Assembly (NCBI GenBank): GCA_030147925.1 | Contig: JASBUK010000026.1 | Coordinates: 1 to 38,750 of the forward strand | Origin: Trueperaceae bacterium | GTDB lineage: Bacteria > Deinococcota > Deinococci > Deinococcales > Trueperaceae | Direction: 5' to 3' | DNA: 38,750 nucleotides | Shown: piece by piece, positions 1-38,750 of the stretch | Layout: each line of letters opens with the position of its first letter | How positions within the stretch are numbered: position 1 is the first letter of the stretch | Translations under genes and position numbers: made by a program | Notes under the pieces: generated by a model | What the model was told of the DNA's origin: nothing | Database searches by the model: none | Seen by the model: only the letters and a program-made list of their open reading frames with translations

Positions 1-121
1 AGATTTCTCGGGTCGCTAAATTTGCTTCTCGTTTACTTTTAAATTACCTTCTCGACATCTTAAATTCGGTTCTCGAAGGTCTTTAAATTTGCTTCTCGGA
101 TAACGCTAAATTCGATTCTTG
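1..121. repeat. Array of 15-bp direct repeats with 21-23 bp period
   Basis: Five direct copies of a 15-mer close to TAAATTTGCTTCTCG start at 17, 40, 61, 84 and 107. A partial sixth copy (ATTTCTCG) ends at 10. Copies 1 and 4 are identical; the others differ at one to four positions, mainly at the seventh to ninth bases. The bases between copies are 6-8 nt long and unrelated. The spacing equals about two DNA turns, so all copies face the same side of the helix. The array runs off the left edge, so its true length is unknown. This is typical of a protein-binding array such as iterons, transposase end sites or multiple operators. The units are too short and too closely spaced for CRISPR. Confidence 0.75.
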
Positions 122-197
122 AATTTGGGGTAAATATGCACACCCTGCCGGATTTTTGCCAAGCAAGGTAAACTGCTTGTAGACCTATCCCCAGGAG

Positions 198-284
198 GGC
201 GTGTACCAAAAATTGTGTGTAATGGTTTATCAGCTTTCGTAACACTAGCTGGCAATTTTAATACACGGATTTTTGGGACACCTT
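198..284. mobile_element. MITE-like element, copy A (87 bp)
   Basis: The left end GGCGTGTACCAAAAATTGTG and the reverse complement of the right end (AAGGTGTCCCAAAAATCCGT) form imperfect terminal inverted repeats. The element aligns along its whole length with the reverse complement of 32490-32579. It carries no ORF. The flanks read CCCCAGGAG (189-197) and ATTTAGGAG (285-293), sharing AGGAG, which may be a decayed target duplication. The right-hand AGGAG is the ribosome-binding site of the synthetase gene starting at 301, so the insertion appears to have landed in that site and kept it. The ends resemble my recollection of IS256-family ends; no transposase is present, so the family is an inference. 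Confidence 0.65.
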
Positions 285-300
285 ATTTAGGAGTGCCATC

Positions 301-2244
301 ATGAGCAAACCACTGTGGAGGCCGTCGCCTGAGCGCGTGGCGACAGCCGCCATGACAGAATTTCGTTTAGCAGCCCAGGAGCACACAGGCCGTCATTTCC
401 CTGATTATGGCGCTCTGCACGACTGGTCAACCAAAGACCCGGCGGCCTTCTGGCAGTTTTATGCTCACTATGCGGGCATAGCTTTTGCTTCAGCCCCAGA
501 GCGTGTGATGAGCAATGATCCCATGCCCTATACCAGGTGGTTTGAAGGCGCCGGCCTTAACTACGCCGAGGCCCTGCTTTATCCGCATGAGCTTAAAGAT
601 GACAGCGCCACGGCAATAATTGCCGTTAACGAGACGGGCCGGGAGCGTTTGCTCAGCTACGCCGATTTGCGCCTTGAGGTAACGCGTTGCGCCGCCGCCT
701 TAAAACGTTCTGGGGTTACTCGGGGTGACCGAGTGGCCGCCTATACCTGCAATGTACCCGAAGCAGTGACGCTGTTGCTGGCCTGTGCTTCGCTAGGAGC
801 TATTTTTAGCAGTTGTTCCCCAGATTTTGGTTTTGAGGCGGCCTTTGCCCGCTTTGGGCAGATTGCCCCCAAATTGCTTTTTGCCGCAGACAGCTATTCT
901 TATGGAGGTAAGAGATTTGCTACTTTGCCGACGGTTCAGCGCTTAGCCGCTGAGATCAAAGGGCTTCAGCAGGTCGTGCTTATTCCCTATGATGAAAGTC
1001 CCGTAAGCGATGCCTATCAGGCCTGGGATGACTGGCTCGAGCCTGATAAGCCGCTTCACTTTGAGCAGCTACCTTTTGATCATCCGCTTTATATTCTTTA
1101 TTCTTCTGGCACCACCGGTTTGCCCAAGGCCATGGTTCACCGCGCCGGGGGTGCCTTGTTGAGCCATCACAAGGAACACCGTCTGCACAGCGATATCAAA
1201 CCCGGTGACGTGGTGCTCTATTTCACCACCTGTGGTTGGATGATGTGGAACTGGTTGGTTTCGGTGTTAGCTCAGGGCGCGGCAATCGTGCTTTATGAAG
1301 GCTCACCGGCGCATCCGTATTTAACGACGCTGTGGCGGCTAACAGAGCGTTTTGGAATAACGTTTTTTGGCACTAGCGCCCGTTATATTCACAGTTGCAA
1401 GGCCGCGGAAATCATACCTGGTGAGCTGGCGCGATTAGACAGCTTAAAGATCATTGCCTCCACCGGATCGCCGCTTTCCCCGGCAGGTTTTGCCTGGGTT
1501 TACGAGGCGGTAAAGCGGGATATTCACTTAGCCAGTATCTCCGGCGGGACGGACATCGTGAGTTGTTTTATGCTAGGAAACCCGACCCTACCAGTTTATG
1601 AAGGACAGATTCAGGGACCGGGTCTTGGCGTTGACTTAGTAGCCTACGACGATGATGGCAAGCCTGTAATGGGGGAGCCCGGAGAATTGATTTGCCGTCA
1701 GCCGCTACCCTCCATGCCGCTAATGTTCTGGAACGACCCTGATTACAGCCGTTACAAAGAAGCATATTTTGATATTTTTCCGGGTCTGTGGCGACACGGC
1801 GACCTCATTGAAATCACGCCTGAAGGCGGTGTGATTGTCTATGGCCGCAGCGACGCCACCTTAAATCCGGGCGGCGTCAGAATTGGCACGGCGGAAATTT
1901 ACAAACCACTTGAGGAGTTACCCGAAGTCGTTGAGGCACTAGCGGTCGGCAAAAAAGAAGCCGAAGATGAAGTGATCTGGCTGTTTGTGGTTTTAAGAGA
2001 AGGTGTTAACTTAGATGAGACTCTAAGCCAGGCCATAAAAAACCAGATTCGTCGCAAGGCCAGCCCCCGCCACGCGCCCAAAAGAGTTTTCCAGGTCAGC
2101 CAATTGCCACATACCCGCAGTGGCAAGCAAATGGAAATTGCCGTTTCACGCTTAATCAACGGCAGAGCCGTACCCAACCATCAGGTGATGGCCAACCCGG
2201 AAGCGTTAGACGAGATTGCCTCGGTCATACAATCAGAACGGTGA
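301..2244 (+). CDS. Acetoacetyl-CoA synthetase (acetoacetate-CoA ligase)
   Basis: This 647-residue protein is an AMP-forming acyl-CoA synthetase that activates acetoacetate to acetoacetyl-CoA in the cytoplasm, feeding ketone-body or polyhydroxybutyrate-derived carbon into metabolism. The length is normal for the family. The N-terminal segment with WF-x-GA-x-LNYAE, the phosphate loop SSGTTGLPKAMVH near residue 268, the hinge-region motif GRSDATLNPGGVRIG and the C-terminal TRSGKQ holding the catalytic lysine (near 610) are all present. The start is ATG 301 with AGGAG at 289-293. A MITE-like element ends 16 bases upstream of the start. No partner genes such as a CoA transferase or thiolase lie nearby. 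The convergent alpha-glucosidase gene ends 19 bases downstream with no clear terminator between. Confidence 0.93.
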   Translation: MSKPLWRPSPERVATAAMTEFRLAAQEHTGRHFPDYGALHDWSTKDPAAFWQFYAHYAGIAFASAPERVMSNDPMPYTRWFEGAGLNYAEALLYPHELKDDSATAIIAVNETGRERLLSYADLRLEVTRCAAALKRSGVTRGDRVAAYTCNVPEAVTLLLACASLGAIFSSCSPDFGFEAAFARFGQIAPKLLFAADSYSYGGKRFATLPTVQRLAAEIKGLQQVVLIPYDESPVSDAYQAWDDWLEPDKPLHFEQLPFDHPLYILYSSGTTGLPKAMVHRAGGALLSHHKEHRLHSDIKPGDVVLYFTTCGWMMWNWLVSVLAQGAAIVLYEGSPAHPYLTTLWRLTERFGITFFGTSARYIHSCKAAEIIPGELARLDSLKIIASTGSPLSPAGFAWVYEAVKRDIHLASISGGTDIVSCFMLGNPTLPVYEGQIQGPGLGVDLVAYDDDGKPVMGEPGELICRQPLPSMPLMFWNDPDYSRYKEAYFDIFPGLWRHGDLIEITPEGGVIVYGRSDATLNPGGVRIGTAEIYKPLEELPEVVEALAVGKKEAEDEVIWLFVVLREGVNLDETLSQAIKNQIRRKASPRHAPKRVFQVSQLPHTRSGKQMEIAVSRLINGRAVPNHQVMANPEALDEIASVIQSER

Positions 2245-2263
2245 TTCTCTGAACAACAAATTA

Positions 2264-3895
2264 TTATCCTACTTCACTCTGCTCGGCACTCGGAAGTGAT
2301 ATGATCAGCCCTTCGTTTGGGTTTAGTTTCAGCGCTGATAAGTCTACATTGCCGCTACGTTGCATGTCGGTGGCTACCACGATTTCCCCCCTTTTTCCTG
2401 GCTGGCCAAGTTTGACACACTGGGTTTCAGAGCTGAAATTTAAGGCGATGAGAAAACGGCTCGAGCCACTGCGGCGCTCATAGGCAAAGATATAGTCATT
2501 GTGTGTATCCAGTGAAGTATAATCACCAATTTTTAGGGCGGCCTCATGCCGACGCAAACCGCTGAGCGCCCGATAAAGGGCCAGCATGGACTTAGGGTCC
2601 GTTTCTTGCTGTGCAACGTTAACTTGGCGGTAATTATCGGCCAGGGGCAGCCAGGGGCTGACGCCTTCATCAGTAAAACCCGCGTTGGCGCTTGCGTCCC
2701 ATTGCATAGGGGTGCGCCCGGGATCACGGCCCACAATATGCGCAATTTCGGGTTGGTTCACTGCCGGAGGGTCTTGCACTTTATCTAGAGGAATTGGAAC
2801 GTCTACCATGCCTATTTCTTCACCGTAATAAGTAGTGGGCGTGCCGCGCAGGGTCAGCAGGAGCATGTTGGCGACTCTCGCCTGGGCTAGACCGATACGA
2901 GTGGCTACCCTGTGCTGATCGTGGTTACCCAGCACCCAGTTGGGCCAGGCACCCTGGGGCAGACTGGCCTCGTAAGAATCGACGGCTTCACAGACGTTTG
3001 AAGCACTCCAGGCTAAATTGATGAGCTGGAAGTTAAAGGGTAGATGGCACTCGTCGGAATTTTTACCGTAGTAGGTAACTAACTCTTTGGTGGGCAGATA
3101 AATCTCACCGACCATCATGCGCTGGTCATAGCTGTCAAGTACTTTGCGCATCTCCCGAATCAGATCGTGTACGCCTGCTAGATTCTGCGTGTAAATATGC
3201 TGCAGGCTGCCAAAGGGATTAACACCGTCCCAATCAGGGTTCTTGGGTTCATCGCGGAGCTGCTCGTCTTTTGACATCAGCCAGATCACATCGACCCTAA
3301 AACCGTCCACACCCTTGTCCAGCCAGAAGCGCATTACATTTTTCATGGCCTCTAAGACCTCGGGATTGCGGTAGTTAAGCTCGGGCTGCTGGGTGACAAA
3401 TTGATGCAAATAGTATTGCCCGCTGGCCTTATCAAAGGTCCAGGCGGGGCCGCCAAAATGACTAAGCCAGTTATTGGGTAGCCCGCCATCTGGGGCGGGG
3501 TCGCGCCAGATATACCAGTTACGTTTAGGGTTGTCTTTGCTGCTGCGGCTTTCTATAAACCAGGGGTGCTCGTCACTGCTGTGGTTGGGCACCAAGTCGA
3601 TGATGAGCTTAAGATCGCGCCCATGCATCTCAGAGAGTAACTGGTCAAAGTCAGCCATGTTGCCAAATAGCGGATGAATATCACAATAGTCGGCCACATC
3701 ATAGCCAAAGTCATGCATGGGTGAAGGGTAGATGGGGCTTAGCCAAACCGCTTTAACCCCTAAGCTTTTTATGTAATCGAGCCGCTTAATAATGCCGGAT
3801 AAATCGCCAATGCCATCGCGGTTACTGTCTTGATAGGAACGCGGATAGATTTGATAGATGATGCCTGTTTGCCACCAAGCGTAAGTTTGTGTCAC
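2264..3895 (-). CDS. Alpha-glucosidase, GH13 family
   Basis: This cytoplasmic GH13 hydrolase would release glucose from the non-reducing end of maltodextrins, isomaltose or similar alpha-glucosides. The family start WWQTGIIYQIYPRS is at the N-terminus. GFRVDVI carries the nucleophile Asp near residue 198, VGEIY the acid Glu near 262 and NHD the transition-state Asp near 323. There is no signal peptide. I chose the GTG at 3895 because AGGAG lies nine bases before it; an in-frame ATG at 3940 with only a poor ribosome-binding site would add 15 residues without family similarity. It lies downstream of the sugar ABC genes on the same strand and is separated from them by a terminator, so it probably processes their imported substrate. 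Oligo-1,6-glucosidase or trehalose-cleaving activity is equally possible. Confidence 0.92.
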   Translation of the reverse strand: MTQTYAWWQTGIIYQIYPRSYQDSNRDGIGDLSGIIKRLDYIKSLGVKAVWLSPIYPSPMHDFGYDVADYCDIHPLFGNMADFDQLLSEMHGRDLKLIIDLVPNHSSDEHPWFIESRSSKDNPKRNWYIWRDPAPDGGLPNNWLSHFGGPAWTFDKASGQYYLHQFVTQQPELNYRNPEVLEAMKNVMRFWLDKGVDGFRVDVIWLMSKDEQLRDEPKNPDWDGVNPFGSLQHIYTQNLAGVHDLIREMRKVLDSYDQRMMVGEIYLPTKELVTYYGKNSDECHLPFNFQLINLAWSASNVCEAVDSYEASLPQGAWPNWVLGNHDQHRVATRIGLAQARVANMLLLTLRGTPTTYYGEEIGMVDVPIPLDKVQDPPAVNQPEIAHIVGRDPGRTPMQWDASANAGFTDEGVSPWLPLADNYRQVNVAQQETDPKSMLALYRALSGLRRHEAALKIGDYTSLDTHNDYIFAYERRSGSSRFLIALNFSSETQCVKLGQPGKRGEIVVATDMQRSGNVDLSALKLNPNEGLIISLPSAEQSEVG

Positions 3896-4015
3896 TTTTA
3901 CATGCTCCTGAGATTTAAATATAACCAGTTCTGTTGACATTTTGCCCTATTCATATCTTGGACGAGAGCAATAAGGCTTTTGACACTGAAAAACTCTTAA
4001 TTTGCTGAGCATCAA

Positions 4016-4044
4016 AATTGGGCAGACAGCAAGTCTGCCCAATT
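4016..4044 (-). terminator. Intrinsic terminator of the sugar ABC operon
   Basis: Perfect 12-bp stem (AATTGGGCAGAC against GTCTGCCCAATT) with a 5-nt loop, followed in the minus direction by TTTTGATG. It lies 16 bases past the stop of the downstream permease gene. Confidence 0.7.
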
Positions 4045-4060
4045 CATAATGTGCTTTGAA

Positions 4061-4906
4061 TTAACCCTTGACGGCACCAGCAGTAAGACCGTCTACAATG
4101 CGATTTTGGAAAATTAGCACCAACACCACTAGGGGGATGGTAACGACAATGGCAGCAGCCATGATTTCACCGACCGGCTCTTGTCGGGCAATCTCGCCAG
4201 AAAATAGCGCCATGGCGACAGGAACGGTGCGGGCGGTAGGTTCAATCGAAGTAAAAGTCAGGGCGAAAAGATACTCGTTCCAGGCCTGGATAAAGGCCAG
4301 GAGACCGGTAGTAACCAAAGCCGGTGCGGTGAGTGGTAACAAGATTTGCCAGAAGGTTTGCATCATGTCCGCACCATCTACCTGGGCGGCTTGCAAAAGC
4401 GATACCGGCAATCCTTTAAAGAAAGCCGTTAGCACCCAAACGGTAAAGGGCAGCGTAAAGATCATATAAGAAAGAATCATGCTGGGAATAGCTGGCAGGT
4501 TGAGGGTGCGAATTACCGCATAGAGACCGGCTAAAACCGCAATTTGTGGGAACATGGTCATGGCCAGGATGAGATACATAGAAGGAGACTTACCCCTAAA
4601 GCGCATCTTGCCCAGAGCGTAGCCGGCAAACGAGCCGATAAGGAGGCTTAATACCGTTACACTTAGAGCTACAATGGTGCTGTTTAAAAGACCACGGAGA
4701 AAGCTGTCGTTACGGAAAACCGCAGCAAAATTCTGTAAGCTTAATTCCTTAGGAAAGTAACTTGTCGGAGTTTGGATTAGTTCTTGCTCTGTCTTAAGGG
4801 CCGAAACCGTGGCCCAGTAGAACGGGAACATCAGATAAATGAAGATGAGGGTAATGAGCAACCAAAAGAAAACTTGCCCCAAGACCAAGCGGGTTTTTTT
4901 ATTCAT
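4061..4906 (-). CDS. Carbohydrate ABC transporter permease (MalG-type)
   Basis: This 281-residue inner-membrane subunit belongs to the CUT1 sugar importers. It shows one N-terminal membrane helix (residues about 13-33), a periplasmic segment and five further hydrophobic helices. The cytoplasmic EAA-type coupling loop reads AAQVDGADMMQTFWQILLPL, where the ATPase would dock. The start codon overlaps the stop of the upstream permease gene by 4 bp (ATGA), so the two are translationally coupled. No ATP-binding subunit is encoded in the window, so a shared MsmK/MalK-like ATPase elsewhere in the genome is likely. The substrate is inferred from the adjacent alpha-glucosidase (maltodextrin, trehalose or another alpha-glucoside). 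Confidence 0.92.
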   Translation of the reverse strand: MNKKTRLVLGQVFFWLLITLIFIYLMFPFYWATVSALKTEQELIQTPTSYFPKELSLQNFAAVFRNDSFLRGLLNSTIVALSVTVLSLLIGSFAGYALGKMRFRGKSPSMYLILAMTMFPQIAVLAGLYAVIRTLNLPAIPSMILSYMIFTLPFTVWVLTAFFKGLPVSLLQAAQVDGADMMQTFWQILLPLTAPALVTTGLLAFIQAWNEYLFALTFTSIEPTARTVPVAMALFSGEIARQEPVGEIMAAAIVVTIPLVVLVLIFQNRIVDGLTAGAVKG

Positions 4907-6000
4907 TCGGAATCCACCCCCAAAACTCGGATGTAGAAAATGGCAAAGGCGAATATGAGGACAAAAATTACCACGCTGGCAGCAGATGACAGACCGACAT
5001 CACGGTTGGCAATGAGCATGTCCTGGGCAAAGCTGGCCATTGAATAACGTTGACTGCCGAGGACGACCTGAAAGACATCAAAAACTCTTAGGGCATCGAG
5101 CGTTCTAAAGATCAGTGCGACTGCCAGCGTGGGTGCCAGTAGTGGCAGCGTGACAGAGAAAAACTGACGTATTTTAGAGGCTCCATCGACTTCGGCAGCT
5201 TCATAAAGTTCTTTGGGTATAGTGGCCAATCCTGCTAAAAGCAGCAGGGCCATAAACGGTGTGGTTTTCCAGACGTCCATGGTAATCATGCTGGGTAGCT
5301 GCAGGCTTGAGTTGGTGAAAAAGCCGATATTACCATCTCCAATACCGATATCAGACAAAAACGTATTCATAAAGCCCAGACGGGTTGGGGCGAGAATCCA
5401 CTCCCAGATTCTTGCCGAGACCACGGTGATGATAGCCCAGGGAACCAGCATGGCGGCTCTCATAACGCCACGTCCAATAAATTTTGTAGCCAAAGTCAGG
5501 GCGATGATTAGACCAAAAATTGTTTCCAGCACGACTGAAACCACCGAAAATACGACGGTATCCCAGATGGCCGTGATGAACTCGGCATTGGTTGCCCCCA
5601 GCACATAGCGTCGACCAAAGAAATTGAATTCGTTGACGCTGCTGTAACGACGCGGCTGGCGAGGTAAAATGCGTACCCAGGTTTCATATTGACGCTCCCC
5701 ATCCGTTATGACGGGATTGCCCTGTTCATCTAACTTGGGTGGAAGTTGGCGGATAGTCATGCTTAAGAGATTGCGATAGTTCTCAAACCCGATAAAGCGA
5801 GTGGGTTCAGAGCTGGCAAATCTGGCACTGGTAAAACTCGAATAGAAAACTTGCCCTAAAGGATAGATAGCAATTAGCAAGATAATAACGAACGACGGTA
5901 ATAGGAGCCACAGCGCAGTGCGCTCTTCACGCCTAGCCAGTTCAGACATGGCTCGCGGTTTCGTGGTGGTCAGAGCGGTTTGCCTTTGCGTTTGCGCCAC
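4903..6000 (-). CDS. Carbohydrate ABC transporter permease (MalF-type)
   Basis: This is the partner permease of the CUT1 importer, 365 residues. The coupling loop EAAEVDGASKIRQFFSVTLP is intact. It is longer than the usual 290-310 residues because of an insertion of about 80 residues between the first helix (about 33-55) and the second. The insertion contains the Tyr- and Arg-rich stretch ETWVRILPRQPRRYSSVNEF and would be periplasmic, where it might contact the binding protein; MalF of enteric bacteria also has a periplasmic insertion. The start is GTG 6000 with GGGAGGT a few bases upstream. The gene follows the substrate-binding protein after a hairpin that probably lowers permease expression. 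Confidence 0.9.
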   Translation of the reverse strand: MAQTQRQTALTTTKPRAMSELARREERTALWLLLPSFVIILLIAIYPLGQVFYSSFTSARFASSEPTRFIGFENYRNLLSMTIRQLPPKLDEQGNPVITDGERQYETWVRILPRQPRRYSSVNEFNFFGRRYVLGATNAEFITAIWDTVVFSVVSVVLETIFGLIIALTLATKFIGRGVMRAAMLVPWAIITVVSARIWEWILAPTRLGFMNTFLSDIGIGDGNIGFFTNSSLQLPSMITMDVWKTTPFMALLLLAGLATIPKELYEAAEVDGASKIRQFFSVTLPLLAPTLAVALIFRTLDALRVFDVFQVVLGSQRYSMASFAQDMLIANRDVGLSSAASVVIFVLIFAFAIFYIRVLGVDSE

Positions 6001-6067
6001 AGGTTACCTCCCAGAAAAGAACCTGGTATTAGTTTATTGAATTGCCGTGCCTAAACACAAGCCTTTA

Positions 6068-6102
6068 GAAAAAACCGGACCAGGTGAGAACCCAGCCCGG
6101 TT
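6068..6102 (-). terminator. Terminator or attenuator between binding-protein and permease genes
   Basis: On the minus strand a stem of about 12 bp including wobbles (AACCGGGCTGGG with CCTGGTCCGGTT) closes a 6-nt loop and is followed by TTTTCT. It lies between the binding-protein stop at 6134 and the permease start at 6000. Such partial terminators commonly keep binding-protein mRNA more abundant than permease mRNA. Confidence 0.55.
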
Positions 6103-6133
6103 AAAACTAACAAATGCTTAGTCAGACCACCGA

Positions 6134-7402
6134 TTAAGGAGCGCCAGTGGGGAAGCCGGTGATTGCTTCTAAGTCAAGCTCGAGCAACGCCATGGCGGTT
6201 TCGGCATCCTGTTGGCCGGTCAGCACATCGTGAACGGCGGTAAAAAAGGCTCTTGAAACCTGGGCATAGTTAGGAGCAGTAACGGTCGAGGGGCGCGGTT
6301 GTGCACCGGTGAACACGTCATAGAGACTGCCGAAGAAAGGAGCAGCTTCTAAAACATCAGGGTCTTCATATAAGGCCATGATGGTGGGGTTTAAGCTGCC
6401 TTGAATGGCGCGAATTTTCTGCTCATCATAAGAAGCCAAGAAGAGCGCTACATCGGCGGCGACATCGGGATTTTCACTGTACTTGGAAACGGCCAACTGC
6501 CAGCCCCCCAAGCAGGCGGCGGGGCTGCCTTTGCCAGCAGGCAGAGGAGCAACATCAAACAGACCGGCTACGGCACTGCCTTCGCTGTTGCCTAAACTAA
6601 AGGCATAGGGCCAGTTGCGCATAAAGGCGGAGTTGCCGGATTGCCAGAGGTTGCGGGCATCTTCTTCACCGAAACCAGTCACGCCACCGGGCGAGATGGT
6701 GCCGACCCAGCTGGCGGCCTGGTCGATGATTTCAATGGCGTTGGGGTTGTTGATGGTAATAACACCATCGGGGCTGATGATCGAACCACCGTTGTTAGAG
6801 GCGACCCATTCGATGCCGTCACAGGTGAGACCTTCATAGGAGTTGCCTTGCCAGACATAACCCCAGAAGTCAGGGTTGGTGGCGCGTTCGCCTTCCTGGA
6901 TGGTCATAGCCATGTCTTCGAGTTCATCCCAGGTGGCAGGCGGGCCATCAAAGCCGTATTTTTCCAGGAGATCCGTGCGGTAGTAAAGCAAACCGGCATC
7001 GGTAAACCAGGGAATGGCTAGGAGCTGGCCATCAACCGTGTTGTTTTCGACGATAGCAGGGAAGTGCTCTTGAGCGGCTTCTGCAAAACCTGGGAACTGA
7101 TAGAGGTCAACTAAGTGCTCGGCTAAATCGCCGGGCCAGATGACATCGATCTGATAAACGTCGATTTCTGAGGACTGCGCTTCGAAGAACTGCAGATACA
7201 GGCCCAGGCGGTCAGTAGCAAGGTCGGGCGTTTCCAGGACGTTAACCGTCACGCCAGGATTGGCATCCATGTAGCGTTGTGCGGCGGCCTTGATGAGCTC
7301 GAGCTCTTGACCGACGGCACCGGCGGCTACCGTTACGGTTTGGGCGAGGGCTACTGTACCCAGGGCAAGTACCATAGCCAACGAAAATAGGATCTTCTTC
7401 AT
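6134..7402 (-). CDS. Sugar ABC transporter substrate-binding protein, paralogue 1
   Basis: This 422-residue periplasmic solute-binding protein has a signal peptide (MKKILFSLAMVLALGTVALA, cleavage before QTVTV). The mature part has the usual extracellular sugar-binding pattern: PWFTDAGLLYYR near the hinge, PPATWDELE, then GFGEEDARNLWQSGNSAFMRNWPY, and a C-terminal helical segment ending in AITGFPTGAP. It would deliver an alpha-glucoside to the two permeases downstream, and it directly precedes them. The start ATG 7402 follows AAGGGG. A close paralogue is encoded upstream at 7908-9191. Part of the gene is almost identical in DNA to that paralogue, suggesting recent gene conversion. Trehalose or maltose binding is an inference from context. 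Confidence 0.92.
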   Translation of the reverse strand: MKKILFSLAMVLALGTVALAQTVTVAAGAVGQELELIKAAAQRYMDANPGVTVNVLETPDLATDRLGLYLQFFEAQSSEIDVYQIDVIWPGDLAEHLVDLYQFPGFAEAAQEHFPAIVENNTVDGQLLAIPWFTDAGLLYYRTDLLEKYGFDGPPATWDELEDMAMTIQEGERATNPDFWGYVWQGNSYEGLTCDGIEWVASNNGGSIISPDGVITINNPNAIEIIDQAASWVGTISPGGVTGFGEEDARNLWQSGNSAFMRNWPYAFSLGNSEGSAVAGLFDVAPLPAGKGSPAACLGGWQLAVSKYSENPDVAADVALFLASYDEQKIRAIQGSLNPTIMALYEDPDVLEAAPFFGSLYDVFTGAQPRPSTVTAPNYAQVSRAFFTAVHDVLTGQQDAETAMALLELDLEAITGFPTGAP

Positions 7403-7646
7403 GTTCTACCCCTTTCCAAAAGGCAATAAACCTGTCAAATCGACCGCATCGTACGCTGGGTCACCACATGGCTGATGTGCGAGCCTGGGAATAGTTTTAC
7501 TATGCTCGTGACCTCAACTTTTGCCACGGCCGTTTTGATCGCTAAGACTATAACAGCCCAAGATTGGCTTGTGCAAGGCATTTTGTCCCGTTCCGGCGTT
7601 TTACCTTCTAAGTACACAAGCTCTAATTACTAAATCACTAACCATT

Positions 7647-7663
7647 GACATTTCGACGATGTC
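7647..7663. promoter_or_regulatory. Inverted repeat GACAT-N7-ATGTC
   Basis: Short perfect inverted repeat about 245 bases upstream of the binding-protein start at 7402. It resembles in form the GACAAA-N7-TTTGTC repeat upstream of the paralogue. It could be an operator; no promoter could be assigned next to it. Confidence 0.25.
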
Positions 7664-7689
7664 CCTCAAGACGTACCTCAAATTGCGTA

Positions 7690-7906
7690 AAGAAGTGAGT
7701 AATAGGTGGTTGGTAGTAGGTAGTTTGTGGTGAGTGGTAGGTAGGAATGGCATTTCTGAAAAGTTTCCCCGCTGAGCCCTTTTGATTAGCGATCCATTGA
7801 CAAATTCTCGTTGCCTGATTTTGCCATCGCCAGAGAATCTCTAGTTTCTACCCCCTACCAACCACTTTCCACTTTCCGCCTTTTACTTTCCACTAACCAC
7901 TTTCTC
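7690..7906 (-). repeat. Dispersed intergenic repeat, copy R1 (diverged, minus orientation)
   Basis: This is the main content of the 505-bp gap 7403-7907 between the two binding-protein genes. Read on the minus strand it begins with a purine-rich run (GGAAAGTAAAAGGCGGAAAG). A core matching copies R2 and R3 follows (GGCAAAATCAGGCAA, then AGAAATG), and it ends in CTACCTACCACTCACCACAA. The outer low-complexity arms are loosely complementary to each other. No convincing gene lies in the gap; 7435-7617 (minus) is open but has no recognisable protein character. Confidence 0.65.
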
Positions 7907-7907
7907 T

Positions 7908-9191
7908 CTAGGGCGAAGCTATGGGCAGGCCGGTAATCACCTCCAAATCAGACTCTAAAATCTCTAAGGCTTCCTCAGCGGTTCTCTCGCCGGTTAAGAC
8001 GCTGTGGACAGCCTGGAAAAAGGCGATTGAGATAAAGCGATAACTTGACGCCGAACTGATATCCGAGGGGCGTGCAACCGTGCTGTTTAAGATTTCGCGC
8101 AGGTCATTATAGAAAGGATTGGCGGCCAGCACTTCGGCATCCTGATAGAGATTTTGCACAGTAGGTGCGAAGCTGCTCTCTGTGGCACGCAATTTCTGCA
8201 TTTCTGGCGAGGTCAAAAAGAAAACGAAATCTGCGGCAAGCTCAGGATTTTGACTATAGCTGGGTATACCCAGGCCCCAACCGCCCAAGCCAGCCACAGA
8301 TTGCCCCAGCGGGCCTGCTGGTAAGGGTGCTATAGCAAACTTGCCGGCAACCGGGCTGCCCTCGGCATTGGCTAAAGAATAGACATAGGGCCAATTGCGC
8401 ATAAAAGCGGCTCTGCCAGCTTGCCAGAAATTACGCGACTCTTCTTCGGCAAAACCAACGACCGCCTCCGGGCTGATGTTGTCGATCCAGTTAGCGGCTC
8501 GTGTGAGCATTTCGGCGGCGTTGTCGTTGTTGATGGTAATAGCGCCCTCCGGGCTTATGATGGTACCACCGTCATTTGAGGCAATCCATTCAAGCGCGTT
8601 CACGGTGAGCCCTTCATAGGCGCGCCCCTGGAAGACAAAGCCCCAGAAATCAGGATTATCAGCGCGTTCGCCTTCCTGAATGGCCGTAGCCATGGCTTCG
8701 AGTTCATCCCAGGTGGCAGGCGGGCCATCAAAGCCGTATTTTTCCAGGAGGTCGCTGCGGTAGTAAAGCAAACCGGCATCGGTAAACCAGGGCATGGCCA
8801 GCAGTTTGCCGTCAACGGTATAGCTGTCAATGATTGCCGGGAAATGAGCTTCTATCACTTCTTCGGCGCCGTAATCATTAAGGTCAAGCATAAAAGCGGC
8901 TAAGTCGCCAGGCCAGATGACGTCAAGTTGTATGATGTCCGGCCCGGATTGTCTGTCGAAAAACAGCGAATACTCCGCCAGGAGATCATCGGTTCTTTCA
9001 GAACCCTCCGATACCCCAATGGTTACTCCGGGGTTTTGCTCCATATATTGTTGCGCGGCCTGGCGAACAGTGTCCACACCGCTGGAAGCACCAACCATGA
9101 TGGAGATGGTGACATTCTCAGCTTCTTGCGCAAACACCATACCGAAGTTAAGTAGCATTGCGAGAATTACTGTTAGACGCATCATTTTCAT
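7908..9191 (-). CDS. Sugar ABC transporter substrate-binding protein, paralogue 2
   Basis: This 427-residue periplasmic binding protein is a tandem paralogue of the next gene (6134-7402) and aligns with it from end to end. The signal peptide is MKMMRLTVILAMLLNFGMVFA with cleavage before QEAEN. The shared blocks are PWFTDAGLLYYR, YGFDGPPATWDELE and SRNFWQAGRAAFMRNWPY; the C-terminus is ITGLPIASP. ATG 9191 follows AAGGAG. No permease of its own is present, so both binding proteins probably feed the permease pair at 4061-6000 with different sugar preferences. The distal residues (PSDISSASSYRF against PSTVTAPNYAQV) differ more than the hinge region. The upstream region carries a LacI-type palindrome. 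Confidence 0.92.
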   Translation of the reverse strand: MKMMRLTVILAMLLNFGMVFAQEAENVTISIMVGASSGVDTVRQAAQQYMEQNPGVTIGVSEGSERTDDLLAEYSLFFDRQSGPDIIQLDVIWPGDLAAFMLDLNDYGAEEVIEAHFPAIIDSYTVDGKLLAMPWFTDAGLLYYRSDLLEKYGFDGPPATWDELEAMATAIQEGERADNPDFWGFVFQGRAYEGLTVNALEWIASNDGGTIISPEGAITINNDNAAEMLTRAANWIDNISPEAVVGFAEEESRNFWQAGRAAFMRNWPYVYSLANAEGSPVAGKFAIAPLPAGPLGQSVAGLGGWGLGIPSYSQNPELAADFVFFLTSPEMQKLRATESSFAPTVQNLYQDAEVLAANPFYNDLREILNSTVARPSDISSASSYRFISIAFFQAVHSVLTGERTAEEALEILESDLEVITGLPIASP

Positions 9192-9287
9192 GGACGCTCC
9201 TTATATTTTGGATCAAGGCAGGTTATATCGTTATGGCTTGCTAAATTACCGGTTCACCCCCTTGTGCTCGAGCTCTTAGAGTCTCCT

Positions 9288-9306
9288 GACAAATCTCCTG
9301 TTTGTC
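9288..9306. promoter_or_regulatory. Inverted repeat GACAAA-N7-TTTGTC
   Basis: A perfect 6-bp inverted repeat about 97 bases upstream of the binding-protein start at 9191. It uses the same half-sites as the palindrome at 9408-9421 but with a 7-nt rather than a 2-nt centre. It may be an auxiliary operator half-site pair or a hairpin in the leader. Confidence 0.35.
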
Positions 9307-9407
9307 CTTGTGCTCAGCCCTAATGAATGATGATGTACCGACGGCATTAGAGCTAGCAAATCAATAAAAACTGTAAATGCAGTTTAGCAAAATCAGCTTA
9401 TCTTCGC

Positions 9408-9421
9408 GACAAACGTTTGTC
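9408..9421. promoter_or_regulatory. LacI-family-type operator palindrome
   Basis: GACAAACGTTTGTC is a perfect 14-bp palindrome with a central CG flanked by AAA/TTT, the form preferred by LacI/GalR-family repressors such as MalR. It lies about 215 bases upstream of the binding-protein gene that begins the sugar-uptake module. No LacI-family gene is in the window, so the regulator would act from elsewhere. An AAACTG-N6-CAGTTT inverted repeat lies nearby at about 9369-9386. Confidence 0.5.
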
Positions 9422-9447
9422 CCGAAAAAGGTTTGTACTTAGTTGAG

Positions 9448-9755
9448 AACAGGGAATTGAGTGGAAAGTAAAAAGCGGAAAGTAGAAAGTAAAGAAACAG
9501 TAAAAAGAGGAAAGTAAAAAGAGGAAAGTGGGGTTTTCCAGCTCTGGCGAGAATCAGGCCATTGGAATTTGTCAGCTCTTAAGCACTAACGTTCAAAAAG
9601 AACTCGGTGAGGGACTTTATAGAAATGTTTTTCCCACTTACCACAAACCACCAACTACTAACAAAATTGGCCTAAGCCCCCACACCTAACTTTGTGGGAA
9701 TGTTTTCTAAAAACGCTTTTCCTACCTACCACAAACCACTTACTACCTACTAACT
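9448..9755 (+). repeat. Dispersed intergenic repeat, copy R2
   Basis: This is the main content of the 663-bp gap 9192-9854. It has a left purine-rich arm built from GGAAAGTAAAAAG units (about 9460-9530). The core is about 120 bp, and 9576-9652 matches 24748-24824 at 76 of 77 positions. The right pyrimidine-rich arm is built from ACCACAAACCACC-like words and appears again after a second short segment (about 9720-9755). There is no gene in it. The rest of the gap holds the operator-like sites listed separately and one GCTCGAGC octamer (9266). Confidence 0.75.
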
Positions 9756-9854
9756 GGTAATACGCAAAATCCAGTGACCAAGCAGAGGTTGTCAAATAGG
9801 AAGCGTTGTAAGACGTCATAAACCGCGAGGCAAATTTGGGACGCAACGTCGCCA

Positions 9855-10922
9855 TTAAGTCAGTGAACGCCCCAGCATTTGCGTGATCAACTGCTGAAAA
9901 TCAATCTCGTGAAAGGGTTTGCGCAAAACATTGGCTTTAGGACGCCTCATGCGACCAAAGAAGCCCTGGGAAGGCTCTTCATTGCTAAGCAGCAAAACGG
10001 GCAGATGTCCTTGCCCGGGTAGCTTGCGAAGCTCTCTTACAAAGTTCCAGGCATTGCCGTTATCATCGTCAACCACAATGGCTTTTGGATGCTGCTGCAT
10101 GACAAACTGCATGCCGACTTCAAAATTCTGAGCCATATAAGAGCTGAGTTTGGCACGTTGCAAAGCCAAGCGAATCAGTCGCTGAAGGGCGCTGCTAGGC
10201 GAGATTACCAGCACCAGTGGGTCGTCTATGTGAAAGGGCAGAGCTTCGATGACGTTACGCTCCTGGAGTTCATAAAGGATGCGATAGACCTGGCGTTCGG
10301 GCAGATCGAGTTCAGCGGCAATACTGGCGGCGCGACGCTTGCCATCGACATAAGCCAGCACGTCCCAACTGCCCTTGGGCAGGGTGATGCGAGTGGGGTC
10401 TCCAGATTTGCGGAAGATGGTCTGCGCTTCTACACTGCCTTGTTCCCATTCGTTGATGCGTTTGGCAATTTCCAGCAATAGCGCCATGGCGTCGAGCGTA
10501 TGCTCGGTGGGCACTTGCGAGGCTGAGACGGAGCGTTCAGCAAAATGAAAACTGCCACTAGGCCACAGCATCAACTCGGTTAAAACCTCTAAAACCTGAG
10601 TCTCTAAGGCGCGTCTTAGGCCGTCTTCATTTAAAAAACCCATGTCCACGGCGGCAAGCCCTAGTGGTGTACCGGCGTTTTCAGAAGATTGTTTTAAGAG
10701 GATTTTTTGAACTTCGTGCGTGGTAAGAAGGTCTAAACGCACTAAGATTTCGCCGAGATGGATACCGGGGGTGATGTGAGCAAATTGCACGCGGCCAAGT
10801 TCAAAGTAAACACGAGCTCGAGCCTCGTCTTTAATCACCGTAAGCACGCCGGACTTTTGGCCGCTGACGATAATCTGAAATACGTCCGCTAAGGGGGCGT
10901 CACGAAGGCTGCCTTCAATCAT
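9855..10922 (-). CDS. DUF4388 (PATAN-type) protein with winged helix and degenerate receiver domain
   Basis: 355 residues with three parts. Residues about 1-100 are a DUF4388 domain (IEGSLRDAPLADVFQIIVSGQKSGVL, then GRVQFAH), known from gliding and signalling proteins of Deinococcota, Myxococcota and Cyanobacteria. Residues about 180-220 look like a winged helix (AELDLPERQVYRILYELQER). Residues about 230-355 have a response-regulator fold: the phospho-acceptor region AIVVDDDNG and the conserved Lys in LRKPF are there, but the acidic pair at strand 1 is replaced (VISPSSA), so it is probably not phosphorylated normally. It is encoded 57 bases after ruvB on the same strand, so likely co-transcribed. 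A signalling or transcription role is inferred; the ligand is unknown. Confidence 0.8.
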   Translation of the reverse strand: MIEGSLRDAPLADVFQIIVSGQKSGVLTVIKDEARARVYFELGRVQFAHITPGIHLGEILVRLDLLTTHEVQKILLKQSSENAGTPLGLAAVDMGFLNEDGLRRALETQVLEVLTELMLWPSGSFHFAERSVSASQVPTEHTLDAMALLLEIAKRINEWEQGSVEAQTIFRKSGDPTRITLPKGSWDVLAYVDGKRRAASIAAELDLPERQVYRILYELQERNVIEALPFHIDDPLVLVISPSSALQRLIRLALQRAKLSSYMAQNFEVGMQFVMQQHPKAIVVDDDNGNAWNFVRELRKLPGQGHLPVLLLSNEEPSQGFFGRMRRPKANVLRKPFHEIDFQQLITQMLGRSLT

Positions 10923-10979
10923 GTCGAAAAGCTCCGCTAAACTTGCTTTACCAAAAGCATTAAGAAAATAGTTAACTTA

Positions 10980-12011
10980 TCAAGAACCATTTAACGTGTC
11001 TTCTAACTCGCTAAAAAGCTCTGCTTGCGCCTGGGGTGTATAACTGTAGCCAAGGTGCTGGTAAGCCCTTTCGGTGGCAACTCGGCCCCGGGGTGTGCGC
11101 TTGATAAAACCCTTTTGAATGAGAAAGGGTTCATAGATTTCTTCTAAGGTGGCTTTGTCCTCGCTGACGGCGGTGGCTAATGTCTCTAAACCCACCGGGC
11201 CACCAGCAAATTTTTTGATAAGTGATTCTAAAATGGCACGGTCACGCGCATCGAGACCCATTTCATCGGTGCCCAACTCATTGAGCGCTGCCTGGGCTCG
11301 CGCTAAACTAATGATTTCCTCGCCGGCCACCTCGGCATAATCACGCACACGGCGCAACAGGCGTTTGGCGATGCGCATAGTGCCTCTGGCGCGGCGGCCA
11401 ATCTCTAAGGCTGCTTCCTCTGCTAAGCCAAAGCCTAAGAGTTGCGCGTCACGGTTTACCCCTTGTGCCAATTCGGCTTCTGTGTAGTATTCGAGGTGTT
11501 CGATGATGCCAAAGCGGGAACGCATCGGCCCGGTGATTAAACCAGGTCGGGTGGTGGCGCCGATTAAAGTGAAGCGAGGTAAGTCCAGACGAAGGGTGCG
11601 TGCCGCCGGGCCTTGCCCAAGAATAATGTCAATCTTGAAATCTTCCATGGCCGGATAAAGATGTTCTTCGGCCACGCGGCCCAGGCGGTGAATCTCGTCG
11701 ATAAAAAGCACGTCACCCTCATCTAGGGCATTGGTCAAGATAGCGGCCAAATCACCAGGTTTTTCAATGGCCGGACCGCTGGTAATTCGAATGCCCACCC
11801 CTAACTCATAGGCGATGATGTGCGCCAAAGTGGTCTTGCCCAGACCCGGCGGGCCGTAGAGCAGCACATGATCCAGCGCCTCGCTACGGTTTCTGGCGGC
11901 TTCTAAGTAGACCGCCAGCTTTTCCTTGAGTTTTTTCTGCCCCACATAGTCAGCCAGTGTGCGTGGTCTGAGGGCACCGTCGAGTTCCACGTCAATTAGC
12001 CTATCATGCAA
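10980..12011 (-). CDS. ruvB: Holliday junction branch-migration helicase RuvB
   Basis: This 343-residue AAA+ motor drives branch migration of Holliday junctions together with RuvA. It has Walker [10 protein letters not shown], Walker [10 protein letters not shown], the sensor stretch [20 protein letters not shown] and the C-terminal winged helix with [10 protein letters not shown]. The usual sensor-2 motif [15 protein letters not shown] reads [16 protein letters not shown] recall the same Met and Lys in Thermus RuvB, which supports a Deinococcota origin. The start is probably TTG 12011 with AAGGA eight bases upstream. Neither ruvA nor ruvC is adjacent, unlike the arrangement in enteric bacteria. 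Confidence 0.96.
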
Positions 12012-12149
12012 GCCGTAATCCTTTGGATATCTGTTTACTTTTAATTACGAGAAGGTCATTGAGCTAAAAAGCGGCCAAGAACACATAACGGATTTGTCAA
12101 TTAGCATCGTATCGGCGTATCAGTAAGAAGAGTGTGTGCTTGAGGGCTG

Positions 12150-12187
12150 GTGGGAAAAACTTTTTACTTCCCCCTTTGCACTTACTT
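12150..12187. repeat. Short fragment resembling the repeat-family arm
   Basis: In the ruvB-MATE gap (12012-12243) the minus strand reads AAGTAAGTGCAAAGGGGGAA followed by GTAAAAAG. This resembles the purine arm of copy R3 (GGGGAAAGTAAAAAGTAAGT). It is only a fragment; nothing else is recognisable in this 232-bp gap. Confidence 0.35.
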
Positions 12188-12243
12188 AAGGCGAACGAAT
12201 CAATCTTATGCGGTATAAACATTCTTAAACGAAGCTCGAAACC

Positions 12244-13884
12244 TTAGTCATAGGCGGAGACAGACTGCTTTACGCTTTTGACAGAACTGGTGTTATTGGC
12301 GAAGAGCATATCATGACCCTCGACTACCTTATAATGCCGATCTTCAAAGTGGATATGTACCTGCCCGGAGACCAGTTTGTACGAAACTCCGGTCTGCTCA
12401 ACATGTTCTATGGTTCCTTCGCCTGCCATTAGCGGGGTGCGTATCTCTGTTAGATATTGCCTTTGCAACTCAGCAGGTAATTGGCTCAGATGTCGGCGGT
12501 AGAGTTCGGTCTTGTGCAGGGCGACATCAATCCATTTGCGACTGCGCCAGCGCAGCAGCACGTACACTGCCGATATAGTCGTGGCGATAAAGAGCGACCA
12601 CCACACACCTTCGACGCCTAAACCAAGTCTAAGAGCCAGAAAATAAGCAAGTGGTACCAGCACCAGCCAACGCCCCAGAAGGGTTCCGTTTAGTCCTGGG
12701 CGGGTATCACCAGCTCCGCGTAAAGCTCCGTTAAGCACCATGGCAAAAGCCAGAATGGGTTGTGCCATGGCGTTGATACGCAGATAAGAACTGCCGGCGC
12801 TGACTACCGTCGGGTGCGCGCTGGGGTCAAATAGGCGGATGAGCTGTGGGGCAAAGATAAACAGTGGGATGGCGATGCCGGACATTACCAAAGCTCCTAA
12901 AATCAAGGCGGCATTACCCCGTCTGCGGGCGTCGTCAACCTGCCAGGCCCCCAGCGCTTGCCCTACCAGACTGGTGGCGGCAATGCTGATGGCTAAGCCC
13001 GGCATAAAGGCCAGCGATTCTACCTGCAGGCCAATAGCCAAAGCTGCCGCGCCATAGGTGCCGGCAGCGGTGGAAGTGACTATGCGCAAGACCAAAATCT
13101 GTGCGCTGTTGCGCACGATGCCTTGCAGGCCCGAGGGGATGCCGATGGACAAAATGTCCCAGAACATGCGCCAGTTTGGCAGGTAGCTGCCTGGCAAAAT
13201 GCGAATGACGTTTTTGTCGGAGTAAAAGATAATGATGCCGATAACCACCCCGATAAATCTTGCCGTGATGGTGCCCAGGGCAGCACCGGTGACGCCCAAG
13301 GCGGGCAGTGGGCCGGGGCCGAAAATAAAGAGGTAGTTAAAAAGGATGTTTAATAGGTTGACGCCACCGCTTAGATAGAGCGGCGTGATAGTATCTCCCG
13401 CTCCTTGCATCAAGCTGTTAATGGCGAAATTGCCGATTAAAAAGATAGTTCCTAAAAACAGTAACTGCAAATAGACGGTACCCAAGCTGACCGCTCGAGC
13501 TTCTCCACCGCTATTTAAAAAGCTCAGCAGCGGCTCGGCTGCAAACCAGCCTACCAGGGCAAAGGCGGCAGCTAAAAAGACCGTGAGCGACAGTGATTGC
13601 CGCGTGACAAAACTAAGTCTCTGCGGGTCTCTGGCGCCCTTGGCTTGCGCGGCTAAAGCCATAGAACCCGCCGTAACCGATAAGACGCCGACAAAGACCA
13701 GCATACGCACGGCATTGGCCATGCCAATAGAAGCAATTTCGACCGGGCCTAAGCGGCCCACCATGAAAACGTCTACGACATTGACCAGACTCTGGAGCAA
13801 ATTTGCCAGGATGACGGGCAAGGCCAGCCGCCAGACCTCTTTGAAGATGGGAAAGTGACGAAAGGCGTTGGCGACAGCGGTCAT
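12244..13884 (-). CDS. MATE-family multidrug/Na+ antiporter with C-terminal soluble extension
   Basis: This 546-residue inner-membrane exporter of the MATE superfamily has two homologous six-helix halves. The first begins PVILANLLQSLVNVVDVFMVGRLGPVEIASIG and the second IPSGLQGIVRNSAQILVLRIV. Typical members are about 440-460 residues. Here roughly 100 extra residues follow the last helix (about 446-546): a basic helical stretch (WIDVALHKTELYRRH), then a beta-rich segment (GTIEHVEQTGVSYKLVSG, VHIHFEDRHYKVVEGHD). I do not recognise this tail. The start ATG 13884 has no ribosome-binding site but has TAGAGT seven bases upstream, which fits a leaderless message. The substrate cannot be told from sequence. 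Confidence 0.88.
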   Translation of the reverse strand: MTAVANAFRHFPIFKEVWRLALPVILANLLQSLVNVVDVFMVGRLGPVEIASIGMANAVRMLVFVGVLSVTAGSMALAAQAKGARDPQRLSFVTRQSLSLTVFLAAAFALVGWFAAEPLLSFLNSGGEARAVSLGTVYLQLLFLGTIFLIGNFAINSLMQGAGDTITPLYLSGGVNLLNILFNYLFIFGPGPLPALGVTGAALGTITARFIGVVIGIIIFYSDKNVIRILPGSYLPNWRMFWDILSIGIPSGLQGIVRNSAQILVLRIVTSTAAGTYGAAALAIGLQVESLAFMPGLAISIAATSLVGQALGAWQVDDARRRGNAALILGALVMSGIAIPLFIFAPQLIRLFDPSAHPTVVSAGSSYLRINAMAQPILAFAMVLNGALRGAGDTRPGLNGTLLGRWLVLVPLAYFLALRLGLGVEGVWWSLFIATTISAVYVLLRWRSRKWIDVALHKTELYRRHLSQLPAELQRQYLTEIRTPLMAGEGTIEHVEQTGVSYKLVSGQVHIHFEDRHYKVVEGHDMLFANNTSSVKSVKQSVSAYD

Positions 13885-13891
13885 GACTCAA

Positions 13892-13897
13892 ACTCTA
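13892..13897 (-). promoter_or_regulatory. -10 box (TAGAGT) for a leaderless MATE transcript
   Basis: TANNNT-type hexamer on the minus strand, 7 nt before the ATG at 13884, which lacks a ribosome-binding site. No clear -35 is visible. Confidence 0.4.
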
Positions 13898-13985
13898 CTG
13901 CCGGGGGACGCTTAGTGCTGTATTTTATGTGCCTGAATTGGGGGCCTGTTAGTAAATGGCGGGAAACGGGGTGGCATTTGGTGAT

Positions 13986-14744
13986 TTATAGCCGGTAATC
14001 CATGATTACCGGAGCGTGGTCAGAAAGGTTCGGCACCATGGGAATAGAGCTATTCTTAACAGCGTTGGCAAGCTTGGGGGTGGTTAGCTGATAGTCCAGG
14101 CGCCAGCCAACATTGCGGGCTCGAGCACCTGTTCTTAGCGACCACCACGAATACGAAACTGCTTCAGGGCCGATGTGTTCACGGTAGGCGTCAACCATAC
14201 CCAGCGAGAGATAGTTATCAAGCCAGGCACGTTCCTCGGGTAAAAAGCCGCTGGTTTTTTGATTGCTACGCCAGTTCTTTAAATCAATCTTTTTATGCGC
14301 AATGTTAAAGTCGCCGCAAATAATCAGTTCTCTGTCTTCGACTAACAGCCTAGCGGTGTACGCTTTGAAGTCCTCTAAAAAGCGCATCTTGAAGATTTGC
14401 CGTTTGCTTTGGCTCGAGCCCGAAGGCACATAGACGCTAAGCACGCTCACGTCCCCAAAATCCGCCCGGATAACCCGGCCTTCTTCGTCGTAGTCGGCAA
14501 TGCCCATGCCCCGCTTAACGGCATCGGGTTTTTCTTTGCTCAAGATACCGACACCGCTGTAGCCCTTGCGCTTAGCAGGATGCCAAAAGCGCTGATAAGA
14601 TGCGATTTCAGGAATGACTGTTGTATGTGCTTTTAATTCTTGCAAACAGATAATATCCGCTTCTTGCTCGCTTAAAAAGCTTTGAAAGCCCTTACGAAAG
14701 GCGGCTCGAATACCGTTGGCGTTGAAACTAATGATGCGCGTCAC
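13986..14744 (-). CDS. xth: Exodeoxyribonuclease III / AP endonuclease
   Basis: This 252-residue Mg-dependent base-excision-repair nuclease cuts 5' to abasic sites. The family signatures are in order: ISFNANGIR at the N-terminus, ICLQELKA with the metal-binding Glu, GYSGVGI, LSVYVPSG, ICGDFNIAH with catalytic Asp and Asn, WRLDYQL and the C-terminal LSDHAPV with the catalytic His. The start is GTG 14744, without a ribosome-binding site but with TAAGAT seven bases upstream. It is divergent from the secreted amylase gene; about 110 bp are shared for both promoters. Confidence 0.95.
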   Translation of the reverse strand: MTRIISFNANGIRAAFRKGFQSFLSEQEADIICLQELKAHTTVIPEIASYQRFWHPAKRKGYSGVGILSKEKPDAVKRGMGIADYDEEGRVIRADFGDVSVLSVYVPSGSSQSKRQIFKMRFLEDFKAYTARLLVEDRELIICGDFNIAHKKIDLKNWRSNQKTSGFLPEERAWLDNYLSLGMVDAYREHIGPEAVSYSWWSLRTGARARNVGWRLDYQLTTPKLANAVKNSSIPMVPNLSDHAPVIMDYRL

Positions 14745-14751
14745 GGCTGAT

Positions 14752-14757
14752 ATCTTA
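14752..14757 (-). promoter_or_regulatory. -10 box (TAAGAT) for a leaderless xth transcript
   Basis: TANNNT hexamer on the minus strand exactly 7 nt before the GTG start of the exonuclease III gene, which has no ribosome-binding site. Confidence 0.45.
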
Positions 14758-14854
14758 ACGGGAAAAATGTCTGATGACAGTCAGCTCAGGGCATGTTAAC
14801 TTAAGGCTATCAAAAATTATTCTGTCATTGCCAGCAGCAATGGGAGGGAAGATG

Positions 14855-17035
14855 ATGTTAGTTTTTAAACGCAGCCTGGTAGTTCTGTTCGCCATCTTGT
14901 CACTGCTTTTAAGCAGTGCGCTGGCCAAAGAAGTCACTTTTGTGTATAGGCCACCTGCAGAAATAGAGGTGAGCAAAGTCAGCTTGAGGGGGCAGTTTAA
15001 CAATTGGGGTGAGACCAGGATGGAACTGCAAGCAGACGGTTCCTGGTCGGTCACGATTGAGCTCGAGCCGGGTGAATATCAGTACAAGTTCTTTATCAAC
15101 GGCGAGTGGCCGGGAGATATGGAGAACTGGCGAGACTTAGGCCCGGTAGACCCCACGGCAGACGGCTACATCAATGATGGCTATGATGGCCAGAACGCCA
15201 TTCGTATAGTCGAAGACGAGCCGGTGGCTATGGCTGGTGAAGTGCCGGCGCTCGACTTAGCTCGCATCAAACATGACCCGCTTGACCCGGCTTACCGCAG
15301 CATTGCCGATGACAAGCTGGTTTTGCGCGTCCAGACTTTGCGCGATCAGGTGCAGAGCATCAAACTTTTGAGTGATGGTGCTGAACTTCCGCTGCTCAAA
15401 CAGCTCTGGTGGGGTAATCGTGAGGTCTGGCGCGTTAGTTTGCCTGCAAATGCCACTTCTTACAGCTTTGAAATTCAGGGCGCGGATGGCTCGAGCGCCA
15501 TACTGGATAACGCCGGAACCCCCTTTGTCTTTGACGGCACAGAGAGTTTCCCTGAACTTGACTGGGTGGGCGAGCAAGTCTTTTACCAGATTTTCCCGGA
15601 ACGCTTTAACAACGGCAATCCTTATAACGACAGCTTTGCCGTAGCCGATGACGAAGCCAACTTCAACACCTTTACCGAGCCTTATGGCGGCGGCGCACAA
15701 TTGTCAGGCTGGACCGACCCGCCCGGCCCCTCGCTTTGTTGCCACCAGTATTTTGGCGGTGACTTAGCGGGCATCATTGAGAAGCTCGATTATTTGCAGG
15801 GTTTGGGTGTTACGGCGCTTTACCTCAATCCCATATTCCAGTCGGGTAGCGCCCACGGCTACGATACCAGCGACTATCTGAAAGTGAGCCCTAAGTTTGG
15901 CACCGAAAAGACCCTGCGCAACTTAATCGACCTTGCCCATGCCCGTGGTATGAAAATAATTCTCGATTATGTGCCGAACCATACCGGGGTAGGCTTCTGG
16001 GCTTTTCAGGACGTGGTTGAAAAAGGCCCGGATAGCGATTATTGGGATTGGTATCAGATCAAAAAATGGCCTTTTGAGGCCGGTGACCCCAGCGCTTACG
16101 AGGCCTGGTGGGGTATCGGCAGCCTGCCGCAGCTAAACATGCTAAATGCAGAAACCAAACAGTACATGCTGGAGGTAGCCCGTTACTGGGTGGAATTTGG
16201 CATTGATGGCTGGCGTGTTGATGTTCCTGGTGATGTCTTAGACGCCCATAATTTCTTTAAAGACATGCGACGGGTAGTCAAAGAAGCTAATCCAGAAGCC
16301 TTCATAGTAGGAGAAATCTGGCAGCTGGCACCCGAATGGTTACAGGGCGATGAGTTTGACTCACTGATGAATTATGCGATTGGTCGGGATATTCTTCTGC
16401 GCTATGCCAAAGGTGGCGATACTCCCTTTGCCACTGGTGGCCGGGCGCTGGCCGATATGAACCGCTATTACGCACAGTATGGCGAAAACGTCGCCGCTAT
16501 GGGCTTTAATTTAATCGGCAGCCATGACACGGCACGCATCCTAACTGATTTAGGGGGAGGCATTTGGGGTGAAACGCCTGAGCCGGAAGCTGTAGAGCGC
16601 CTCAAACTAGCCAGCACGCTGCTCTATACTCTGCCGGGGACACCTTCGACTTTTCAGGGCGATGAATGCGGTTTTCTGGGCGAGAAAGAACGCGAAGGTA
16701 CCCAGGACTTACACCGTTATCCCATCCAGTGGGAGCAGTGTAGCGCTGAGCTGCAAGCGCACTATCGTGACCTTGCGGCCCTGCGCGAAGCTTATCCCGC
16801 ATTAAGGAGCGCCACTTATCGGGGTTTTGCTGGTGGTGACAACCTTCTGGCCTATTATCGCGGTGAGCCAAATTCTGAGGGCGAAGTACTGATACTGGCC
16901 AATAATGGTCTGGCAGACCTTAACGTGAAGATGCCGATGGGTGAATGGCGGCGCACTGATCGCGGAGGTTTGCTGCGTGATGGTAAAGAAGTGACGGTAC
17001 CGGCGCTGACGGTTAAGCTCTTTGTAAGGAAATAG
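14855..17035 (+). CDS. Secreted GH13 alpha-amylase/neopullulanase-like enzyme with N-terminal starch-binding-type domain
   Basis: About 726 residues. The signal peptide ends SSALA before KEVTFV. Residues about 22-90 form an immunoglobulin-like carbohydrate-binding module of the CBM48/CBM20 type (VSLRGQFNNWGE, then YQYKFFINGEW). A linker region of about 100 residues follows. The GH13 barrel begins at VFYQIFPERFNNGNP. Catalytic residues are Asp in GWRVDVPGD (near 454), Glu in VGEIW (near 485) and Asp in GSHDTARI (near 555). It would hydrolyse starch, pullulan or cyclodextrins outside the cytoplasm. Its products could feed the alpha-glucoside importer at 4061-9191. ATG 14855 has GGAGG seven bases upstream; the adjacent ATG 14852 is possible. 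Subfamily is uncertain. Confidence 0.9.
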   Translation: MLVFKRSLVVLFAILSLLLSSALAKEVTFVYRPPAEIEVSKVSLRGQFNNWGETRMELQADGSWSVTIELEPGEYQYKFFINGEWPGDMENWRDLGPVDPTADGYINDGYDGQNAIRIVEDEPVAMAGEVPALDLARIKHDPLDPAYRSIADDKLVLRVQTLRDQVQSIKLLSDGAELPLLKQLWWGNREVWRVSLPANATSYSFEIQGADGSSAILDNAGTPFVFDGTESFPELDWVGEQVFYQIFPERFNNGNPYNDSFAVADDEANFNTFTEPYGGGAQLSGWTDPPGPSLCCHQYFGGDLAGIIEKLDYLQGLGVTALYLNPIFQSGSAHGYDTSDYLKVSPKFGTEKTLRNLIDLAHARGMKIILDYVPNHTGVGFWAFQDVVEKGPDSDYWDWYQIKKWPFEAGDPSAYEAWWGIGSLPQLNMLNAETKQYMLEVARYWVEFGIDGWRVDVPGDVLDAHNFFKDMRRVVKEANPEAFIVGEIWQLAPEWLQGDEFDSLMNYAIGRDILLRYAKGGDTPFATGGRALADMNRYYAQYGENVAAMGFNLIGSHDTARILTDLGGGIWGETPEPEAVERLKLASTLLYTLPGTPSTFQGDECGFLGEKEREGTQDLHRYPIQWEQCSAELQAHYRDLAALREAYPALRSATYRGFAGGDNLLAYYRGEPNSEGEVLILANNGLADLNVKMPMGEWRRTDRGGLLRDGKEVTVPALTVKLFVRK

Positions 17036-17050
17036 GTTACTGGTTTTTTA

Positions 17051-17082
17051 CTGCGAGCCAGGATGATCATCCTGGCTCGCAG
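17051..17082. terminator. Perfect 32-bp palindrome, probable bidirectional terminator or cruciform
   Basis: CTGCGAGCCAGGATGA is followed at once by its exact reverse complement, giving a 32-bp palindrome with no loop. It starts 16 bases after the amylase stop. A T6 run lies before it on the plus strand (17044-17049) rather than after it, so it is not a standard intrinsic terminator. The same DNA lies just upstream of the Nudix gene promoter. Confidence 0.5.
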
Positions 17083-17098
17083 ATTTGCTATATAGCGT

Positions 17099-17104
17099 TA
17101 CAAT
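17099..17104 (+). promoter_or_regulatory. -10 box (TACAAT) for the Nudix gene
   Basis: Near-consensus -10 hexamer nine bases before the ATG at 17114. No ribosome-binding site fits in the space, which suggests a very short or absent leader. Confidence 0.45.
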
Positions 17105-17113
17105 GCCTTAGCT

Positions 17114-17665
17114 ATGAACAAAAAAAAGCAGCCCTGGGCTTTGCAAAACCGTCGCACCCTGTTTGAGCATCCACGCATTACCTTAACTGAAGATACTGTT
17201 TTGTTGCCTTCGGGCCAGGAGACAACCTGGTTGCGTTTTGAAAACCTGCGAGATTTTGTAACGGTAATCTGTGTGGACAATCAGGAGCGTGTGCTCTTGG
17301 TGCGGCAATACAATCATCCGCCCGGACGGATGGTGCATGAGTTTCCGGGTGGTGTGATCGATGCGGGGGAGTCCCCGGAGCAGGCTGCCAGCCGTGAACT
17401 GGTCGAAGAGGTCGGTCTTTACCCTTTGGGGCTCGAGCCCTTAGGTGACTACTTACCCAACCCCAGACGCACGGCCATGCGCTGTCATGTGTTTTTAGCC
17501 CGTGACTTTGAACGGCGTCCGGCCAAGCCGGAACCCGAGGAATTTATCATGACACGGTGGCTTGGCGTCACGGAGCTTGATAGCCTGATTCGCGCTGGTG
17601 ACATAGAAAATAGCAATTTACTGGCTGCTTGGCTGCTCTTTAGATTGCGCTCAGCCAATACCTAA
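17114..17665 (+). CDS. Nudix hydrolase, ADP-ribose pyrophosphatase-like
   Basis: 183 residues with a complete Nudix box, G-x5-E-x7-REL-x-EE-x-GL, seen as GVIDAGESPEQAASRELVEE followed by VGL (residues about 76-98). The N-terminal beta-strands (LFEHPRITLTEDTVLLPSGQ) and the position of VRQYNHPPGRMVHEFPGG fit the ADP-ribose pyrophosphatase group, which cleaves ADP-ribose or other nucleoside-diphosphate sugars with Mg2+. The gene is monocistronic and its last 15 bp overlap the convergent aldolase gene. Substrate assignment is by similarity of layout only. Confidence 0.88.
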   Translation: MNKKKQPWALQNRRTLFEHPRITLTEDTVLLPSGQETTWLRFENLRDFVTVICVDNQERVLLVRQYNHPPGRMVHEFPGGVIDAGESPEQAASRELVEEVGLYPLGLEPLGDYLPNPRRTAMRCHVFLARDFERRPAKPEPEEFIMTRWLGVTELDSLIRAGDIENSNLLAAWLLFRLRSANT

Positions 17666-18526
17666 GTCGGTAAGCAAATTCTGCAAATCCTGTTTTTGCT
17701 CCGGTGCTAAGTCTTGTAGTGGCGCCCTAGGATAACCTCCGGGCAAACCCTGCAGCCTTAATACGGCCTTTAGGCCGGGTACGCCGTGCTGTTTGGTTAC
17801 CGCCAGCGCCAAGGGGTTGAACTTTAGCAAGCTAGACCTGGCCTGCTCAATTTCTCCACGTTGGAAATGCTCGATGATATTTTTATAAATCTTAGGTGCG
17901 ACGTTGGCAACAGCTAAAATACCGCCGCTGATACCCAGCGACAAGGCGGGTAGCAAGGTGGGGGCGTTGCCGGTCATCACCGTAAAATCACTGGCCTTTA
18001 AGCGCATGATCTCGGTCAGATTGCCGATATTGCCGCTCGAATCCTTAAGCCCGGCAATATTATCGTGCTTAGCGAGTTTGGCAACGAGTTCGGGAGAAAG
18101 ACTGAGCGTAGTGGCGGCGGGCATGTTGTAAAGCAGCAAAGCAAGGGCGCTTTGTTCGGCCAGTGTCTGATAGTGACGCAGCAGCGCAGTATGGTTCATT
18201 TGCCCCTGATAGTAGTGTGGCGGCAAGACTAAAGCATAGTCAGCACCAATTTGGACAGCTAGCTCGTTTCTGTCCTGCACGAGCCGCGTGGACTCGCCGC
18301 CGGTACCGACCAGCATGATTTTATCTGCTGGAATGACGGCTCGAGCCGCTTCTAGCACGGTTTTCCGCTCTTCCTCGTCAAGAAAAACGGCTTCCCCGTT
18401 GCTGCCCAGCAGCAAAAACCCATCGACATCCGGCAAAAGTGCCGCAATGAGCTCTTTAAGGGCGACAAGGTCTAGCTCGCCGCTTTTGTTAAAAGGGGTG
18501 GGTAGAGGAGGAATAATACCAGTCAT
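17651..18526 (-). CDS. DapA-family aldolase, 4-hydroxy-2-oxoglutarate aldolase-like
   Basis: 291-residue class I aldolase of the dihydrodipicolinate synthase / N-acetylneuraminate lyase family. The Schiff-base Lys is in AGLKDSSGN (near 160) and the catalytic Tyr in LLYNMPA (near 133). The substrate loop reads LLGSNGE rather than the GTTGE usual in true DapA. Together with GGESTR, PPHYYQGQMN and the tail APLQDLAPEQ, this resembles 4-hydroxy-2-oxoglutarate aldolase of the HOGA type. A role in hydroxyproline or sugar-acid catabolism is therefore more likely than lysine synthesis. It has no obvious ribosome-binding site and no lysine-pathway neighbours. Confidence 0.82.
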   Translation of the reverse strand: MTGIIPPLPTPFNKSGELDLVALKELIAALLPDVDGFLLLGSNGEAVFLDEEERKTVLEAARAVIPADKIMLVGTGGESTRLVQDRNELAVQIGADYALVLPPHYYQGQMNHTALLRHYQTLAEQSALALLLYNMPAATTLSLSPELVAKLAKHDNIAGLKDSSGNIGNLTEIMRLKASDFTVMTGNAPTLLPALSLGISGGILAVANVAPKIYKNIIEHFQRGEIEQARSSLLKFNPLALAVTKQHGVPGLKAVLRLQGLPGGYPRAPLQDLAPEQKQDLQNLLTDLGIG

Positions 18527-18551
18527 GATTCATCATCTCAGACTGCAAAGT

Positions 18552-18578
18552 AAAAAGCCAGCCCGTGAGCTGGCTTTT
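18552..18578 (-). terminator. Intrinsic terminator of the tRNA-Leu gene
   Basis: GCCAGC-CCGTGA-GCTGGC hairpin flanked by A and T runs. In the minus direction it ends in TTTTTAC, four bases past the tRNA CCA end. The symmetric A/T flanks could also act on the plus strand. Confidence 0.8.
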
Positions 18579-18581
18579 AGC

Positions 18582-18669
18582 TGGTGCCGAGGATGGGACT
18601 TGAACCCACACAACCTAAACGGTTACTAGCCCCTCAAGCTAGCGCGTCTACCAATTCCGCCACCTCGGC
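18582..18669 (-). tRNA. tRNA-Leu (anticodon GAG)
   Basis: This is an 88-nt class II tRNA read on the minus strand. The acceptor stem GCCGAGG pairs with CCTCGGC and is followed by A and a genomically encoded CCA. The D-arm contains GGAATTGGTAGAC. The anticodon stem CTAGC/GCTAG encloses loop TTGAGGG, giving anticodon GAG (plus-strand 18633-18635), which reads CUC and CUU. The long variable arm contains an AACC/GGTT stem, and the T-arm has GGGTTCAAGTCCC. It is transcribed divergently from trmH. Confidence 0.97.
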
Positions 18670-18757
18670 TTAAGACGCAACAGGGATGATACTTCCTTGA
18701 TAAAGGGGGTGTCAAGGGCCGAGTGCCCGGCAACTCGCTCGCCAAGCTCGGAGAAGT

Positions 18758-19429
18758 ATGATTAAGAGCGTGACGACCGAGCGCTATCAAAAAATAATGC
18801 GTGTATTGCGCAAACGCCAGCCGGATTTAACCGTCTTAGCCGAAAATGTTTATAAACCGCACAATCTCTCTGCGATGATTCGCTCTTGTGACGCCGTGGG
18901 AATTGGCACGATTCACGCCGTAAACCCCACCGGCGGAGTGCCGACTTACAACGCCACCAGTGCCAGTGCCGATAAATGGGTGCGGCTTGAAGTTCATGAG
19001 TCGCTACCGGACACCTGCGCTGAGCTAAGGAAAGACAAGATGCAAATTTTTGCGGCGCACTTTTCTGAACAAGCCGTGGATTATCGCGATGTGGACTACA
19101 CCAAACCGACTTGTATTTTATTGGGTAACGAAAAAGACGGCGTGTCTTTACAAGCGGCTGAGCAGGCCGATAAACACATCATCATTCCTATGTTGGGTAT
19201 GGTGCAGTCGCTAAATGTTTCGGTGGCTACGGCGGTGATTTTGTTTGAGGCCCAACGCCAGCGCCGGGCTGCCACTATGTATGACAGCCCCCGCTTAGCC
19301 GAAGAAGAGATGGAGCGGCAGGCGTTCTTGTGGCTTTATCCCCGTCAGGCCGAAATGCTGCAAAAACAAGGTAGACCACTGCCTAAACTCGAGCCTGATG
19401 GCAGCATTCTTACCGACTTTAGTTTTTGA
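18758..19429 (+). CDS. trmH: tRNA (guanosine(18)-2'-O)-methyltransferase TrmH
   Basis: This 223-residue SPOUT-class enzyme methylates the ribose of G18 in the D-loop of tRNAs using S-adenosylmethionine. It matches the TrmH subgroup from end to end: QPDLTVLAENVYKPHNLSAMIRSCDAVG with the catalytic Arg, then DYTKPTCILLGNEKDGVS, and the knot motif IPMLGMVQSLNVSVATAVILFEAQRQR. ATG 18758 follows GGAGAAGT. The adjacent divergent tRNA-Leu contains GG in the D-loop and would be a substrate. Confidence 0.95.
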   Translation: MIKSVTTERYQKIMRVLRKRQPDLTVLAENVYKPHNLSAMIRSCDAVGIGTIHAVNPTGGVPTYNATSASADKWVRLEVHESLPDTCAELRKDKMQIFAAHFSEQAVDYRDVDYTKPTCILLGNEKDGVSLQAAEQADKHIIIPMLGMVQSLNVSVATAVILFEAQRQRRAATMYDSPRLAEEEMERQAFLWLYPRQAEMLQKQGRPLPKLEPDGSILTDFSF

Positions 19430-19432
19430 GCT

Positions 19433-19455
19433 TGAGCCTCCGCTCACTGTTTTTT
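19433..19455 (+). terminator. Weak intrinsic terminator after trmH
   Basis: TGAGC-CTCC-GCTCA hairpin (5-bp stem) followed by CTG and six T residues, starting four bases past the trmH stop. Confidence 0.5.
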
Positions 19456-19499
19456 AAGAGCAGAGGGTCTAAAATCATCTGAATCCAAGGGAGGTTTAG

Positions 19500-20654
19500 G
19501 TGAGAGCGATACTGAAGGTTAATCGTAGATTTGCATTGTTACCGAGTCTTTTTGCACTGCTGCTTTTGAGCGCTTGCGCAACGGCCTTTGCCCTAGAACT
19601 GACGCCTGTTGCCTCGGGTTTAGAGCAGCCGGTGGCTATTGCTACGGCTGGGGATGGTTCCAACCGGCTTTTTGTGCTCGAGCAGCAGGGACAAATAAAG
19701 ATTATTGAAGACGGCAAACTTTTAGACCAACCGTTTTTAGACATCCGTACGCTGGTTCGTTCGGGTGGCGAGCGGGGTTTGCTAGGCATTGCCTTTCATC
19801 CTAACTACGCCGAAAACGGCTTCTTTTATGTCAATTACACACGTGAGCAACAGGGTCTAGAGACAGTGATTGCCCGCTTCAAGATTTCCTCGCCTGGGCG
19901 TGCTGAGCCTGATTCGCTAAAAATCTTAATGACTTTCTCGCAGCCATTTGGCAACCACAACGGCGGACAGTTGGCCTTTGGCCCGGACGGCTATCTTTAT
20001 ATCGCCACCGGTGATGGCGGTTCGGGTGGTGATCCACAGGACAACAGCCAGAACCTTAACAATTTGCTGGGCAAGATTTTGCGCATTGACGTCGATAATG
20101 GCGAGCCTTACGCCATTCCAGCCGACAACCCCTTTGTAGGTCAAAATGAGACGCGTCCGGAAATTTGGACTTATGGCCTTAGAAACCCCTGGCGTTTTAG
20201 CTTTGACCGCGCCACGGGTGACCTCTTTATTTCTGATGTAGGGCAAAACTCATTAGAAGAGATAAATTGGCAAGAAGCTAGCGGTTCAGGCGGTGAAAAT
20301 TATGGCTGGCGCAGGATGGAGGGAGGAAATTGCTTTAACCCCTCTGAAAATTGCAATGACGGCAGCCTGGTTTTACCCATAATTGAATATCCTACGAATC
20401 TAGGTTGCGCTGTGACAGGAGGTTACCGCTACCGAGGCGCAATAAACGAGCTTGCGGGCCAATACATCTATGGTGATTATTGCGGCGGTCAACTCTGGGG
20501 CGCTATACAAAATGCAGATGGTAGCTGGTCTTCGCAGTTGCTAATGGATACCAGCTTGCGCATAAGCACTTTTGGAGAAGACGAAGCCGGGGAAATTTAT
20601 GTGGCGGATTACGCCAGCGGGACGATATACCGCCTGAGCGAGGAAACTCCCTAA
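19500..20654 (+). CDS. PQQ-dependent aldose sugar dehydrogenase-like lipoprotein
   Basis: 384-residue beta-propeller of the soluble glucose/aldose dehydrogenase (YliI) family. The N-terminus carries a lipobox, LLLSAC, with lipidated Cys near residue 26, so the protein would be membrane-anchored outside the cytoplasm. Family signatures are GLEQPVAIATA, GGERGLLGIAFHP, NHNGGQLAFGPDGYLYI-x-TGDGG, GKILRIDVDN, YGLRNPWRFSFD, DVGQNSLEEIN, NYGWRRMEG and GDYCGG. It would oxidise aldose sugars with PQQ. No PQQ synthesis genes are in the window. The start is GTG 19500 with GGGAGG upstream. Four Cys in GGNCFNPSENCNDG and NLGCAV may form disulphides. Confidence 0.9.
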   Translation: MRAILKVNRRFALLPSLFALLLLSACATAFALELTPVASGLEQPVAIATAGDGSNRLFVLEQQGQIKIIEDGKLLDQPFLDIRTLVRSGGERGLLGIAFHPNYAENGFFYVNYTREQQGLETVIARFKISSPGRAEPDSLKILMTFSQPFGNHNGGQLAFGPDGYLYIATGDGGSGGDPQDNSQNLNNLLGKILRIDVDNGEPYAIPADNPFVGQNETRPEIWTYGLRNPWRFSFDRATGDLFISDVGQNSLEEINWQEASGSGGENYGWRRMEGGNCFNPSENCNDGSLVLPIIEYPTNLGCAVTGGYRYRGAINELAGQYIYGDYCGGQLWGAIQNADGSWSSQLLMDTSLRISTFGEDEAGEIYVADYASGTIYRLSEETP

Positions 20655-20687
20655 GTTAAAGCTCTACTTGCAGTCCTGCTTGCTTAA

Positions 20688-22299
<1,612 letters not shown>

Positions 22300-22303
<4 letters not shown>

Positions 22304-23076
22304 CGCTGGATGATTTCGTCGAAAAACAAGCCGTGCATCTTTAGGTGATACTGCTCCGACCCCGTATCAATTTCCAGCCAGCTATATTCGTTTCTGTGGC
22401 CGTTGGTATCGAGCAAAATGGCCCGGCCCTGCGAAGTGATGTTGACTCCGCCACGCACGGGCGTGTGACCGTATATGCCTAAGCGGTAAGGGGTCTGCGC
22501 GAGATAGTCGGTTTCTTCATAGATCCAGCGGCGGCGGTTATCCAGATAAAAATCATTGTCGTAGCGGTTGTGTTCGGCCAGGGGGCCTACGTGTGCTAAG
22601 TGAATGTCGTCAATAACCAGCTCATAGGGCCAACTGCTTATCCACTCGCGCAAGTCGGCACAGAGTTCGCCACCATAACCCTCTTTCCATTCGAGATGCG
22701 ATACGTCATCGGTGCGTAGTGGGCCTTGTTCGGGCGAGATGGTATTAAAGTCATGATTCCCCATCAGAATAGTGATCTGCTCTTTTGGCAGCTCATCACA
22801 AAAGCGCTTGACGTCTTTTAAGAAGGTGACCTGGGCCTTTTCGGCTTTGGCGATGTGTTTGGGGTTGTATTCGTCGTAGCGGTGTACCCTGATAAGTTCT
22901 GAGTAGCGTTGTCGGCTTTTGGCATGAACCAGATCACCTAAGAGGACCAGCCGGGTATTATCATCGCGCATGAGTTCGCTGGGTTGGCGGTTGTTATCGC
23001 AGAGGCCTGCTTCTTGCATCATGAGCCAGAATTTGTCTGCCTGCGCATGAATATCCCCGATGACGACTAAATGCAC
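22300..23076 (-). CDS. Metallophosphoesterase (calcineurin-like)
   Basis: 258 residues with the five metal-binding blocks of the family: GDIHAQ (Asp and His near residues 8-10), LLGDLVH, MGNHDFN, LAHVGP and [11 protein letters not shown]. Two metal ions would be bound for hydrolysis of a phosphoester; the layout resembles diadenosine-tetraphosphatase or protein-phosphatase-type members, but the substrate cannot be told. The start is GTG 23076 with GGAG seven bases upstream. It is preceded by a non-coding stretch holding a gene remnant. Confidence 0.85.
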
Positions 23077-23100
23077 GATAAATCTCCAGTCTGACTGATG

Positions 23101-23208
23101 CTAACTTGCCCCCAGACTTTGCTCGGTAAGAAATCTCTCGATTTTGCGCCAAACCGCCGCGTTGCCGAGCCAGGAGCTAAACTGGGAAAACTGCCCTGCT
23201 GGTACCAA
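23101..23208 (-). pseudogene. Orphan C-terminal gene remnant (about 35 codons)
   Basis: In the gap 23077-23369 one minus-strand frame reads like the end of a real protein: the piece VPAGQFSQFSSWLGNAAVWR is followed by KIERFLTEQSLGAS and a TAG stop at 23101-23103. An in-frame stop lies just upstream (about 23215). The only possible start is TTG 23208, without a ribosome-binding site. The Trp-rich, amphipathic character suggests the tail of an enzyme, possibly an alpha/beta-hydrolase, whose main part was deleted. I cannot name the parent gene. Confidence 0.4.
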
Positions 23209-23369
23209 TTTCAGTTAGTACTGATTCTGGACGATTTCAAGACAATACCGGTATAAGCCATCAACTTAAGGCGACAATTACAACTGGCCGTGGTGGGGCG
23301 TATGTGGTACGAGCAGAATTCACGTCTCTGTGTGGTAACAAGAGATTGCAACCCTCATTCAGAGTAAAG

Positions 23370-24554
23370 CTAAGGGGTAGAGGCGTAGTCCGGGCTAGCG
23401 TATTTAGCGTATTGCTGCAAAACGGGCAAGGGGTCGATAGGTTTGCCATCAATGCGGATTTCGAAATCTAAGTGAGAACCGGTGCTCTTGCCGGTTGAGC
23501 CGACCAAAGCCACTACTTGCCCTGCTTCGATGGTATCCCCAACATTGACGAGCAACTCCGAAGTATGAGAATAGCGGTATTCGATATTGCCCGCAGTAAT
23601 CTTAACCTGCTGACCATAGCCGCCGTTCCAGCCGCTAAAGGTAACTACACCGGGCATGGCGGCGACGATGGGGTCGCCCGTTTCGCCGTCGATGTCTAAG
23701 CCGGTGTGGAAGTTTGTATTGGTAATGGCCAGTTGACGATAACCAAAGCGCGAAGTGATGACGCCGCGAATGGGCCAGACCATTCCGGTGTAGCCGTCAA
23801 GCATCGGTTGCGGTACGTTAACAGCCGCCGCCGGGGAAAGTTCCGCCGAGGGCACGATGCGCAAGCTTTGGCCGGTTTTGATGGTGGTGCTTCGCAGATT
23901 GTTAGCGGCCATCAACACGGATACCGAGGTGTTGTAGCGTTGCGCGATTTGCCAGAGTGAGTCACCTTTACTAACGGTAACCATTTCCGGCGCGGCCCCC
24001 CCGACATTGACCGTATTACCGGCATAGCGTCCGGGGATGGTGATGTTATCACCCGGTCTTAGGATGCTCGAGCGGTTTAATTGGTTGGTTTCATTTAGCG
24101 CTTCGAGCGTGACATCATATTTTTGCGCCAAGGCCCAGAGGGTGTCACCCTTTGCAATGGTGACGACTAAAGGTTCGGGTTCTGGAACTGTAGCACTGGG
24201 GCTAAGTTGCAGCACTTGTCCAACACGAATCAAGGAGCCATCAAGATTGTTAAAGGCAATTAAGTCGTCAACAGAAATATTAAAGGCGACCGCTATGTCA
24301 TAAAGCGTGTCGCCTGCCTGGACGCTGTAGGTCTGGGGTTGCGTGTCGGACCCGCTGGGTAGCCTTAGCGTGTCGCCGGGAACCAGATCACTGCTGCTTA
24401 GCCCGTTGGTTGTCATAATAGCTTCAATGCTGGTGTCGTAGCGCTGCGCTAAATCCCAGAGTGTATCCCCGGGTTTGACCACAATTTCTTGGGCAAGAGC
24501 GACGGAAAATAATAAGGCCGGTATTAGTATGAGGGGGATACGAAAGCGAGACAT
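23370..24554 (-). CDS. Cell-wall M23 peptidase-fold protein with four LysM domains
   Basis: 394 residues, exported by a signal peptide (to about residue 22, ending VALAQ). Four LysM peptidoglycan-binding repeats start near 24, 76, 130 and 190, recognisable by VKPGDTLWDLAQRYD, VQAGDTLYDIAVAFN, AKGDTLWALAQKYD and SKGDSLWQIAQRYN. A C-terminal M23/LytM domain spans about 270-375 with HTGLDID. Where active enzymes read HLHFE, this protein reads HLDFE, so the last zinc-ligand His is Asp; it may be a poor or non-catalytic endopeptidase, for example an amidase activator like EnvC/NlpD. The start ATG 24554 lacks a ribosome-binding site and has TAAACT seven bases upstream. Confidence 0.9.
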   Translation of the reverse strand: MSRFRIPLILIPALLFSVALAQEIVVKPGDTLWDLAQRYDTSIEAIMTTNGLSSSDLVPGDTLRLPSGSDTQPQTYSVQAGDTLYDIAVAFNISVDDLIAFNNLDGSLIRVGQVLQLSPSATVPEPEPLVVTIAKGDTLWALAQKYDVTLEALNETNQLNRSSILRPGDNITIPGRYAGNTVNVGGAAPEMVTVSKGDSLWQIAQRYNTSVSVLMAANNLRSTTIKTGQSLRIVPSAELSPAAAVNVPQPMLDGYTGMVWPIRGVITSRFGYRQLAITNTNFHTGLDIDGETGDPIVAAMPGVVTFSGWNGGYGQQVKITAGNIEYRYSHTSELLVNVGDTIEAGQVVALVGSTGKSTGSHLDFEIRIDGKPIDPLPVLQQYAKYASPDYASTP

Positions 24555-24561
24555 CGGGCAC

Positions 24562-24567
24562 AGTTTA
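24562..24567 (-). promoter_or_regulatory. -10 box (TAAACT) for leaderless LysM/M23 gene
   Basis: TANNNT hexamer on the minus strand, 7 nt before ATG 24554, with no ribosome-binding site between. Confidence 0.4.
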
Positions 24568-24639
24568 ACAAATCATTTCTCGCTGCGTTGTGGATAAACT
24601 CTCGTCTTTGAACCCGGTACATAATTTTAGCCAGGAATT

Positions 24640-24862
24640 TGGGCAGGTGTTGAGGGGAAAGTAAAAAGTAAGTGGGAAGTAGTTGGTAGGAGGTAGAAAC
24701 CAGGGGTTCTCCAGAGGTGGCAAAGTCAGGCAATGGGAATTTTTCAACTCTTAAGCACTAACGCTCAAAAAGAACTCGGTGAGGGACTTTATAGAAATGT
24801 TTTTCCCACTTACCACAAACCACCTACCACAAACTTCCAACTACCAACCACCAACTTCTTTG
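24640..24862 (+). repeat. Dispersed intergenic repeat, copy R3
   Basis: This fills most of the 395-bp divergent gap 24555-24949. The left arm is purine-rich (GGGGAAAGTAAAAAGTAAGT, then GTTGGTAGGAGGTAG). The core includes CCAGAGGTGGCAAAGTCAGG and a 77-bp block (24748-24824) matching 9576-9652 at 76 positions. The right arm is made of CCACTTACCACAAACCACC-like words. The two arms are loosely reverse-complementary, so the element has inverted-repeat form. An open frame (24733-24924) crosses it but has no protein-like features and is not conserved in R2. Confidence 0.75.
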
Positions 24863-24949
24863 TACTGAGACGCATAATCGTTGACATTGTTTTTAAGCGG
24901 CTTGATATACTTGCAAACATCTAAAGTTTAATAGCAAGCGCGAGGAAAG

Positions 24950-25735
24950 GTGTACTCTGGCGTGCCCCCTCAGCTAGTCGTAACAGATTTAACTCTTTCT
25001 TTTGGCGGCTTAAATGCCCTCAGTAATGTTTCGCTCGAAATTGAGCCCGGCAGTATTACGTCGATTATTGGTCCAAACGGAGCAGGCAAGACCAGTCTGC
25101 TTAACTGCATATCCGGTTTTTATCGCGCTAATAGCGGCAGCATTAAATTTGAAGGTCATGAGCTGGTTGGGGCCAGCCCGCACCAGATTTCCAAGCTGGG
25201 GGTGGCTCGAGCTTTTCAGAACATTGAGCTTTTCTCGGGTCTTTCGGTACTCGATAACCTGATGTTGGCTCGTCACAGCCACCTAAAATATAGCTTTTGG
25301 GAAGCGCTGTTATTTTATGGCCGCAGCCAAAAACAGGAAATAAAAAACCGCGAATACGTCGAGCAAATTATTGATTTTATGGAGCTCGAGCCGGTGCGCA
25401 AGGCGGTAGTCGGCGAGTTGGCCTATGGGGTGCGCAAGCGTGTGGAAATGGCTCGAGCACTTACTTTAGGCCCTCGTTTGCTTTTATTAGATGAGCCCAT
25501 GGCAGGCATGACGCTGGGCGAAAAAGAAGATATCGTGCGCTTTATTCTCGACATCAAAGCGGAGCGGGGCACCACCGTGGTGCTGATTGAACACGACCTA
25601 GGGGTGGTGATGGACATTAGTGATCAGGTCTATGTGCTGGATTTTGGCCAGCGTATTGCCGGTGGCCCACCGGAGTTGGTGGCACAAAATCCGGCGGTGA
25701 TCGAGGCCTATGTCGGCGAGGAGGCGGTGCTTTAA
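24950..25735 (+). CDS. livG: Branched-chain amino-acid-type ABC transporter ATP-binding protein (LivG)
   Basis: This 261-residue ATPase subunit has Walker A GPNGAGKTSLLN, signature LAYGVRKRVEMARAL, Walker B LLLLDEPMAGM and the switch His in VLIEHDLGVV. It sits on the cytoplasmic face and energises uptake with LivF, LivH and LivM. The start is GTG 24950 after AGGAAAGG. It opens an operon and its stop overlaps the acyl-CoA synthetase start in TAATG. The true substrate may be an aliphatic or aromatic acid rather than an amino acid, because of the ligase gene inside the operon. Confidence 0.93.
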   Translation: MYSGVPPQLVVTDLTLSFGGLNALSNVSLEIEPGSITSIIGPNGAGKTSLLNCISGFYRANSGSIKFEGHELVGASPHQISKLGVARAFQNIELFSGLSVLDNLMLARHSHLKYSFWEALLFYGRSQKQEIKNREYVEQIIDFMELEPVRKAVVGELAYGVRKRVEMARALTLGPRLLLLDEPMAGMTLGEKEDIVRFILDIKAERGTTVVLIEHDLGVVMDISDQVYVLDFGQRIAGGPPELVAQNPAVIEAYVGEEAVL

Positions 25736-27693
25736 TGGCGAGCTATCCCGCTAACGCCGAGATGCTTAAACTGACCATGCCGCAGCTACTCCTAAAACGC
25801 GCTGCGGCCACGCCCGAGCAGGTGGCGATGCGTGAAAAGGACTTTGGCATCTGGAACGAACTGAGCTGGCGGGAGGTTGAAACGCAGGTGCGCCGGGCGG
25901 CGCTGGGCCTGCTGAAGCTGGGGGTTGCTCCTGGCGATAAGGTGGCAGTTATTGCCGACAACATCCCACAGTGGCCAATCATGGAGCTGGCCGCTCAGAG
26001 TATTGGCGCAATCAGCATTGGTGTTTACCAGTCCAGTGTGCGCGAAGAGGTGCGCTATTTGCTCGACTACTCCGAAGCCAGCATTATTTTTGCCGAAGAC
26101 GAGGAACAGGCTGATAAAGTCCTGGATTTGCGCGACGGTCTGCCGCTGGTTAAAAAGTTGATTTATGAAGACCCAAGGGGAATGCGTGCTTATCTTGATA
26201 ATGACTGGCTGATGAGCTGGGAGGAACTGCTGGCCTCGGGTGTGCAGTTGCAAGAGCTCGAGCCCCAACTCTTTGAAGAGCACGTAGCCCAGGGCAAGGC
26301 AGATGACATCTGCCACCTAAGCACCACCTCGGGCACTACCGGGCGACCCAAGGCCGCCATGTTAAGCCACCGCAACTACCTGAGCATGGCCTATGCCCTG
26401 CATCAGGTAGACCCGCTTAGTGACAGTGATGATTACGTTTCCTTTTTGCCCTTTGCCTGGATTGTAGAACAGGTTTTTGGTTTGGCCGTGCCACTTATAA
26501 CCGGCATGGTAGTTAATTTCCCCGAGAGCAGCGAAACCGCCATGAAGGACCTAAAGGAAATCGGCCCACACATGATGCTGGGTGCGCCACGCGTTTGGGA
26601 AGGCGTGCAGTCAAGCATTTGGGTCAAGATGGACGAGTCTTATCCTCCCAACCGCTGGGTCTATCGCAAACTCATGGACGTGGGTAAACGCGCGGCGGAT
26701 TACCGCATGCGTGGCAAGCCGATGCCCTGGACACTGGCTCTAAGCTACCGGCTGGCACATTTCGCGCTCTTTAGACCGCTTAAAGATCAATTGGGTTTTC
26801 TGCGCTTAAAAAGAGCCTATACCGGCGGTGCGGCGCTCGGCCCAGACGCTTTTAAGTTTTTTCAGGGCTTGGGCATAAATCTAAAACAGGTTTATGGGCA
26901 GACAGAAACAGCAGGTCTGGCCTACATCCAGCAAGATGGCGATGTCAAGCACGATACCGTGGGTTTGCCTTTGCCGGGGGTTGAGGTAAGGATTTCTGAG
27001 AGCGGTGAAGTACTCACCAGATGCGCTGGCGTTTGCCATGGTTACTACAAACGCCCTGATGACTTTGCCAAAGTTCGTGATGAAGAAGGCTGGTTTTATT
27101 CGGGCGATGCCGGCTATCTCGATGATGATGGCCACTTGGTGATAATTGACCGCGTTAGCGATGTGATGCACACAGGTAGCGGCCACATGTTCAGCCCGCA
27201 GTTTATAGAAAATAAGCTAAAATTCAGCCCCTTTATCAAAGAGGCCGTGGTTTATGGCGACAAGAGACCTTATGTTACGGCCATGGTCAATGTCGATCCG
27301 CTTACGGTAGGCAAATGGGCTGAGGACAAAGGCATCAGCTACACCACCTATGCCGATCTGTCGCAAAACAGCGAAGTTGCCAAGCTGATCTTGAGCGAGG
27401 TCGTCAAGGTAAATGCTGAACTGCAAGACCAGGAGCGCATTAGCCGTTTTGTGCTGCTCTATAAACTGCTCGATGCCGACGACGAAGAACTGACCCGCAC
27501 CGGCAAGGTGCGCCGGGGTTTTATCGCCGAGTGTTATCTGCCGATTTTAGAAGCGCTTTATGACAGCGCCGTAAACGAAGTGAGTATTCGCGCTGAATTT
27601 AAGTATCAGGACGGCCAAACGGTGCAGATAGAAACCGATGTGACGATTTTGCAACCCCAAGCTCAAGACAGCGCCCAGGTGGTGAGCAGATGA
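25735..27693 (+). CDS. AMP-dependent long-chain acyl-CoA synthetase family protein
   Basis: This 652-residue ligase adenylates a carboxylic acid and transfers it to CoA. It carries the phosphate loop TSGTTGRPKAAMLSH (near residue 200), the adenine-binding YTGGAALGPDAF and VYGQTE, the hinge-region YSGDAGYLDDDGHLVIIDR and the catalytic Lys in TRTGKVRR near the C-terminus. The size and the insertion around residues 250-350 fit the long-chain fatty-acyl (FadD15/FACS-like) group. It overlaps livG by one base and livH by 4 bp, so it is translated as part of the transporter operon, which suggests it activates the transported acid as it enters. Confidence 0.92.
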   Translation: MASYPANAEMLKLTMPQLLLKRAAATPEQVAMREKDFGIWNELSWREVETQVRRAALGLLKLGVAPGDKVAVIADNIPQWPIMELAAQSIGAISIGVYQSSVREEVRYLLDYSEASIIFAEDEEQADKVLDLRDGLPLVKKLIYEDPRGMRAYLDNDWLMSWEELLASGVQLQELEPQLFEEHVAQGKADDICHLSTTSGTTGRPKAAMLSHRNYLSMAYALHQVDPLSDSDDYVSFLPFAWIVEQVFGLAVPLITGMVVNFPESSETAMKDLKEIGPHMMLGAPRVWEGVQSSIWVKMDESYPPNRWVYRKLMDVGKRAADYRMRGKPMPWTLALSYRLAHFALFRPLKDQLGFLRLKRAYTGGAALGPDAFKFFQGLGINLKQVYGQTETAGLAYIQQDGDVKHDTVGLPLPGVEVRISESGEVLTRCAGVCHGYYKRPDDFAKVRDEEGWFYSGDAGYLDDDGHLVIIDRVSDVMHTGSGHMFSPQFIENKLKFSPFIKEAVVYGDKRPYVTAMVNVDPLTVGKWAEDKGISYTTYADLSQNSEVAKLILSEVVKVNAELQDQERISRFVLLYKLLDADDEELTRTGKVRRGFIAECYLPILEALYDSAVNEVSIRAEFKYQDGQTVQIETDVTILQPQAQDSAQVVSR

Positions 27694-28583
27694 CCTTCTT
27701 TTTGCAGCTTATCGTTACTGGAGTTGCCGTGGGCAGTATCTATGCTCTGGCTGCTCTGGGCTTTGTGCTTATTTACAAGTCCAGCCGGGTGATTAACTTT
27801 GCCCAGGGCGAACTTATCGCCATCGGCGCTTTTATAACCTATGGTTTGACGGTTTGGGCCGGTCTGAACATCTGGTTGTCGCTGGCCATTGCCATTGGCC
27901 TGATGTATTTGCTGGGTCAGGGCATAGAAAGAGTCTTTTTAAGGCCGATGATTGGCGAGCCTATTATCAGCGTGATTATGGTGACCATCGCTTTAGCCAG
28001 CGTGCTTTCCGGTTTGGTTTATTTCACCCCTTTCGGTACGTTAACGGCGCGGTTTCCGTCCTATTTGCCCGATACGCCACTTCGTTTTGGCGGTATCGTC
28101 TTGCGCTGGGAACACCTAGTCGGTATTTTGCTGACCGTTATTTTTATCAGCGTCTTGCTCTGGTTTTTCACGCGTAGCACCCTGGGCATAGCTATGCGTG
28201 CAGTGGCCGACGATCAGATGGCCAGCTTAAGTGTCGGGGTCAGTATAGAAAAGGTATTTGCTTTAGCCTGGGCTGCTGCTGCTATGAGTGCTACGGCGGC
28301 GGGTTTTGTGGTGGGCAGCCTTTATGGGCTTGAGCTTGCCGGTTTGATTGCTATTGGCCTGCGGGTTTTTCCGGTGGTGATCCTTGGCGGTCTGGATTCA
28401 ATCGCCGGGGCTATTGTGGGGGGCATAACCATCGGCATTTTAGAGCAGCTCGCCTCGGGGTATTTAGATCAGTATGTGCCCGGTGGTGGCACCGGTGAGG
28501 TATTTCCCTTTGTGATCTTGATTGTCTTGCTGCTCTTTAAGCCATACGGCCTTTTTGGCACCAAGGAGATCGAGCGTGTTTAG
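27690..28583 (+). CDS. livH: Branched-chain amino-acid-type ABC transporter permease (LivH)
   Basis: 297-residue inner-membrane subunit with about eight hydrophobic helices. The family start LIVTGVAVGSIYALAALGFVL is followed by VINFAQGELIAIGAF, the coupling region MRAVADDQMASLSVGVSIEKVFALAWAAAA, and GGLDSIAGAIVGGITIGILEQ. Its ATG overlaps the stop of the synthetase gene (ATGA). It pairs with LivM 56 bases downstream. Confidence 0.94.
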   Translation: MTFFLQLIVTGVAVGSIYALAALGFVLIYKSSRVINFAQGELIAIGAFITYGLTVWAGLNIWLSLAIAIGLMYLLGQGIERVFLRPMIGEPIISVIMVTIALASVLSGLVYFTPFGTLTARFPSYLPDTPLRFGGIVLRWEHLVGILLTVIFISVLLWFFTRSTLGIAMRAVADDQMASLSVGVSIEKVFALAWAAAAMSATAAGFVVGSLYGLELAGLIAIGLRVFPVVILGGLDSIAGAIVGGITIGILEQLASGYLDQYVPGGGTGEVFPFVILIVLLLFKPYGLFGTKEIERV

Positions 28584-28639
28584 GCTGTCAAGGATTCACT
28601 CAAGAATTTACCTAAAAGCTAAGTCAGCGCAGGTGTCTT

Positions 28640-29752
28640 ATGGCCGTTAACCGCTGGATTCAATCCGGTAACTACCGGCGCAACTATAAAGAAGACCAGA
28701 CCATCTTTGCCACTTTTAGCGAACAGGCGTCGTTGGTGGTGCTAATCATCCTGCTCTTTTTAGTGCCCTATGCGCCTTTTATGTCACGTTCGCTCTTTCG
28801 GCTTTTTGATCTGGTGCTCATCTATACCGTGGCGGTGATGGGTCTAAATATAGTCACAGGTTTTGCCGGACAGATAAGCATCGGCCACGCAGCCTTTATG
28901 GGTGTGGGCGCTTATGCTGCGGCTACCATCACCCGTGACCTGGCTGTGCCGCTGCTTGGCTTTGCCGATGCCGTGCCCTTTTGGTATGTGCTGCTGTTAT
29001 TGCCTGTTTCCGGTCTTATTGCCGCCACTGCCGGAGCTTTTGTCGGCCTGCCGAGCTTTCGGCTCAAACACCTTTATTTGGCTATCGCCACGTTGGCTTT
29101 TCAGATTATCTTTACCTGGTCGGTGGGGCATACGCCCTGGCTTAAGCAAGGCGGTAGCATCCGAGTGCCGCGGGTGGAATTTTTTGGCGAGATAATTAGG
29201 GGCTCGAGCGCTATCGGGCCGTTTTTCTATTACTTTGGCCTAGTGGTGGTAATTGTGATGGCGCTGGCCTTTAGAAACCTCTTGCGCAGCAAGTTTGGGC
29301 GGGCTTTGGTAGCCGTGCGCGACAATGACCGCGCCGCTGACGCCATGGGTATAAACCCCGGCGCCACCAAGGTCATGGCCTTTGCTATTGGTGGTTTTTA
29401 TGCCGGTGTGGCGGGGGCGCTGCTGGCTTTTTACAATGGCAGCGTTATCGTAGAATCTTTTAGCTTGGCTATTTCCATTGATTTTTTGGCCATGGCAATT
29501 ATCGGCGGTCTGGGTACGCTGGTCGGTTCGCTGATTGGCCCGGTCTTTTTGCAGTTTCTTGACCCCTGGGTCGAACAGCTTGCAGATTTGGTGCAGTGGG
29601 TCATGCCCTCGACCATAGACGTGGGTACGGCCATGCGCCCGAGTGTTTTTGGCATCATCATCGTGCTTTTTCTAATCTTTGAGCCTCGGGGTTTAGCCAA
29701 CTGGTGGCGTCTGCTAAGGCAGTATTTCAAGAGGTGGCCATTCAAATTCTAA
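28640..29752 (+). CDS. livM: Branched-chain amino-acid-type ABC transporter permease (LivM)
   Basis: This 370-residue second permease has the family blocks YTVAVMGLNIVTGFAGQISIGHAAFMGVGAYAAA, the coupling segment VAVRDNDRAADAMGINPGATKVMAFAIGGFYAGVAGAL, GGLGTLVGSLIGPVF and the C-terminal FGIIIVLFLIFEPRGLANWW. It carries a soluble N-terminal stretch of about 30 residues (WIQSGNYRRNYKEDQ) before the first helix. ATG 28640 has only a weak AGG ahead; coupling to livH is likely. Confidence 0.93.
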   Translation: MAVNRWIQSGNYRRNYKEDQTIFATFSEQASLVVLIILLFLVPYAPFMSRSLFRLFDLVLIYTVAVMGLNIVTGFAGQISIGHAAFMGVGAYAAATITRDLAVPLLGFADAVPFWYVLLLLPVSGLIAATAGAFVGLPSFRLKHLYLAIATLAFQIIFTWSVGHTPWLKQGGSIRVPRVEFFGEIIRGSSAIGPFFYYFGLVVVIVMALAFRNLLRSKFGRALVAVRDNDRAADAMGINPGATKVMAFAIGGFYAGVAGALLAFYNGSVIVESFSLAISIDFLAMAIIGGLGTLVGSLIGPVFLQFLDPWVEQLADLVQWVMPSTIDVGTAMRPSVFGIIIVLFLIFEPRGLANWWRLLRQYFKRWPFKF

Positions 29753-29852
29753 TGTGACGGGTTTTTCACTATCTGGCACGTGTGCAAACAAGGAGGTGTC
29801 GTTTTAATAGCGGGTAGTTAAGGAGTAGCAGAACTTTTTGAGGAGGAAAAAG

Positions 29853-31055
29853 ATGAAATTATACATACGACTGTTTTTTAGCCTGGTGGTTTTTGCTCTG
29901 CTGGGCTTAGGCTTGGCCCAGCAGGAAATTGTCTTTGGTTGGTCGGGTGCGGTAACCGGTCCCACCAGTGACGCTGGCCGCTTTGTGCTGCAAGCGATAG
30001 ACGATTATTGCCGCTATGCTAATGAAGAGCAGCTTATTCCGGGCTACACCGTTAATTGCATCACCCGTGACGACCAGTACAACAACGACAATACCCTGCG
30101 CAACTTCGAGGCTTATCTTGATGAGGGCATGGTGGCCTTTATCGGTTATTCAACCGGTGGCACGCTACAACTCAAGGTCAACGCGCTGGAAGAAGAAATT
30201 CCGGTGATAGGCTCGAGCCTGCACATTGGCGTTATCGACCCACCTGATAATGACTTTATGTTCCTGCCTATTTCCAGCTATAGCGAACAAGTATTGGCAC
30301 TGCTGGAGTGGATTGCCGATAACTATCAGGGTGAAGGTGCGCCCAAAGTCGCCATTATTAGCCACCCCAGCGCCTTTGGTCGCGCTCCGGTTGAAGATGC
30401 TCGCAACGCTGCTGAGCTTTTAGGCGTAGAAATTGTAGAAGTTCAGGAAACCGGCGAAGGCCTAGACTATACGGCCATGCTGCAACGCTGGTCCGCCGCC
30501 GGAGTGCAGTACGTCATTGGTCAGAATGTCCAATCACCGATTGCCGCCATGCTTAACGCCGCCCAGGCTTTAGGTCTTAAAGATAGCATGACCTTTATGG
30601 GCGCACACTACACCGGCGGAGAAACGCTGACCAACTTAGCCGGTGATGCCGCCGAGGGTTTCTTGTGGGCAACCAGCTACTATCTGGAAAGCGAAGGCAC
30701 TCCAGGAATGGTCTTGCAGCGCGAGATTGGCGAGCGTTATGGCCGCAGCGAAGAAACCATTACCGACACCAACTACACCACCGGACTGCTGCAAGCGGCA
30801 ATTTATGTCGAGGTTGCCCGGCGGGCCGCTGCCGCAGGAGAGGTGAGCAGTCAGAGCATCTACGAAGCCTTGATGTCCATGAACGGCGTCAACGCCTTTG
30901 ATTCGGGCTTTGGTGTTGGCCCGGTGAGCTTTGGCGAAGGAGATCGCGTCGGCGTTGACGCCATGCGTCTTATTCAGGTACAAGACGGCGAATGGCAGCC
31001 AATCACCGAACCCTATAACTCGCGCACTTTCCCGCAAGTACATCCGCTTAACTAA
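29853..31055 (+). CDS. livK: Branched-chain amino-acid-type ABC transporter substrate-binding protein (LivK)
   Basis: 400-residue periplasmic binding protein with signal peptide MKLYIRLFFSLVVFALLGLG ending LAQ. The mature protein starts QEIVFGWSGAVTGPTSD, the phosphate-loop-like family start. It has the two-lobe Leu/Ile/Val-binding fold with IGYSTGGTLQLKVNALEEEIPVIGSS and KVAIISHPSAFGRAPVEDA. ATG 29853 has AGGAGG eight bases upstream; two further SD-like runs lie at about 29791 and 29820 in the 100-bp leader without ORFs. The ligand may be an organic acid, given the ligase in the operon. Confidence 0.92.
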   Translation: MKLYIRLFFSLVVFALLGLGLAQQEIVFGWSGAVTGPTSDAGRFVLQAIDDYCRYANEEQLIPGYTVNCITRDDQYNNDNTLRNFEAYLDEGMVAFIGYSTGGTLQLKVNALEEEIPVIGSSLHIGVIDPPDNDFMFLPISSYSEQVLALLEWIADNYQGEGAPKVAIISHPSAFGRAPVEDARNAAELLGVEIVEVQETGEGLDYTAMLQRWSAAGVQYVIGQNVQSPIAAMLNAAQALGLKDSMTFMGAHYTGGETLTNLAGDAAEGFLWATSYYLESEGTPGMVLQREIGERYGRSEETITDTNYTTGLLQAAIYVEVARRAAAAGEVSSQSIYEALMSMNGVNAFDSGFGVGPVSFGEGDRVGVDAMRLIQVQDGEWQPITEPYNSRTFPQVHPLN

Positions 31056-31108
31056 ATGATGCGCCGGGGGCATGTTTGCCCCCGGTTACTATTTTGGACT
31101 GATATCTT

Positions 31109-31948
31109 ATGACCGAAGTTGCCACCACAGCCAGCCGACCTCAAGAATTTGGCGAAATTCAGCTCGAAGTCAACAATATCGAAGTGGTCTATCACGATAT
31201 TGTGCAGGTCTTGCGTGGCGTCAGCCTGATGATTCCCAAAGGGAAGATTGTGGCTTTGCTAGGCACCAATGGGGCAGGCAAGACCACCACGCTCCGGGCT
31301 ATTTCGGGCCTGCTAAAACCCGAGAACGGCCAGGTGCGCGAAGGCTATATAAAGTTTGCCGGGCAGATGATTCATCAGCGCTCTGGTCAGGCGATTGTAA
31401 AAGCCGGCATAGTGCAAGTTCCTGAAGGCCGCCGGGTATTTAAGCATTTGACTGTAGAGGAAAATTTGCGGGTGGGTTCTATTACCCGCCGTGACGTGCA
31501 AGCGGTAAGAGAAGACTTGGCGCGAGTTTACGAAATTTTTCCGGCTTTAACAAGACTGCGCCACCGGCAAGCAGGCTATACCAGCGGTGGTGAGCAACAA
31601 ATGGTGGCAATTGGCCGGGCTTTGATGGCCAACCCCAAACTACTCTTGCTAGACGAACCCAGCCTGGGGCTTGCTCCCTTGCTGGTTCGCGATATCTTTG
31701 AGCGGGTCAAGGCCGTTAACAAAGAAGGTACGACCATATTAGTGGTCGAACAAAACGCCAGCATTGCTTTGGGCGTGGCCGACTATGGCTATGTGATGGA
31801 GCAGGGGCGCATAGTGCTTGAAGGCCCGGCAGCCGAGTTAAAAAACAACCCTGACGTAAAAGAATTTTATATGGGCATGACCGAAGGTGGCGGACGCAAA
31901 TCTTTTAAAGAGATTAAGTCCTATAAGCGGCGCAAGCGTTGGATGTGA
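31109..31948 (+). CDS. livF: Branched-chain amino-acid-type ABC transporter ATP-binding protein (LivF)
   Basis: This 279-residue second ATPase subunit has Walker A GTNGAGKTTTL, signature YTSGGEQQMVAIGRAL, Walker B LLLLDEPSLGL and a switch segment reading VVEQNASIAL. It is longer than typical LivF (about 235 residues). Extra residues occur at the N-terminus (about 18) and at the C-terminus, which ends in a basic tail (KSFKEIKSYKRRKRWM). The basic tail could touch membrane lipids or RNA; this is inference. Confidence 0.93.
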   Translation: MTEVATTASRPQEFGEIQLEVNNIEVVYHDIVQVLRGVSLMIPKGKIVALLGTNGAGKTTTLRAISGLLKPENGQVREGYIKFAGQMIHQRSGQAIVKAGIVQVPEGRRVFKHLTVEENLRVGSITRRDVQAVREDLARVYEIFPALTRLRHRQAGYTSGGEQQMVAIGRALMANPKLLLLDEPSLGLAPLLVRDIFERVKAVNKEGTTILVVEQNASIALGVADYGYVMEQGRIVLEGPAAELKNNPDVKEFYMGMTEGGGRKSFKEIKSYKRRKRWM

Positions 31949-32030
31949 AACTACCCGTGCGAGTGTCCCCCTAAGACGGTGAATATCACGTCATTATTCA
32001 AGCAGTTTGGTTTTAAGGAAAGGAGAAAGT

Positions 32031-32483
32031 ATGGCAGACGTAAACATTCAAGTTTCTCAGGACGGTTCCAGGCTCGTTACTAATGACAAGCTCACGCTTT
32101 ATTACTTTATGCCCCAACGCTATGACCCCACCCACGATGGCAAAATTCCCTGGATGGCGGATTTTCCCAGCTATTTGCTGGATTGGATTGAAGACTGGGA
32201 CCCGCTAACGGGTAAAGCCAGGATTCCTTATGGCGGTAAAAACAAATTTGGACTTGACCTGGATGACTTTAAGTACATTACACGCAAGGGTGGGCCAAAA
32301 GCCCAGGAACAGCAAATCATGTTTAGGTACTGGTATTTGTACACCTATAAAGGCGACGGCCCCAACCAGATTAACGGCGAAGTAAACGGCATCTGGCAAA
32401 GGGTTTCCCCAGATTTGATTAGCTTAGCTGACTATCTGGGTGATGAGTCTATGCCTTTAGAGAGCTACGCTAGTGGACCTTAA
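32031..32483 (+). CDS. Hypothetical protein downstream of the Liv-type operon
   Basis: 150 residues that I do not recognise. The gene has a good ribosome-binding site (AAGGAGAAAGT before ATG 32031) and lies on the same strand 82 bases after livF. The protein is soluble, without signal peptide or membrane helix, and rich in Trp, Tyr and Asp (PWMADFPSYLLDWIEDWDPL, then FRYWYLYTYKGDG). Its stop TAA is the first three bases of a 9-bp target duplication made by the adjacent MITE. Before that insertion the gene would have overlapped the next one in TAATG, which suggests it was once translationally coupled to the cyclotransferase gene. Confidence 0.75.
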   Translation: MADVNIQVSQDGSRLVTNDKLTLYYFMPQRYDPTHDGKIPWMADFPSYLLDWIEDWDPLTGKARIPYGGKNKFGLDLDDFKYITRKGGPKAQEQQIMFRYWYLYTYKGDGPNQINGEVNGIWQRVSPDLISLADYLGDESMPLESYASGP

Positions 32484-32489
32484 TGGAAG

Positions 32490-32579
32490 AAGGTGGGCCA
32501 AATTGTGTGTATTGAAACTGTCAAACAGTATCTTTTACGCAGTTTATAAACTGTAATACACAATTTGTGGTACACCGCC
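32490..32579. mobile_element. MITE-like element, copy B (90 bp) with 9-bp target duplication
   Basis: The element is flanked by perfect 9-bp direct repeats TAATGGAAG at 32481-32489 and 32580-32588. Its ends are imperfect inverted repeats: AAGGTGGGCCAAATTGTGTG on the left and, read on the minus strand, GGCGGTGTACCACAAATTGT on the right. The middle has a further palindrome CAGTTTATAAACTG (32540-32553), so the transcript would fold. It has no ORF. Its reverse complement aligns with the copy at 198-284 throughout. A 9-bp duplication and these ends fit a non-autonomous derivative of an IS256-like element; the transposase is not in the window. Confidence 0.8.
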
Positions 32580-32581
32580 TA

Positions 32582-33421
32582 ATGGAAGTATATAGAGCAT
32601 GCAAAGCCCCAAAACTCAGCCCCCATATCCTGAATGAATATGACCGTAAACCCAATCAACTTGCCTGGACCGAGGGCCTACAGTGGCACCAGGGTTATCT
32701 TTATGAAAGCACGGGCTCACCCACAGGCGTCTCAGGCAAGGGAAGCAATGCGCCGGGGCTGTCCATACAATCATTTTTGAACCAGCTCAAACTAGCGGCA
32801 AACGCAGTAACGGTAGAGAAAAGCTTTTCTTTGCCGTTTAAGTACTTTGCCGAGGGTCTGGCCAGAGATAATAACAGGCTCTATCAGCTCACCAAAGATA
32901 GCGCAACGGTGCTTGTTTATGAGCTAGAACCTTTGCAACAACTCCGCAACCTGCCAACATCCACCCAGGGCGTTGCAAGACGCTGGGGCCTTTGCTTTGA
33001 CCAGGACAAGCAAATGTTTTATCTGAGCGATGGAACCGCCACGCTAAAACTGTATACAAAAAGGCAATTTGAGGCTTTTGACTTAGCTGAGCCAGCAGCT
33101 AAACTCCGGGTGAGTTGCAACGGCAAAGCAATTGCCTTTCTTAACGACCTGGAGTTTGCCCGTGGCTACATTTATGCAGCGGTCATGGAAGACGAAAACA
33201 GCAATTGCATTGTAAAAATAGATTCGGCAACTGGCAATGTGGTGGCGCAAATCAATGCGCAAAATTTAAGAAGCAGACAGCAAAATACCAATGCCAAAGA
33301 CCTAAACGGCATTGCCCATTACCGCACTGATCCCGAAGATGGGCAAGATGTCTTTTTTGTCACGGGTAAATTCTGGTCAAAAATTTTTGAGGTTAAGTTT
33401 CTAAACGCTTTTGCCCTATAA
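32582..33421 (+). CDS. Glutaminyl-peptide cyclotransferase-like protein
   Basis: 279 residues of the plant/bacterial glutamine cyclotransferase family, a five-bladed beta-propeller that turns N-terminal Gln into pyroglutamate. Family signatures are LAWTEGLQWHQGYLYESTGSP, SLPFKYFAEGLA, RLYQLTKDS, RWGLCFDQD, YLSDGTATLKLY, LNDLEFARGYIYA, IVKIDSATG, KDLNGIAHY and FFVTGKFWSKIFEV. Known members are usually exported, but no signal peptide is encoded, so it would be cytoplasmic unless the original 5' end was lost. ATG 32582 lies within the right-hand target duplication of the MITE, with no ribosome-binding site. GTG 32567 inside the MITE is the only upstream alternative. Confidence 0.82.
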   Translation: MEVYRACKAPKLSPHILNEYDRKPNQLAWTEGLQWHQGYLYESTGSPTGVSGKGSNAPGLSIQSFLNQLKLAANAVTVEKSFSLPFKYFAEGLARDNNRLYQLTKDSATVLVYELEPLQQLRNLPTSTQGVARRWGLCFDQDKQMFYLSDGTATLKLYTKRQFEAFDLAEPAAKLRVSCNGKAIAFLNDLEFARGYIYAAVMEDENSNCIVKIDSATGNVVAQINAQNLRSRQQNTNAKDLNGIAHYRTDPEDGQDVFFVTGKFWSKIFEVKFLNAFAL

Positions 33422-33457
33422 GAGTTTTGTAAATTAAGCAGTTGTGCTGTATTCACC

Positions 33458-33491
33458 TTCCCCGTGCTGATATAAGTTTCAGCGCGGGGAA
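33458..33491. terminator. Hairpin between convergent genes, probable bidirectional terminator
   Basis: CCCCGTGCTGA and TCAGCGCGGGG pair over 11 bp (one wobble) around an 8-nt loop, extendable by two A-T pairs. It sits between the cyclotransferase stop and the regulator stop. No U-run follows on either strand. Confidence 0.5.
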
Positions 33492-33492
33492 A

Positions 33493-36400
33493 TTATGATG
33501 AGAGGACGTTGCTAATTACGCTGCTTAACTTCTCATCCGTGATTTGCACAGCTATATGCCTGTCTCCACACTGCCCCTGCAAGCTTTCAAAAAGCGTTTC
33601 GGCATCTCGCCTAAACCAGGACTCTGTAGCAGGGTGATGAATGGCAACTTTCAGCAGTTCACAGGCCGCACTAACACTGCCAAGTTTTACATCTAGTTCG
33701 GCTAAGCCGACCACATTTTCCATAACTATGGGAAGCTCCCGAATAGGCCAAACAATCTCCAGACTTTGTCGAAAGTAATTTTTTGCTTCGCTCACGTTGC
33801 CTATAGCAGTAGACGTTCTGCCGAGCGTCATGAACAAGGTGGCTTGAACTGTGGAGTCTGCGATATTTTTAGCGGCTTGTAGTGCTTCAAGACATAGGGC
33901 TCGAGCGCGGTTATAGTCATAACGCTTAAATGCCACAGCACCCAAATTGCTTAAAAGGTAAGGAATAATGCCTTGAAAACCAATTTCTTTTGCAAGCTGC
34001 AAGCCTTTTTGAAGATGAGCTTCTCCCTCTGCTAAGCGAAGCATAAAAAGATTCAAGCCACCCAGATTATTCAACGTGATGACAGCTCCAAATAGATCGT
34101 TACCTTGCTGAAGTAGCCCCAATACTTCTTCATTGTGCTCTTTCGCTTGTTGAAAATGGCCTAAATTTTGTTCAATCATAGCTAAATTTCTGAGGTAGTT
34201 TGCTATAGCTTCCGCGTTTCCTTGTTTTCTCGCTAACATAAGCGCTTCAGTTAGATAAGGATGCGCCCGTTCGATATCTCCCATATTTTTTATGACCATG
34301 CTCAGCGTGTTAAGGGCCTTCATGAGTATCGTCGAACTACTATCCAAAGAACGCAACAACGCAACTGCACGCTCTGCCAGCACAATTGCCCGGTCATACC
34401 AGCCCAAGCGGAAATAGAGCCAGGCCGTGTCAACACAGGCTTTCCCGATTGCAGCATGGTGCATTTTGTTTTGCTCGTTAAGTGGCTCTATAGCTTCTGT
34501 AAACAGTCTAGCCCCCTCCTCAAACCGTGCCTGGCGGTCAAAAAACACCACCAGGTCCGCCGAGCGTTCCAACTGATCTGCCCGCTGCCGTGTGCTTGCC
34601 CAGTTCCAGGCTTTGCGTATGTTCTCCAGTTCTTCTGCTATGTCTTGTAAGTATTTTTGATCTTTTGCCCCGCCCATTTTTCGCGCTTCAATAAAGTCAA
34701 AGTAATAAAGACCGTGATTTTCTTGCTGTTCTTTATAGAGTTCTTTGTCTTGCGCGAGTTTTTCTTTGCTAAATTCACGCACTATTACGTGGCGTTCAAA
34801 GCGGCCCGTGGGTCTACGTTGTAAGAGGCTTTTATTAGTGAGGGTCAGTAGTGTGCGCAGGGCGACCTCCGCGACCTCTTGGGCGGCCTCTTTGCGAAAG
34901 CCCCCATAAAAGACGGAGAGTTTTTTTAGTGCGGTTTGTTCTTCTTTGCTCAGCAGTTTCCAGGAGTGTTCAAAGACCGCTCGCAGGCTGCGGTGACGTT
35001 CGGGCAGGTCGGGGTGAGAGGCTTCTAAAAAACCGAGGCTTTGCTGGATCTCCTCGGCAATTTCCTGGACGCTCAAAAGCCTGATCCAGTTGGTGGCGAG
35101 TTCTATGGCCAGGGGGGAGCCTTGCAGCATGCGGCAGATTTGGGCGACAAAGGGTTTATTTTCCGGGGTTAGGGCAAAGCGAGGGTGAACGCGGCGGGTG
35201 CTGCGCACAAAAAGTTTCACGGCGTCATGAATTTCAATGTGTTCGCTATTATCAGCCTGCGGTATGTCCATGCCCGAGACTTCGAAAAGCCACTCGCCCT
35301 GAAAATCCAGGGCTTCGCGGGAGGTAACTAAGATGCGCAATTTTGCGCAGCGCTCCAAGAGTTCCAAGATTATGCCGGTGCCCTCGATAATATGTTCGAG
35401 GTTATCCAAAATAAGCAGCATTTGAGAGGGCTCGAGCTGTCTGATAACTTGCTTGTCAGGCGCTTCGTTGCCACTGAGCTTTAGCCCCAGGGCACTGGCA
35501 ATAGCAGGAGCTATGCCCCCGCTGGTGCTCATAGCGGCAAGCGGTACAAAGGTGATGCCATCAGCAAAGTTTTTGACTTGCTCTATAGCAACTTGCATCG
35601 CCAAACGCGTTTTGCCGATGCCCCCCGGCCCCAAGAGCGTGAGCAGCCGAAAATCCGGCTCTTTAAAAAACCCGGCAATTTCGCTTAGATCAAGGTCACG
35701 TCCGACAAAAGGGGTGAGCTGGGTAGGGAGGTTGCGCAGGCGTGGAAGTTGCTCGCTAATTATGGCTGTGGGTGTTGTTGGCGGGCCGTCTGCTGCCGCA
35801 TTCGTTTGCAGACTAGCCGGGCCGGGTTCCTGCCGGATGGTGTTTGCCAAAACTGTGGTGGCTTCAAGCGGTTTTATGTCCAGTTCTTCGCGCAGTAGTT
35901 GCCGAAATTCCTCAAAGACTTTGAGCGCCTGTTCGCGTTGACCACTGTGGTAGGCACAGCGCATGTAGGCTTGCACTACGTCTTCGGCCAGCAGATCGGC
36001 ATTGAGTATTTGCTTAAGCAGCCTGACTGCTTCTTTGAATTGGCCTTGGGCTTCTAAGTTTTGAGAGTGACTTAAAACCACTTCGCGGTAGGCGTTGTGC
36101 AGGCTTTCTCTTTCCTGGCTTAGCCAGTCGGCGTATTCGGGTAAATCCGGAATTATGCCCTCGAGCAGTTCCCCTTGATAATGCTTTATGGCTTCAGCCG
36201 CATTTCCTTCTGCCAGATTGTTGTGGAACTGTTCGAGATCAGTATTTGCCAGCCAGCGTACTTGCTGCCCGTCACTCTCTATTTCTGCAAAATCAAGTGC
36301 TCGAGTGCGCTGCAACAAATGCCTGAAGTTCTTGCGGGCCGCTTGCGTGCTTGTCTCGGGCCAGAACAAATAAGCTAATTGCTCACGGCTCACCCAATCG

Positions 36401-36513
36401 CCTTTGTAAGCCAGATAAGCCAGCAGTAAATAGCGCTTATCTGCGAGAAAGGGAATGTTTTCTGAATCAAGGTGAGCTTTCGCCGCACCTAAAAGCTGAA
36501 CATAGGTTACCAT
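33493..36513 (-). CDS. BTAD/NB-ARC/TPR transcriptional regulator (SARP/AfsR-like)
   Basis: 1006 residues in four parts. Residues about 1-90 are a small winged-helix DNA-binding segment (LLAYLAYKGDWVSREQLAYLFWP). Residues about 95-235 form a bacterial transcriptional activation domain (HYQGELLEG to REELDIKPLEA). Residues about 270-560 are an NTPase module with Walker A LLGPGGIGKTRLA (near 298), Walker B LLILDNLEH, sensor LVTSREAL and GSPLAIELA. Residues about 640-960 are tetratricopeptide-like helical repeats (AWLYFRLGWYDRAIVLAERA, AIANYLRNLAMIEQNLGHFQ). This is the AfsR-type architecture, an ATP-switched activator sensing a ligand or partner protein. It is divergent from small NTF2-like genes, and an 11-bp-period direct repeat lies in the shared upstream region. 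Confidence 0.88.
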   Translation of the reverse strand: MVTYVQLLGAAKAHLDSENIPFLADKRYLLLAYLAYKGDWVSREQLAYLFWPETSTQAARKNFRHLLQRTRALDFAEIESDGQQVRWLANTDLEQFHNNLAEGNAAEAIKHYQGELLEGIIPDLPEYADWLSQERESLHNAYREVVLSHSQNLEAQGQFKEAVRLLKQILNADLLAEDVVQAYMRCAYHSGQREQALKVFEEFRQLLREELDIKPLEATTVLANTIRQEPGPASLQTNAAADGPPTTPTAIISEQLPRLRNLPTQLTPFVGRDLDLSEIAGFFKEPDFRLLTLLGPGGIGKTRLAMQVAIEQVKNFADGITFVPLAAMSTSGGIAPAIASALGLKLSGNEAPDKQVIRQLEPSQMLLILDNLEHIIEGTGIILELLERCAKLRILVTSREALDFQGEWLFEVSGMDIPQADNSEHIEIHDAVKLFVRSTRRVHPRFALTPENKPFVAQICRMLQGSPLAIELATNWIRLLSVQEIAEEIQQSLGFLEASHPDLPERHRSLRAVFEHSWKLLSKEEQTALKKLSVFYGGFRKEAAQEVAEVALRTLLTLTNKSLLQRRPTGRFERHVIVREFSKEKLAQDKELYKEQQENHGLYYFDFIEARKMGGAKDQKYLQDIAEELENIRKAWNWASTRQRADQLERSADLVVFFDRQARFEEGARLFTEAIEPLNEQNKMHHAAIGKACVDTAWLYFRLGWYDRAIVLAERAVALLRSLDSSSTILMKALNTLSMVIKNMGDIERAHPYLTEALMLARKQGNAEAIANYLRNLAMIEQNLGHFQQAKEHNEEVLGLLQQGNDLFGAVITLNNLGGLNLFMLRLAEGEAHLQKGLQLAKEIGFQGIIPYLLSNLGAVAFKRYDYNRARALCLEALQAAKNIADSTVQATLFMTLGRTSTAIGNVSEAKNYFRQSLEIVWPIRELPIVMENVVGLAELDVKLGSVSAACELLKVAIHHPATESWFRRDAETLFESLQGQCGDRHIAVQITDEKLSSVISNVLSS

Positions 36514-36557
36514 TGTGCGTTCTCATCATACCAGCAGGGTCTTGCTCATAGGAAGTG

Positions 36558-36595
36558 CCAATCACTCATGCGACACCTGTGCGACACATGATTGG
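36558..36595. promoter_or_regulatory. Tandem heptamer repeat GCGACAC-N4-GCGACAC inside an inverted repeat
   Basis: TGCGACACCTG (36569-36579) is followed directly by TGCGACACATG (36580-36590), matching at 10 of 11 positions. This equals a heptamer repeat with 4-bp spacing. The pair is enclosed by the perfect inverted repeat CCAATCA (36558-36564) / TGATTGG (36589-36595). SARP activators bind heptamer direct repeats of 11-bp period near the -35 region, so this is a natural target for the divergent regulator. It is 45-82 bases upstream of that gene's start; no convincing -10 could be placed on either strand. Confidence 0.5.
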
Positions 36596-36695
36596 GCAAA
36601 CTACAACTACCGAAAGAAAACCCCGCCGCCGACGCAGTACCTAACCGGACTTTGGTCTAAAGCGTTACTGGGGGGGAAATTTTAAGGAGGTAGCC

Positions 36696-36731
36696 ATGGA
36701 CAAGCGCAGTATGAGCAACGGCTTTACCTAG
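36696..36731 (+). CDS. 11-residue mini-ORF with perfect ribosome-binding site
   Basis: AAGGAGG lies five bases before ATG, and the ORF reads MDKRSMSNGFT then TAG. The frame continues after the TAG for 20 codons (SLVLSKRKQKKNQKLSEFCS) to a TAA just before the next ribosome-binding site. It may be a leader peptide, or a small basic protein gene broken by an amber codon. It is the first translatable unit before the NTF2-like cluster. Confidence 0.35.
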   Translation: MDKRSMSNGFT

Positions 36732-36770
36732 TCGTTGGTTTTATCAAAACGTAAGCAAAAAAAGAACCAG

Positions 36771-36785
36771 AAACTCAGTGAGTTT
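36771..36785. promoter_or_regulatory. Perfect palindrome AAACTCA-G-TGAGTTT
   Basis: 7-bp inverted repeat with a 1-nt centre, ending 12 bases before the AGGAGG of the gene at 36807. It could be an operator or a leader hairpin controlling access to the ribosome-binding site. Confidence 0.4.
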
Positions 36786-36806
36786 TGCAGCTAAACAGGA
36801 GGAAGA

Positions 36807-37226
36807 ATGTCAACCGAACAGAATAAAACGTTAGCCCGTCGCTTGATTGAGGAAGGCCTCGGTCAGGGAAACATAAGTCTGTTTGACGAGTTTTTGACAC
36901 CCGATTTCGTTGAACACGAAGAACTCCCACCCGGAACACCGCCCGGTCGTGAGGGCGCCAAACAGTTGATCACTATGTTTCACAGCGCATTCCCAGACTT
37001 CAAAGTCACAATTGACGATCTCATTGCCGAAGGCGAAAAGGTGGTAATTCGCCAGACCTGGAGCGGCACCCATAAGGGCGAGTTTATGGGCATTGTGCCA
37101 AGCGGCAAGAACGTATCTTTTGGAGTGATCGACACCTTCCGTATTGCTGGCGGCAAGGTTGTGGAACATTGGGGCCAGACGGATAACTTTGCCTTAATGC
37201 AGCAACTTGGTGTTATCCCGGCGTAA
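36807..37226 (+). CDS. SnoaL-like / ester-cyclase-type NTF2-fold protein
   Basis: 139 residues of the SnoaL-like group. The pattern is N-terminal helix (NKTLARRLIEEGLGQGNISLFDEFLTPDFVEH), FHSAFPDFKVTIDDLIAEGEKVVIRQTWSGTHKGEFMGI and a last strand with VVEHWGQTDNF. This small cone-shaped fold includes polyketide cyclases, but most members found by sequence are of unknown substrate. ATG 36807 follows AGGAGGAAGA. It is the first gene of a cluster of three related NTF2-fold genes, divergent from the SARP-like regulator. Confidence 0.85.
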   Translation: MSTEQNKTLARRLIEEGLGQGNISLFDEFLTPDFVEHEELPPGTPPGREGAKQLITMFHSAFPDFKVTIDDLIAEGEKVVIRQTWSGTHKGEFMGIVPSGKNVSFGVIDTFRIAGGKVVEHWGQTDNFALMQQLGVIPA

Positions 37227-37303
37227 GAAGAAGGCGAAGCTTAAGCAGAATAACCCACCCCAAACAAAGTACTATCAAAACTTCCAAGTGCAAGGGAGAA
37301 CAG

Positions 37304-37330
37304 ATGAGAAGAATTGTGTTATCCCGTTAG
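37304..37330 (+). CDS. 8-residue mini-ORF
   Basis: GGGAG precedes ATG by five bases; the ORF reads MRRIVLSR and stops at TAG. It is too short to identify. It may be a leader peptide or the surviving start of a lost gene. Confidence 0.2.
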   Translation: MRRIVLSR

Positions 37331-37353
37331 AACGTGCATAGGAGGTAAGGGGG

Positions 37354-37407
37354 ATGCCAAGACATCCTTTCCCTAAACCAAAATTCACATCAGATAAGGA
37401 AAAGTAA
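37354..37407 (+). CDS. 17-residue mini-ORF coupled to the next gene
   Basis: AGGAGGT at 37340-37346 precedes the ATG; the ORF reads MPRHPFPKPKFTSDKEK. Its TAA overlaps the ATG of the following (frameshifted) gene in TAATG. The following gene has no ribosome-binding site beyond AAGG, so this ORF may serve translational coupling. Confidence 0.3.
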   Translation: MPRHPFPKPKFTSDKEK

Positions 37408-37702
37408 TGGCGACTCTCATTATTAGACATACAGTAAAAGATTACACCACATGGAAACGTTTTTACGACGAGGCCGACTGGGTTCGCAAGCACATGGCGT
37501 CACCCATGGCAGTGTGCATCGTGATGTAAATAACCCCGACACCATTTTTGCACTACACCGTTTTAAGGATATGCAAGGCGCCAAAGAATTTTTAGGTGCG
37601 GTGCGTGCGATTTGGGATGAACATGGCGCAGAAATGCTGGTATACCGACCGGAGATATGGCTTGGCGAGGACATAGAGCAGCAATCTTATTCATACTCAT
37701 AG
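37407..37702 (+). pseudogene. Frameshifted dimeric alpha-beta barrel (ABM-like) protein gene
   Basis: The first frame reads MATLIIRHTVKDYTTWKRFY and DEADWVRKH, then runs to a stop at about 37529. The second frame continues the same family with GVTHGSVHRDVNNPDTIFAL, HRFKDMQGAKEFLGAVR and ends at TAG 37702. One missing base near 37493 (a C, which would give HHGVTHGS) joins them into a protein of about 98 residues. Such small alpha-beta barrel proteins resemble antibiotic-biosynthesis-monooxygenase folds and often sit beside SnoaL-like genes. It is either a true recent mutation or a base-call error. Confidence 0.7.
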
Positions 37703-37848
37703 CGCCAGGCGCAGGGCGGGGAATCATGACAGTGCAAATGGGTTCCCTACTACCCAGTAAGAGGTTACGATGCTTGAACGTCATTTAACGGTGGTTCGAT
37801 TAAGGTTAGGACTGGCTTTATCGATAACCCGAAAGGATAACTTAATAG

Positions 37849-38258
37849 TGAATCCAAAAGAGCTACAGGAGTTTGCAGGTCGCTACGCAAAGGCTTGGTC
37901 TAGCCAAGACCCAACAAACGTCGCTAAGTTTTACGCCGAAGCTGCCTCGCTTAGGGTCAATGATGACGCTCCAGCCGTAGGCAGAAAGGCCATTGCCGAA
38001 CTAGCCCAAGGATTTATGACGGCTTTTCCGGATATGGTGGTCAGCTTTGACAAGTTGCTGCCTAATGACAATGGCGCAGAATTTCACTGGACTTTGACGG
38101 GTATAAACACTGGGCCAGGCGGTACCGGAATGCGTGTGCGGATTAGCGGCTACGAGTTGTGGCAAATTGATGCTACCGGGCTGATAGCGGAGTCTTGGGG
38201 ACAGTTTGATAGTGCCGAGTATGAGCGCCAGCTCAAAGAGGGTGTTAACGATGAATAA
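37849..38258 (+). CDS. SnoaL-like NTF2-fold protein
   Basis: 136 residues: LQEFAGRYAKAWSSQDPTNVAKFYAEAASLRVNDDAPAVGR, then MTAFPDMVVSFDKLL, then GAEFHWTLTGINTGPGG-x-G and LWQIDATGLIAESWGQFDS. The pattern is SnoaL-like, a cytoplasmic small-molecule-binding fold of unknown ligand. GTG 37849 starts at the conserved first helix. ATG 37770, which has GAGG five bases ahead, would add 26 unrelated residues. The gene overlaps the next NTF2-like gene by 8 bp. Confidence 0.8.
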
Positions 38259-38655
38259 AACTATCAGTATCGGCCTACAGGCCGAAGAATCAACGCTCAC
38301 AGAGGCAGACGTAAACGCCATCCGCTTAGCGGAGGTGGCTCTCGTAAAGTCAATGTACACTTCTGACCTGACTGCCTGGGCCTGGGGCGAGTTGTATTCG
38401 AATGAAGGGGTGTTTGTTCCATCAAATGGGTTGACAGATAGAGACCGGGAGGATTTGACGAATTTTATCGAAAGCTTTTCTACAGCAGTCTCATTTCCTC
38501 TGATACCCACAGAGATCGAAGGCCGTAGCGATCTGGCATACGTTTGTGATCACTACTCGTGGGAATTTGCAGCGCCCGACATAGCTCCTATGTCTGCTAC
38601 GGGAAGATACCTTACCGTAATTGCTAGTCCAGTTCATGCAAGTTCGTGCAAATGA
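38251..38655 (+). CDS. NTF2-like protein, 3' end replaced by an insertion sequence
   Basis: The reading frame starts at ATG 38251 within the end of the previous gene. The first part looks like a DUF4440/SnoaL-like protein: LTEADVNAIRLAEVALVKSM, DLTAWAWGELYSNEGVFVPS, and the beta-strand MSATGRYLTV. After that strand, where relatives continue with a Trp-rich final sheet, the frame runs into unrelated residues (IASPVHASSCK). These lie antisense to a transposase-like tail, so the gene is probably cut at about 38610-38622 and the product unfolded or inactive. Confidence 0.65.
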   Translation: MNKTISIGLQAEESTLTEADVNAIRLAEVALVKSMYTSDLTAWAWGELYSNEGVFVPSNGLTDRDREDLTNFIESFSTAVSFPLIPTEIEGRSDLAYVCDHYSWEFAAPDIAPMSATGRYLTVIASPVHASSCK

Positions 38656-38750
38656 GAGCAAGTAAAGAAGCGCGGACTTTGATGAAGAAACCTTCGTTAG
38701 TACGCGCCCGCAAGCGCTGAACACCCATGCTTTCAAGCTGAGAGTTCACC
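38624..38750 (-). mobile_element. C-terminal end of an insertion-sequence transposase (partial)
   Basis: The minus strand entering from the right edge is open for 41 codons and reads VNSQLESMGVQRLRARTNEG followed by FFIKVRASLLALICTNLHEL and D, then TAG at 38624-38626. Arg-rich motif, Gly-Phe turn and a hydrophobic last helix ending CTNL are typical of DDE transposase C-termini (IS4/IS5/IS982-like). The family cannot be fixed from the fragment. The element's terminal inverted repeat should lie between about 38605 and 38626 and continue beyond the window on the other side. Confidence 0.5.

Follow-up and report, generated by a model that had tools for sequence, protein, structure and literature searches.

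The 91-bp element at positions 32489 to 32579 of the window (by which we mean the whole stretch of DNA analyzed, 38,750 nucleotides long, which is one entire contig, C18, of a 2.98-Mb genome in 151 contigs) stands between two genes whose stop and start codons appear once to have overlapped. We conclude, with considerable confidence, that it is a nonautonomous MITE, likely moved by an IS256-type transposase, which entered a TAATG sequence by way of an 8-bp staggered cut, left both encoded proteins unchanged, and comes from a family that shows no preference for junctions of this kind. In the mechanism that we propose, the staggered cut would have fallen within the TAATG stop-start overlap, and its repair would have duplicated the sequence TAATGGAA, with the left copy ending the upstream gene and the right copy starting the downstream gene. 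Copies of the element would remain only where no protein is broken, and an overlap shorter than the 7- to 8-bp duplication would be such a place. The putative cost of the insertion would be weaker translation of the downstream gene.

The element, here called copy B, lies on the plus strand, has the ends GAAGGTG... and ...GGTACACCGCC, and is one of a family of paired-end copies. It is flanked by two 8-bp duplicates of TAATGGAA, the left of which (32481 to 32488) retains the upstream stop, while the right (32580 to 32587) provides the downstream ATG at 32582. An earlier note on this DNA, made from the letters alone, had described the insertion as a 90-bp element with a 9-bp duplication; the insertion is real, but the family alignment revises its dimensions to 91 and 8 bp. 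The 9-mer TAATGGAAG does occur on both sides, at 32481 to 32489 and at 32580 to 32588. In the family alignment, however, the G at 32489 is the first base of the element itself (GAAGGTGTCCC...), being conserved in most other family copies. Since this ninth base belongs to the element, the duplication is 8 bp long, and the match at the ninth position is a matter of chance. Copy B departs from the family consensus in having GGGCC in place of GTCCC, and it folds as a single long imperfect hairpin (-30.4 kcal/mol, z -3.05).

Given that 0.24 matches to TAATGGAAG are expected in the window, and that two copies of this 9-mer arose in 2 of 100 shuffles of it, one might suppose that the pair is nothing but a chance repeat flanking an ordinary intergenic hairpin and that no insertion ever took place. 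We regard this as vanishingly unlikely. The two copies abut exactly the ends of a multicopy element as the family defines them, perfect duplications are found at these same ends in 18 of the 44 copies, and the family alignment refutes the chance reading of the pair.

The two genes themselves bear out the reconstruction. The upstream open reading frame (32031 to 32483, plus strand, 150 amino acids) begins with the ATG at 32031 and terminates at a TAA (32481 to 32483) that lies within the left duplicate; homologues from another family of the order align with it up to about residue 150. The downstream frame (32582 to 33421, plus strand), which begins with the ATG at 32582, encodes a glutamine cyclotransferase (PF05096) whose alignments with its Pfam family and with relatives begin near the N terminus (with the relatives, at residues 5 to 28). 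When the element and one duplicate were deleted in a script, the junction became CTAGTGGACCTTAATGGAAG, in which the TAATG overlap is restored and TAA and ATG share an A; the element-free junction predicted for this gene pair is CTTAATGGAAG. In the restored sequence a TAG stands four codons ahead of the ATG in the downstream frame, which would have made a start farther upstream impossible. Because the restored TAATG, the in-frame TAG, and the N-terminal alignments all agree, we take both proteins to be unaltered by copy B. Two assertions of the earlier note, namely, that the element split and duplicated a TAATG overlap and that both proteins stay intact, thus hold. It should be added that the element has brought in a GTG, at 32567, in the reading frame of the ATG, and initiation there could lengthen the downstream protein by five residues. 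The nearest relatives are distant and do not carry this gene pair, and the homologues of the upstream gene that were found all belong to a different family of the order, so that an orthologous empty site is not available for copy B; a search for paralogous empty sites in the DNA around the copies returned self matches only.

The element is a MITE, and a clear example of the ordinary kind. Copies were collected by a same-genome similarity search, which returned dozens of related stretches, and then by separate searches for the two ends followed by pairing, which together yielded 44 paired-end copies in this genome; given that the assembly is fragmented, further copies, as well as the parent element, may be missing from it. 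The consensus ends are GAAGGTGTCCCAAATTGTGTG and, inward from the opposite side, GGCGGTGTACCACAAATTGTGTA (the pair can also be written GAAGGTGTCCCAAATTGTGTG / GGCGGTGTACCAC). About 27 copies are 85 to 91 bp long, two are 29 bp, one is 68 bp, and 14 are 107 to 251 bp, most of these last having a different, low-complexity interior. Throughout this range of 29 to 251 bp the family is multicopy, has no transposase open reading frame, carries related inverted sequences at its two ends, forms a long hairpin, and is accompanied by target site duplications, and in the case of one sister copy (discussed below) the site is empty in five relatives. Of the 18 perfect duplications that abut the ends, 12 are 7 bp long and the other 6 are 8 bp long. 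Outside this genome, the 91-bp element gave no match in 60 genomes drawn from the host's own family and order, and an exact 18-base end pattern gave 8 scattered matches among 84,980 species genomes, by our estimate roughly the chance level for 18 bases.

The two 29-bp forms (C22:13042-13070 and C95:3846-3874) consist of the two ends fused together, each with its own 7-bp duplication, and a genome-wide search returned no others. They look like either internal deletions at the base of the hairpin or minimal mobile forms. Elsewhere, at C57:16117 (L023) and C15:78409 (L024), two left-end fragments of the 91-bp element have a flank in common, and this shared flank matches the inside of a sister element; it seems that one repeat became nested in the other and was then rearranged or duplicated.

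With regard to parentage, the left end of the family matches that of a resident IS256-family element, IS-a (GAGGGTGTCCCGAATTTCGTG), at 17 of 21 positions, and the right end matches at 13 of 21 in an ungapped comparison. Two plasmid IS256 elements served as yardsticks, one having ends and an 8-bp duplication and the other having no clear duplication; both ends of the family share the layout of the former. The genome contains ten PF00872 matches, mostly fragments, and its best-preserved resident transposase is assigned to IS256 by both Pfam and NCBIfam. As in the resident copies and in the plasmid copy with the 8-bp duplication, the ends of the family are of the G-rich/GTGTCC/AATT..GTGT type. 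Unlike IS256 elements, the family lacks a transposase, its two ends differ from each other, and duplications of 7 bp (12/18) are commoner than those of 8 bp (6/18). IS256 target duplications are usually 8 to 9 bp, and 7 bp is slightly short by this standard. Judging from these sequence resemblances, the MITE was likely moved by an IS256-type transposase. The earlier note had proposed looking for a full-length insertion sequence with the same ends, and in this fragmented assembly none came to light: among pairs of ends lying up to 2.5 kb apart, none enclosed a transposase. Unpaired ends were also considered as possible edges of an autonomous element, and these ran either into rearrangements or into a second class of repeat.

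Copy B is not the only member of the family to be found at a gene junction. At C149:5473-5645 (L134), an element of 173 bp whose ends follow the family pattern separates a frame that closes with TGA from one that opens with ATG; its flanks, GATGTTT and GATGCTT, agree at 6 of 7 positions, and the restored junction reads TGATG. An empty-site comparison of the sort suggested by the earlier note could be made for this sister copy, and it supports insertion: in five relatives (G001, G009, G011, G014, and G017) the two genes are adjacent and free of the element, and the orthologous pairs overlap or share bases. Two of these relatives have an ATGA overlap and a third has TAGTG; in the other two the open frames overlap over a longer stretch. 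At the C95 29-bp form the duplicated sequence is CTCCTTA, or TAAGGAG on the coding strand, which comprises the stop of the upstream gene together with a Shine-Dalgarno-like motif for the next. Within the window there is also a second, diverged copy of 89 bp, copy A (197 to 285, minus strand), which precedes an acetyl-CoA-synthetase-like gene (301 to 2244) and is separated from its ATG by 15 bp. Copy A had previously been placed at a ribosome-binding site. The element is real, and its best candidate duplication (AGGAGGG/AGGAGTG, 6 of 7 by eye) contains the Shine-Dalgarno-like AGGAG, although no perfect target duplication abuts its ends. In a separate case, the edge of a 91-bp copy (C3:17274-17364; L006) provides the stop codon TAG of a neighboring minus-strand frame, and this copy may have trimmed the C terminus of the neighboring protein.

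Positions such as these had been read in the earlier note as a sign that the family inserts at translation initiation junctions, with simple tolerance offered as the alternative. A true insertion preference for translation initiation or stop-start junctions, whether conferred by a sequence motif or by exposed single-stranded DNA, would be consistent with the location of the C95 copy, and possibly of copy A, at Shine-Dalgarno motifs. It would also be consistent with the splitting of a stop-start overlap by two copies (2 of the 36 with both neighboring genes called), where about 0.2 such insertions are expected among all 44 copies (Poisson probability about 0.02, calculated by hand and post hoc). 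That expectation treats all tolerated positions as equal and takes their number from the gene overlaps present in the window itself; the difference is a faint excess, which is too little for a claim of targeting but leaves room for a weak preference. Against such a preference stands the placement of the family as a whole. Gene context was assigned with a simple homemade codon usage caller, run on the stretches around each copy, and the 36 copies with both neighbors called were compared with random points simulated in the same gaps. Within 5 bp of a start we observed 2 copies versus 3.4 expected, within 20 bp 8 of the 36 versus 8.06, and within 50 bp 18 versus 14.9. Proximity to starts is therefore that of random placement. 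Moreover, the 18 perfect duplications, while A+T rich, otherwise share no common target motif, TAATG-like or other. We thus consider a genuine preference unlikely, and the idea that the family aims at initiation junctions is not supported. Tolerance, on the other hand, fits: all 44 copies lie outside the called genes (in the window, the coding share between the first and last gene is about 88%). Where the duplication exceeds the overlap in length, the stop is recovered on one side of the element and the start on the other. Tolerance is enough to explain where the copies lie, and good evidence that they aim at overlaps is absent.

As for the consequences of the insertion, weaker translation of the downstream gene would be expected because some 100 nucleotides now separate its ATG from the upstream stop, with a strong hairpin immediately in front of the ATG and no obvious ribosome-binding site; no Shine-Dalgarno motif is visible before the ATG at 32582. 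A start codon placed on the upstream stop is the usual arrangement for reinitiation, and it is plausible that translational coupling was lost through copy B. One could instead imagine that the base of the extruded hairpin brings stop and start together, such that a terminating ribosome still reaches the start, coupling is kept, and the element persists for that very reason, but this strikes us as highly improbable. A related suggestion is that the element is a working part of the operon (an attenuator, an RNA-processing hairpin, or a bridge) kept at this junction by selection. The strong hairpin directly between the two frames would suit such a role, as would the orientation of copy B, which follows transcription like that of 15 copies in the 25 tandem contexts. 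Yet 15 versus 10 amounts to no clear orientation bias, and given that the family is limited to this genome among those searched, long-term conservation of the site cannot be shown; we therefore think a selected operon function quite unlikely and favor an inserted element that is tolerated, probably at some expense to translation of the downstream gene.

Comparable elements are known from other bacteria. MITEAba12 of Acinetobacter is a bacterial MITE with 9-bp duplications (PMC6382973), and the present family resembles it in being short and noncoding, in having terminal inverted repeats, target duplications, and many copies, in the A+T-rich, motif-free character of its targets, and in having ends that resemble those of resident insertion sequences. 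Unlike MITEAba12, it has different ends, duplications of 7 to 8 bp, a parent that was not found, and two copies that split gene overlaps. In layout, and with no sequence relation claimed, the family also recalls the Correia, ERIC, BOX, and RUP elements, which likewise are intergenic hairpin repeats present in tens of copies and sometimes touch the ends of genes (PMC3049150). BOX elements have been reported to encode stop codons at the 3′ ends of genes (PMC3049150), whereas here it is the target duplication, and not the element, that carries the stop and the start. In the open literature searched we found no direct precedent for the division of two overlapping genes by a MITE, although one may exist elsewhere. 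Overlapping pairs can tolerate insertion because the whole overlap ends up on each side of the element whenever the duplication is at least as long; this provides a simple guide to where small mobile elements accumulate in compact genomes. Natural gene pairs of this kind, in which the overlap is broken while both proteins are unchanged, could also serve to gauge the value of coupling.

Other repeats were noted in the window. Three intergenic stretches (7673 to 7907, 9440 to 9760, and 24650 to 24870) are rich in GTAAAAAGTGGAAAGTAG and CCACAAACTACC motifs and resemble the interiors of the 107- to 251-bp sister elements that occur at many sites in the genome. At the contig end, positions 1 to 135 contain short degenerate repeats of the form TAAATT(C/T)G(C/G/A)TTCTCG, which may mark the border of a further mobile element.
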